This document shows, in pieces, positions 1 through 48,229 of a DNA stretch of 48,229 nucleotides. Below the pieces are notes generated by a model. The model was given only the letters and a program-made list of their open reading frames with translations, did no database searches and was not told where the DNA came from. Position 1 is the first letter of the stretch. Every line of letters begins with the position of its first letter. The translations under genes and the position numbers were made by a program. Source of the stretch: Candidatus Hydrogenedentota bacterium (GTDB lineage: Bacteria > Hydrogenedentota > Hydrogenedentia > Hydrogenedentales > JAGMZX01); contig JAKQEQ010000107.1 in assembly GCA_029556545.1 (NCBI GenBank), forward strand, positions 1 to 48,229, read 5' to 3'.

Positions 1-39
1 GACCGCCCGATAGCCTCCGGCTATATTCCGAAACTCAAC

Positions 40-113
<74 letters not shown>

Positions 114-157
114 TTGCCGAGCCGGTTCCAAAGTGGACCGGCCCACCAGTTCAGACG

Positions 158-187
158 AAACGCCGCCGAGAGACTCGGCGGCGTTTT
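158..187 (+). terminator. intrinsic terminator after the tRNA
   Basis: A perfect 10-bp GC-rich stem (161-170 with 174-183), a 3-nt loop and a TTTT tract at 184-187 lie 45 bases after the tRNA. It is preceded by AAA, so it could also act in the other direction. A weaker hairpin at 121-142 sits between the tRNA and this terminator. Confidence 0.8.
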
Positions 188-549
188 CGCTTTCTGGCGG
201 GCGTTTCGCGGGGTTCGCCAGCCGATGACGAGTCTCTGATTGCGGCGTGGCCATCACCCGCCGGGCGACTCCGGAGCGCCCCGATCGCCCGCATCGCGCC
301 GAAGTCTCTCTGTCTCTCCCGGAGACCCGTGCACGGGTTATGACGGGGTTGGTCTCCCTGTAGGTCGAACAACCGGGGAGGTTGCGACCGGACAGCGCGA
401 GCAACGGTGTTCGAGTGCGCGCGCTTGTGGTGATCGCGCCGCGCATCCCGCGTGCGCACGGCATAGGGCAACCGTAGTGGCGAAGCGATTCCCGCGTCGC
501 CCATGGAGCCACCCAGATGCCCGCGGACTCCACGCGCGATCCCGAGAGC
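188..549. other. intergenic stretch without a convincing gene
   Basis: Open frames exist on both strands here, but none resembles a known family or has a ribosome binding site, and they overlap one another as expected for GC-rich DNA. The only distinct structure is a nested palindrome at 321-357, listed separately. The stretch lies between the tRNA terminator and the recombinase gene cluster and may hold the left end of the integrated element. Confidence 0.4.
321..357. repeat. nested palindrome upstream of the recombinase cluster
   Basis: A perfect 12-nt palindrome, CCCGTGCACGGG (326-337), overlaps the left arm of a wider 7-bp inverted repeat, GGAGACC (321-327) and GGTCTCC (351-357). It lies between the tRNA and the recombinase cluster. 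A dyad in this position could be a protein-binding or recombination site, but no function is shown by the sequence. Confidence 0.35.
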
Positions 550-732
550 ATGACTGAGGCCGAGCGCCGCGACGAGGTCGTCAGCATCCTGGCGAGCGGA
601 CTCGTTCGCAGCATCGTCGCTTCCCGCGCTCGCACATCGCGGGCCCGCGGCGATCTCGCAGATTGCGGCCGGACATGCCTTGAACTTCCGGGCGACTTGC
701 CCCTCAGTGTGGCTCCGCGGCCCGGCGGTTAG
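550..732 (+). CDS. small hypothetical protein of the recombinase cluster
   Basis: This encodes a 60-residue protein beginning MTEAERRDEVVSILASGLVR, with a conserved-looking 'CLELPGDLPLSV' segment near the end. I recall similar small proteins (an 'ERRxExxxILAxGxxR' start followed by 'CLEvPgexxLSV') just upstream of DUF2924/serine-recombinase pairs in other bacteria. That is memory, not a search. A longer start at 517 is possible, but the family-like sequence begins at 550. It ends 38 bases before the DUF2924 gene and is probably co-transcribed with it. Function unknown. Confidence 0.55.
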   Translation: MTEAERRDEVVSILASGLVRSIVASRARTSRARGDLADCGRTCLELPGDLPLSVAPRPGG

Positions 733-770
733 GGCCGTACTGAACGGAGACCCATGCAACGGAGCCACAC

Positions 771-1286
771 ATGCCAGACACCATCGAACGCCAGATCAAC
801 GCGCTGGAGCGCATGACCACGTCGGAACTCGTCGAGCGCTTCGCCGAGGTCCACGGCTACCCATGCCGCACGCGGCACCGGGCGTACCTCATCCGCAAGA
901 TCGCCTGGCGCATCCAGGCCAACGCTGAGGGCGACCTGAGCGAGCGTGCGCGACGCCGCGCCGCGGAGCTCGCCAACGACGCCGAGGTGCGGGTCATGGC
1001 CCCGAAGTCGATGATCGCACCTCCGCAGCCGGGACCGAGCACAACGGTCCATCGCCGAGCACGCGGCGAAGACCATGACGACCCGCGTGTCCCGCCTGCG
1101 GGATCGGCGATCGTGCGCGAGTACAAGGGCCGGACGATCCGCGTGGTCGTCCTCCCGCGCGGCGAGGGCTTCGAGTTCGACGGCGAGCGCTTCCGCACGC
1201 TGACGGCGGTCGCCAAGCGGATCACCGGCAGCCACATGAACGGCTTCCGGTTCTTCCGGCTGCCGTCCGCCGAGGTGAAGCGATGA
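771..1286 (+). CDS. DUF2924 domain-containing protein
   Basis: This 171-residue protein matches the DUF2924 pattern. An N-terminal helical part contains 'LRRM/LERMTTSEL' and 'GYPCRTRHRAYLIRKIAWRIQ'-type features. A C-terminal part contains 'REYKGRTIRVVVLP', a 'GFEFDGERFRTLTAVAKRITG' region and 'SHMNGFRFF'. DUF2924 proteins are regularly found immediately before large serine recombinases in phages and integrated elements, as here; their molecular role is not established. The stop overlaps the recombinase start by 4 bases, so the two genes are translationally coupled. GC content is similar to the rest of the window. Confidence 0.85.
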   Translation: MPDTIERQINALERMTTSELVERFAEVHGYPCRTRHRAYLIRKIAWRIQANAEGDLSERARRRAAELANDAEVRVMAPKSMIAPPQPGPSTTVHRRARGEDHDDPRVPPAGSAIVREYKGRTIRVVVLPRGEGFEFDGERFRTLTAVAKRITGSHMNGFRFFRLPSAEVKR

Positions 1287-2671
1287 GCGGGCGTCGTCGG
1301 AACCAGACTGCCGGTACCGCCGAGCCGAAGGCCAGCATCCGGTGCGCCATTTACACCCGCAAGTCGAGCGAGGAAGGCCTCGAGCAGGAGTTCAACTCGC
1401 TCGACGCGCAGCGAGAGAGCGCCGAGGCGTTCATCGCCAGCCAGAAGGCGGAGGGGTGGACCTGCGTTGCCGATCGGTACGACGACGGCGGGTTCTCCGG
1501 CGGCACGCTGGAACGCCCCGCCCTGCAACGGCTCATGCGAGATGTGGAAAGCGGCAAGGTCGACGTCGTGATTGTCTACAAGGTGGACCGACTCTCGCGC
1601 TCGCTGCTGGACTTCACGCGCATCGTCGATCTATTCGACCGGCACAAGGTGTCGTTCGTCTCGGTGACGCAGCACTTCAACACGACCTCGTCCATGGGAC
1701 GCCTCACGCTCAACATCCTGCTGTCCTTCGCACAGTTCGAGCGCGAGATCATCGGCGAGCGCATCCGGGACAAGGTCGCCGCCGCAAAGCGCAAGGGCAA
1801 GTACACCGGCGGCCCCGCCGTCCTCGGCTATGACGTGGACCGGGTCAACAAGCGGCTCTTGGTCAATCCGACCGAAGCGAAACTCGTGCGGCACATCTTC
1901 AAGCGGTTCGTCCAGATTCAGTCCACGACGCTGCTGGCGAAGGAACTCAACGAGGCGGGACACCGGACAAAATCCTGGACCACGGTCAAGGGCAAAACGC
2001 GGCGCGGCAACCCCTGGGACAAATTCGTGCTGTACCGGGTGCTCAATAACCGGCTGTACATCGGCGAGATCGATCACAAGGGTAACGTCTATCCCGGCGA
2101 GCACGAAGCCATCATCGCGCGCGAAGTGTGGGACCAGGCGCACGCCATCATGGCGGAGAACTCCCACTCCCGCGGCGGACGCGCGCGGTCGCGGACGCCG
2201 GCGTTGCTGCGGGGCATCATCAAGTGCGGCCACTGTGGATGTTCGATGGGCATTACGTGGTCCCGGCGGAACGGCAGGCAGTACCGCTACTACCACTGCC
2301 TGAGCGCGGCCAAGTCCGGCCCGGAAACGTGTCCCGTGAAGAGCGTTTCCGCGGGCGACATGGAGCACGCCGTCATCGAGCAGATGCGCGGCCTGTTCCG
2401 GTCGCCGGAGATCATCGCGCAGACTTTCCGGACAGCGAAAAACTTGGCGGCTGAAGACGAGCAGCCGTTCGAGGAGACGCAGGTCGCTCGCGCGCTCGAA
2501 CACCTGGATGCGCTTTGGGACACGCTGTTCCCGGTGGAGCAAACACGCATCATCCAGTTGCTGGTGTCCAGGGTAGCCGTGAACACAGACGGGTTGGACG
2601 TGTCGTTCCGGCTCGAAGGTCTCCGGCAGGTCACGGCGGAGATGACAACGGACGAGGAAGCCGTAGCATGA
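1283..2671 (+). CDS. large serine recombinase (site-specific integrase)
   Basis: This 462-residue protein would cut and rejoin DNA at attachment sites to integrate or excise the element. The N-terminal resolvase domain (about 17-165) has the catalytic serine in 'YTRKS' (S28), 'SLDAQRES', 'DGGFSGGTLERP' and 'VYKVDRLSRSLLDF'. A recombinase domain follows (about 180-280, 'GPAVLGYDVD' onward), then a zinc ribbon with 'CGHCG' and a downstream 'YHC...C' pair (about 315-355), and a short C-terminal coiled region. This is the standard large-serine-recombinase order, somewhat short at the C-terminus. The gene overlaps both neighbours by 4 bases and looks intact, with no missing catalytic residue. The target site cannot be read with certainty; the flanking tRNA and ssrA are both plausible. 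Confidence 0.93.
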   Translation: MSGRRRNQTAGTAEPKASIRCAIYTRKSSEEGLEQEFNSLDAQRESAEAFIASQKAEGWTCVADRYDDGGFSGGTLERPALQRLMRDVESGKVDVVIVYKVDRLSRSLLDFTRIVDLFDRHKVSFVSVTQHFNTTSSMGRLTLNILLSFAQFEREIIGERIRDKVAAAKRKGKYTGGPAVLGYDVDRVNKRLLVNPTEAKLVRHIFKRFVQIQSTTLLAKELNEAGHRTKSWTTVKGKTRRGNPWDKFVLYRVLNNRLYIGEIDHKGNVYPGEHEAIIAREVWDQAHAIMAENSHSRGGRARSRTPALLRGIIKCGHCGCSMGITWSRRNGRQYRYYHCLSAAKSGPETCPVKSVSAGDMEHAVIEQMRGLFRSPEIIAQTFRTAKNLAAEDEQPFEETQVARALEHLDALWDTLFPVEQTRIIQLLVSRVAVNTDGLDVSFRLEGLRQVTAEMTTDEEAVA

Positions 2672-3102
2672 GCATTGCGATTCTGGACATGACAAGGACG
2701 CGCCGGTCCGTCGAGGACGACGGCAAGACGCTCCGCGTCCACATCCCGATTCAGTTGAAGACGCGGGGCGGCCGCAAGGAGGTCATTGTGCCCGGTGGGC
2801 GCGACGGCGGCGGGCAGGAGAACCAAGCATTGGTGATTGCCCTGGCGCGCGCTCATCGGTGGGCGGACTTGCTGGAATCGGGCGAGGTGACCTCCCTTGG
2901 TGAACTCGCCGCGCACGTCGGCGTGGACCCCGCGTACATCAGCCGGTTCCTGCGCCTGACGCTGCTCGCCCCGGACATCATCGAGCGCATCCTCGACGGT
3001 AGGGAGCCGAGCGGGCTATCGCTGGCCAAGCTCATCAAAGACATGCCGGCGGTGTGGGAAGAGCAACGCCTCAAGTTCGACATGGCCAACACCAAGAGAT
3101 AG
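2668..3102 (+). CDS. helix-turn-helix protein of the recombinase cluster
   Basis: This 144-residue protein is translated from an ATG that overlaps the recombinase stop (ATGA), so it is the third coupled gene of the cluster. Residues about 50-85 ('NQALVIALARAHRWADLLES') lead into a ParB/KorB-like helix-turn-helix ('SLGELAAHVGVDPAYISRFL', about 72-91), followed by 'LLAPDIIERILDG' and a 'LSLAKLIK' segment. Proteins like this commonly accompany DUF2924/recombinase pairs and probably bind DNA, perhaps regulating the recombinase or assisting its directionality (inference). A start further upstream in the same frame would overlap most of the recombinase and is unlikely. Confidence 0.8.
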   Translation: MSIAILDMTRTRRSVEDDGKTLRVHIPIQLKTRGGRKEVIVPGGRDGGGQENQALVIALARAHRWADLLESGEVTSLGELAAHVGVDPAYISRFLRLTLLAPDIIERILDGREPSGLSLAKLIKDMPAVWEEQRLKFDMANTKR

Positions 3103-3184
3103 AGACAGCAGTTTGTCGAGTTCGGCCTGCAGCTCCGATACTTGGCGGGTCGAGAAAAGACTGCATGAATCGCAAGACCGGCGC

Positions 3185-3214
3185 TTGACCTTTTCACCCG
3201 ATTCACCGTATTCT
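3185..3214 (+). promoter_or_regulatory. sigma70-like promoter for the HEPN-like gene
   Basis: TTGACC (3185-3190) and TATTCT (3209-3214) are separated by 18 bases and lie about 150 bases before the start at 3369. No other gene intervenes, so the cargo gene probably has its own promoter. Confidence 0.5.
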
Positions 3215-3368
3215 CTTTTTGTCTCGAATGGTGCCAACGGAATCACAAGGAACGCAACGGACAAATGACTGACGCGTATTCGCAGTCAATGCACGTCGGG
3301 CGTGCGCAGTCCTGCGGATGTTCTCTTGGAAAGCTCCAATTGTATCGTCAGTTCAGAGGGAAACATCG

Positions 3369-4478
3369 ATGCTTCCAGACCAAGACAGTGTGAAAGCATA
3401 TCATGTGTATATGTACACGTTTATTGACGATCTCGCGTCCATCAGATCGCCCTACGATTATTTCCAGCACGTTGAGCAATACCGCATCGAAGACGCCATT
3501 CGACTTGTCGGAGATCGATTCAGGGAATTCGGGTGGGAAGGTGACGGAACGATTGGAATCATTTGGCTGCCGCCCTTTGTGGATGTGGGCGTAGAAGACA
3601 CCTGGGGTACCTGCATCTGGCATGTCAAACAGATGAACAATGGCATATCGTTCCTTGCCTCTGACGTAGCACTAGACTTTGATCGCATAGCGGAGCAGAA
3701 CGAGGGATTCGTTGCTCGCGAGGCCGCGCCAGAAATGGTGCCCATCACCATTATCGAAACCGTAGTTGAGTGGTTCACAAGGGCCATCACCAATACTGAA
3801 GGCGAGATGCGCGCCTCCCTAGCATTTCTCAGCGCACATGTCGGTTCTGGAGCCGATCAGATCGCTGCGCACTTGCTATTTCATTATCAGAACACACTCG
3901 TTCGCCTTTTCAACGAATTCATGGATGAATGTTATCTTCAGGTCCTTATTGAGGCAATAGATTCGGGGAATCCTCATAAGATCAGGCTGAGGAAAGCCCG
4001 TGTGGATGTGGACGCCACGTCATACTTGCCGGAACCAGAAGATCCTGAAGATGTAGCAGCCGCTATCGACGCCAGCAAGTGGTTCACGATCAAGGGGCTT
4101 ATCTCTGACATGTGGAAAGCGTACAAATGGGAGCCCTTCAAGACTAAGTCAGAAATGCTTTTCAAGAGTCTCGACTATGCGCCTGACGAGAAGGACTTCT
4201 TTGAGATTCGCAAGCATGTGGTGCTTCGGAACTGTATGCAGCACCATGAAGCTCAGCTTGATCGCGACTCATTGAGGAGCCTTGGTAGAGATAAAGTGAC
4301 CATTCTTGATGGCGGCAAGACGGCGATCATTGAGGTGTGGAAGCCAATCATCATGACCGCCGATGAATTGTATGCCCTGCTCGCGGTCATGATTAGATTT
4401 GCCGAAGTGTTTCATAGCCACGTAGCTACTAGGGTTCCAAGTCGGAATTTCAGGACAAAGAATCCGAGAGCGTCTTGA
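3369..4478 (+). CDS. uncharacterised cargo protein with a HEPN-like motif
   Basis: This encodes 369 residues of unrecognised family. The start at 3369 is chosen because AGAGGG lies 8 bases before it; an in-frame ATG at 3318 has no such site. No signal peptide or membrane segment is visible, so it should be cytoplasmic. Near the C-terminus, 'RNCMQHH' (R287, N288, H292) fits the Rx4H core of HEPN-fold ribonucleases, inside a helical region. HEPN proteins are common toxins and antiphage effectors, but a single short motif is weak evidence and many HEPN proteins are not nucleases. The gene is clearly richer in A and T than its neighbours, follows a recombinase and has its own promoter, all consistent with recently acquired cargo. 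No partner antitoxin is visible. Confidence 0.7.
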   Translation: MLPDQDSVKAYHVYMYTFIDDLASIRSPYDYFQHVEQYRIEDAIRLVGDRFREFGWEGDGTIGIIWLPPFVDVGVEDTWGTCIWHVKQMNNGISFLASDVALDFDRIAEQNEGFVAREAAPEMVPITIIETVVEWFTRAITNTEGEMRASLAFLSAHVGSGADQIAAHLLFHYQNTLVRLFNEFMDECYLQVLIEAIDSGNPHKIRLRKARVDVDATSYLPEPEDPEDVAAAIDASKWFTIKGLISDMWKAYKWEPFKTKSEMLFKSLDYAPDEKDFFEIRKHVVLRNCMQHHEAQLDRDSLRSLGRDKVTILDGGKTAIIEVWKPIIMTADELYALLAVMIRFAEVFHSHVATRVPSRNFRTKNPRAS

Positions 4479-4943
4479 ACTGTATCATTCACGTAGCGCT
4501 GCGTAGTTTACCTTCCGTGCCGCCAGCTTTCTCCCTGCTCTCCAACGCTACGGAATCTTCCTATCCGTGGATTGATTAAGCGAGGGTCTGGGGGACATGC
4601 TCTGTACAGACTTGAAGACATATGTTTCGAGGACAAATCAGGTTCTCGTTCGGGAAGAACTAAATCATGACGGGAAGGCCAAGAAATTAAGCCTTGACGC
4701 TGTAACGACTTGCAGATTTCGGACGAGGTAGGGGGTAGTCAACGGAATTCAGAGAGCCAGAGAGAAAAGCGGGGAGGAACGGCCAAAATGTGGCCCAAGA
4801 CGATGGATCGCGTCCGAGGGGGAGTCAAGGGCGCGCCACTGGTCACATCCGTAAGTTATTGCGGAATAAGGGCTTGATTCGCGGAGTCCGGGAGGGGTGC
4901 TTTCGCCGCAATCGACGGCGAGAAAATACGACGGAAAAAGAAA
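4479..4943. other. intergenic stretch between cargo gene and ssrA
   Basis: I see no credible gene in these 465 bases; an open frame at 4790 runs into the tmRNA gene and is not coding. It abuts the 3' end of ssrA, a common integration target, so the right end of the element should lie here if ssrA was the target. I could not find a copy of the ssrA 3' end elsewhere in 113-4943. Confidence 0.4.
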
Positions 4944-5299
4944 TGGTGGAGGCGGCGGGAATCGAACCCGCGTCCGGAAGTGTGTCCGCGCCGGCGTCTA
5001 CGTGCGTAGTCTGTCCTTTGGGATTCGCCCGGTCGGAACGCGTCAGACGCGCTTTCCGACTTCGCTAGGCGCAGTTGGTACTCTCCGCGGGGACTGTGCC
5101 GCTCCCCGGTTCGAGGCCCGCTGTCGGCGCCTTATCCCGTTAGCGGACGGTCACGGGTAAGACGTGTCGCCTGAATCAGGCGGCAAGTGCCAATGGTTCG
5201 TTGGCAGTTGTGTTGTGATCGGCTTTTATCGAGGCCAACCGATCAACCTCGGCACGCAGCCTGCGCTTCTCTCACCCCCGTCGAAACCATGTCGCCCCC
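4944..5299 (-). ncRNA. ssrA: transfer-messenger RNA (tmRNA)
   Basis: This 356-nt RNA rescues stalled ribosomes by acting as alanyl-tRNA and then as mRNA for a degradation tag. The 5' end begins GGGGGCG and is followed by the typical 'CATGGTTTCGACGGGGGTG'. The 3' end has a T arm with 'GGTTCGATTCC' and finishes CGCCTCCACCA, with CCA encoded. The acceptor stem pairs over 7 bp and contains the G3-U70 wobble read by alanyl-tRNA synthetase. The tag frame is on the same strand at 5176-5223. The gene is one piece, not permuted. Confidence 0.95.
5176..5223 (-). other. tmRNA tag-peptide reading frame
   Basis: Reading from the codon after AAAA gives ADHNTTANEPLALAA and a TGA stop. The ALAA end is the expected protease-recognition tail. 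The resume codon (GCC) is inferred from position and from the alanine start usual for tags. Confidence 0.85.
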
Positions 5300-5345
5300 A
5301 CGTTGCGGGACGGGCACGGCACAACGAATGTGCGGCGCGTTTCTT

Positions 5346-5375
5346 ATTATGCCACAAGGGAGCCGTTTTCTCCAA
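5346..5375 (-). promoter_or_regulatory. probable ssrA promoter
   Basis: On the minus strand, TTGGAG (5370-5375) and CATAAT (5346-5351) are separated by 18 bases. Transcription would start about 40 bases before the mature tmRNA 5' end, leaving a short leader for RNase P to remove. Confidence 0.45.
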
Positions 5376-5429
5376 GGACGCCTTCAGGAGCGTTCCAGCC
5401 CTATGCGACATGCGAAGAACCGGCTTTTT

Positions 5430-8400
5430 CTAGTGGCCGATCGCGTCGCCTGCCGCTGTTGCGAGCCAGTGGGGCATGGCCTGTGCGAAGGGCGAGTTCA
5501 CCGGGGGGCCGTCGCCCGCGGGAGCGGCGACGGCGGTCAGGTGGTCCCGTATCGCGTTTGTGACGAGGCGGAAGTCGGGGTTGATTGCCCGGCCCGCGTC
5601 GCGCAGCGCCTCGAGCGTCTTCATGCCGCCGTCCCAGTCGGCGCGGTCGGGGGTCATTCCGGCGACGGGGTTGCAGTCGATTTTGTCGGTGAAGAAATCG
5701 GCAATGAAGAGTCCCCCCACGCCGGAGCGTGCCAGCGGGCGGACCTGATCGACGAGTCGCGCGCGCAACGCGGCCGCGCCGGGATTCAGCCAGACCCGGC
5801 GGCGGGGGCCGTCGGTGAAGGGCACGCCCCATCGGTCGGCGCACACGAATTCGCTGTTGTGCTTCTTATGGAAGGCGGTGTCCGGGTCGACGGGTTGCAG
5901 GTTGAATCGAAGGAAGACCTGAACGCCGGACTCCCGGCACGCCCTGACGGCGGCGGCAAGCCCCTTCGCACCGCCAAGGTCCGGGTCGGGCGTGAAGTCG
6001 GGAATACCGTTACCTTGTCCGCCGGTCTTCCAGTCGTTCAGCAGCAAGGCGTTGCGGCCATCCGCACGGGCTTGGCGCGCCTCTTGCGCGAGTTCGGCGA
6101 AGGCGATGCGCCCGCATTCGCGGAACGCGAGCGGGGCCGTTGCGGCGGGGGCAAGGGGGCCGAAGGTCTTGGCGAACCACGCGCCGTAGTGCCGCGCCGC
6201 CTCCCCCACGCCGCCGTCGTGAAAGCGCAGGACCACCGGCGCGGCCTCGAAGGTCTCGCGGGCGGGATGGTACGCCATGTGGACGAAGTTGAATGCGACG
6301 CCGGCGGGCGCGCCGTCGAGTTCTTCCGGTCGCGGCCAGTTGCCGTCGGCGCGGTTCGACGCGATGCCGGGCACTTGGATCAACTGGACTGCTTTCACAC
6401 GCCGGACCGGGTCGTGCGCGGCGAAGTAGACGCCGCGATCCCGGCGCGGCGAATAGAGCTGCATCCACGGCATGGAGAGCGTATGCGGGTAGACGAAGAG
6501 CTGCTCGGGATAGAGTTCGCCGAACGGCGTCATGTTGTTGAACGTGCGGTAGATGCTCTGGGTATTCGCCGCTGCGCCGGTCGGCACGGTGCATACGGTG
6601 GCGCGGCGCTCGTGCTCGAATTTGCCGAGGCCCAGCGTGCCCCCGATAATGGGGTAGAACACCTCGCCGATCTTGAGGTCGGTCCGGTTATCGATGGTCA
6701 GGCCAAAGTTGACCTGGTCGCCCGCGAGCGCAACGGTCATCTCGACGGCGACATCGTAGAACACGCCGAATACCGAAGCCAGCGGCCCGCCCCAGCGAAG
6801 GGTGAGTCTATCGTTTTCAAGGGTGTGGCCGGTGAGGCGCTGCGCCGCGCCCAGAATACGGTTTGCCTCGGTATTCGTCCACGCCTCTTCGCCGACGATA
6901 GGCAGCGTGAAGACGAAGTTGTCGGCAAGCCGCGGTTCGAGAATCAGGTCGAGTTCGCCCGTTTTGTCGTAGATTCGGGCAATGACCCCGTTGTCCCTGC
7001 GTGCTTCGATGCGGTAGTGATCGTTTTCGAGGGGGATGTGATCCGCCGGGTCGAATTCGCCGGGGGACGGCGCGGGCGACAGGGCCACCGTTTGCACGGT
7101 GTCGATGCACAGCATGGCGTAGCTTGCATGCGGCGCGTCGTCCACCGCCTCGACATAGACCCGCGCGCCGCGATGTCCGGGCCCATCGAGAATCAGGGGC
7201 GTGAAGAGCGTGGTGTTCGGCGCATAGACGCGGTCGATTTCCGTGCCGTCCTCAAGATTCAGGGTGACATAGTTCCAGCGGTCGGCCGAAACGCCGCTCA
7301 CATCGGCCCATCCCGCCGCCAATACTTCGACTCCCTCCTTGTCGAGGACAAAGACGTTTGACCGCAGCGCGCCGGTAGCCTCCTCCCCACCCTTGCCGCT
7401 CCAGGCGAACCATCGGCCCTGCCACCCGGCGTACCAGCCGCCCGCGCTGTTGTCGTCCACGGTCCAGTTGCCGTCTTCCTGCCATCCGGTCAGGTCGCCC
7501 CGCTCGAACCCGAAGTTGAGCGTCGGGTCCGCCGGCTGTTGCGCGGCGGTCTTCGCCGCGCCGCGTTTACGCCGCGCGACCGGCGCGGGCCTTGCCTCCG
7601 GGTCCTCGACCACGAGCGCGAACCGTTCTCCCGGCACGGACACCTCGACGGGCAGCCTGGCGACGGTCTCATCCGCAAACGGCGCCACGATCCGCACGGG
7701 GTTTCGTCTCCCACCCTCGAAAGCCTCGACAGCCACGGGCACGGCGTTTCTTGCCGTGTTCGTCAAGACGATGGCGCGGCGTCCGGTCTTCGGGTCGCGC
7801 CAGACCTCGTGCTTTACGTCGCCGCCGGGGCCGGGGTCGCCGAACGTGACGCCCGCGCCGTACTGACGCTCTCCGAAGAAGACGAGGTCGGCGTATCGGT
7901 CGCGGATGCGCTTGGTCTCGGCGACATATTCCGCCATGAGACGCCAAGGGGCGTATCCGATGCCGCGATTGAACTTATGGGGCGACAGCATGAGCACCCA
8001 CCCCTCGCGGACGGCGTTGTTGATTCCGAAGAAGTCGTAGGGCCAGTAATGCCCGACCGTCTCGGCCAGTTCCGGGAACACCCGCTTCGCCGTGGACATG
8101 TTGCCGGCCCACCACGTGGCCGTGCCGTAGGACAGCACGCGGTCCCAATTGCACTCGAACGAGATGGCAAAGTCCGGGTGAACTGCGCGGCACTCCCTCG
8201 AGATCCGGTCGATCAGGTCCAGCGTGCCCTTCCACGGGGCCACGTCCGGGCTGAGGCCCAGTTCCGCGATGCGCGGGTTGTGTTCGATGCCGTTCGGGAA
8301 CAATTTGTCGATATGCAGGCCGTCCGCGCCCAGTTCGGCGAGTTTACGGAAGTAGGCGGCCGTCGGGTCGGCGACGCCGGGGAATGCCGCCTCGACGAAG

Positions 8401-9683
8401 GCCATCGTCGGCGCGGTGTAGGCCAATCGCGAGCCCACGGTGCCCATGCCCCAGTAGCCGATCCAATTCGTCTTTCCGAGGTGGTTCCGCGACACGTACC
8501 GGGCGAGTTCGTCCTTGAACCATTTCAGGTCCATCATGGCGCAATGGATATTGGCGAAGAAGTAGACTTTGACGCCCATCTCGTGACACGCGCGGACCGC
8601 GCGCGCGACGTCGTCCCACGTGCCCAGCCGCGGATCGGGCTCATAGTAGGGATAGCCGTTGTCGTGCCCGCCGAGTTGCCAACCGGCGAGTTGCAGCGCG
8701 TCCACGCCATAGCGCAAGCCTTGGCGGGCGAGGTCCGGCACGTCCGCGAATCGGTAATTGATGTTTCCCTCGGGAAGCATCATCATGATCATCTGGTAGC
8801 AGTGCTTGTTCCGAATCCAGTCCTCCTCGCGCGGGCGGAGGCCGAAGGCATCGACGAACCACTTGCGATAGATTTGCCCGCCGGCGACCCAATCGCCGTC
8901 GTGAAACGCGAGTGTCCAGGGACAGCCGGTAAAGGTCTGGTTTGGGGGCAAGTGGGGATGATGCACGAGCCAGACCGCGATCTCGCGGGCATGATCCGGG
9001 CCGACCTCCTCGAAACGCCACTGCTTCAGCCGGGGCGTCTCATCATGGGCGCCCATGTAGAACCCGCGATCGAGCGCGTCGTTGAGGGCCGTCATGTAAC
9101 CCATGTTCATGCCGCCGGGATACTGAAAGACCGCGGGCGCGAACGGCGGCGCGAGGGGCTGCGCGGCGGGCGGCGGCGCAAGATGGGCCGCCTCACCGTC
9201 CGACACCGGGCGAAATCCGGCGAGTCCCGCAATCTGGGGGTATCGCACCTCGATGACTGAAGCTGTTGAGCGATTCACCACCTCGATCATGACGGCCAGA
9301 GAAGCGCCGCGCATCTGATACCGGGCCGTCACCGCGATGTCGAATTGGTTCCTCGCGTCGTCCACCAGCGGCCCTGTCCATACGATGCGACACTCCGCGG
9401 CGTCTATTTCAATTCGCGGCGCGGCCTGCGCGTTGCCGTGAGCCACTGTGGTCGTGTCGCCGTTGCGGACGGCAAGACTGAAGCCGTGGACCGCGCCCGG
9501 CTCCGGGGCGCGCAATTCAACGCCGCCGGCAAGGTCCGCAAGCGACGTGACGGATCCCGCCGCATTCCACGTGACCAGGAGGGAATCGCTCCCCAGTTGA
9601 GTCTCCGCCGCGCCGATGTCTGGTAAGAACCACAAGAGTGCGCAGGCCATTCCGACGGCAAGTCCACGGTGTTTCTTGTTCAT
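5430..9683 (-). CDS. secreted double-barrel glycoside-hydrolase-like protein
   Basis: This encodes 1417 residues. The ATG at 9683 is preceded by AAGGAG and gives a signal peptide ('AVGMACALLWFLPDIGAAE'). Order: N-terminal beta-sandwich (about 25-300); a TIM-barrel-like part (about 310-600) with 'AGWQLGGHDNGYPYYEPDP' near 331, 'LHIDKLF' near 461 and 'SFECNWDR' near 509; a galactose-binding-like module (about 720-860, 'NFGFERGDLTGW'); a second sandwich; and a second barrel-like part (about 1200-1417) with 'NDWKTGGQGNGIPDFTPDPD' near 1214. The halves look duplicated. The Asp and Glu in barrel one are plausible catalytic residues (inference, DUF6259/GH36-like style). At the Glu position barrel two reads 'VTNAIRDH'. 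It lies 62 bases after the symporter gene and is probably in its operon. Substrate unknown. Confidence 0.85.
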   Translation of the reverse strand: MNKKHRGLAVGMACALLWFLPDIGAAETQLGSDSLLVTWNAAGSVTSLADLAGGVELRAPEPGAVHGFSLAVRNGDTTTVAHGNAQAAPRIEIDAAECRIVWTGPLVDDARNQFDIAVTARYQMRGASLAVMIEVVNRSTASVIEVRYPQIAGLAGFRPVSDGEAAHLAPPPAAQPLAPPFAPAVFQYPGGMNMGYMTALNDALDRGFYMGAHDETPRLKQWRFEEVGPDHAREIAVWLVHHPHLPPNQTFTGCPWTLAFHDGDWVAGGQIYRKWFVDAFGLRPREEDWIRNKHCYQMIMMMLPEGNINYRFADVPDLARQGLRYGVDALQLAGWQLGGHDNGYPYYEPDPRLGTWDDVARAVRACHEMGVKVYFFANIHCAMMDLKWFKDELARYVSRNHLGKTNWIGYWGMGTVGSRLAYTAPTMAFVEAAFPGVADPTAAYFRKLAELGADGLHIDKLFPNGIEHNPRIAELGLSPDVAPWKGTLDLIDRISRECRAVHPDFAISFECNWDRVLSYGTATWWAGNMSTAKRVFPELAETVGHYWPYDFFGINNAVREGWVLMLSPHKFNRGIGYAPWRLMAEYVAETKRIRDRYADLVFFGERQYGAGVTFGDPGPGGDVKHEVWRDPKTGRRAIVLTNTARNAVPVAVEAFEGGRRNPVRIVAPFADETVARLPVEVSVPGERFALVVEDPEARPAPVARRKRGAAKTAAQQPADPTLNFGFERGDLTGWQEDGNWTVDDNSAGGWYAGWQGRWFAWSGKGGEEATGALRSNVFVLDKEGVEVLAAGWADVSGVSADRWNYVTLNLEDGTEIDRVYAPNTTLFTPLILDGPGHRGARVYVEAVDDAPHASYAMLCIDTVQTVALSPAPSPGEFDPADHIPLENDHYRIEARRDNGVIARIYDKTGELDLILEPRLADNFVFTLPIVGEEAWTNTEANRILGAAQRLTGHTLENDRLTLRWGGPLASVFGVFYDVAVEMTVALAGDQVNFGLTIDNRTDLKIGEVFYPIIGGTLGLGKFEHERRATVCTVPTGAAANTQSIYRTFNNMTPFGELYPEQLFVYPHTLSMPWMQLYSPRRDRGVYFAAHDPVRRVKAVQLIQVPGIASNRADGNWPRPEELDGAPAGVAFNFVHMAYHPARETFEAAPVVLRFHDGGVGEAARHYGAWFAKTFGPLAPAATAPLAFRECGRIAFAELAQEARQARADGRNALLLNDWKTGGQGNGIPDFTPDPDLGGAKGLAAAVRACRESGVQVFLRFNLQPVDPDTAFHKKHNSEFVCADRWGVPFTDGPRRRVWLNPGAAALRARLVDQVRPLARSGVGGLFIADFFTDKIDCNPVAGMTPDRADWDGGMKTLEALRDAGRAINPDFRLVTNAIRDHLTAVAAPAGDGPPVNSPFAQAMPHWLATAAGDAIGH

Positions 9684-9745
9684 TGCGAAAGGCTCCTTAA
9701 TGGATAACCTCACCAGCACGCATTTCGCGTTGAGTTCGGCGGTTT

Positions 9746-11491
9746 CTATGTTTCTCGCGGGGGAAGGTGTCGATACCAGGTAAAGCCCAGGCACACTGTC
9801 GCGGCGACGGCGGCAGCGAGGCACGCGCCGGAGGCGGCGTGCCAGTGGCCCACAAGATACATGGGGAACAGGTAATAGCCGGTAATGGCGACCATCGCGA
9901 GCAGTACGTTCACGAGAGCGCGCCGTGGACTTTCCGAGGTATCGGTCAGGACCTCGGGTGCAAGCCCCGCCCCGCGGCGGACGGGCCCCCAGAGACCGAA
10001 GGGGCGCACCTTCGTGTAGAAGGAGGTCAGCGTCTCGGGGTCGACGCGCGGGGTGAGGAGCGCGCCCGCGATGCAGGCCAGCAGCGAGCCTAGGACGATT
10101 GGCGGAAACACGACGTACATGGGCGCGTCCGGCGCGACGAGCGGCGGCACGAGGGCAAGCGCCATGCCCGCCAACGTGCCCGCGGCGTAGCCCCAGCCGT
10201 TGAAGCGCCACCAGTACCAGCGCAAGACGTTCGGGATGATCACGCCGGCACCGAACACCATCGAAATCCAGTTCCATATCTGGGCAATCGAGCTGACGCG
10301 CAGCCCGATCACGACGCCGACGACCATGATGAGGACGGTGGCCGCGTAACTGGCGCGGATGTAGTGGTGTTGATCGGCGTTCGGGCGGATGAGGGCTTGC
10401 CAGAAATCGCGCACGAGATAGGACGCGCCGCTGTTGAGCGTCGAACTGAACGTGGACATGAACGCCGCGAGCAGGCCGGAGATGACCAGCCCTTTGAGGC
10501 CGATGGGCAGATACCGGCTCAGCACGAGCGGCATGGCCTTCTCGGGGTCTTCAATCCCGCCTGAAAGCCCCACGAGCGCGAGCAGTGTGATCCCCATCGC
10601 CATGGCCCAGCGCACGACCATGAAGCCGCTCCACGCCGCGCCGATCTTGGCTGCGTCCCGGGCGTCGCGCGCGGCCAGGAACCGCTGAAACTCGTACATG
10701 CCGCCGGGGCCACCCGCGTTGAGCAGCACGCCCTTCGCGATCCAGACGACGATCAGCGCGCCGAGCATTTCGTACTGGGCGTGGTCCGTCCCGGCGAGCG
10801 CCTCGATGCGCCACGCGGGCGCGGGCGACGCCCAGCCCGCGGGCAGGCCGGACGCGAGCGCCTCGGGCGTAAGACTGGTGTACGCGATGACGGCGATGAC
10901 GATGGCCCCGCCGGTGACGAACACGGTCTGAATGACGTCGGTCACAACGACGCTGTAGAGACCTCCGGCGAGGACGTACAGCGTGGTAATGACAAAGATG
11001 ATGATCGCCAGCGTGTGCGCGCCGAGCGACGGGATGTAGACGTGCGAGAACTTGCCGATGCCCTGGAAATCGTAGCCGACCATGGCGCACATCATGACCA
11101 CCGCGGTGAGCGCGGCCGCCATGCGCGCGGCCACGCCGCCCGGGCCCGAACCGAAGCGGGTGATCATCCATTCGGCGCCCGTCATCACGCCGGAACGGCG
11201 GACCCACTTTCCCATGTACGCCAGGAAGAACGCGCCCATCATCCAGCCCCACATCCAATGAATCCACATGGACTGCATGCCCATCAGGAACAGCATGGAC
11301 ACGATCCACATCGTGCCGGTGATGTCGAAGTTGGACACGGATCCGGACATGGCCAGCGCAAGCCAGGGCATGCTCTTGTTCCCGAGATAATAGGCGTCAA
11401 GATTCCGGGAGGCGCGCCTGCTAAACCAGAACCCGGCCCCCATCACCAGGATAAAATAGAGCACAATTACGCCATAATCGACCAGAGACAC
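9746..11491 (-). CDS. sodium:solute symporter (SSS family)
   Basis: This roughly 581-residue inner-membrane protein has about 13 hydrophobic segments. It shows SSS features: 'YYLGNKSMPWLALAMS' near the start, 'GGLYSVVVTDVIQ' in the middle and 'GLLAAFMSTFSSTLNSGASYLV' toward the C-terminal third. Members import sugars or other small solutes with Na+. I chose the GTG at 11491, which follows AAGGAGG and gives the usual short N-terminus 'SLVDYGVIVLYF'. An in-frame GTG at 11518 would contain that ribosome binding site inside the gene. It precedes the double-barrel hydrolase, so it probably imports that enzyme's products (inference). Confidence 0.92.
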   Translation of the reverse strand: MSLVDYGVIVLYFILVMGAGFWFSRRASRNLDAYYLGNKSMPWLALAMSGSVSNFDITGTMWIVSMLFLMGMQSMWIHWMWGWMMGAFFLAYMGKWVRRSGVMTGAEWMITRFGSGPGGVAARMAAALTAVVMMCAMVGYDFQGIGKFSHVYIPSLGAHTLAIIIFVITTLYVLAGGLYSVVVTDVIQTVFVTGGAIVIAVIAYTSLTPEALASGLPAGWASPAPAWRIEALAGTDHAQYEMLGALIVVWIAKGVLLNAGGPGGMYEFQRFLAARDARDAAKIGAAWSGFMVVRWAMAMGITLLALVGLSGGIEDPEKAMPLVLSRYLPIGLKGLVISGLLAAFMSTFSSTLNSGASYLVRDFWQALIRPNADQHHYIRASYAATVLIMVVGVVIGLRVSSIAQIWNWISMVFGAGVIIPNVLRWYWWRFNGWGYAAGTLAGMALALVPPLVAPDAPMYVVFPPIVLGSLLACIAGALLTPRVDPETLTSFYTKVRPFGLWGPVRRGAGLAPEVLTDTSESPRRALVNVLLAMVAITGYYLFPMYLVGHWHAASGACLAAAVAATVCLGFTWYRHLPPRET

Positions 11492-11723
11492 GAAACCTCC
11501 TTCACGCGGTTGCGGCACGGACCTCTTTGCCGTGATGCCTCACGGGTGCGATTTCCCTCCCCCGCCACGTAATTCAGCGCGGGGCAATCGCACTGGAGTC
11601 CATGCGCGCCAAGGTCATCTACACTATCACTACTTCCGTTCGCCACGCCACGCGCGGAGACCGCTCTCAGCGGCGTCCGCGCGGGGTGACGTGGTATCAT
11701 GGGGTCGGGAGAATCTGACGGTG

Positions 11724-12680
11724 ATGATGAAAGGCTTGTTTCTGCAAAATGTAATCGCCGTAATCTGGGACTTCGACCGGACGCTGTCCCCGGAGTACAT
11801 GCAGCGGCCGTTGTTCGAGGCTTATGGCGTGGATGAGAAGCGGTTCTGGCGCGAGGTGCACGGACTGCCGGCCTACTATGCGCGAGCGGGCGTTCACGTG
11901 CAGCCGGACACGTGTTATCTGGGTCATCTGCTGACTTATGTGAAGGCCGGGCTCATGCCGGACCTGACGAATGCGCGGCTGCGGGAACTGGGCGGGCGGA
12001 TTGTCTTTTTCCCGGGGGTCCCGGAACTGTTTGACCGGCTGGGGGCAATCTTGCGGCAACCGGCGTTTCAGGAAGGCGACTTGCGCCTGGAGCACTATGT
12101 CGTGAGCACGGGGATCGCGGAATTGATTCGCGGTACGGCAATCGCCGACCGGCTCGCGGGCATCTACGCGAGCGAATTCATCGAGGAACCGGCCATGCCA
12201 GGCGCGGACCTGAGCGGTACGCCGAAGCCGGGACCCATCAGCCAGATCGCCGGGTTCCTCGATCACACCACGAAGACGCGGGCGTTGTTCGAGATCAACA
12301 AGGGGGTGAACAAGCACCCGGATATAACGGTAAATGACATGATCCCTGAGGAGGAACGGCGGGTACCATTCCGGAACATGATCTACATCGCCGACGGCCC
12401 GAGCGATATCCCGAGTTTCTCGGTGGTGCGCAAGAGCGGCGGACTGGCATATGCCGTGTACGACCCGGTATCGGACGAACAGTATGAGCAGGCGGTCCGC
12501 CTTCACGAAACGCTGCGGGTCGATATGATCGGGCCGGCGGATTACCGGGCGGAAAGTCCGACGACGAAGTGGTTGGTCTTGCAGGTGCGCCGGATCGCCG
12601 AGCGCATCATGGAAGATCGGACGAGGGTCCTCGAGGGTCGCGTGCGACCCAGCCCGACGCACGTCGGGGACGACGCCTGA
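11724..12680 (+). CDS. HAD-superfamily phosphatase-like protein
   Basis: This encodes about 318 residues. The nucleophile motif 'WDFDRTLSPEY' sits near residue 15. Motif II is probably 'VVSTGIAELI', and motif III/IV appears near 'NMIYIADGPSDIPSF', where the paired acidic residues would bind Mg2+. The substrate is not evident, and the cap region is large (about 30-140). The start could be any of GTG 11721, ATG 11724 or ATG 11727, with a GGAG about 10-15 bases upstream. It diverges from the symporter gene and is followed by the glycosyltransferase gene after a 97-base spacer rich in a short repeat. No signal peptide, so cytoplasmic. Confidence 0.85.
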   Translation: MMKGLFLQNVIAVIWDFDRTLSPEYMQRPLFEAYGVDEKRFWREVHGLPAYYARAGVHVQPDTCYLGHLLTYVKAGLMPDLTNARLRELGGRIVFFPGVPELFDRLGAILRQPAFQEGDLRLEHYVVSTGIAELIRGTAIADRLAGIYASEFIEEPAMPGADLSGTPKPGPISQIAGFLDHTTKTRALFEINKGVNKHPDITVNDMIPEEERRVPFRNMIYIADGPSDIPSFSVVRKSGGLAYAVYDPVSDEQYEQAVRLHETLRVDMIGPADYRAESPTTKWLVLQVRRIAERIMEDRTRVLEGRVRPSPTHVGDDA

Positions 12681-12721
12681 GGCGCGGGTTTGCTTTCCGG
12701 GCGCGCGGTTCGGGGGCGGTT

Positions 12722-12765
12722 CGAGGACGAGGACGAGAACGAAAACGAGTACGACTACGATTACG
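12722..12765. repeat. low-complexity GA(A/T/C)NAC-type hexamer repeat
   Basis: Seven near-copies of a 6-base unit of the form CGANNA run in tandem (CGAGGA, CGAGAA, CGAAAA, CGAGTA, CGACTA, CGATTA). The same style of sequence recurs at 30783-30804, also just before a gene. Confidence 0.7.
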
Positions 12766-12773
12766 GGCGCGGG

Positions 12774-12779
12774 TATAAT
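12774..12779 (+). promoter_or_regulatory. TATAAT box overlapping the glycosyltransferase start
   Basis: A perfect TATAAT follows the hexamer repeat directly. No TTG-type -35 box lies 16-18 bases upstream. Transcription from it would begin close to the ATG at 12790, implying a leaderless or nearly leaderless mRNA. Confidence 0.4.
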
Positions 12780-14121
12780 GCCGCTTACTATGCCGCAGCC
12801 GTTGGTTTATGTCCTTGTCATCAACTGGAACGGTCTCGAACATCTCGAGGACTGTTTTCGCTCGTTGATTGAAACGACCTATCCCGATGCGCGGTTTCTG
12901 CTGATTGATAACGCGAGTTCGGACGGATCGGTCACCTTTGTTCGGGAACACTTCGGGTCCGATGCGCGCGTTGAAGTGATCGAATGCGCGCGCAATCTGG
13001 GCTGGTCGGGCGGCAACAACGTCGGGCTTCAGCGGGCTATCGACGACGGCGCGGACTACGTGTTCTTACTTAACAACGACACGGCCACGGCGCGCGACGC
13101 CATCGCGGAACTGGTCGCGATGGCGGAGGCACGGCCCGAAACCGGCGCGCTCGCCCCGAAAATGCTGTTGTTTGATCAGCCGTTCCTGCTGAATTCGCTG
13201 GGACTGGAGTGCTCGATCATCGCATCGAGCTGGGATCGCGGCCTCGGACGAACGGACGGTCCGCAGTGGGATACGCCGCGGCAGGTCATCGGGGTCTGCG
13301 GTGGCGCATGGTTTGTGCGCGTCGCGGCGTTGCGCAAGACCGGTCTCTTGCCCGAGGACTTCGAAATCTATCTTGATGACCTCGATTTGTGCCTGCGCCT
13401 GTGGGACGCGGGCTACGAGGCATGGACGTGCCCGACGGCGCGTGTGCGGCACAAGTTCAGCGCCACTTACGGCCACGGCGAACGCGCGCGCCGGAAGTAC
13501 TACCTCAGCACGCGCAACCGTTTCCGGATCATGCTCCGCAACTTCCCCTGGCCGCGGCTGATCGCGCACGCGCCCGCGGTACTCGTCGGCGAGGGTCGCG
13601 CGGTGGGCAGGGCGCTGCTCGACGACGAGCCGTGGCGCGCGGGGATGCACGTCCGCGCGTGGCTGGACGCGCTTGCGTATCTTCCGCACGCGTTGGTCGC
13701 GCGGGCGCGGCGGCGCAAGGCGGGGCTCGACAGCGGGCGGTTCTGGCCGCTCGTGCGGCGGCGGCCCCTGTTCTGCCCGCGGGTTTGTCTGCCGGAGCGA
13801 GGATGGTACGAGGAAGTTGCCATTCAGGGCCGCCGCGTGCGGCCCATGTCCGCGCGGGCATGGGCGAACACGCCCGGCGGACGGTTGCGGGTCTTCCACG
13901 TCAATTGTTATCCTGCGCTCGGTCCTACCGAGGTGGTGCTTCACGCTGACGGCGTCGAGCTTGCCTGTCTTTCCACCATGAATGCCGATGCGGCTGTTGT
14001 GGAAGCGCCCCCGGGAACCATCGAATTCGAAGCGAGGCGACTCTTCCCGGCGGAAGAAACCGGGGAGGCCGTTGACGTGGGCGGATGGATAGGGATGGAG
14101 GGACTAGAGGCTAGAGGCTAG
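12778..14121 (+). CDS. family 2 glycosyltransferase
   Basis: This 447-residue protein transfers sugars from an activated donor, probably for a surface polysaccharide. The GT-A domain (about 8-270) shows 'VLVINWNG', 'LLIDNASSDGS', 'NLGWSGGNN', the DxD-like 'FLLNNDT', 'GVCGGAWFVR' and 'IYLDDLDLCLRLWDAGY', the rhamnosyltransferase-like GT2 order. The C-terminal 170 residues are less typical, arginine-rich and unrecognised. The start is uncertain: ATG 12778 lies inside a TATAAT box, and ATG 12790 (MPQPLVYV) fits the family length better. Neither has a clear ribosome binding site. The stop codon lies inside a CTAGAGG tandem repeat, so the last residues may be recently altered. Confidence 0.88.
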   Translation: MPLTMPQPLVYVLVINWNGLEHLEDCFRSLIETTYPDARFLLIDNASSDGSVTFVREHFGSDARVEVIECARNLGWSGGNNVGLQRAIDDGADYVFLLNNDTATARDAIAELVAMAEARPETGALAPKMLLFDQPFLLNSLGLECSIIASSWDRGLGRTDGPQWDTPRQVIGVCGGAWFVRVAALRKTGLLPEDFEIYLDDLDLCLRLWDAGYEAWTCPTARVRHKFSATYGHGERARRKYYLSTRNRFRIMLRNFPWPRLIAHAPAVLVGEGRAVGRALLDDEPWRAGMHVRAWLDALAYLPHALVARARRRKAGLDSGRFWPLVRRRPLFCPRVCLPERGWYEEVAIQGRRVRPMSARAWANTPGGRLRVFHVNCYPALGPTEVVLHADGVELACLSTMNADAAVVEAPPGTIEFEARRLFPAEETGEAVDVGGWIGMEGLEARG

Positions 14122-14130
14122 AGGCTAGGG
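14104..14130. repeat. CTAGAGG tandem heptamer
   Basis: Three exact 7-base units plus a partial CTAGGG. The third unit supplies the stop codon of the glycosyltransferase. Because 7 is not a multiple of 3, gain or loss of units would shift the frame and move the stop. Confidence 0.8.
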
Positions 14131-14195
14131 CAGGTTGTCGCTGCGGTCGGCAAGGTCCGTCCGGTCGACGCGACCGGGGAACGGACACGGAGAAT

Positions 14196-15062
14196 ATGAC
14201 GGTAAGCGTGAGCGAGAGACTCCTGCAGACGAAGGCATTCATCGACCAAGCGCTTGATGCGTGCCTGCCGTCCGCCGAGGAGGAACCGCGTCTCGTGCAT
14301 GAGGCGATGCACTACGCCGTCCTGGGCGGCGGGAAGCGGCTCCGTCCCCTGTTAACGCTGGGCGTTTGCGAAGTGGCCGGCGCGCCGCCGGAGCGCGTAA
14401 TCGACGCGGCCTGCGCCGTGGAACTGGCGCACACCGCGTCGCTTGTCCTGGACGACCTGCCGTGCATGGACGATGCCGCGACCCGTCGGGGGCGTCCCTG
14501 TACCCATATCCAGTACGGCAAAGCCACGGCGATTCTGACCGCGATCGGACTGCTGGCGCGCGCTTTCGATCTATTGGCGCACAACGCACAACGCGCGCGC
14601 CCGGCGGTCATGGCCGCGGACGCGGTGGCGGAGTTGGCGGCGGCGGTCGGCACGCGCGGCCTGGTGTGCGGCCAACACATGGACCTCATGCTGCGCGGCG
14701 GAAGGCCTTCCCTGGACGAACTCGAACAGGAACATCGTCTGAAGGCGGGTGTGCTGTTTATTGCGGCGGTCCGCATCCCTGCGTTGCTGCTGAATCTGAG
14801 CGTGGATGTTCGGGCGTGTCTCGACACATACGCGCGGGGGCTGGGGCTTGCCTTTCAGGTCATCGATGACTTGGTGGACGCGCGCGCGCCGCGCGAGGAC
14901 GCGGGCAAGACGACTTTCGAGACGCACCTGGGATCGGGCGGCGCCCGCCGGCGCGCGCATGCGTTGATCACGCAGGCGGCGGAGGCGCTGGCGCCGCTGG
15001 GCGAGGATGCCGGCACACTGCGGCGGATTGCGGAACATGTCCGGGCAAACATCGAGTCATAA
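14196..15062 (+). CDS. ispA: polyprenyl (farnesyl/geranylgeranyl) diphosphate synthase
   Basis: This 288-residue cytoplasmic enzyme condenses isopentenyl diphosphate with allylic diphosphates. 'GGGKRLRPLL' binds IPP. The first aspartate-rich motif is 'LDDLPCMDDAATRRGRP' (about 85-102), with the extra residues between aspartates typical of bacterial FPP/GGPP synthases. The second is 'FQVIDDLVDARAPREDAGK' (about 220-240). 'GQHMDLM' fits the family's 'GQ.xDL'. Length is standard. Product chain length cannot be settled by eye. The end overlaps the next gene by 26 bases, suggesting co-transcription. Confidence 0.92.
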   Translation: MTVSVSERLLQTKAFIDQALDACLPSAEEEPRLVHEAMHYAVLGGGKRLRPLLTLGVCEVAGAPPERVIDAACAVELAHTASLVLDDLPCMDDAATRRGRPCTHIQYGKATAILTAIGLLARAFDLLAHNAQRARPAVMAADAVAELAAAVGTRGLVCGQHMDLMLRGGRPSLDELEQEHRLKAGVLFIAAVRIPALLLNLSVDVRACLDTYARGLGLAFQVIDDLVDARAPREDAGKTTFETHLGSGGARRRAHALITQAAEALAPLGEDAGTLRRIAEHVRANIES

Positions 15063-17382
15063 ACGTCGCGTGCTCGCGCGCGCCGTGCTCATCGCGCTGC
15101 TCGCTCTCGGGGCCGCCGGCTTGGGGTTGTGGCTTGGCGAGTTGTCCGTGCCGGCCGTGCCGCCGCCGGAAGTCGTGCCGCCGCCGCCGGGGACGCCCAG
15201 GACCCAAACGCCGCCGGACGCGGAGTTCGTCATCGACCCGGACGCGCCGCCGCTTTACTTCTATGCCGACCCCAACCGCGGCGGCGAATGGCTCATCGTC
15301 GAGGCGGAAATCGGCATGGCCGCCAAGGCGGGCGTACACCGGTGCGTGGTGGCCGTTAACATGCCTTGGGCCGACGACGCGGATCTCGACGACCTGCTCG
15401 AACCGGTAACGCGCGTTGTCGCGGCGAATCCGAAAGCCGTCCTGCTGCTCAAGGTCAATTTGAATCCGCCGGAGGAATGGCTGCGCGCGCATATGGACGA
15501 GGTCGCCCGCATAGGCGGCCAGACGCGGCGCTACTGTACGCCGGCGTCGCCGGTGTGGCTGGATGCCGCGCGCCTCGCGCTGGACAGGCTTATCACCGCT
15601 GTGGACCGGGAGCCCTTGCGCGGGCGCGTGCTGGGCTACGTGCTGTGCGCGTTGCAGGACGGCGCATGGCAGCGGCCCGGTTGGGATGAGTCGCCGGCCA
15701 GCAGGGAAGGATTCCGCGCGTGGCTTCGAGGGCAGTATGTTCACGACGACGCCTTACGCGAAGCGTGGGGCGATGCGCAGGCATCGATGGAGTCCGCAAT
15801 GATTCCGGCCCCGCTCGACACCGCGGACACGCGGGCAGTCTTTTTCCACTTGCCTGAGGAGGCGGAACATGTGGACTTTCTGCGCTATACGTCCGAGAGC
15901 ACGGCGGACGCCATCGCCGCGCTGTGCGTGCACGTCAAGGCCGCATCGCCGCGGCCGGTGAAGGTCTTCGCTCCCTACGGATACACCTACGAGACTGCCC
16001 GGAATGACGCGGGGCACCTCGGACTGGGCCTGATCATCGCCAGCGATCTGGACGGCTTCGTAGCGCCGGTGTCCTACACGAACCGCGGCCTTGGCGGCGC
16101 GGGTTCGGTGATGGGGCCGGTGACCAGCGCGCTATTTCATGGCAAGGAGTGGCTGGTGGTCGATGATACGCGCACGGGCGTCGGTCGCGATCCCGAAACC
16201 GGGGTAATCGCGCGCATGAAAGGGTTACGCGGCGAGGACGTCTTTCATGTGCAGCAGCGCAATTTCGCGGCGGCGCTGATCATGGGACTGGGCCTCGTGT
16301 GGGCCGACCCCGAAGGGAAAGGCTGGCTTCACGACGAGGAACAATGGAAAGAATTTGCGAGAATGTACGCGACTTACGCCGACACGCTGGGCGGGGAACG
16401 GGAAATCAACACTGAAGCGCCGGCGGAACTCGAAAACCCGATCATGGGCAGACCGCCGTTCTCGCACGCGCGCGGCCTGGCCGTGGTTGTCGATGAAATG
16501 AGCCGCTTCCATCAGCGCTGTGACGAGACATTGAATGACATGCTGCTTCACCAAACAGTCGATGCGGCCGTGCGCAGCGGCATGCCAACGCGGTTCTGCC
16601 TCTTGCAGGACGTGCTCGACGACCGCATCGCGCCCGCTCCGGTGTATCTTTTTCTGAATGCGTTCTTTCTTTCCGATGGCGACCGGCAACGCCTGCACGA
16701 GATCCTGGAGCGCGAGCAGGCCGCCGCGATCTGGATGTATGCGCCCGGCTACATCAACGAGAGAACCGACGCGGCGAACATCACCGCCACGACTCGCATG
16801 ACCGTAAAGCAATTCGACGGCGCGACGAAAGGCGGCTCCTATTTCAGCCTTCCCGGACCCTGGGTGCATGAGAACGAGCCGTTCGGGCAACTGCACGAGT
16901 GGTCGCCCCTGTTCTTCATGGATGATCCGAAGGTGGACATTCTCGCGCGCTACATCGAGTCGGGAAAGGCCAGTCTCGGCATCAAGTTTCTTGACGAAGG
17001 CTGGGCCTCCGTTTACGTGGCGGAACCGACCTTGACGCCGCCGGTCCTGCGCGAAGTGCTGCGCATCCTCGAACAACCGCTCTATTTCCGCGAGGGGGCG
17101 TACGGGTTTTTCGATTCGGCCTTGGGCGGGCGCGGGCTACTTGCCATTCACGCGCAGGAGAGCGGCGAGCGGGTGATCGATCTGGGCCGTTATTACGACG
17201 TGCAGGATTTGTTCGACGCCCGCATCGGCTGGCCGCAGAAGCGATCGTTCGTCATAAATCTCAATATCGGCGAGACGCGGCTGCTGCAACTCACACCGAT
17301 CCCGATCCCTGAGGCGGAGGAGTTCGATGTGACGGAGGAAGGTGAGACGCCCCAGGACGACAGCCCGGAGGTCGAAGAATAG
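15037..17382 (+). CDS. membrane-anchored glycosidase-like protein (GH-A/GH42 style)
   Basis: This encodes 781 residues from the ATG at 15037. The N-terminus is a basic stretch and one hydrophobic helix (about 12-32), then a proline-rich linker ('VPPPEVVPPPPGTP'), so the protein is probably anchored outside the inner membrane. The rest resembles beta-galactosidase-like barrel proteins of the GH42 type: 'PLYFYADPNRGGEW' begins the barrel, 'RVLGYVLCALQDGAW' and 'FAPYGYTY' are strand-like, and 'VVVDEMSRFHQRCDETLNDML' may begin a trimerisation-like domain. The C-terminus is acidic. I cannot assign catalytic residues with confidence, so function is tentative. It overlaps ispA and was probably co-transcribed with it, although the jobs look unrelated. 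Confidence 0.78.
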   Translation: MSGQTSSHKRRVLARAVLIALLALGAAGLGLWLGELSVPAVPPPEVVPPPPGTPRTQTPPDAEFVIDPDAPPLYFYADPNRGGEWLIVEAEIGMAAKAGVHRCVVAVNMPWADDADLDDLLEPVTRVVAANPKAVLLLKVNLNPPEEWLRAHMDEVARIGGQTRRYCTPASPVWLDAARLALDRLITAVDREPLRGRVLGYVLCALQDGAWQRPGWDESPASREGFRAWLRGQYVHDDALREAWGDAQASMESAMIPAPLDTADTRAVFFHLPEEAEHVDFLRYTSESTADAIAALCVHVKAASPRPVKVFAPYGYTYETARNDAGHLGLGLIIASDLDGFVAPVSYTNRGLGGAGSVMGPVTSALFHGKEWLVVDDTRTGVGRDPETGVIARMKGLRGEDVFHVQQRNFAAALIMGLGLVWADPEGKGWLHDEEQWKEFARMYATYADTLGGEREINTEAPAELENPIMGRPPFSHARGLAVVVDEMSRFHQRCDETLNDMLLHQTVDAAVRSGMPTRFCLLQDVLDDRIAPAPVYLFLNAFFLSDGDRQRLHEILEREQAAAIWMYAPGYINERTDAANITATTRMTVKQFDGATKGGSYFSLPGPWVHENEPFGQLHEWSPLFFMDDPKVDILARYIESGKASLGIKFLDEGWASVYVAEPTLTPPVLREVLRILEQPLYFREGAYGFFDSALGGRGLLAIHAQESGERVIDLGRYYDVQDLFDARIGWPQKRSFVINLNIGETRLLQLTPIPIPEAEEFDVTEEGETPQDDSPEVEE

Positions 17383-17420
17383 CAGCTGCCGTCAAAGTTC
17401 GGCGCGGGTATCGCCCTCCG

Positions 17421-18212
17421 TCACGTTCGGGTCCGCCGGCATACCCGCACGGCCATGCCGCGGCCCAGGCCGAGGACCTCGGCGGCGTTGCCCTGATTGA
17501 TCGCGATTTCGAGCCTGCCGCTGCTGCCGATTAGCGCGAGGGGCGCGCCTGGCTCGGCGTCGCCGTACGTGCGGCTCAAGGACGCGATGGCCGTGCCGCC
17601 AGCCTCGAAGGTATGCGCCACCGCCCTATCCAGCATCGTATCCGGAATATTCGTGACGGCGTTGCCGAATCGGTCCACGTGAATGATTTCGCCTTCGATG
17701 ACGCCGCCGGCGCGACGTTTCGGATCCGGGACTTCAAGCAGGACGATGCGGTCGACCTCGGGACCGGCGGACGCGATATCGGCGCCGCCGGCGAGCCGGG
17801 CCGCGGCGGGGGCAAAGATGTCGCGTCCGTGGAAGGTGGCGCTGACGGCAGGCAACATGAAGGCCGCGTTCTTAATCACGTGCGCGCGCTCCAAGTCGCA
17901 CCGGTCGAGTACGACGGTCAGGACACCGTTGTCCGGACACACGAAGACCTGCCCGCCCGCCGCCGCCGCGATAGGCCGCCGCGCCGTGCCCACGCCGGGG
18001 TCGATCACGACAAGATGCACCGTACCCACGGGAAACCAGGGCGCCGCCCCCGCGAGGAAGAAGGCCGCTTCCCAGACGTCCTGGGGCGGGATATCGTGCG
18101 TGAGGTCCTCGATGCGGGCATCGGGACACACGCGATGGATAACGCCTTTTATCGCCGCGACGTAGGAATCGCGGGTTCCGAAGTCGGTCGTGAGCGTAAT
18201 CAGGCCGGCCAT
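17421..18212 (-). CDS. S-adenosyl-L-methionine hydrolase (DUF62 family)
   Basis: This 263-residue protein belongs to the SAM hydroxide adenosyltransferase / fluorinase-chlorinase family. Most members split SAM to adenosine and methionine using water. Family motifs are visible: 'LTTDFGTRDSYVAAIKG' (residues 6-22), 'HLVVIDPGVGT', 'VCPDNGVLT', 'TFHGRDIFAPAAA' and 'GEIIHVDRFGNAVTNI'. The Asp-Arg-His residues used by the hydrolases appear present. No halide-specific insertion is obvious, so hydrolase is the better call. GAGG lies 6 bases before the ATG. It is transcribed alone, with a perfect TATAAT close upstream, and converges on the preceding plus-strand gene. Confidence 0.9.
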   Translation of the reverse strand: MAGLITLTTDFGTRDSYVAAIKGVIHRVCPDARIEDLTHDIPPQDVWEAAFFLAGAAPWFPVGTVHLVVIDPGVGTARRPIAAAAGGQVFVCPDNGVLTVVLDRCDLERAHVIKNAAFMLPAVSATFHGRDIFAPAAARLAGGADIASAGPEVDRIVLLEVPDPKRRAGGVIEGEIIHVDRFGNAVTNIPDTMLDRAVAHTFEAGGTAIASLSRTYGDAEPGAPLALIGSSGRLEIAINQGNAAEVLGLGRGMAVRVCRRTRT

Positions 18213-18228
18213 GGCTTACCTCAGGCGC

Positions 18229-18260
18229 ATTATAAGCACGGGAGTCGGACTTGGGCTCAA
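18229..18260 (-). promoter_or_regulatory. probable promoter of the DUF62 gene
   Basis: A perfect TATAAT lies at 18229-18234 on the minus strand. The best TTG-type -35 (TTGAGC, 18255-18260) is 20 bases away, longer than usual. The leader would be only about 10 bases. Confidence 0.4.
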
Positions 18261-18316
18261 GAGAGCGCCTCGTCTCTTCGGTCCTTCGTGTCTTCGTCCG
18301 GCCCCGCCGCCTGTCC

Positions 18317-21300
18317 TTACAGTCGGGTTATCGCCGCGCGCACGGTTTCGGCGGCGCGGTATACGTCGTCGCGGCAAGTGAAAAGAATCACCTGGTTGTC
18401 CGCGGCGATGCGCGCGATGAGTCGCATGGTGTGTTCGAGGCGATCGTCGTCGTAGTTCGCGAAGGGGTCGTCGAGCAACATGGGGATGGACTCACCGTCG
18501 CGGCTCATGGCGCGCACGAGCGCGAGTCGCAACGCGAGATACACCTGGTCAATCGTCCCTTTGCTGAGTGTTTTCTCGGGCCGATCAAGGACCCGGCCGG
18601 CGGTGGGCGCGGGCACATGGACCGCAAGGTCGCGCTCGATGCGCAACTCCGCGTATGCGCCGCTGGTGATTTCCGCGAGATACGCGCCGGCAATTTCGGC
18701 GAGGGCCGGCGCGATACGGGCATGGCGGTCCCGCGCGATCTCTTGAATATGGGCGAGCGCGTAAGTTGTCGCCTCCATTTCGAGTTCGAGGTCTTCGATT
18801 CGCCGCTCGAGCAGCGAGCGTTCCTCTTCGATTTCGTTAAGCGACCGTGTTCCGGCGGCGCGCTCCGAAATCTGGAGGTGGAAATGGTGTTCCGCGCGCA
18901 TGAACTCCTCGATCTGATCGGTGCAGGCGGCCACGTCGGCTTTGATGGCCTCGCGGGATCGGCGCGGCTTTGGGGGCAAGTCGTCCGCCTCCGCCACGGA
19001 CGCGCGCAAGGCGTCGACGTCTTCGCCGCGCAGGAGCGCATCCAACTGGTCTTGCAGCGTCGCACGCTTGTTCCAGATTTCGCGGTACTCACGCGCCTGG
19101 TCGGCCATGCCGCGCCACTGGTCGACGGAGGCGACACCCGCGCGCGCAAGCAGGTGGGAAAGGGTTTGTTCGCTTTTTTCGAGGTCCAGTTCCTCGGCCT
19201 TGAGGCGCCGTTCCAGTTCATGGACTTCTTCCTGGAGAAGCTGCGCGCGGGCGCGCCGCTCGCCCACGGAGACCTGGTACTCGCGCCAGGCGCGCAGCGC
19301 CGCCATGATGTCGGCGTGCTCCCGCTCGTCGACGAAGCCGTCTTCGCGCATGACGGCGCGAACCTGTTCATCGAGGGCCGCCAGTTCATCGAGGGCCGCC
19401 TCGAGTTCCGCCTGGTAGCGCCTGCGGGCGTGCTGCAGCTTCTCGAGGGCGGCGCGGCAGTCCATGAAGCGCGCCTTGGCCTCGCGGTAGCCCTGGTACC
19501 GCGCGACGGCGCGGCCCACGGCCTTCTTGACGTCGTCTTCGGCAGCGATATCTTCGCCGACCTGGCGAAAGGTCTCTTGAAAGCGGTCGAAAAGACGCGT
19601 CACCCGTTCCTCGGCTTCGACGGCGCGGCCTTCGGTCGCTTCGAGCACCTCCTCCCGGGCGGCCAGTTCCGCGAGGGCGGTGCGATAGGCGTCGTAGCGG
19701 GCTTCGAGTTCACGCACCGTTTCGCAGCCTTCGCGGCGCATCATCGCCACGATGGGCGTGTCCTCGCCAGGCCGTTGATCATCCAGCAATGCGAGTTCCT
19801 GGCCCGCCTCGTGGATTTCACGGCGGATTTTTTCGAGACGCTTCCGGGCGTAGCCGAGGTTGGCGAGGAAGTACAGCATGGCGACGAGGGTGAAGGCGGC
19901 GGGAAGCAGCACGGCCACGTGCCCGGAATAGAAGTACCCGACCACGAGCAACGCCATGAAGAGACCCAGTCCCAAGGAAAGAAACCGGAAACCGGGCAGC
20001 CTGTCGGCGATTTCCTCTTCGGTGTTGCGCAAGGCCTGGAGGTAGCTTGCTATGCGTCCCCGCTGGTCATCCAGCATTCGTTTTCCCAGCTCGAATTCCC
20101 GCGCCCGATCCGGGAAATCGGGGCAATCGGCGAAAAGGGCTTCATGCGGCGCGATTCGTTCCTTGCGCTGGGCGATCTCCCGGCGCAATTGGGCGCGCCG
20201 TTCGCACTCTTCGTTGCGCGTGCGCACGGCCACGTCGAACGAGCTCGACAGTTGCGTTAACCACGCCACCGGGTCGGGCGCGAGGCGGCTGAAATCGGGG
20301 AACGTGTTAACTTCGGTTTGGACGGCGTCTATGCGTTCCTGCGTGTCCAGGGACTGATCGTCCGTCTCGGCCATGCGCTCCCGCAGTCGCTGGACCGTCG
20401 CGGCCAGTTCGCCGACCCGCGCTTCCGTCACGTCGTCGATGTCGGCTACCGGCTTGTCACCGGGCGTGTTAAGCCGTCGCAGCGCGTCCTCCAACTGTTT
20501 CTGCGTGTCCTTGAGTTCGCCGCGGGTACGCTTGAGCTGCACCCGCGCGGTGGACACACGGTTCTCCGCGCGCTGGACTTGGGGCGACTGATTGACGGGG
20601 AACTCGCGCACCGCCGCGCCGAGCGCGAAACAGTGCTGCGTGGCGGTGTCGATCCGTTTGAGCAGGGACTCCGCCTCGGCGAGGCGATCGGCGCGATCGT
20701 GCGCATCCAGCAGCGCCAACTGTCCCTCGAGCGTGGCGCGCCGCGCGCGCGCCTGGCCGCACTGCCGGAGCACGTCGCCCCGCTGCGCCTCGAGTTCCGA
20801 GATACCCGCCCGGACTTCGAGCGCGGCACGGTATTCCCGGGTGACTTCGTCGAGTCGGATGCGCGCGGCGGGCAGGGGCTTGCCGCGCGCGCCCGGTTTG
20901 CCGATGGCCTCGATGCGCGCCTCGAGCCGGCGCTGCGCGTTCTCCGCGGATTGCGCTTCGCCGCCCGAATCCGCCAGCGCCAAGAGCCGCTCACGGATGC
21001 GCGCGAGCGCGTCGCCTTCCGCGAGTTCTTCGAGCGTCAGGTGGCTGATGGTGGCCGCGCCGAAAAAGACTTCCTTGGACAGTCCCAAGTGCGCGCCGGC
21101 GAAATCGGGTTCGCCATTGCGCAGGCGATCAAACTCGTCGGTGACGTCCCGGCCCTCGGTGTGGTCGATGACTTGCACGGACTCGCGTCCCGGGGCGAAG
21201 TCGCGGGCCACCTCGAACTGCCGGCCCGAATCCAATTCGTAGACGAGTGTGCCGCCGTACCGGTCGGGGTGTTCCCAGGGCGCGCGAAGCTCGCGCGCCT

Positions 21301-21481
21301 CTTCGTACTCCGCCTGCGCCGGATGCCGTTTCTGGCCGAAGAGCATGTCACCGACAAAGGCGCGCAACGTGGACTTACCCCGCTCGTTCGGCCCAACCAC
21401 CACCTGCAAGCCGGGAGCGAATTCGAGCGCTTGGCCGCTGAAGCGGCCATAGCCGTCGATGGCAATCCTGCGGATTCTCAC
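18317..21481 (-). CDS. YhaN/SbcC-like ATPase with coiled coils and membrane hairpin
   Basis: This 1054-residue SMC/Rad50-like ATPase should work with the nuclease encoded just upstream in DNA-end processing. The Walker A motif is 'GPNERGKST' (residues 30-38). Walker B with the D-loop region is 'MLLDDPFANYDDDRL' near residue 1000. Between them lie long alternating charged heptads (coiled coils) interrupted at about 495-545 by two hydrophobic helices ('LGLGLFMALLVVGYFYSG' and 'LLPAAFTLVAMLYFLANLG'), a YhaN trait that would place the coiled-coil tip at the membrane. No zinc-hook CxxC is visible. The GTG start overlaps the stop of the nuclease gene by 4 bases, so the two are coupled. Confidence 0.9.
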   Translation of the reverse strand: MRIRRIAIDGYGRFSGQALEFAPGLQVVVGPNERGKSTLRAFVGDMLFGQKRHPAQAEYEEARELRAPWEHPDRYGGTLVYELDSGRQFEVARDFAPGRESVQVIDHTEGRDVTDEFDRLRNGEPDFAGAHLGLSKEVFFGAATISHLTLEELAEGDALARIRERLLALADSGGEAQSAENAQRRLEARIEAIGKPGARGKPLPAARIRLDEVTREYRAALEVRAGISELEAQRGDVLRQCGQARARRATLEGQLALLDAHDRADRLAEAESLLKRIDTATQHCFALGAAVREFPVNQSPQVQRAENRVSTARVQLKRTRGELKDTQKQLEDALRRLNTPGDKPVADIDDVTEARVGELAATVQRLRERMAETDDQSLDTQERIDAVQTEVNTFPDFSRLAPDPVAWLTQLSSSFDVAVRTRNEECERRAQLRREIAQRKERIAPHEALFADCPDFPDRAREFELGKRMLDDQRGRIASYLQALRNTEEEIADRLPGFRFLSLGLGLFMALLVVGYFYSGHVAVLLPAAFTLVAMLYFLANLGYARKRLEKIRREIHEAGQELALLDDQRPGEDTPIVAMMRREGCETVRELEARYDAYRTALAELAAREEVLEATEGRAVEAEERVTRLFDRFQETFRQVGEDIAAEDDVKKAVGRAVARYQGYREAKARFMDCRAALEKLQHARRRYQAELEAALDELAALDEQVRAVMREDGFVDEREHADIMAALRAWREYQVSVGERRARAQLLQEEVHELERRLKAEELDLEKSEQTLSHLLARAGVASVDQWRGMADQAREYREIWNKRATLQDQLDALLRGEDVDALRASVAEADDLPPKPRRSREAIKADVAACTDQIEEFMRAEHHFHLQISERAAGTRSLNEIEEERSLLERRIEDLELEMEATTYALAHIQEIARDRHARIAPALAEIAGAYLAEITSGAYAELRIERDLAVHVPAPTAGRVLDRPEKTLSKGTIDQVYLALRLALVRAMSRDGESIPMLLDDPFANYDDDRLEHTMRLIARIAADNQVILFTCRDDVYRAAETVRAAITRL

Positions 21482-22647
21482 CGGGGCGCGCCCTCCACGC
21501 CGCGGATAGCCACATCGCTGTCACGGTATGCGGCCAGGCCGACCTCACGAGATCGAGCCAACATGCGACGCCGCCGATCCTCGACGGTGTCCGCCAACTG
21601 CTGGTTGAGACGGCGCACGTACAGCCCGAGGCTCGTGTGCTCCCGCGCCAATTCCTCGAACACTTCCGCAGGCTCCGTTTCATCGAGCAGGTCCAGGAAG
21701 GTAAAAGCGTCCGCCGCGCCCTCGTACACGTCGCGGAACGATTCCCGCATCGCGGGCGGGCAGGGCCCCGTCAGGGAGACGCGCGCTACAAGGTCGCCGC
21801 CATCCACGGAGGCCAGCGCGCGCAGCGCCTCGACCACGGCGTCGCGCGATGCGAGCACGCCGCAATCGAGCGTCGTAACGACATAGTTTGTGTGCGACAC
21901 GCTCGCGGGGCGGACCGTGACGCGCGGGGGCGCGTCCGCCTCGGCATCGATTTCGATTTCCAGGTAGTGATGCGGCCCGGGCTCGTGAAAGCCGAGTCCC
22001 TCCGGCGCACCCGAGTACCAGACCCGCGCCTGGAAGTCGCCCGCGATCTCGACCGCCGTGTGGTAGTGGCCGAGCGCGAGGTACGCAAACCCCGGCGACG
22101 CGGCGACCGTCGCGTCAAACGGCGCGACGGGGGCCTTGTCCGAGGGCAGATGCGTCCGTTCGGCGCCGTGGGCCACGGCGACGTGCACGCGCCCGTCCGC
22201 GGGCGTCTCAAGGGTCCCGAAGGGGTTGCGGGACGGCTCGGGCCCGTCGAAGCCAAAGCCATGCACCGTCAAGGGGATTTCTTCCAATTCGTGGGGGGAC
22301 CACTTCGGGCGGTCGAAGATGCACACGTTCTGCGGCCAGGACTCGACGGCGTAGGGCGACGCGGGAACGAAGGGGTCCTCATTGCCCGGTGCGATGAAGA
22401 CGGGTATGGGCCGCACGAGTTCAAAGGCTTCGCGCAGGAACGTGACGGTCTCGCGATTCAGCCGTCCGAGTTCGAAGAGGTCTCCCGCGATCAGGACCGC
22501 GTCCGCGGGCCAGGATGCGGCACGACGCAGGATATCGAGCAGTAATTCGCGCAAGCGCTGCCGCCGCCAGTTTCCCTGACCGGGCGGCATGCCGCAGCCG
22601 GCGAACGACGTATCAAGATGCACGTCCGATGTATGAATGAGTCTCAT
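21478..22647 (-). CDS. YhaO/SbcD-like DNA-repair exonuclease
   Basis: This 389-residue calcineurin-fold nuclease is the partner of the downstream ATPase. Visible motifs are 'SDVHLD' (residues 7-12), 'GDLFELG' (55-61), 'PGNEDPF' (87-93), 'VAHG' and 'LGHYH'. The third motif is normally GNHD, and its histidine helps catalysis in Mre11/SbcD enzymes. Here the codon at 22378-22380 is GAG (E90), which may reduce or alter nuclease activity. The other metal ligands look intact. Length fits YhaO, and the C-terminal region is helical and arginine-rich. The neighbouring upstream minus-strand gene is 97 bases away and could share the transcript. Confidence 0.9.
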   Translation of the reverse strand: MRLIHTSDVHLDTSFAGCGMPPGQGNWRRQRLRELLLDILRRAASWPADAVLIAGDLFELGRLNRETVTFLREAFELVRPIPVFIAPGNEDPFVPASPYAVESWPQNVCIFDRPKWSPHELEEIPLTVHGFGFDGPEPSRNPFGTLETPADGRVHVAVAHGAERTHLPSDKAPVAPFDATVAASPGFAYLALGHYHTAVEIAGDFQARVWYSGAPEGLGFHEPGPHHYLEIEIDAEADAPPRVTVRPASVSHTNYVVTTLDCGVLASRDAVVEALRALASVDGGDLVARVSLTGPCPPAMRESFRDVYEGAADAFTFLDLLDETEPAEVFEELAREHTSLGLYVRRLNQQLADTVEDRRRRMLARSREVGLAAYRDSDVAIRGVEGAPR

Positions 22648-22744
22648 GCGATCACAGCACTGGTTTCGGGCGGGTAGTGTGTCAGATTCTCACGGAGAAT
22701 CCAAGCCGGCATCGTATGACTGAAATTCGCGCGCGGGAGCACGG

Positions 22745-23284
22745 CTATTCGGGCGGAGCCGCCGAATCACGCATAGTGTCCTGGTCCGCATTGGCTGCGG
22801 GATTCGGCGCATTCTCCGCCCCGGCTGCGGGTGTAGCGGCGCTGCCGGCCATGAAGCGCCGGTACTTCCGCAGCGCTTCCGCGAGCAGGGCCATGAATCG
22901 CGCGTCCTCGGGCTGCTGCTTGGGCGGCTTCGGAAGCCGATGATAGGCATCCTGAACCCGTTGGATGTCGCGGTCTGTTATCTCCGCATACCGTTCATCC
23001 AGGAATTTCGCCAGCGTCTCGCGCAACGGGCCCGCGACCCTTTGTTCCTCCTGGAGTGGCGGCAGCGCCGCCGAGGGAGCATCCCCCTGTCGGCTGTTGC
23101 CGACGAGTCCAAGGATGTATTCAAGCGACGCCCGGGTGTCTTCCGCGAGATGCTCCTGCCGAAGCCGCTCGGCGGCAAACGCCTGGAGCGCGCGTCGTTC
23201 CATATCGACAAGCGCACACGGATCGCCGGGGCGGGTGTTTCGGATTTTTTCCAGAGCCCTTCCCAGTAGTTCGTGATCCGTCAT
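22745..23284 (-). CDS. hypothetical protein
   Basis: This encodes 179 residues of no recognised family. The ATG at 23284 begins 'MTDHELLGRALEKIRNTRPG'; a TTG seven codons earlier is a weaker alternative. The sequence is mainly helical and charged, with a 'PPLQEEQR...LRETLAKFLDERYAEI' region and 'LPKPPKQQPEDARFMALL'. It ends in an alanine/proline-rich tail (about 150-179) that is probably disordered. No signal peptide or membrane segment. It precedes the YhaO/YhaN pair on the same strand by 97 bases, with a 7-bp perfect hairpin (22685-22701) in the gap, so a link to that complex is possible but unproven. Confidence 0.7.
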   Translation of the reverse strand: MTDHELLGRALEKIRNTRPGDPCALVDMERRALQAFAAERLRQEHLAEDTRASLEYILGLVGNSRQGDAPSAALPPLQEEQRVAGPLRETLAKFLDERYAEITDRDIQRVQDAYHRLPKPPKQQPEDARFMALLAEALRKYRRFMAGSAATPAAGAENAPNPAANADQDTMRDSAAPPE

Positions 23285-23425
23285 TCCCGTGACTTCCCAC
23301 GTCAAGACCGGACGCTGCCCGCTGACAATTCCACGAATTCAACGCCATCTGTATCTTTGTAAACTATCATACTCCGCCGCCGCAAATGGTTCAACCTTTC
23401 GGCACGTCCGGGGCCGCCCAAAGGG

Positions 23426-23457
23426 AATCGGGCCCCGGCATCTACCGGGACCCGATT
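23426..23457 (-). terminator. hairpin terminator after hppA
   Basis: A 13-bp stem with one mismatch and a 6-base loop lies 30 bases beyond the hppA stop. The T tract on the minus strand is short (TTT), so termination may be partial. Confidence 0.6.
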
Positions 23458-23486
23458 TCATATGCGTTCAGTGTGTGAAAGTGCCG

Positions 23487-25826
23487 TCAGGGCTTCAGCA
23501 ACGGGGCTAAGGTCCATTCCTGCGACAGTTTCTGCCCTTTGTGGTATGCGCCATAGATATTCATATCCTGAGGATCCGCCGCGCGCTCGTTCAATTCCCG
23601 GAGCATGGCTTCCTTCGAGGCGAATCCGCGCACGCTGATGTCCTTGCTCTTGTTGGCGTAGACGACGACCCAGTCCGCCGCGAACTTATCGACCTGGGCG
23701 GTCTCGACGGCCTTGTCCAGCACCCACTGCTCGACGCCGGGATACTGCTTGAGCGTGTCGGGGTTCGCGGCCTGGACTGCGAAGATGGGGGCCAACACGA
23801 GGGAGATAACGCACATGAGCTTGATGAGGATGTTGATCGAGGGGCCGACGGTGTCCTTGAGCGGGTCGCCGACGGTGTCGCCCACGACGGCGGCTTTGTG
23901 CGCCTCGGAGCCTTTGCCGCCGAAGTGGCCTTCCTCGATGTACTTCTTGGCGTTGTCCATCGCGCCGCCGCTGTTGGCGGTCTGGATGCCGAGCATGACG
24001 CCGGTGACGATGGCGCCCACGAGCATCCCCGCGAGCCCGGCGGCGCCGAGGGCGACGCCGATGATGACGGGAAAAACGATAGCCAGCAGGCCCGGAAGAA
24101 TCATGCCGCGGATGGCGCCCGCCGTGGCGATGTCGACGCACTTGGTGCTGTCTGGGTGTACATCCTCCCGTCCTTCGCGGAGGCCGGGAATGTCGCGGAA
24201 CTGACGGCGGACTTCCTCGATCATGGCGTAGGCGCAGGTGCCGACGGCCTTGAAGAGCATGGAACTGAACAGGAAGGGCAGCATGCCGCCAATGAGGATG
24301 CCCGCGAGGATTTTCGGTTCGAGCAGGGTCACGTGATCGGGTTTCAGGTTGGCCGCCAGCATGAACGCGCTCAAGAGGCCGATGGCCGCGAAGGCCGCGC
24401 TGCCGATGGCGAACCCTTTGCCGATGGCCGCGGTCGTGTTGCCGACCGCGTCCAGGTTGTCCGTAATCTTCCGCACGCCGGGATCGAGATGCGACATCTC
24501 GGCGATGCCGCCCGCGTTGTCCGCGATGGGACCATAGGAGTCCACGGCGACGACCATCCCCGTGGTGGCGAGCATGCCCAGCGCGGCGATGGCGATGCCG
24601 TACATGCCGGCACAGTAGTATGCCCCCACGACGGCCAACGCCAACACCAACGCGGGCAGCGCGGTGCTCTGCATGCCGATGGCGGTCCCGCCCGTCACCG
24701 CGATGGCGGGGCCGGACTGGGCCTCTTCGGCCAGTTTCTGCACGGGGCGGTACTTGCCGGAGGTGAAGTACTCACTGACGAATCCGATGGCCGCGCCGGC
24801 GGCGATGCCGAAGATGCAGGCCAGGGCGGGTCCCCACCAGGCGTATTCGACGTTGTCCAACTTGAAACTGGAACCGAAGAGCCACGCATAGGCCAAGACG
24901 CCGAGGATGCAGAGCCCGGCGCTGATGTAGGTGCCGTTCATCAGGGCCTGCTGCGGGTTGGATTGCGCGTATTTCTTGACGTACAGGACGCCGAGAATGG
25001 ACGCCACGATGCCGATGGCCGCCGTCATGAAGGGGAAGGCCTGCACGTAGCCGCTGCCGCCCGCCAGGGGCACGATGACGAACGCCACGGCGAGGCTGGC
25101 GATAATGGACTCGACGTAGGATTCGAGCAGGTCCGCGCCGAGGCCGGCCACGTCGCCGACGTTGTCGCCGACGTTATCCGCGATGACCGCCGGATTGCGC
25201 GGGTCGTCCTCGGGGATGCCCGCCTCGACCTTGCCCACGAGGTCGGCGCCCATATCCGCGCCCTTGGTGTAGATGCCGCCGCCCGAGCGGGCAAAGAGCG
25301 CCACCAGGGATGCGCCCATGGCGTAGCCGTTCACGATCTGGGATTCGCCCTCGAAAATGTAGTAGACGAGGACCAACCCGAGCAGGGCGATGCCGACCAC
25401 GCCAAGGCCCATGACCGCGCCGCCGCTGATGGCCACGTCCAGCGCCGCCTTGACGCCGCCGGACTCGGCCGCGGCGGTCGTGCGCGCGTTCGAGCGGGTG
25501 GCGATGTACATGCCCAGGAAGCCGGCGCAGGTGCTCGCGATAGCGCCGATGACGAAGGCGATGGAGGTGTTCCAGCCGAGGGGCAAATCGGGGCGCATGC
25601 TTCCGACGATGCCGATGGCGATGGCGAGCACCGCGACGGTGGTGAGGACGTAGCGGTACTCCCGCAGCAGGAACGCCTGCGCGCCTTCCTGGATGGCCCG
25701 CGAGAGGCGCGCCATGGTCTCGCTGCCTTGGGGCTTCGAGAGGACGTAGCGCGCGAGGTACACTACGAAGGCGAGCGCGAGTATACTCGCGCCCATGCTT
25801 ATTTTGAGGAATGGCAATTGCATCAT
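23487..25826 (-). CDS. hppA: membrane-bound ion-pumping pyrophosphatase
   Basis: This 779-residue integral membrane enzyme hydrolyses pyrophosphate and pumps cations. About 16 hydrophobic segments are present. The substrate-binding motifs 'DMGADLVGKVEAGIPEDDP' and 'NPAVIADNVGDNVGD' are intact. At the site that decides potassium dependence the sequence is 'GNTTAAIGKG' (about 465), with Ala and Gly rather than Lys and Thr, the signature of K+-dependent enzymes. 'GLGADLLESY' resembles Na+-pumping members, so Na+ transport is possible (inference). About 90 residues after the last membrane helix form a soluble charged tail ('VVVYANKSKDISVRGF') that most relatives lack. AGGAG lies 8 bases before the ATG. 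The gene follows acpP-fabF-rnc. Confidence 0.96.
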   Translation of the reverse strand: MMQLPFLKISMGASILALAFVVYLARYVLSKPQGSETMARLSRAIQEGAQAFLLREYRYVLTTVAVLAIAIGIVGSMRPDLPLGWNTSIAFVIGAIASTCAGFLGMYIATRSNARTTAAAESGGVKAALDVAISGGAVMGLGVVGIALLGLVLVYYIFEGESQIVNGYAMGASLVALFARSGGGIYTKGADMGADLVGKVEAGIPEDDPRNPAVIADNVGDNVGDVAGLGADLLESYVESIIASLAVAFVIVPLAGGSGYVQAFPFMTAAIGIVASILGVLYVKKYAQSNPQQALMNGTYISAGLCILGVLAYAWLFGSSFKLDNVEYAWWGPALACIFGIAAGAAIGFVSEYFTSGKYRPVQKLAEEAQSGPAIAVTGGTAIGMQSTALPALVLALAVVGAYYCAGMYGIAIAALGMLATTGMVVAVDSYGPIADNAGGIAEMSHLDPGVRKITDNLDAVGNTTAAIGKGFAIGSAAFAAIGLLSAFMLAANLKPDHVTLLEPKILAGILIGGMLPFLFSSMLFKAVGTCAYAMIEEVRRQFRDIPGLREGREDVHPDSTKCVDIATAGAIRGMILPGLLAIVFPVIIGVALGAAGLAGMLVGAIVTGVMLGIQTANSGGAMDNAKKYIEEGHFGGKGSEAHKAAVVGDTVGDPLKDTVGPSINILIKLMCVISLVLAPIFAVQAANPDTLKQYPGVEQWVLDKAVETAQVDKFAADWVVVYANKSKDISVRGFASKEAMLRELNERAADPQDMNIYGAYHKGQKLSQEWTLAPLLKP

Positions 25827-25890
25827 GCCGGCGGTCTCCTATCCGTTAAATCGCACCATACCAAATCCTACCTACCGCTAAGTCTACAAC

Positions 25891-26607
25891 TCAGTCAAAG
25901 CGATGGCCTTCTTGCTCGAGCGCCGCCCGCGCCGCCTGCTGCTCCGCCTCCTTCTTCGTCGGGCCGTGGCCGCGCCCGGCAGGTTGGCCGTGTAGGACCA
26001 CTTCCACTTCAAATTCCTTGCGGTGGTCGGGCCCTTCCGAGCGCACCACCTCGAACCGGGGCAAGGGCATATGCTCCGCCTGGCAGTAATTCTGCAGGCG
26101 GGACTTGTAGTCCCACACACGCTCCTGCCGCAGCGCCTGGACGATTTCGTCGTCGAAGATGCGCACGACCAGCGCGCGCGCGGTCTCCCAGCCGCCGTCC
26201 AGGTAGACGGCGGCGATCAGCGCTTCGAGACAATCGGCCAACAACGCGGTGCGTTCCCGGCCGCCGCTTCGTTCCTCGCCCCTTCCGAGGCGAATTACCG
26301 GCGCCAATCCGAGCGCCTGTGCGACGCGGGCCACGCAACGACGATTCACGAGTCCGGCCCGCAGGCGGCTGTACTCGCCTGGGGTGCGGTCCGGCGCCAG
26401 TTCAAACAATCGATGCGCTATGGCCAACCCGAGCACCGCGTCCCCGAGAAACTCCAGTGCTTCATAATCGCCCGTTACTTCGCTGGACTCCGCGACCAGC
26501 GAAGCATGTGTCAACGCCCGTTCGAAGAGGGCGAAGTCATGAACGTTGATCCCCAGTCGGGCGGCCAATTCGCGCAACGCTGCACTCCGTACGTCGCGGT
26601 CATCCAT
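25891..26607 (-). CDS. rnc: ribonuclease III
   Basis: This 238-residue cytoplasmic endonuclease cleaves double-stranded RNA in rRNA and mRNA maturation. The catalytic domain has the signature 'YEALEFLGDAVLGL' (about 48-61) and the second acidic cluster 'ADCLEALIAAVYLDGG'. The C-terminal double-stranded RNA-binding domain (about 165-235) shows 'DYKSRLQNYCQ', 'GPDHRKEFEVEV' and 'GPTKKEAEQQAARAAL'. Length is standard. The start overlaps the fabF stop by 8 bases, indicating translational coupling in the common acpP-fabF-rnc order. Confidence 0.97.
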   Translation of the reverse strand: MDDRDVRSAALRELAARLGINVHDFALFERALTHASLVAESSEVTGDYEALEFLGDAVLGLAIAHRLFELAPDRTPGEYSRLRAGLVNRRCVARVAQALGLAPVIRLGRGEERSGGRERTALLADCLEALIAAVYLDGGWETARALVVRIFDDEIVQALRQERVWDYKSRLQNYCQAEHMPLPRFEVVRSEGPDHRKEFEVEVVLHGQPAGRGHGPTKKEAEQQAARAALEQEGHRFD

Positions 26608-27829
26608 AGTTCTTGAAGATTATGGATGCGTTATGACCGCCGAATCCTAACGAATTTGACATGGCGAATGCAACGCGAGCTTCCCGGGCCTGGTTGGCCA
26701 CCAGATTCAGGACGCACTCCGGGTCGGGCGTCTCGTAGTTGATATTGGGCGGGATAACGCCGTCCCGGATAGCCAGGAGGCACGCCACGGCCTCGACCGC
26801 GCCCGCGGCCCCGAGCAGATGACCGGTCATGGACTTGGTGGAACTGACCGGCGGCATGGCCTCGCCGAAGACGGTCCGCAGCGCGCGGCACTCCATCGGA
26901 TCGTTGTGCTGCGTACTCGTGCCGTGCGCGTTGTAGTAGTGAATGTCTTCCGGGTTCGCGCGCGCCTCGGCGAGCGCGACGCGCATGGCCTCCGCCGCGC
27001 CCGAGCCGTCTTCGCGGGGCGCGGTGATGTGGAAGGCGTCGCAGGTCTCCCCCATGCCGGCGACCTCGCCGAGAATCGTCGCACCGCGGCGACGCGCGTG
27101 ATCCTCGGCTTCGAGGACGAGCACGCCGGCGCCGTCGGAAAGCACAAACCCGTCGCGGTCCTTGTCGAAGGGTCGGCTCGCGCGGTCGGGCGCGTCGTTG
27201 CGCCGCGAGATGGCGCGCATCGCAGCGAACCCGGCGATGCCGAAGCGGGTCACGGAGGCTTCCGCGCCGCCCGCGAGCATGATGTCCGCCTTGCCCGTGC
27301 GGATGAGGCCCGCGGCGTCGCCGATGCAGTGCGTTCCCGTGGCGCATGCGGTGACCACGGCCTTGTTCGGGCCTTGAAGGCCGCGGCGAATCGCGATGAG
27401 GCCCGAGGCCATGTTCGCGACGCCTTTCGGCACCATCAACGGGGAAATGCGCTTCGGGCCGTGCAGGTGGAAGTTGACGCCCTCGTCATGAATGGTCTCG
27501 ATGCCGCCGATGCCTGAACCGACGAGCACGCCGCAGCGATAGGGGTTCTCCGCGTCGATTTCGAGGCCGGACTGTTTCCAGGCCTGGTCGGCGGCCTCGA
27601 TGGCGTAGACCGAATAGCGGTCCGTGCGGCGGAGGTCCTTGCCGGTCATGCCTTCGGGCACGACCTCTTCCACGACGCCGCCGAAGCGCGCGGGCAGGTC
27701 AGCGGTCTCGAAATGGGTGATGGCGCGGATGCCGGAGCAGCCCGCGCACAGCGCTTCCCAGAACGCGGCGACGGTGTTTCCCACGGGCGACACCACGCCC
27801 ATCCCGGTTACAACGACCCTCGTAATCAT
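26600..27829 (-). CDS. fabF: 3-oxoacyl-ACP synthase II
   Basis: This 409-residue enzyme extends fatty acids by condensing malonyl-ACP with acyl-ACP. The catalytic cysteine is C162 in 'VVTACATGTHCIGDA'. The two histidines are in 'NAHGTSTQHND' and 'KSMTGHLLGAAGAVE'. The N-terminus 'VVVTGMGVVSPVGN' and C-terminal 'SLGFGGHNASIIF' are typical of FabF. GGAGG lies 4 bases before the ATG. It follows acpP by 132 bases and overlaps rnc. Confidence 0.97.
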   Translation of the reverse strand: MITRVVVTGMGVVSPVGNTVAAFWEALCAGCSGIRAITHFETADLPARFGGVVEEVVPEGMTGKDLRRTDRYSVYAIEAADQAWKQSGLEIDAENPYRCGVLVGSGIGGIETIHDEGVNFHLHGPKRISPLMVPKGVANMASGLIAIRRGLQGPNKAVVTACATGTHCIGDAAGLIRTGKADIMLAGGAEASVTRFGIAGFAAMRAISRRNDAPDRASRPFDKDRDGFVLSDGAGVLVLEAEDHARRRGATILGEVAGMGETCDAFHITAPREDGSGAAEAMRVALAEARANPEDIHYYNAHGTSTQHNDPMECRALRTVFGEAMPPVSSTKSMTGHLLGAAGAVEAVACLLAIRDGVIPPNINYETPDPECVLNLVANQAREARVAFAMSNSLGFGGHNASIIFKNYG

Positions 27830-27961
27830 CGGTCCTCCTGGCCTGTTGCGGGGGCGTCCGCTTTGTCTGCAAGAGAAGGGCCCGATTCACCCACGCGCGG
27901 CGAACCGGGCTCTTCCAAGTTCCTCCATATCTATATGCAGCGTCTCGGACGAGACGCGATG

Positions 27962-28207
27962 TTACGCCCGCATCTTCCCTTCAATATAACGGATGGCGTC
28001 GCCCACGGTCTCGATTTGGTTGGCATCGTCGTCGATGTCAATGTTGAACTCTTCCTCGAGCGCCATGATGACTTCCGTGATGTCCAGGGAGTCCGCGCCC
28101 AAGTCATCCACAAATCGTGCGTTCTCCGTAACCTCCTCCGGCTGGAGTTCAAACTTCTCGACGATGATGCGCCGTACAGTGTCGGCGACGTTGACGTCTG
28201 TGGCCAT
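27962..28207 (-). CDS. acpP: acyl carrier protein
   Basis: This 81-residue acidic protein carries growing acyl chains on phosphopantetheine. The attachment serine is S40 in 'DDLGADSLDITEV'. The second of two nearby ATG codons is chosen because AAAGGAGG lies 9 bases before it and only 3 before the other, and 'MATDVNVADTVRR' fits the family. It is the first gene of the acpP-fabF-rnc unit, with a promoter about 145 bases upstream. Confidence 0.96.
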   Translation of the reverse strand: MATDVNVADTVRRIIVEKFELQPEEVTENARFVDDLGADSLDITEVIMALEEEFNIDIDDDANQIETVGDAIRYIEGKMRA

Positions 28208-28352
28208 ACGCATACACCTCCTTTCCGCGGCAATGTTTCGGGCCGGCCCGTGCGACGGCACTCCGCCCCCGCCATCATCCGAACTTGATGCTCGCAGTTC
28301 CCGTCTACGAAATGAGACACAGGCCAATCCCTGACCGGCACACACTGGGCGA

Positions 28353-28382
28353 AGTATAGCAGAAGAAGCGAAGTCTTGTCCA
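28353..28382 (-). promoter_or_regulatory. promoter of acpP-fabF-rnc
   Basis: TGGACA (28377-28382) and TATACT (28353-28358) lie 18 bases apart on the minus strand, each one base from consensus, with a TGC just before the -10 box. The leader to acpP would be about 140 bases. Confidence 0.55.
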
Positions 28383-28494
28383 CGCATTCGCGGAACGCAT
28401 TCGCGGAGGGCGCTCCCCGCCCCGTCAGTGTGCGCCGGCTTCCGATTCCCCGCGGCAGCACGGGTTCGTCTTCACCTGAAGGGGGCTGCGCGGA

Positions 28495-29802
28495 TCATGC
28501 CGGGCCGGGGCAGAAGCCGTCTTCGCCGTCCGGGCACGGATGGTAGCCGCCGGGAGTGTTGTAGAACTGGATGAGTCGGAGCAGTTCGGTCAACGCGATG
28601 CGCCAATCGGGAAACCGGTAGTCGCTGTCGTGGTGGCGGCAGCCTTGGTCTCCCACACCGGGGTCATAATCGTCTTCCGTGCACGGCTCGCAGTGCAGCC
28701 CGTCCGAATTGTAGAACTGAATCACCCGGAGCAATTCGTTCAGTGAAATCTCGCGGTCCGTGTCCTTGTCCGCGCTGTGGTAGTACCGTTGCGGCGCGGG
28801 TTCGCCCTCGCCTTCCCCTTCCGTAGCGGCGGGCTCATAAACCCAAACGTCGCTCAGATTCGTATTTCTATTTGCACCGGCAATAACCCAAAGTGTGTCT
28901 TGATAGACCACGGCGCTATGCCCGCTACGGCCACGCCACGGCGCCTGATCCGTAACTTGCTCCCACGTGGCGCCATCATCGGAAACCCACACATCATTCA
29001 GCGCCCGATGACCATCGTAACCGCCCAAGAGCCATAGCTTGTCCTGAAACACTACACAGGCGTGGCCGCTGCGAGGACACCATGGTGCGCCGGATGTGGC
29101 CTCAACCCACGTCTCGCCGTCTTCGCTGTACCAGACGTCGTTCAGCGGTTCAAAATCGGCAAAGTCTATCGGTTCCTCCGATGCGGTGACGCCCCCGATA
29201 ACCCATAGTCTGCCCGCAAATACTAGTCCCACACTGTCGAACCTGGGTTGCCACGGTACTGGAAATATCGCGGGAAACCAATTCGCGTCTTCGACCTTCA
29301 GTATGTCGTGCAGTAAGAACGTTGCAGACCCGTATTCGTCCCCCTCCGGTTCATAATAGTACTCGTCGATATATTGCCCGGTGAATAGCCACAACGCTCC
29401 TGCAAACGACACAGCCTTGTGCATGAGCAACCCATTGCCGTAGTACCAAAGCGATCCATTGGCGTTCCACTGGATTCCGTCGGAACTTACAAAGACGCGG
29501 TCATTCGAATAGCCCGCGCCCATAAGTACAAACGATCCAGCATGAGTGGATAACGAATATCCTGGGGATACTTTCCAAAAGCCAGGCCAGATGTATGCAG
29601 ACCGCCAGACCGTACCATCACTTAGGTAGAGGAGGCTATTGGTTCTCGCTAGCCATAGCTTGTCGCTGTGAACAAGTCCGATCTCATATGAATCTCTCGA
29701 GGGGCTCAGATTCGTATGTACTTCCTGCCACGATGCGGAAGCTGAAACAGAAACCGTTACGATGCCAATCAAACAGAAGATTGGGCTCAATATGTATCCC
29801 AT
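28495..29802 (-). CDS. secreted kelch-propeller protein with LLRxIQFYN C-terminal repeats
   Basis: This encodes 435 residues. The ATG at 29802 has GGAGG 8 bases upstream and gives a signal peptide ('YILSPIFCLIGIVTVSVSASA'). The body (about 25-335) is a kelch-type beta-propeller; clear blades are 'RFDSVGLVFAGRLWVIGG', 'RSGHACVVFQDKLWLLGGYDG' and 'RSGHSAVVYQDTLWVIAGANR', each joined by 'LNDVWYSEDGETW'-type strands. A short 'EGEGEGEP' linker follows. The last 85 residues hold two copies of an acidic helix unit ('ISLNELLRVIQFYN' and 'IALTELLRLIQFYN') separated by a cysteine-containing segment. The acidic positions before each helix recall dockerin or EF-hand loops, but the spacing differs. A closely similar tail ends the gene at the right edge of the window. 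The binding partner is unknown. Confidence 0.88.
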   Translation of the reverse strand: MGYILSPIFCLIGIVTVSVSASASWQEVHTNLSPSRDSYEIGLVHSDKLWLARTNSLLYLSDGTVWRSAYIWPGFWKVSPGYSLSTHAGSFVLMGAGYSNDRVFVSSDGIQWNANGSLWYYGNGLLMHKAVSFAGALWLFTGQYIDEYYYEPEGDEYGSATFLLHDILKVEDANWFPAIFPVPWQPRFDSVGLVFAGRLWVIGGVTASEEPIDFADFEPLNDVWYSEDGETWVEATSGAPWCPRSGHACVVFQDKLWLLGGYDGHRALNDVWVSDDGATWEQVTDQAPWRGRSGHSAVVYQDTLWVIAGANRNTNLSDVWVYEPAATEGEGEGEPAPQRYYHSADKDTDREISLNELLRVIQFYNSDGLHCEPCTEDDYDPGVGDQGCRHHDSDYRFPDWRIALTELLRLIQFYNTPGGYHPCPDGEDGFCPGPA

Positions 29803-29952
29803 TCCCGATACCTCCAAGTCTCTGCTGATCAATATTTGCGATAAAGGATCAAACAGCCCGAATTCTCATTCATCGCATTCACGAAAGCAGAGGTTTAGTT
29901 TTCAAACGGCTTCTTGCCAATTTTCTTCGTCCTGGCACCCGTATTGCAGGTC

Positions 29953-30300
29953 CTATAGCACCTCAAATTCGATGACGTCTTCTGGAATAGTCTCATCCTT
30001 CATAATACCTGCATAAGTAAGTAATCTTGCACCTTCTCGATATTGATATCCGGGCAGTACCCAGGGTCTTGGGGGACTCCCCGGGTCGGTGGGATCAAGT
30101 ATGAGGGCTGAGTCGCGCACAACCCACCGAATTGTGTGAGTACCTGAAGCAAGCGTTCCTTTTTGTATTGTATACGGATTGCTTATTCTTCCCCCCCTCT
30201 TCTTCATCGTCGAGTAACCACTCGACAACCAGAGAATGGGTCGCTGGCTGCCGAATAACAGCAGTGCATTCGACAGTTGTTTCCAAGACCTCGATTTCCG
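29953..30300 (-). pseudogene. broken gene fragment with a G7-run frameshift
   Basis: Protein-like sequence changes frame at a run of seven G (plus-strand C run, 30191-30197). Upstream of it one frame reads 'EIEVLETTVECTAVIRQPA' and 'HSLVVEWLLDDEEEGG'. Downstream the next frame reads 'RISNPYTIQKGTLASGTHTI' and ends 'IPEDVIEFEVL'. With six G the two join without a gap. The fragment looks like the C-terminal, Ig-like part of a secreted protein, but I do not recognise the family. Its upstream side abuts the 185-bp repeat at 30301, which may have disrupted it. A sequencing or assembly error in the G run is an alternative. Confidence 0.55.
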
Positions 30301-30485
30301 CTCGTTCCCAAGTTGCACTTGGGAATGCATCTTTCGCGCGAAGCTGCGCTTCCGAACAGGCAATGCGGCGGTGTTTCGGTCTGGCGCGCCTTCTGAATAA
30401 ACAGGCGGCACATGTGCGCGGGGAAGGGAGGGTCAAAGCAAAGCTTTTCCGAAAAACGCGTTCCCAAGTACAACTTGGAAACGAG
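30301..30485. mobile_element. MITE-like repeat with palindromic terminal inverted repeats
   Basis: The ends are inverted copies: CTCGTTCCCAAGT at 30301-30313 and ACTTGGAAACGAG at 30473-30485 (12 of 13 bases match). Each end is also a hairpin: TTCCCAAGT-TGC-ACTTGGGAA (30305-30325, perfect) and the same with one mismatch at 30461-30481. The 159 bases between encode nothing recognisable. I recall similar CCCAAG/CTTGGG palindromes dispersed in many uncultured genomes, but cannot check. Target-site duplication is not obvious. Confidence 0.6.
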
Positions 30486-30849
30486 CCCCAGGAGCTCACA
30501 AGCGCTCGTGGAAGCCGTATGGAACGGTTGAGCAGGCCCCGAACCCGAAAAACCATCGCGTTTCGCATGGTCTTCTCCCCCGGGTGAAACTACCCCCGGT
30601 CTCTTCTCGGCCCCTATAGCCGTATTCTCCGGCGGCCCTCGTGACTACCTGATTCCAGTTAAGCACAGGTGGTTCCCGTTGTCAAGGACATTCTTTGCGC
30701 ACTTGATCGTACATCCATAGCATGAGAAGATGAAGGATAATGGAATCGTTGGAGTTCCGGCGGTCGCATTCGGGAGAGGGGGCGAGAACGAGTACGAGAA
30801 CGAATGGGAGGCGGTGCGCGCCGCCCGGCGAGGACCCCTCCGACGCGCC
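30486..30849. other. intergenic stretch with a hexamer repeat
   Basis: No credible gene is seen. Minus-strand sequence at 30486-30568 can be read from an ATG ('MRNAMVFRVRGLLNRSIRLP') straight into the MITE-like repeat, and might be the old start of the broken gene, but this is weak. A hexamer repeat of the CGAGAA/CGAGTA type occupies 30783-30804, just before the ferredoxin promoter. Confidence 0.4.
30783..30804. repeat. CGAGAA/CGAGTA hexamer repeat
   Basis: Three and a half units of the same 6-base style as at 12722-12765. It lies about 45 bases upstream of the ferredoxin promoter. Confidence 0.55.
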
Positions 30850-30878
30850 TTGATATGGCCGCGCGGCGTTGCTAGAAT
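30850..30878 (+). promoter_or_regulatory. promoter of the ferredoxin gene
   Basis: TTGATA (30850-30855) and TAGAAT (30873-30878) are exactly 17 bases apart, about 85 bases before the start codon. Confidence 0.6.
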
Positions 30879-30962
30879 TCCCGAGGATCGCGGGGCCGGT
30901 TCGGGTCTATCCACCCGCCTGACTTCCAATTTGCCCCGGTGAAATCACAGGAGAATGTTCCG

Positions 30963-31298
30963 ATGGCGTTTATAGTCTGCGAACCTTGCATCAAGTGCAA
31001 ATACACCGACTGCGTCGATGTCTGCCCCGTGGCCTGTTTCCACGAAGGCGAGAACATGCTGGCCATCGACCCCGACGAGTGCATCGATTGCGGCGTCTGC
31101 GTCGACGAATGCCCCGTCAAGGCCATCTTCCCCGAGGATGAAGTCCCGGAGAAGTGGAAGGAATATATCGAACTCAACGCGAAACTCAGCAAGGAGTGGC
31201 CCGTCATCGAGGAAGGCAAGGACCCCCTCGATACCGCCGACGAGTTCAAGGACAAAGAGGACAAGCGCGACCTCCTCAGCCCCAATCCGGGCGGGTGA
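30963..31298 (+). CDS. fdxA: seven-iron ferredoxin (3Fe-4S / 4Fe-4S)
   Basis: This 111-residue electron carrier matches the Azotobacter FdI type in length and layout. Cluster ligands are '[14 protein letters not shown]' (about 9-22) and '[12 protein letters not shown]' (about 40-51); the second is a full CxxCxxCxxxCP. '[19 protein letters not shown]' is the usual long C-terminal tail. The ATG at 30963 has GGAG about 10 bases upstream. An in-frame ATG at 30939 would precede that site and is unlikely. Probably a single-gene transcript, with a strong promoter upstream and a hairpin downstream. Confidence 0.93.
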
Positions 31299-31370
31299 CC
31301 GCGTCCGTCGCGCGTACTGGGCCGGAGCGACGGCGACAGACGAGGCGAACCGCCCGTATTCTGATCAAAG

Positions 31371-31404
31371 CAAGACCCCGAGGCGCCTTGGCCTCGGGGT
31401 CTTG
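31371..31404. terminator. bidirectional hairpin between convergent genes
   Basis: A perfect 14-bp stem (31371-31384 with 31391-31404) and 6-base loop lie between the ferredoxin gene and the convergent small gene. Neither side has a long T run, so efficiency is uncertain. Confidence 0.65.
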
Positions 31405-31425
31405 AATGTTCGTTTGGTCCCCGAC

Positions 31426-31638
31426 CTACACCGGAACGGTAGTCGGCAGTTTTGTTACCTCGCCCTTCGTCAACAGGGCGTCCTTACTGTCGTAAATCAC
31501 GTACTTGTCGCAGCCCTCGTCTCGTGCGTCGTCCTCCACACATGCCTCGAACGCCTTACGCCAACCTTGCATCTCCTCCTGCTTCCACAGCCGGTCCTCA
31601 TGCCGATTCATCTTGTAGCGCCAGACTTTTCGACTCAT
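31426..31638 (-). CDS. small charged hypothetical protein
   Basis: This encodes 70 residues, begins 'MSRKVWRYKMNRHEDRLWKQ' and contains 'YVIYDSKDALLTKGEV'. GGGAG lies 8 bases before the ATG, which supports real translation. The composition is unusual for the window: many charged and aromatic residues, two cysteines. No signal peptide or known domain. It converges on the ferredoxin gene, with the hairpin at 31371-31404 between them. Function unknown. Confidence 0.6.
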   Translation of the reverse strand: MSRKVWRYKMNRHEDRLWKQEEMQGWRKAFEACVEDDARDEGCDKYVIYDSKDALLTKGEVTKLPTTVPV

Positions 31639-32117
31639 TGTGCATCTCCCTGGTTGCCTCTTGCCAAATTCGGAAGACCAAAGTATCGCCCTCCACGGTC
31701 CCCAAACCTCACGGGCGATAGACGATCATGAACCCTTATCCTAACAAATATGGTGAGCAATAGCAAGACCCGCCTTCCGGTTGACGCCGGGCGTCTCCTG
31801 GAGTAGACTGGTGGCCGATGCGAATGCGGTGCGCCGTCCTAAGGCACAGGCCGCCATGATCTTGTAGAGTACACATGCGGTTGCTCCGTCACAGACACCT
31901 CATGAACGCCGTCGGCAAAGACCGGGATGACGCCGCCCGTCGCGGCGAGGGAATTGCATTGTTTTGAAGCTGAATGGGGATATTTATAGGTGTTTTAGTG
32001 GTTATTCGTTGGTTTATGTGGCATGTGACGGCGCGATAATTGTGCGGGAAACAACGAAGCCTGGAAGGATGCCGCTTGATCTCGCATGAGCGCCGTCGTC
32101 GCACCGGGGAGGTAGCC
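31639..32117. other. intergenic stretch
   Basis: No gene is supported in these 479 bases. The part at about 31950-32020 is markedly AT-rich and probably holds the promoter of the oxidoreductase gene, but no clear -35/-10 pair could be fixed. Confidence 0.4.
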
Positions 32118-33149
32118 ATGAGCGCTGCGAAGACGTATCGGGTCGGAATCATCGGAGGGGGCGCCATTGCCCAGGCGTGTCATATCCCGGGCTATGTGCG
32201 AAATGCTGACGTACAACTGGTGGCGCTCGCGGATCCCGACCCGGCGCGCCTCCGGGAACTTTCCGCGCTGGATCCGACGATCCGCGCATACACCGAGCCT
32301 TTGGCGATGCTGGCGCAAGAGAAGCTGGACATTGTCAGTGTGTGTTCGCCGAACGCCTTCCACGCGCAGCAGACCGTCGACGCCTTGAAGGCGGGCTGCC
32401 ACGTGCTGTGCGAGAAGCCGATGGCCGTGTCGCTCAGCGAGACGGACGCCATGATCGCGGCGGCGAAGTCGGCGCGGCGCAAGCTGATGGTCGGTTTCAC
32501 GCACCGGCTGTTTTCCGGTCCGAGGAAGTGCCGCGAATTACTGGACGAGAAGGCCATCGGCAAGCCGTTCATGATCCGGGTGCGGTTCGCCCATGGCGGG
32601 CCGTTCCCGGGCTGGGCGAAAAGCAGATGGTTCTATGACCCGAAGCTGGCGGCGGGCGGCGCGCTGTTGGACATGGGAATCCACGCCATCGACCTCTGCC
32701 TGTGGCTGATGGGGCCGATTGTCTCGGTGAGCGCCCGCACGGCGACACTGGTGAAACGGATTCCGGTGGATGACAACGCGGTCATGCTCCTCGAATTCAA
32801 GAGCGGCGCGCTCGGCTATATCGAGGTCGGGTGGACGAGCAAGCCGGGCTTCGCGGGGTGTGAGATTTACGGTACGGAGGGTTCGCTGATCTGCGACTAC
32901 CTGAAGGGGCTCCACATGGTGGGCGGGGTCGTATCGGCGAGCGGGAAAGACACCCACGACTGGCGGCTCATCGAGCGGCATCCCACGGAGGGCGGCTGGA
33001 AGATCGAAATCGATCACTGGCTCGACGTCGTGCGCGGCAAAGAGAAACTGACCATGGACGGCAAGGCCGGACGCGCGGCGTTGCGGGTGGCCCTCGCCGC
33101 ATACGAATCGAGCAAGTCCGGCAAACGCGTCGCCCTCGACAAGGAATAG
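32118..33149 (+). CDS. Gfo/Idh/MocA family oxidoreductase
   Basis: This 343-residue NAD(P)-dependent dehydrogenase probably acts on a sugar or inositol derivative. The Rossmann start 'RVGIIGGGAIAQACHIPGY' binds the nucleotide. 'DIVSVCSPNAFHAQQ' and the catalytic-lysine motif 'HVLCEKPMAVS' are family hallmarks. 'AAGGALLDMGIHAIDLCLWL' supplies the D...H pair of the substrate domain. No signal peptide, so cytoplasmic. GGGGAGG lies 5 bases before the ATG. The next gene (GH36-like) begins within about 50 bases, so the two are likely one transcript: external release of a sugar, then internal oxidation. Confidence 0.93.
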   Translation: MSAAKTYRVGIIGGGAIAQACHIPGYVRNADVQLVALADPDPARLRELSALDPTIRAYTEPLAMLAQEKLDIVSVCSPNAFHAQQTVDALKAGCHVLCEKPMAVSLSETDAMIAAAKSARRKLMVGFTHRLFSGPRKCRELLDEKAIGKPFMIRVRFAHGGPFPGWAKSRWFYDPKLAAGGALLDMGIHAIDLCLWLMGPIVSVSARTATLVKRIPVDDNAVMLLEFKSGALGYIEVGWTSKPGFAGCEIYGTEGSLICDYLKGLHMVGGVVSASGKDTHDWRLIERHPTEGGWKIEIDHWLDVVRGKEKLTMDGKAGRAALRVALAAYESSKSGKRVALDKE

Positions 33150-33202
33150 CGGATCGCGTGGCGCGGACGCCCCGGGGCCCCAGCATCAAGGAGTGCTCGA
33201 CA

Positions 33203-35602
33203 TTGGATGGTGTTCTTGCTGTTGCCGAGCGTCGCGCTATCCGCCTCGCGCTCTGTATGCTGCTCGCCGCGTGCACCGCTTTCCCGTCGGAAATTGGCGA
33301 TAGTCGTCCCATCATTGGGCCAACCAAGGTCTTCCGCAGCGTCACCACGGAATCCTACGCGATCCTGGTGCAGAAGAACGGTCGCGTGGACGTGGCGCTT
33401 AGCAGCCTGCTCCCGGTGATCGAGAACGCCTCGCCGATGGTGCTCTTCGCGGGGGAGAAAGACCCCAAACCGCTCCGGGTGGATGGGCGCTACACCATGC
33501 GCATCGAGGTTAATGACGCGCTGGGCCAGGGCCACGGTGTCCTTTTCGGCAGAAAAGACTGCGAATGGCGGCTCTGTGCGTATCCGACGAAGCCCTTCTT
33601 CACGGCGCAAGTCACGTTCATCAACGCGGGCGGCAGCCCGGTGCGTGTGGCGCGGCTGCATCCCCTTACGGCGGGCATGGTGCGGAAAGGCGGGCTGTAT
33701 GTCGGTCCCGGGGCGGCGCGGGCGGCCCTGCTCGAAAATGGGCGGCTCTTTCAGACTTTCAACGACTACGCGAACGTCGTGTCGGGCAAATCCAAGAGTC
33801 AGTGGAACGTCGCCGTGTACAATCCGGTTTCGAACCGCGTGGTCGTGGCGGGATTTTTGACAAACCTCCGAGGCTATACTCAGTTCCACCTCGAACGCGG
33901 CGACACGGCGCCTGAAGACGCCTTCGACACTTTCCGCGCGGAGTGTGTCTACGACCCGCCTATCGAAGTGCCTCCCGGTGGCCGCCTGACGTCGGAAATC
34001 CTCTATGTGGCGGTCTCGGAGCGCGACCCGTTCACCGCCCTCGAACGTTTCTCGGCCGCGAGCACGGCGGTCAATGGCGCGCGGCCGCGCCCCCCGTTTG
34101 TACCGCACGGCTGGGACTCGTGGAGCACCGCCTTCGGCCACGACATCAGCGAAGAGGCGCTGCTGCGCGAGTTGGACGCGCTCGATACGCGGCTGAAGCG
34201 GTACGGCTGGAATCACTTCGCCATCGACGCCGGGTGGGCGCGCGCGAAGGGCGACTGGGAACCGAACGAGAAGTTTCCGCGGGGCATGAAATGGTTCGCG
34301 GATGAAATTCACCGGCGCGGCATGACCGCCGGGCTGTGGATAGACCCCTTCACGGTATCGTTGAGCGCACCCCTGGCCACGGATCACCCGGAGTGGCTTG
34401 CCGCGCCGAACCCGCTGGGAAAGTTCCTCCTGGGAAACAACGAACGCATCCTCGACGTGACGGCCCCGGGCGCTTACGAACACGTGCGCGACCTGTTCCG
34501 CAAGATCGGCGATGACTGGGGCTTCGACGCCATTATGGAGGCGGATTTCGTCTATCATTTGCTGCTTGCGGAGCGCTACCACGACGCCACGAAAACGAAC
34601 GTCGAGGCGTTGCGCCTCGGAATGCAGGCGATTCGCGAAGGGTTCGGCTCGGACAAGTTCATCATGGCCGTGACGCCGCAGCCGATCAACGCGATGTATG
34701 CGAACGGCATCCGCGTGGGACACGATTGCCTGCCCGTCTGGCGCACTGGAGACCTCCCCGGCAACTGGGGCTGTGTCGAGACGCTCACCAACGCGATACG
34801 CCGCTATTACGTCGCGCCGTCGTTGTACGTCCCGGACCAGGACTGCGCGTTTTTCGGTCACGAGTCGACCCGAGTACGTTGGAAGGTCGCGGACCGGCGG
34901 CCGCTCACGCGCGAGCAGAGCATCGCATGGCTCACGGGCGCGGCGCTCACCGGCGGCGTGGTAAAGATCGGCAACCGCTTCTCGGAACTCAGCGACGACG
35001 AAGTCGCTATCCTCAGCAGGCTGCTGCCCGTGCCGTCAAAGCCCGCCCGTCCCCTCGACCTCTTCCAGGAGGCGTCGCCGCGGGTCTGGGCGCTGCCCGT
35101 CGAGTGTTCGATCGGCAAGTGGCTCATCGTGGCTGTCTTCAACTGGGATGAAACCACGCCAAGCATGGTGACATTGAACTTCCGGGCGCTCGGTCTCGAC
35201 CCGACGGCGTATTACACCGTGTTCAGCTTCTGGCAGCAGGAATACCACGGCACGGCGCGCGCTCGTCTCGACGTGCAACTGCCCGCGGCCTGCGTGAGGG
35301 TCTACGGCCTGCGCCGCCTCGAGGACCGCCCCATGTTCCTCGCCACGGACCGCCACTTCACCATGGGCGCGACGGATTTCACCGAACTGCGCTGGGACCC
35401 GGCGGCACGCGTTCTGACCGGCGCCTTTCACGGCGTGGCAAATACCGATTATGTGCTTCACTTCCTTGTGCCGGAGGCCTACGCGATAGGCAACGTCGAG
35501 GCAAACGCAACGGATGTCCGACATGCGATGCGGGACCGTGCGCTTAGTGTGTCACTGCGTTGCGTCGTGTCCGGCCCCGTAGACTGGAAGCTATGTTTTT
35601 GA
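33203..35602 (+). CDS. GH36-like alpha-galactosidase-type lipoprotein
   Basis: This encodes about 799 residues. There is no in-frame ATG near the start. I chose TTG 33203, which follows AAGGAG by 9 bases and gives a lipoprotein signal ending 'LLAAC'; GTG 33158 is the alternative. The N-terminal half is a beta-sandwich. The barrel begins 'HGWDSWSTAFGHDISEEALL' (about 310) and shows 'HFAIDAGWARAKGDWEPNEK', 'GMTAGLWIDPF', 'GFDAIMEADF' and 'GIRVGHDCLPVWR'. The last two probably hold the nucleophile and acid/base aspartates of clan GH-D. A C-terminal sandwich follows. Expected to be anchored to a membrane outside the cytoplasm. Exact substrate unknown. Confidence 0.85.
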   Translation: MDGVLAVAERRAIRLALCMLLAACTAFPSEIGDSRPIIGPTKVFRSVTTESYAILVQKNGRVDVALSSLLPVIENASPMVLFAGEKDPKPLRVDGRYTMRIEVNDALGQGHGVLFGRKDCEWRLCAYPTKPFFTAQVTFINAGGSPVRVARLHPLTAGMVRKGGLYVGPGAARAALLENGRLFQTFNDYANVVSGKSKSQWNVAVYNPVSNRVVVAGFLTNLRGYTQFHLERGDTAPEDAFDTFRAECVYDPPIEVPPGGRLTSEILYVAVSERDPFTALERFSAASTAVNGARPRPPFVPHGWDSWSTAFGHDISEEALLRELDALDTRLKRYGWNHFAIDAGWARAKGDWEPNEKFPRGMKWFADEIHRRGMTAGLWIDPFTVSLSAPLATDHPEWLAAPNPLGKFLLGNNERILDVTAPGAYEHVRDLFRKIGDDWGFDAIMEADFVYHLLLAERYHDATKTNVEALRLGMQAIREGFGSDKFIMAVTPQPINAMYANGIRVGHDCLPVWRTGDLPGNWGCVETLTNAIRRYYVAPSLYVPDQDCAFFGHESTRVRWKVADRRPLTREQSIAWLTGAALTGGVVKIGNRFSELSDDEVAILSRLLPVPSKPARPLDLFQEASPRVWALPVECSIGKWLIVAVFNWDETTPSMVTLNFRALGLDPTAYYTVFSFWQQEYHGTARARLDVQLPAACVRVYGLRRLEDRPMFLATDRHFTMGATDFTELRWDPAARVLTGAFHGVANTDYVLHFLVPEAYAIGNVEANATDVRHAMRDRALSVSLRCVVSGPVDWKLCF

Positions 35603-35706
35603 GCAAGTAGACTTTCGTCATGAACCCATTATTGAGAAGCGGCCTCGGCGCTGTCGAGCGCCGCAATGCACGCACGCGAGCCTGGAAATCGTCGCAAGTC
35701 GCGTAT

Positions 35707-35735
35707 TTGCATTTGCCACGTCCTTGGGCTATACT
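35707..35735 (+). promoter_or_regulatory. promoter of the first prepilin-like gene
   Basis: TTGCAT (35707-35712) and TATACT (35730-35735) are 17 bases apart, about 125 bases before the start codon. Confidence 0.6.
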
Positions 35736-35859
35736 TGAGAAAAGAATGCCCCCATCAGCGAGGTGTTCTGTGCGTTATGGATGTATTTCCGCTGCGGCCT
35801 CGGGGGAGGTTGCGTTGTGCGGAGTGGGCATCATTAACACTTTTTGGAGGATTTCAGTC

Positions 35860-36837
35860 ATGCGTCGAAAGGGATTCACACTCATCGAACTGCTGGTGGT
35901 AATCGCCATTATCGGGATTCTCGCGGCGATCCTGCTGCCGGCCCTGGCCCGGGCGCGCGAATCGGCCCGACGCGCTTCGTGCCAGAACAATCTCAAGGAA
36001 TGGGGTCTCGTCTTCAAAATGTATTCGAACGAAGACCCGGGCGAACGGTTCCCCTACCTGCAGCTCGTAGACCCCTATGAGGACCAAAACTCATTCGATT
36101 GCATCACGATCGCGGCGGGGCCCCAGGTGGACACGATCTACCCCGAGTACTTGACGGATCCGTCGATTGCCGTGTGCCCGTCGGACGCCACGGAGACCTC
36201 GTCGTATTTCTTTGACACGAACACCGGCGATCCGATCATTCACCTGAAGCCCGAGCGCATCGATGCCAGTTACGCCTATGTCGGGTGGACGTTTGACCGC
36301 ATGGACAAGACGCCGCTCATCGGGCCGTCGCAGCTGCCGCAAATCACGGCCCTGCTGACACTGATTGGCGAATCGTTTAACATCCCGACAACCGCAACCA
36401 TCAACGGGCAGTTCGGCTACGCCCTTAATGGTCTTTTCGGGATGGCGGTCGACGCGCTCGGCCAAACAGGCGGCACCATCGCAACGCGGGCGCGCAAGGT
36501 GGTGGACAGTGACGTCGAGGTTCCGGTCGGCTTTGGCAACGGCGGCGACAAGACGATCTACCGTCTGCGGGAAGGCATCGAGCGGTTCCTGATCACCGAC
36601 ATCAACAACCCCGCGGCTACGGCACAGGCCCAGTCCACGGTGTGGATCATGATGGACCAGTTGTCGGGCGCGGGCGCCATCGAGCTGTTCAACCACATTC
36701 CAGGCGGCTGCAATGTTCTCTATCTCGATGGCCACGTAGACTTCATCCGCTACGTCAACCAGGAATCGGGCGCCACGCCTCCGGTGATGCCGAGTCTGGC
36801 CACGATTATCGGCGTGCTGTTCGCCGCGAACGAGTGA
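35860..36837 (+). CDS. prepilin-like protein 1 (type IV N-terminal methylation motif)
   Basis: This encodes 325 residues. The start has TTGGAGG 9 bases upstream. A class III leader 'MRRKG' is followed by the cleavage/methylation site and hydrophobic helix '[20 protein letters not shown]', so it should be processed by a prepilin peptidase and is probably exported through a type II/IV-type machine. The large globular domain ends with '[21 protein letters not shown]', the H-x-G...DGHV pattern of the DUF1559-like pseudopilin families. '[20 protein letters not shown]' is shared with both paralogues in this window. Role unknown; such genes are often greatly amplified in this type of genome. Confidence 0.9.
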
Positions 36838-37050
36838 TCGCTCACGCCGCGCATGCGGTGAGAACATACGGTAGAATGTCATCCGGCACTAGATTTGAGT
36901 GCGGTGGGCTCCCCCTCGCGGGCGCCCACCGCGCCGGTGGTTAGAAGCAATTCGTTTGTCATGAAATCCGTTCCGGCTGGTACGCGTTGCCGCGTTGCCT
37001 GGCGGGCGGTTTGGTTTGTCTCTGGACGAAAAACAGGGAGTGTTCATGAC

Positions 37051-38040
37051 ATGCGCAAGAAAGGTTTTACACTCATCGAACTGCTGGTGGTAATCGCCAT
37101 CATCGGGATTCTCGCGGCGATCCTGCTGCCGGCCCTGGCCCGGGCCCGCGAATCCGCGCGACGCGCTTCGTGCCAAAACAATCTCAAGGAATGGGGTCTC
37201 GTCTTCAAAATGTACTCGAACGAGGACCCGGGCGAGCGCTTTCCACCGCTTCAGGGAGGCGCTTGGTACGACATCAACGGACTATCGGAAGGCGTGCTCG
37301 ACGGTGGACCGTGGATTTTCGCGGTGTACCCGGAATACCTCACCGATCCCATGATCACGTTCTGTCCGTCGGACGCGGAGTTGAAGACGTCGATCGAGAA
37401 GTCCAAGCTGGACAACGGCGACTGGTGCTTCGGCTACGCGCACAGTAACGGCGGACGGTGCGGGCGCGCGGTCGACGCGAGCTACGCCTATCTTGGCTGG
37501 GTCTTTGACCAGGGCGATTACCTCGACCCGCGCGCGCCGCTGTCGTCCTCGCCATTGTTTGCCACTTTGCTGCAACTCTTCCCTGAGGCTGCGGCAATCG
37601 ACGCGACGGTCCCCGTCTCGCTTCAATTGCTCAAGGCGCTCGAGAATATATTCGTTGCGGATGGGGCCGCGCTTATCACGGCGTACCTTGGGTCGAATCC
37701 GCCGATTGGGTTCGCGAAGCCGGTTGACCAGGACGTCACTGTGGGCGCCCCTTACGGCAACGGCGGCGGCGAGACGGTGTATCGCCTGCGGGAGGGCATC
37801 GAGCGGTTCCTGATCACGGACATCAACAACCCGGCGGCGACCGCGCAGGCCCAAAGCACGGTGTACATCATGTTCGACCAGTTGGCGACAAATCCGTCCG
37901 CCTACAATCACATCCCGGGCGGTGCGAATATCCTGTATCTTGACGGCCACGTGCGGTTTCAGCGATACGAACGCCAAGGCGACGCGCCGTGTAATGAGCC
38001 GATGGCCTTGTTGATCGGGCTGCTGACCAGTGACCTTTAG
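37051..38040 (+). CDS. prepilin-like protein 2
   Basis: This 329-residue paralogue lies 213 bases after the first. The start ATG has CAGGGAG 10 bases upstream, then leader 'MRKKG' and the hydrophobic helix. The first 150 bases of the coding region are almost identical to those of paralogue 1 at the DNA level, including silent positions, while the middle is very different. The blocks '[20 protein letters not shown]' and '[20 protein letters not shown]' are again conserved. This points to a recent duplication or gene conversion with fast divergence of the exposed part. Followed by a hairpin terminator. Confidence 0.9.
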
Positions 38041-38076
38041 GCATCACACGATAAGCGTATAGCATCAGCAGAGCAC

Positions 38077-38110
38077 ATGGCGCTTCCCGCCGTACGGGCG
38101 GGGGCGCCAT
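38077..38110 (+). terminator. hairpin terminator after the prepilin-like pair
   Basis: ATGGCGC (38077-38083) pairs with GCGCCAT (38104-38110), with an inner 6-bp CCCGCC/GGCGGG stem. Only TT follows, so it may be weak. Confidence 0.5.
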
Positions 38111-38268
38111 TTCGTCTGTGATGGGATTCGAGGGACGTAAGCCACGCAAAGGACCCGCACAGCAGCCGGGTGCGCTCGGCATCTCTTGTCCCTTATGTCC
38201 TTTGAGTCGTTTGCCTCCAGCACGTCGCGGGCGGCCAAGTCGCCTTCCACCGAGCCCGCAGAAACCTT

Positions 38269-39183
38269 TCAGAAGCCGTCAAAGCAGCGGTTGTAACGGC
38301 CGAAGATGTAGGCGCTGTTTCTGGTGACGGGAAAGCGCTCGTCGGGGTAGCGCCGGAACTGGACGTGCCCGTCGAGGTAGAGCACGTTGGCGCCGCCTGG
38401 CGCGTGGCTAAAGGCGTCCACGCGCGCGCTGACATGGTCCCATAAGACCGGGATCATGCTGGCGGCGCGGGCGGATGCCCCGGGGTTATTGATGTCCGTG
38501 ATCAGGAACCGCTCGATGCCCTGACGCAAGCGATAGAGCGTGTCGCCGCCGCCGGGCATATAGCCCATGCCGGCGAATTGTTCGGTGGTGAAGTCCTCAT
38601 CACTCGCTCTCCCCAGCGGTTCCTCCGAGAAGTTGCGCGCACACAGTTCGCCCCAGGGCGTGCCGACAAAGTCCTGTTCCTGACACCGCTTGAACTCGGG
38701 GTCCGGGGCCATGCCCAGTTTCGGCCCCATGATGTTCACATCGTCCATGATCGCCCAGCCGCTATAGTCGTAGGGCTCCTTACTTAACTCCCACGGCTGG
38801 ATGACGCCGTCGCCGTTGCCCTTCACTTCATCGTACCGCTGGAGGGCCGTGGCTTCGCGCGGCCACGAGGAGCACCACACTACATTAAAGTCGGAGATGT
38901 ACTCCGGGATCATCGCCGCGCCGTCGAAGATGCCGTCGTCGCTCAGCACCCGCTCGCCGTTCGCGTTGTAGGTCCAGGTCTCGCGCGGCGGCAGTTTCCG
39001 GCCCAAATCTTCGCCGCTGTACATGAAAAACGCCAGACCCAGTTGCTTCTGGTTGTTCTGGCAGGAGGCGCGCCGCGCCGCCTCGCGGGCCCGGCCCAGC
39101 GCCGGCAAGAGGACGGCCGCCAAGATACCGATGATCGCAATGACCACAAGCAGTTCGATGAGTGTAAATCCCCGCGTGGGCAC
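38269..39183 (-). CDS. prepilin-like protein 3
   Basis: This 304-residue paralogue is on the opposite strand. It starts at GTG 39183, with AAAGGA 5 bases upstream. Leader 'MPTRG' is followed by '[20 protein letters not shown]'. Shared blocks are '[19 protein letters not shown]', '[20 protein letters not shown]' and '[19 protein letters not shown]'. It is more distant from the other two than they are from each other. A segment '[14 protein letters not shown]' looks like an isolated EF-hand-type calcium loop. It converges on the pair and has its own promoter. Confidence 0.9.
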
Positions 39184-39225
39184 GTCTGTCCTTTCCTGAT
39201 CACATCCGCCTGTTTACGCGACGTC

Positions 39226-39254
39226 ACTATACCCGCGCATCCTCCGAGGCACAA
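39226..39254 (-). promoter_or_regulatory. promoter of prepilin-like gene 3
   Basis: On the minus strand TTGTGC (39249-39254) and TATAGT (39226-39231) are 17 bases apart, about 45 bases before the GTG start. It lies just beyond the stop of the following minus-strand gene's neighbour at 39300. Confidence 0.55.
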
Positions 39255-39299
39255 GCCCGCCCGCCAGCCGTTGCGCTTCTTCGCGCCCCGAACCTTGGA

Positions 39300-41621
39300 T
39301 CACTCCTCGATAAGGAACCATGTGTAACCGCGCGCCGACAATGACACCGGCAAATGAATGCGGAAGAACCTGTCCAGAACGTACTCCTTCGCTTCGCCGT
39401 CCCGCTCCCGCACGCGCGCGGTTTCCGTCAGTCCGGTGTAGTACAGGGGCAGTTGCAGGTTCTCCGCCTGGGGCGCGTCGGCGGGATTGTAGACCATCGC
39501 CAGGCCGCGTTCGGGCAGTTGCGCGTTTGCGTGCAACATGCAGTCGAGGCGCTGTCCGTCGGCGCGGCGCACGTGAATGATGTCCGAGTCGAGAATGGCG
39601 CGATGCGCCTTGTAGAAGCCCACCCACTCCTTGACCACGGCCTTCGTTTCGTCGGTATCGTAGAGACGCGGTCCGCGATAGCAGGCCTGCACGCCGCTGC
39701 CGAAGTTCTGCGCCAGGTGCCACGCATACGCATCCAGGTGCTCGGCGAGGGGTTCGAGCGTCGCCGCGGGCCCGCCGCCGTGATACTCGACCAGCGGCAC
39801 GAACATCCAGCCCATGCTTGGCGTCTTCTCGAAGGTGCCGTCGTAAATGTTCTGACGCCCGATAACGATTTGCCGCTCGCGGGGCAGACTCCAGTTTGTT
39901 TCGCGGTAGCCCATCGCGCAGCGGTTACTGCCGTTCAGGTAGTACCAGTCCGGTGTGTGGATGTACACGCCCCGCTTGCGCAACTCATGGTAGAACCGCA
40001 CGCAGGCACGCCACTGCGCCACCTGCGAGTCCTCGAGTCCGCGGTGGTGCGCGTGGGTGGTCGAGGCGCACACGTCCCCATGATACGGCCCGTCCGTCTC
40101 GATGACGTTCAAGCCCGTTGCGTCAATGAACCGCAGCACCCGGTCGAAATAGCCGTCCGCCCAGGAACTCGCCAGACACGCACTCTGACCGAATTTGCTG
40201 CCGGGCAAGCCCGTTTCCGGCGAGATGCAGTTGTGTTCGGGCCCCGCGTCGCGGGACGCGCACATGAGCGTGTAGCCGCCGAGTTCGACGCCTTTGTCGC
40301 GCGCGTAGTCCACGTCCGCCTTGATACGCGCGACGTAATCAGCGTTCTCGCTTTCGATATCGAACCCGCTCCAGAACGTGCAGATCACCATCTCAAACCC
40401 CGTTTCCGCGCACTGGTCCACGGCGCGCCGTATGGCGCGTGACGACGACTCGCGCACGTGCATGAGTATGGGATTTTCCGTCACCTGCGGCGCGAGCACC
40501 CGGTACATGCGCCGCCGGGCCAAACCCCGCCGCTCGCGGTCGTCGCTGTCGTGTGCGAGCACGTATGCGCGGAACGAATCGAACGCTTCGCCGGGCGCCA
40601 AGGCGACGCCCGGCCCCATCGGATACTTGATCGTGAGCAGTACGGGCAGTTGGTACTCGTAGTCTATCTGTGTCGCGTACTCGCTGTCCGGCCCCCAGAA
40701 CGTCGTGTTCATGCCGTCAAACGCGAAATTGCTCTCCGCGTGCAGCCGATGCCGCTCCTGCTCCGTCACGGCGAGCATCTCGCATTCAAGGCCGTCCACG
40801 ATCACCGTTGCGTCGCCGCCATTCCGGATAGTCACCCATTTCACCAATACCGGAAGTCCGTCGTAGATCGCGTAAGTGACTGTGACGCGAACGCCGCGCG
40901 GCGCGTCGTCCGGCGCGCGGAAGTGCGCCGTCAACGTGACCCCTCGGGGCGGCCACGGCGCGTCCGGCGCGTGACGGGCCCTTTCCCAATGATACGGCGG
41001 CTCGGGTTTCCCCGTCTCGATCTTCACGAACTGAAACGCGGCGGGGTCACTTTTCAGGTCCTTGAGCCATGCCCGGTCCAGATACGCATAGTCCGGTTGC
41101 CCCTTCAACCCGCCGACCTCAAACCGCCTCGCCCCCATGCGGATCACCGCCTCCGGTTTGACCCCGCGCAACACGGACGCACCGGTCATGTGGTTGGCCA
41201 GCGCGATCGTCGCGAAGTTCGGCGCGGTCCGGAACGTGCGGCTGATCAGCCCATTCGTTATGGTGACTTCGCTTCGGTCCGGCGCTTCCTCGATGCGCGC
41301 TGCCCATCCCGCGGGATGGAGAAGCCAATCGCGCGACTGCAATCCCGTCGGCACCTGCTGGGCGGCCGGCATGAACGCCGCCGCGCCAAGAAGAAGCAAC
41401 GTGAGGTACACAGTATGCAAAGGCATGAGAAGACTCCCATACGTGTTCCGCGCCAACGTTCCGAATGCCCACTCCGGCCCCACCCGCGAATACGCGCGGC
41501 CCGCGACATCAACCTGCTCGCGCGAACCCCGCCCCAGATGGGTGAACCAATACCCCGCGGCGACCAGCAACACCGCGAGCACCAGGCCCGCCTGACACGC
41601 GCGAATAAGGAATCTCTTCAT
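39300..41621 (-). CDS. exported barrel glycosidase-like protein
   Basis: This encodes 773 residues from ATG 41621. Two starts compete. 41621 gives a membrane anchor ('ACQAGLVLAVLLVAAGYWF'). ATG 41426 has GGGAG 7 bases upstream and gives a good signal peptide ('MPLHTVYLTLLLLGAAAF'), for a 708-residue product. The DNA between them has coding character, so I kept the longer form. The body has an N-terminal sandwich, then a barrel with 'FEMVICTFWSGFDIES', 'GVELGGYTLMCASRD', 'GLNVIETDGPYHGD' and 'GVYIHTPDWYYLNGSN'. The aspartate in 'ETDGPYHGD' is a plausible nucleophile in GH-D style (inference). Substrate unknown. It diverges from the symporter gene. Confidence 0.8.
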   Translation of the reverse strand: MKRFLIRACQAGLVLAVLLVAAGYWFTHLGRGSREQVDVAGRAYSRVGPEWAFGTLARNTYGSLLMPLHTVYLTLLLLGAAAFMPAAQQVPTGLQSRDWLLHPAGWAARIEEAPDRSEVTITNGLISRTFRTAPNFATIALANHMTGASVLRGVKPEAVIRMGARRFEVGGLKGQPDYAYLDRAWLKDLKSDPAAFQFVKIETGKPEPPYHWERARHAPDAPWPPRGVTLTAHFRAPDDAPRGVRVTVTYAIYDGLPVLVKWVTIRNGGDATVIVDGLECEMLAVTEQERHRLHAESNFAFDGMNTTFWGPDSEYATQIDYEYQLPVLLTIKYPMGPGVALAPGEAFDSFRAYVLAHDSDDRERRGLARRRMYRVLAPQVTENPILMHVRESSSRAIRRAVDQCAETGFEMVICTFWSGFDIESENADYVARIKADVDYARDKGVELGGYTLMCASRDAGPEHNCISPETGLPGSKFGQSACLASSWADGYFDRVLRFIDATGLNVIETDGPYHGDVCASTTHAHHRGLEDSQVAQWRACVRFYHELRKRGVYIHTPDWYYLNGSNRCAMGYRETNWSLPRERQIVIGRQNIYDGTFEKTPSMGWMFVPLVEYHGGGPAATLEPLAEHLDAYAWHLAQNFGSGVQACYRGPRLYDTDETKAVVKEWVGFYKAHRAILDSDIIHVRRADGQRLDCMLHANAQLPERGLAMVYNPADAPQAENLQLPLYYTGLTETARVRERDGEAKEYVLDRFFRIHLPVSLSARGYTWFLIEE

Positions 41622-41863
41622 GGCTCGATCTTCCCTTTTCCGCCGTCCAATTCGAGGCGTCATTCTAACACGCCGATCAGGCGCTGACATTCGACCGCCG
41701 TTTGCTCCTCTTGGATTCCTGCTTCCTGAGTTCGGCGACGGGACTCGGCTTGCGTTTTCCGGGGAGAATCGACATCATCGTACCGTTCCGATCGCAGTGT
41801 GGCCGGCTTTCGCGGGCCGATCTCGGGGCCGCCACGCGACGGCGCGGGGAGGCGCATTGACCT

Positions 41864-43492
41864 ATGACGCGTTTCGGTGTGCTCGACTGGGCCATTGTGG
41901 CCGTCTATTTCGTGGGCATCGCCTCGATCGGCCCGATCTTCGCGCGGCGCAACAAGTCCACGGAGGGATACTTCGTCGGCAACCGCTCGTTCCCCGCGTG
42001 GCTGTTGGGTCTGGCGATGTTCGCCACGTCGATCAGTTCGATCACCGTGGTGGCGTATCCGGGCGACGCATTCCGCACCGGTTACTTGCGGTTGCTTCCG
42101 GCGTTCATGCTTCCCTTCGGTATCTTGCTGGCATCGAGGATATTTCTGCCCTATTTCCGGCGCAGCCGGTGCACGTCGGCGTTCGAGTATCTCGAAGGCC
42201 GCTTCGGTCCGGGGGTGCGGTTGTACGCATCGATTGCGTTCGTCTTCGGCCAGGTCATGCGGATCGGCACGATCCTGTATCTGGTCTCGCTGGTATTCCA
42301 GCAGATGACCGGCGCGACGCCCTACGTCTGCATTGTCGCGGGCGGCCTCGTCATCGCGGTCTACACCGTCGCAGGCGGCATCCGCGCCATTGTCTGGGCG
42401 CAATTCCTCCAGACGTTCCTGCTGTGGTTCGGCTCCGCGCTGTGCTTCATCACGGTTGTGCGCGGTATTGATGGCGGCATCGGGACGATCGTCTCGACGG
42501 CCCTCGCGGACGGCAAGTTCCTCTTCGGCGATCCGGCCACGCCCGGCGGACCGATGGTGTCCGCGCCGTGGTTCGCGCTGCGGGAAAAGGCCATCCTGAT
42601 GATGCTGCTCATGGGGTTGACGAACTGGCTCACGGAATACAGCAGCAACCAGAACGTCATTCAGAAGTACGTGGCGGCGAAGAACCCGAAGGAGGCGACG
42701 CGCTCGATCTGGATTTGCTGCATTTGCAGCGTACCGACGTGGGCCTTCTTCATGTTCCTCGGCACAAGCCTGTACGTCTATTTCAAGCTGCATCCGGACC
42801 CGCAGGCGCAGGCGATATTCACCGGCGCGGACGGCGCGAAGGCGGAGTCGATCCTCCCCTATTTCTGCGTGCGGGCGATTCCCTCGGGGCTCGCCGGACT
42901 GGTCATCGCCGGCATCCTCTCCGCCGCCATGTCGGCGTCGTCATCGAGCATCAGCGCGATCTCGGCGGTCAGCATCACGGATATCTACCGCCGGCACATG
43001 GTGAAGCGGCGCGACGAGCGCCATTACGTGCTCGCGGCGCGCATCGTGTCCGCGGCGAGTTGCCTGTTGATGATGGCCTGCGCCACGCTCTACCTGGAAA
43101 TGACCAAGCTGACGCTCCAGGACACCGGTTCGAAGATAGGCGCGATTATCGCGGGCGGCCTGCTCGGACTTTACGTGCTCGGGTTTCTGACCACGCGCGG
43201 CGACGGACGATCGGTCGCGGCGGGCATCGCGTGCACTGTGCTGTTCAGCCTGTACATCACGGCAATCGAGACGAAGCTGATCACCGCGGAAGGGCTCATG
43301 AACTGGTTCGGCCTGCCGGAGTCGATCGCGGGATGGCTGGCCAGGCCCATTCACACGTACTACACGGGGATATTCGGCAATATCATCATGTTTGTCGCAG
43401 GCTACGCCGTCGCGTGCCTCTTCCAGCGGCAACGCCGTGACCTGACCAATATGACCGTGTGGACGCGCCTGGACACTGCGGACGAGGAGTAG
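41864..43492 (+). CDS. sodium:solute symporter (SSS family)
   Basis: This 542-residue membrane protein has about 13-14 hydrophobic segments. SSS features are 'EGYFVGNRSFPAWLLGLAMF', 'SSITVVAYPGDAF', 'VAGGIRAIVWAQFLQ' and 'AGILSAAMSASSSSISAISA'; the last is the Na+-binding serine-rich helix. It is only distantly similar to the symporter at 9746. GGGGAGG lies 11 bases upstream of the ATG. A possible weak promoter is TTGCGT (41750) with CATCAT (41773), 17 bases apart. It heads a plus-strand run with the phosphoesterase and glycosidases, so it probably imports a product of those enzymes. Confidence 0.93.
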   Translation: MTRFGVLDWAIVAVYFVGIASIGPIFARRNKSTEGYFVGNRSFPAWLLGLAMFATSISSITVVAYPGDAFRTGYLRLLPAFMLPFGILLASRIFLPYFRRSRCTSAFEYLEGRFGPGVRLYASIAFVFGQVMRIGTILYLVSLVFQQMTGATPYVCIVAGGLVIAVYTVAGGIRAIVWAQFLQTFLLWFGSALCFITVVRGIDGGIGTIVSTALADGKFLFGDPATPGGPMVSAPWFALREKAILMMLLMGLTNWLTEYSSNQNVIQKYVAAKNPKEATRSIWICCICSVPTWAFFMFLGTSLYVYFKLHPDPQAQAIFTGADGAKAESILPYFCVRAIPSGLAGLVIAGILSAAMSASSSSISAISAVSITDIYRRHMVKRRDERHYVLAARIVSAASCLLMMACATLYLEMTKLTLQDTGSKIGAIIAGGLLGLYVLGFLTTRGDGRSVAAGIACTVLFSLYITAIETKLITAEGLMNWFGLPESIAGWLARPIHTYYTGIFGNIIMFVAGYAVACLFQRQRRDLTNMTVWTRLDTADEE

Positions 43493-43542
43493 CGGTTATG
43501 GACGCGGCGCCGAGAAAGAAACGGGAAGAAACGGAGGTCCAT

Positions 43543-44532
43543 ATGCGTAGTGTTCGTCTGCTGATGGCGCTTGCATTCCTCTTTCCATCCGTATGCGCGA
43601 CTCAACAAGTTGCGGCGTCGGCCGCTTCATTGCGCTTCCGGGAGGACGGCACGTTTCGTATTGTGCAGTTTGCCGACGTGCACTGGAGTTGGGGCTTCGG
43701 CAAGGACTGGCAGAGCCTGCGGCTCATGGGCGCGGTGCTCGATATCGAGCGCCCCGACCTGGTCGTCTACACCGGCGACAATATCACCGGCAGAGCGCCA
43801 TTGGCGTATCGGGCGCTCCGTCAACTTACCGCGCCCTGCGCCGAACGCGGCATACCGTGGGCCGCCGTCTTCGGCAACCATGACGATGAAGGATACGCCG
43901 GCAGGCAACGGCAAATGGAACTCATGCGCATGCTGCCGCATTGCCTCGCTTCCGCCGGGCCGCCGGACGTCGACGGCGTCAGCAACTACGTCCTTGTAGT
44001 GGGAGCTTCCCAGGCGCCGGACTCACCCGCGGCGTTGCTGTATTTCATTGACTCGTTGGGATACATGGAGTACCAGGGCGAGAGGAAGTACAACTACATT
44101 CAGCCATCTCAGATTGCCTGGTACAAGAACGAGTCCGGACGCTTTCTCGAACGTAACGTCGGCAGGCCGTTGCCCGCGATCGCCTTCTTCCATATCCCGC
44201 TGCCCGAGTACCGTCTCGCATGGGAATCCGCCAACGTCGTCGGCGTGAAGCAGGAGGAAGTCGCGGATTCGCCCGTGAACTCGGGCCTTTTCGCCGCATT
44301 CAAGGAAATGGGCGACGTGATGGCGGCGTTCGTGGGACACGACCACGTCAACGATTATATCGGCGAGGTGGACGGCATTTACCTCGGCTATGGACGCGGT
44401 ACGGGTTATGGCACCTACGGCAAGGAGGGCTTTCCTCGCGGCGCCCGTGTCATTGAGATCATCGAGGGCCGGCGACAAATCCGAACGTGGCTGCGGCTGG
44501 AAGGCGGCGTCCAGGAAATACAGATTCCGTGA
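43543..44532 (+). CDS. secreted calcineurin-like metallophosphoesterase
   Basis: This encodes 329 residues from ATG 43543, chosen because GGAGG lies 5 bases upstream and a signal peptide follows ('MRSVRLLMALAFLFPSVC'). An in-frame ATG at 43498 would add a charged stretch before the signal. Metal-binding motifs are complete: 'FADVHWSWG', 'YTGDNITGR', 'FGNHDDEGYAG', 'FFHIPLPEY' and 'VGHDHVND'. The layout recalls purple-acid-phosphatase-like PAP29-type enzymes. It probably removes phosphate from an extracellular substrate. It sits 50 bases after the symporter gene and likely shares its transcript. Confidence 0.92.
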   Translation: MRSVRLLMALAFLFPSVCATQQVAASAASLRFREDGTFRIVQFADVHWSWGFGKDWQSLRLMGAVLDIERPDLVVYTGDNITGRAPLAYRALRQLTAPCAERGIPWAAVFGNHDDEGYAGRQRQMELMRMLPHCLASAGPPDVDGVSNYVLVVGASQAPDSPAALLYFIDSLGYMEYQGERKYNYIQPSQIAWYKNESGRFLERNVGRPLPAIAFFHIPLPEYRLAWESANVVGVKQEEVADSPVNSGLFAAFKEMGDVMAAFVGHDHVNDYIGEVDGIYLGYGRGTGYGTYGKEGFPRGARVIEIIEGRRQIRTWLRLEGGVQEIQIP

Positions 44533-44673
44533 GGAAGGCTCTTTTCTCGGTCATTTCGGTCGCGGATTCAAGCACCGCGATCCCGCAAGTGGAAAAACGC
44601 ATTCAACCGGCCCATACTGGCGCAAGGTCGGCGCAGTTGACGTGATCGCCTTCGCACCCAGGGAGGGCCGCGG

Positions 44674-46566
44674 ATGAGTGCCTGTCATTTCCTGCTCTTA
44701 CTATGTGGTCTGTTGCCGCTCGCGAACCCGGATACGCAGACGCTGCCCCCCGCTCAGCGGCCGGCATGGGTCGCGGGCGAAGGCATCGTGATGGCCGGCA
44801 GTTGGGAACCGCTGCTATTCCGCGTGCGGCGCGACGGGGCGGACGGCTATCTGCCCACGCCTGAACAGCGCGCCGCGTATGATCGGGAGCACAGCCCTCC
44901 CATGATCGAGCAATTAAAGGCGCTCGGCGTCAACTTCGTCATGATGCACTGCCACAAGGGCGGCGGACTCGAAGCGGAGCACGAAAGCATGCAGGACGCT
45001 GCGCGTTTCGCGAAACGCTGCCGCGACGCGGGGCTTCACGTCGGCGTCTACAACTTCAGCGGCGCATTTCTTTGGGAACTGCTTTTCGATGAACGTCCTG
45101 AAGCACGAGACTGGGTACTGCGCGACGCGGAGGGGAACCCGCGCACTTACGGCGAAGCGACTTACCGCTACTATTGGAACCGCAATCACCCGGACGCCCG
45201 CGCTTACTACCATTGCCTTGTCCGATTCGCCGTGGAAGACATCGGCGCCGACTTGCTGCACTTTGACAACTATACCGAAGGTCCGGGAATGGACGACTGT
45301 TCCGTCGCGCGATTTCGCGACTATCTGTCCGCGTCGTTCTCGCGCGATCGACTGGCGGCCATGGACGCTTCCGATCTCGCGTCGGTGCGGCCCCCGATGG
45401 CGGGGCCGTCCGACACCTTGCTCCGCCGCGCATGGCTCGATTTTCACGCACAGTCGCTCGCGGATTCCTATGTCGACCTCAGCCGCTATGCCCGATCCCT
45501 GCGCAAGGACATTCTCATCGAATGCAATCCCGGCGGGCCGGGGCGCCGCGTAAACGCGCTGTTGGACCACGGGCGGCTCCTGCAAGGCGGCGAGGCGTTC
45601 TGGGACGAGTCCCGGCGTATCGGAATGGAGGGAGGCCGTCTCAGCACGCGCATTCAGACCTACAAGGTCGCGCGCGCCATGGACAATATGGCCTTCACCT
45701 ACACGACCACGCCGCTCGAAATGGCCGAATCCATGGCGTTCAATCTCGATTGCCTCGGCTGCATCTGCTGGTTCGAGTACGGCAACGTCGTGAAGGCCCC
45801 CGGCGTGCAGGAACCGCTGGACCCGGCCACAACGGATTTCGTTCGTTTCTTTCGGGAGCGACGCGACTTGTTTCGTCACGCAACCGTCGTGGCCGACGTC
45901 GCCGTATTGCGGAGTTATCCGTCGCAGGCGTTCGCGCCGCCCCACTTCGCGGACCGCGCGGCGCAGGTCGAGCAGACGCTCATCGAGACCCCGACGGCGT
46001 TCCAGATCGTTCACGATCATCAGCTTGCCGCGCTCGACCGGTACAAGGTCCTGGTGCTGGCGGAGTGCGTGGCGTTGTCCGACCGGCAGGTCGCGCAGAT
46101 TCGCGACCGCGTGGCACGGGACGGCGCGCTCATTCTCGTGGGCGAGGCCGCGACCCATACCGAATGGATGGAGCCGCGTCCACGGCCCGCGTTCGAGGAC
46201 CTGCCGCCGGAGCGCGTCCTCCGCATACCGCCGGAAGGCGACCTGATCCAGGCAGTACACGAGGCCCTTGGCGGTCGGCCCGCGTTGCAGGTTATCGCCG
46301 ATCCCTCGCCCGGCGTCTGCGCCGAACTGACGGAACAGCCAAGCCGACGGCTGGCACACCTCGTCAACTACCGCGCGGAAAGTCCCGTTGACTCGGTTGG
46401 CGTCAAGGTGCGCGTCCCGGATGGCCGTCGCGCCGTCGCCGTTCATCTTGCAAGCCCGGAGCACGCCGACAACTACGATATACCGTTTGTGGCAACAGAA
46501 GGGCTGGTGACTTTCACGGTCCCTCGGATCAATGTGTATGAGATCGCCGTCGTGACGTTCCAGTGA
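44674..46566 (+). CDS. secreted GH42/beta-galactosidase-like protein
   Basis: This encodes 630 residues, with GGGAGG 7 bases before the ATG and a short signal peptide ('CHFLLLLCGLLPLAN'). The first 380 residues look like a TIM barrel: 'LKALGVNFVMMHCHKGGG', 'GLHVGVYNFSGAF', 'IGADLLHFDNYTEG' and 'DILIECNPGG'. The second part (about 440-560) contains 'YKVLVLAECVALSDRQVAQI' and 'RDGALILVGEA', typical of the trimerisation domain of beta-galactosidase-like proteins. The last 70 residues form a small sandwich. Acidic residues D and E in the middle two blocks could be catalytic, but I cannot assign the family firmly. Likely acts with the flanking fucosidase and symporter. Confidence 0.8.
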   Translation: MSACHFLLLLCGLLPLANPDTQTLPPAQRPAWVAGEGIVMAGSWEPLLFRVRRDGADGYLPTPEQRAAYDREHSPPMIEQLKALGVNFVMMHCHKGGGLEAEHESMQDAARFAKRCRDAGLHVGVYNFSGAFLWELLFDERPEARDWVLRDAEGNPRTYGEATYRYYWNRNHPDARAYYHCLVRFAVEDIGADLLHFDNYTEGPGMDDCSVARFRDYLSASFSRDRLAAMDASDLASVRPPMAGPSDTLLRRAWLDFHAQSLADSYVDLSRYARSLRKDILIECNPGGPGRRVNALLDHGRLLQGGEAFWDESRRIGMEGGRLSTRIQTYKVARAMDNMAFTYTTTPLEMAESMAFNLDCLGCICWFEYGNVVKAPGVQEPLDPATTDFVRFFRERRDLFRHATVVADVAVLRSYPSQAFAPPHFADRAAQVEQTLIETPTAFQIVHDHQLAALDRYKVLVLAECVALSDRQVAQIRDRVARDGALILVGEAATHTEWMEPRPRPAFEDLPPERVLRIPPEGDLIQAVHEALGGRPALQVIADPSPGVCAELTEQPSRRLAHLVNYRAESPVDSVGVKVRVPDGRRAVAVHLASPEHADNYDIPFVATEGLVTFTVPRINVYEIAVVTFQ

Positions 46567-46670
46567 TCTGGCGAAAGCGTGCTGTTCCCGTCCGCCGCCG
46601 GATCGCGTGACGACGTGCGGTCCGTTCCGACGTAGTCCCGCCGGATGACGAACGCGGTCTTCGGATCGAG

Positions 46671-46699
46671 TTGACAAGATGCCGCGGTGTCTTCAAGAT
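46671..46699 (+). promoter_or_regulatory. possible promoter of the fucosidase gene
   Basis: A perfect TTGACA (46671-46676) is followed after 17 bases by CAAGAT, a poor -10 box. It lies about 90 bases before the start codon. Confidence 0.35.
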
Positions 46700-46791
46700 A
46701 GACGCACGGAGAATCTCGATCCCCGGGGCAACCACAAAGCGAGTCGGAAACACCGCAACCGGGAACCGCTCGCCGGAAGAAGGACAGGACC

Positions 46792-47850
46792 ATGAGAAAG
46801 AGAAGCGACTGCTCACGACGAGGTTTTCTGGCGGCAACGACGGCGGCCGCGGCAGGCGCCGCCGTCTCGCGCGAGGTCCTGGCCGCGGACAATGGACCGG
46901 GCGACGCGGGCGAACGTCGAGGCGGTCAGCGGCTCAGCCTGGACGCGCTGCGGGCATGGGAAGCCTTGGGCTACGGCATGTTCATCCATTACGGAATGAG
47001 CACCTTCGTGGGTCAAGAACTGCCCAGCGGCAATGATCCGCTGTCCGTTTACGCGCCCACGGCCCTGGATGTGGGCCAATGGGTCGCGGTGGCCAGGGAC
47101 GCGGGCATGAAGTACGCCGTCCTTACCACGAAGCACGTCGCGGGACATTGCCTGTGGCCCACCCGGCACACCGATTACTCCGTCGCGAACAGCCCGGACA
47201 AGACGGACGTGGTCGAAAGATTCGTCACCGCGTGCCGCGACAAGGGCGTGCTGCCGGGGTTCTACTACTGTTCGTGGGATAATCACAACCGATTTGGCAG
47301 CCGCACCTGGTCTGACGGTCCGGACCACTACACCACTTCGACCTATCAGACGTTTCAGACCGCGCAAGTCACGGAACTGCTTACCCAGTACGGGCCAATC
47401 GCCGAAACCTGGATCGACATTCCGGGGGCGCTCGGGCGCGGTTACCGCACGTTCCTCTACAACCACATCGCCTCGATCCAGCCGGACACGGTCATCATGA
47501 TGAACAGCGGCATTTCGACACAGGAAGACTACAACGTGGACTACGCGTGGCCGTCGGACATAATCGCCATCGAGCGTAGCTTGCCGCCGCAAAGCGGCTA
47601 CAAGAAATGGCGAACCATTGAAGGCAAGGAATACTACCTCCCGGGCGAGATGTGCGACCCCATCGGCAAGGAATGGTTCTGGGTGGAAGGCGACCTTCCC
47701 CGGGAGGACCAAGTGTTAGCCGACTTGTTCCAGGCGGCGCGCAACCACGGCGTCAACCTCTTGCTCGATGTGCCGCCCGACAGACGCGGCATCATCCCGA
47801 AAGAATCCGTCGACGCTCTCCTGCGACTGCGCAAGCATGTGGGCATTTGA
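46792..47850 (+). CDS. alpha-L-fucosidase-like enzyme (GH29), Tat-exported
   Basis: This 352-residue enzyme should release fucose from glycans. The N-terminus carries a twin-arginine export signal, 'CSRRGFLAATTAAAAGAA'. The barrel shows GH29 features: 'ALGYGMFIHYGMSTFVG', 'GMKYAVLTTKHVAGHCLWPT', 'DKGVLPGFYYCSWDNH' and 'GPIAETWIDIPG', where the aspartate is the expected nucleophile, although most members read W(F/L)DG. There is no C-terminal beta domain, so it is shorter than typical fucosidases (450 or more residues). Tat export implies folding in the cytoplasm. It follows the GH42-like gene by 225 bases. Confidence 0.88.
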   Translation: MRKRSDCSRRGFLAATTAAAAGAAVSREVLAADNGPGDAGERRGGQRLSLDALRAWEALGYGMFIHYGMSTFVGQELPSGNDPLSVYAPTALDVGQWVAVARDAGMKYAVLTTKHVAGHCLWPTRHTDYSVANSPDKTDVVERFVTACRDKGVLPGFYYCSWDNHNRFGSRTWSDGPDHYTTSTYQTFQTAQVTELLTQYGPIAETWIDIPGALGRGYRTFLYNHIASIQPDTVIMMNSGISTQEDYNVDYAWPSDIIAIERSLPPQSGYKKWRTIEGKEYYLPGEMCDPIGKEWFWVEGDLPREDQVLADLFQAARNHGVNLLLDVPPDRRGIIPKESVDALLRLRKHVGI

Positions 47851-47970
47851 GGCGTGAGATAGGAAAAGCGCGCGCCCCCGCGCACACCCCGCGTGGTGCG
47901 AGGTTCGCAGGGTCTCGACCGGGAGACAGCCCCGCCGCCTCCCTCCATGATTCGAACCGCAATCGACCTC

Positions 47971-48229
47971 TCAGAGCCCGGGGCAGTAACCGTCCTCAGT
48001 CCCTTCAGCCGGACACGCGTGGTATCCGCCCGAATTGTAGAACTGGATCAAGCGCAGCAGTTCCGTCAACTTGATCTCCCAGTCTGGCCCGGACGGCGCG
48101 TAGTCGCTTGCATGCGGCGTGCAGGTTTGGTTGGCGCCGGGGCCGGGCGCGTAGCCGTCTTCGGTGGTCCCCGGATCATCCGCGCAATGGAAGCCGCCGG
48201 AGTTGTAGAACTGGATGACGCGCAGGAGT
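47971..48229 (-). CDS. C-terminus of a secreted protein with LLRxIQFYN repeats (partial)
   Basis: Only the last 86 codons are in the window; the 5' part lies beyond the right edge. Reading the minus strand to the TGA at 47971 gives two units, 'LLRVIQFYNSGGFHC' and 'LTELLRLIQFYNSGGYHACP'. Between them is 'EDGYAPGPGANQTCTPHASD', and the end is 'EDGYCPGL'. It is clearly homologous to the tail of the kelch protein at 28495-29802, with the same two cysteine-containing linkers. The body of the protein cannot be judged from here. Confidence 0.85.
   Translation of the reverse strand, partial: LLRVIQFYNSGGFHCADDPGTTEDGYAPGPGANQTCTPHASDYAPSGPDWEIKLTELLRLIQFYNSGGYHACPAEGTEDGYCPGL

Follow-up and report, generated by a model that had tools for sequence, protein, structure and literature searches.

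A dockerin-like tail on secreted proteins of Hydrogenedentota and its putative docking to cohesins

Introduction

The genome of an uncultured bacterium, Candidatus Hydrogenedentota (assembly GCA_029556545.1), encodes a kelch protein that ends in two closely similar units, and the question raised by this locus is what such an ending does and to what it might attach. The window analyzed here is the whole stretch of 48,229 nucleotides from contig JAKQEQ010000107.1. A first-pass annotation made from its sequence alone had described the ending as a paired LLRxIQFYN domain that recalls dockerins in layout and differs from them in sequence, and had proposed a cell-surface or cohesin-like tag. We refer to this domain as the tail.

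The kelch-tail gene and the limits of the tail

The open reading frame lies on the minus strand and spans 28495–29832. The ATG at 29802 is the likely start and gives a protein of 435 amino acids (28495–29802), while the TTG at 29832 would give 445. A likely signal peptide, MGYILSPIFCLIGIVTVSVSASAS, was recognized by a hydrophobicity rule at 29731–29802 (minus strand), the end of this stretch being approximate. It is followed by a kelch beta-propeller region with approximate limits of 28822–29730 (minus strand), in which two kelch families scored above their cut-offs (PF24681, 1.8e-21, best stretch P0001 138–354; PF01344, 2.2e-17). The EGEGEGEP linker noted in the first-pass annotation is present at 28798–28821 on the same strand, directly ahead of the tail. 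Judging from its sequence, the gene product is probably a secreted protein. PADLOC returned no family for the whole kelch-tail protein, nor for the cohesin-bearing adaptor described below.

The tail is a tandem repeat of about 95 residues, each half consisting of an acidic loop, a helix with ELLRxIQFYN and a hairpin that carries TEDG (in the kelch protein, the first copy reads TEDD). The pairing of the LLRxIQFYN units is real, as the two halves aligned with a score of 85.5, whereas 2000 shuffles never exceeded 47.0. On the basis of the sequence and an AlphaFold2 model, repeat 1 (HSADKDTDREISLNELLRVIQFYN...) occupies 28651–28779 of the minus strand and comprises an EF-hand-type loop, a helix and a beta-hairpin. 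Loop 1, DKDTDREISLNE, at 28735–28770, has the canonical 12-residue EF-hand spacing (n, n+2, n+4, n+11), and helix 1, LNELLRVIQFY, was assigned by DSSP of the model to 28711–28743. Repeat 2 (HHDSDYRFPDWRIALTELLRLIQFYN...), at 28498–28635 (minus strand), contains an atypical loop, a helix and a beta-hairpin, and finishes with EDGFCPGPA. Its loop, DYRFPDWRIALTE (28585–28623), has 13 residues, from the first D to E (n to n+12), and its helix, LTELLRLIQFYN, was placed by DSSP at 28558–28593. The lower limit given to the tail in the first-pass annotation was right, whereas the upper limit of 28760 was wrong: it falls within the first loop, which starts at 28770. A second tail of the window, at 47974–48228 on the minus strand, makes up the C-terminal 85 residues of a protein that the contig end truncates.

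Predicted fold and conservation

An AlphaFold2 model was computed from alignment A1, which holds 128 of 194 tails after removal of those outside 86–108 residues and of near-duplicates at ≥82% identity. The model (pLDDT 96.8, pTM 0.86) shows two helices, at 14–24 and 64–75, each followed by a hairpin, and no transmembrane stretch. Loop, Arg/Gln and Cys frequencies were counted on 230 distinct tails after removal of duplicate loci. Position 1 of loop 1 was D in 217/217 and position 12 was E in 219/220, and the loop measured 12 residues in 199 of the 217 tails with D...E ends; positions 3 and 5 were N or D in most copies of the window's own genome. The length of loop 2 varied more across 225 tails (13 residues in 144, 15 in 58 and 14 in 17). 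Near-invariant Arg and Gln occur on both helices: in helix 2, Arg was kept in 227/227 and Gln in 223/227 distinct tails, and in helix 1, Arg was kept in 217/220. Since these fixed polar residues are kept across phyla, they suggest one conserved binding face on the helices.

The tail of the window has five cysteines, C31, C34, C48, C83 and C91. Profile positions 30 and 47 (window C31 and C48) were both cysteine in 210 tails, both without it in 7 and discordant in 3, and the corresponding numbers for positions 81 and 91 (window C83 and C91) were 148, 30 and 3, all of these pair counts being inflated by kinship among tails. That a cysteine was almost never found without its mate argues for two disulphides. 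The first proposed bond joins C31 (28690–28692) to C48 (28639–28641) and thus spans 28639–28692 of the minus strand; the second joins C83 (28534–28536) to C91 (28510–28512) across the terminal hairpin, at 28510–28536. In the own genome, the second pair was mostly kept in C-terminal copies and mostly missing from internal ones.

Comparison with dockerins and EF-hands

The tail matched no Pfam or NCBIfam family. Dockerin_1 (PF00404) reached only 19 of the 128 aligned copies at E≤1 (best 0.0089), all short of its cut-off and the window copy not among them, which agrees with the earlier statement that the sequence differs from ordinary dockerins. EF-hand_1 scored 11.9 bits on the window copy against a cut-off of 25.4, and EF-hand_6 matched 92/128 copies at E≤1 (best 9.7e-6). 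When the tail was aligned profile to profile with the dockerins of these genomes, one loop-helix was joined over 21–23 columns at a probability of 57–68%. Sequence relatives in the PDB began at an E-value of 0.087 (plant GIGANTEA) and were mostly EF-hand proteins from 0.22 onward; we took them as chance or generic EF-hand similarity. Relatedness between cohesin and tail sequences was rejected at a probability of 0.2%.

A Foldseek search of the PDB returned dockerins in 8 of 35 rows at E≤10, with no row at E≤0.001, and in a second structural comparison all eight entries listed at Z≥2 were dockerins, with weak Z scores of 3.3–3.8 over 54–66 residues. The sequence and the model both contain the two tandem EF-hand-type loop-helix repeats that mark a dockerin, loop 2 being longer than canonical. 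The ligand residues for calcium are present in loop 1 (n, n+2, n+4, n+11), and loop 2 is atypical. The dockerin-like layout noticed at first pass was thus borne out, through these fold matches, the canonical first loop and the association and fusion with cohesins described below. The label of a cohesin-like tag was not: the tag looks like the dockerin half of the pair, with a cohesin as its candidate partner.

The dockerin fold has three helices in about 60–70 residues, and Asp closes its loops. Type I dockerins (PF00404) and the tail have in common two tandem calcium-type loop-helix repeats with internal symmetry, and both usually close a secreted protein and are preceded by a linker. The tail differs in its length of about 95 residues, in the Glu that closes its loops, in its conserved ELLRxIQFYN helices, in the hairpin and Cys pair after each helix, and in lying beyond the reach of the Dockerin_1 profile. 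We therefore rejected the ordinary dockerin as a family assignment, given the failure of that profile, and kept it as a working analogy: on present evidence the tail would work like a dockerin, yet outside the dockerin family as its profile defines it. Group 1 dockerins of Ruminococcus flavefaciens, as far as the available text of PMC5429695 describes them, have loop 1 ligands at n, n+2, n+4 and n+11 and an atypical loop 2 with n, n+6 and n+12, a span equal to the 13-residue loop 2 of the tail. According to the same text, these dockerins have no internal symmetry and only one binding mode; the tail, unlike them, is strongly symmetric, which would fit a dual binding mode. Searches of a literature collection for LLRVIQFYN, for shorter forms of the motif and for secreted C-terminal proteins of Hydrogenedentota found no description of the tail.

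Many C-terminal domains of secreted proteins bind polysaccharide or act as stability caps. The conserved aromatics of the tail (F, Y and W) would suit binding to a surface or matrix polysaccharide; a related reading is a calcium-dependent cap without a specific partner. We regard both as very unlikely, as a partnerless cap accounts neither for the fusions to cohesins nor for the almost unvarying Arg and Gln of the two helices, and the fold matches of the tail included no carbohydrate-binding fold, which is weak evidence.

Carriers and distribution of the tail

The first-pass annotation had suggested that a profile of the tail be built and its carriers listed. In the own genome (6.1 Mb, 195 contigs, 96% complete), the search with the whole tail gave 111 matches at E≤1. 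They were resolved to 104 places from stretches covering 108 of the 111 matches, a count that leaves out matches on contigs C122, C39 and C96. Of the 104 tails, 90 finish no more than 13 residues before the stop codon, 12 stand internally or at the N-terminus, one is followed by 29 residues and one has an undecidable position; some sit directly after a signal peptide. Among 76 C-terminal tails, 60 have an EGEGE linker no more than 60 residues upstream. A simple rule detected a signal-peptide-like start in 75 of 81 carriers whose upstream part lies in the contig, and fired on 11 of 68 internal control stretches, so the carriers look exported and not cytoplasmic. Pfam searches of the parts before the tail (78 scanned) found gingipain-type C25 and M14 peptidases, Ig, PKD, P-domain, LRR, FG-GAP, beta-helix, kelch and CHRD domains. 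Because the carriers are diverse and mostly signal-peptide-like, the tail appears to be a general tag of secreted proteins. For 23 of the 104 tails, the upstream part of the reading frame is missing because the available stretch ends there, in most cases at the end of a contig, and the window, too, ends inside a tail (48228). The assembly was probably broken by these repeated sequences, the tails and their EG linkers.

A tag of this kind might also serve as a C-terminal sorting signal recognized by a dedicated machinery for secretion or attachment, like the type 9 secretion domain or PEP-CTERM. The proximity of 90/104 copies to the stop codon and a diversity of carriers such as general sorting signals have would both be expected of one. 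However, the position is not strictly C-terminal, given the 12 N-terminal or internal copies and the N-terminal copies seen in the Desulfobacterales order too, and the modeled tail is a rigid folded domain without a transmembrane stretch that is fused to cohesins. We consider a sorting signal quite unlikely.

Across the phylum, the profile found the tail in 41 of 68 Hydrogenedentota genomes, with 1 to at least 75 copies each, the counts near 75 in the richest genomes being lower bounds. A scan of 84,980 species genomes gave 78 tail loci, mostly in Hydrogenedentota records or metagenome bins; the others came from some Desulfobacterales, one Desulfatirhabdium, one Omnitrophota and one Kiritimatiellae record. 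In the order of Desulfobacterales bacterium HSG2, 8 of 146 sampled genomes carried the tail. The Kiritimatiellae record (L185) holds tail pieces of the own-genome type in a genome without cohesin matches (G072, an outlying record in the cohesin search), and is possibly a misplaced Hydrogenedentota contig. A trypsin-like serine protease of about 850 residues with a tail recurs in tail-poor genomes (L171, L165, L152).

Cohesin-tail proteins and the C33 gene cluster

Genomes with few tails repeatedly encode a small protein that consists of a signal peptide, one domain of about 140 residues and a tail. The N-domains of ten such proteins were compared with the cohesin family PF00963: two scored above the cut-off (L101 and L214), L241 fell just below it, and seven gave no match. 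One of these seven, modeled by AlphaFold2 with a pLDDT of 94.5, matched a cohesin in Foldseek at 2.9e-10 and aligned in the second comparison with Z 17.9 and rmsd 2.1 over 134 residues, where all 50 of the 50 matches listed were cohesins. The N-domain of the cohesin-tail proteins is thus a cohesin by profile or by fold. In all, 28 genomes from two phyla encode a protein that combines a cohesin with a tail. Among the 41 tail-positive Hydrogenedentota genomes, 24 yielded cohesin-tail proteins, a count that did not cover G022, G025, G032, G035, G037, G043 and G058, and four genomes of the Desulfobacterales sample (G069, G070, G185 and G214) also have a cohesin and a tail in one protein. The cohesin loci examined in G002, G003 (reverse order only), G004, G012, G013, G014, G021, G033, G041 and G042 held no cohesin-tail protein. 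A second architecture, with the order signal peptide, tail, linker, cohesin and long region, occurs in the own genome and in three other records, and the long region of the own-genome protein contains a PKD domain.

On contig C33 of the own genome, two dockerin proteins (the smaller on the opposite strand), a cohesin-tail protein and two cohesins that end in a membrane helix follow one another. A cluster of this type, whole or partly cut, was found in eight genomes, the own genome and G040, G034, G028, G029, G030, G031 and G001; in G002 and G004, the cluster has a version without a tail. The second structure job excluded three rows of anchor cohesins because they misaligned. The layout of anchor, adaptor and cargo is that of cellulosomes, seen here at the level of genes. 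The small dockerin proteins of the cluster (L196:6323-6874 and relatives) share a C-terminal motif near ...NAPP (HAPP in some).

We consider it somewhat probable that the tail is a new disulphide-braced dockerin-like module, with a putative role in docking secreted proteins to cohesins or to a cohesin-linked surface scaffold. The carrier would be exported by its signal peptide, and the tail would fold outside the cytoplasm through oxidative folding, with two disulphides and calcium. The conserved helix face might then plug into one conserved partner at the cell surface, most likely a cohesin, such as the membrane-anchored cohesins encoded beside the cohesin-tail gene. As an adaptor, the cohesin-tail protein would be fastened to the anchor by its tail and would use its cohesin to capture a protein with a dockerin or a tail. 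Where tails are abundant, as in the own genome, the tag may have spread to the general secretome, and peptidases and Ig/PKD, LRR, beta-helix and kelch proteins would thereby all be held at one surface scaffold.

Several known systems resemble this proposal in part. Type I dockerins likewise occur with cohesins (PF00963) and are fused to them in adaptor scaffoldins, a term defined in the available part of PMC4959524. The Planctosome, a non-cellulosomal cohesin-dockerin complex proposed for Planctomycetes (PMC6461901), shares with it an anchor, an adaptor and peptidase cargo joined by cohesin-dockerin contacts away from cellulose; it differs in being built on recognised dockerins, and the available text of that paper does not mention the tail. 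The sulfate-reducing partners of methanotrophic archaea have cohesin and dockerin adhesins, with a proposed role in aggregate formation (PMC10553843); these are likewise cohesin and dockerin proteins of sulfate-reducing bacteria, and the tail is not described in the accessible part of that source.

If the docking proposal is true, the tail adds a new class of docking module, from uncultured bacteria, to the cohesin-dockerin world, and its cargo looks proteolytic and adhesive, not cellulolytic. About 100 proteins in each genome, many without known function, would then be assigned to a single surface assembly by one short profile, and the lineage-by-lineage replacement of dockerins by such modules would become directly testable. 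The tail would also offer protein-scaffold design a compact disulphide-stabilised plug, possibly of independent specificity.

Co-occurrence with cohesins and alternative partners

In the Desulfobacterales sample, 36 of 146 genomes had any cohesin. All eight tail genomes had at least 10 cohesins, against 1 of 138 others (G187, with 11; Fisher p 2e-12, with kinship ignored). These tail genomes are large and to some degree related, and they also hold 7–31 Dockerin_1 matches. In Hydrogenedentota, a lineage cohesin profile found cohesin in 41/41 tail-positive and 22/27 tail-negative genomes (p 0.008), a result partly built in because the profile includes the cohesins of cohesin-tail proteins; with PF00963 the figures were 37/41 and 21/27 (p 0.18). 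Dockerin_1 number followed cohesin number in this phylum (rho 0.54, p 2.5e-6), and tail number showed no clear correlation with it (rho 0.22, p 0.07). G008 (98% complete) offers the clearest individual example: it encodes three tails, Dockerin_1 matches nothing there at E≤0.01, and its only cohesin is that of a cohesin-tail protein. In this genome the tails are the only dockerin-like ligands in sight, although it may hold dockerins beyond the reach of Dockerin_1.

Several observations stand against the docking proposal: tail count does not follow cohesin count in Hydrogenedentota, with seven cohesins for about 104 tails in the own genome, PF00963 is not significantly commoner in tail-positive genomes, the tail fails the Dockerin_1 profile and aligns with dockerin profiles over 21–23 columns only, and some cluster versions (G002 and G004) have no tail. 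Because ordinary dockerins accompany cohesins in tail-free as well as tail-bearing genomes, the tail may be cargo of the cohesin-dockerin system and not its ligand.

Seven tail-free Hydrogenedentota genomes (G048, G049, G063, G064, G061, G066 and G062) had 11–73 Dockerin_1 matches, and tail-rich genomes had 0–10. Mutual exclusion of tails and dockerins was not significant (genomes with at least 10 of each: 1 observed, 1.5 expected), so that a replacement of one tag by the other in Hydrogenedentota is suggestive, not significant. In a bolder reading, which we hold to be rather doubtful, the tail and its receptor would form an assembly system of an origin separate from cohesin-dockerin. Locked by disulphides, a calcium plug with a single recognition face common to all copies would have taken over the whole secretome in several Hydrogenedentota, whose relatives carry tens of ordinary dockerins instead, and crossed into Desulfobacterota.

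The tail may also dock to a partner other than cohesin. The best candidate is a beta-sandwich of about 100 residues, 'LPGW', related to NEW3/NPCBM_assoc and DUF11, which flanks internal tails and forms tandem arrays beside tail genes. Within the fetched loci, 23 ORFs contain this domain and 18 of them have a tail as well, a figure biased because the loci were chosen for holding tails; arrays adjoin tail genes in G069, G185 and G214, Pfam places the domain near NPCBM_assoc/DUF11, and the lack of a tie between tail and cohesin numbers in Hydrogenedentota would be expected with such a partner. However, few of these ORFs belong to the own genome, most own-genome tails have no LPGW in the same ORF, and fusions to cohesins occur in many more genomes. 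We judge this partner unlikely and retain cohesin as the favored one. The LPGW domain is not itself supported as a cohesin (probability 22%).

At L280, L282 and L283 (in G214, G185 and G069, respectively), tandem arrays of the NEW3/DUF11-like LPGW domain, together with a small protein that has just one such domain, are neighbors of cohesin and tail genes, and the arrays of these three Desulfobacterales-order genomes are a possible second scaffold. In the own genome, a protein of 1261 residues adjoining the cohesin cluster (L196:2433-6215; G000:C33:35932-39714, minus strand) contains many EF-hand pairs joined by EGEGE linkers, followed by an LPGW beta-sandwich and a tail.
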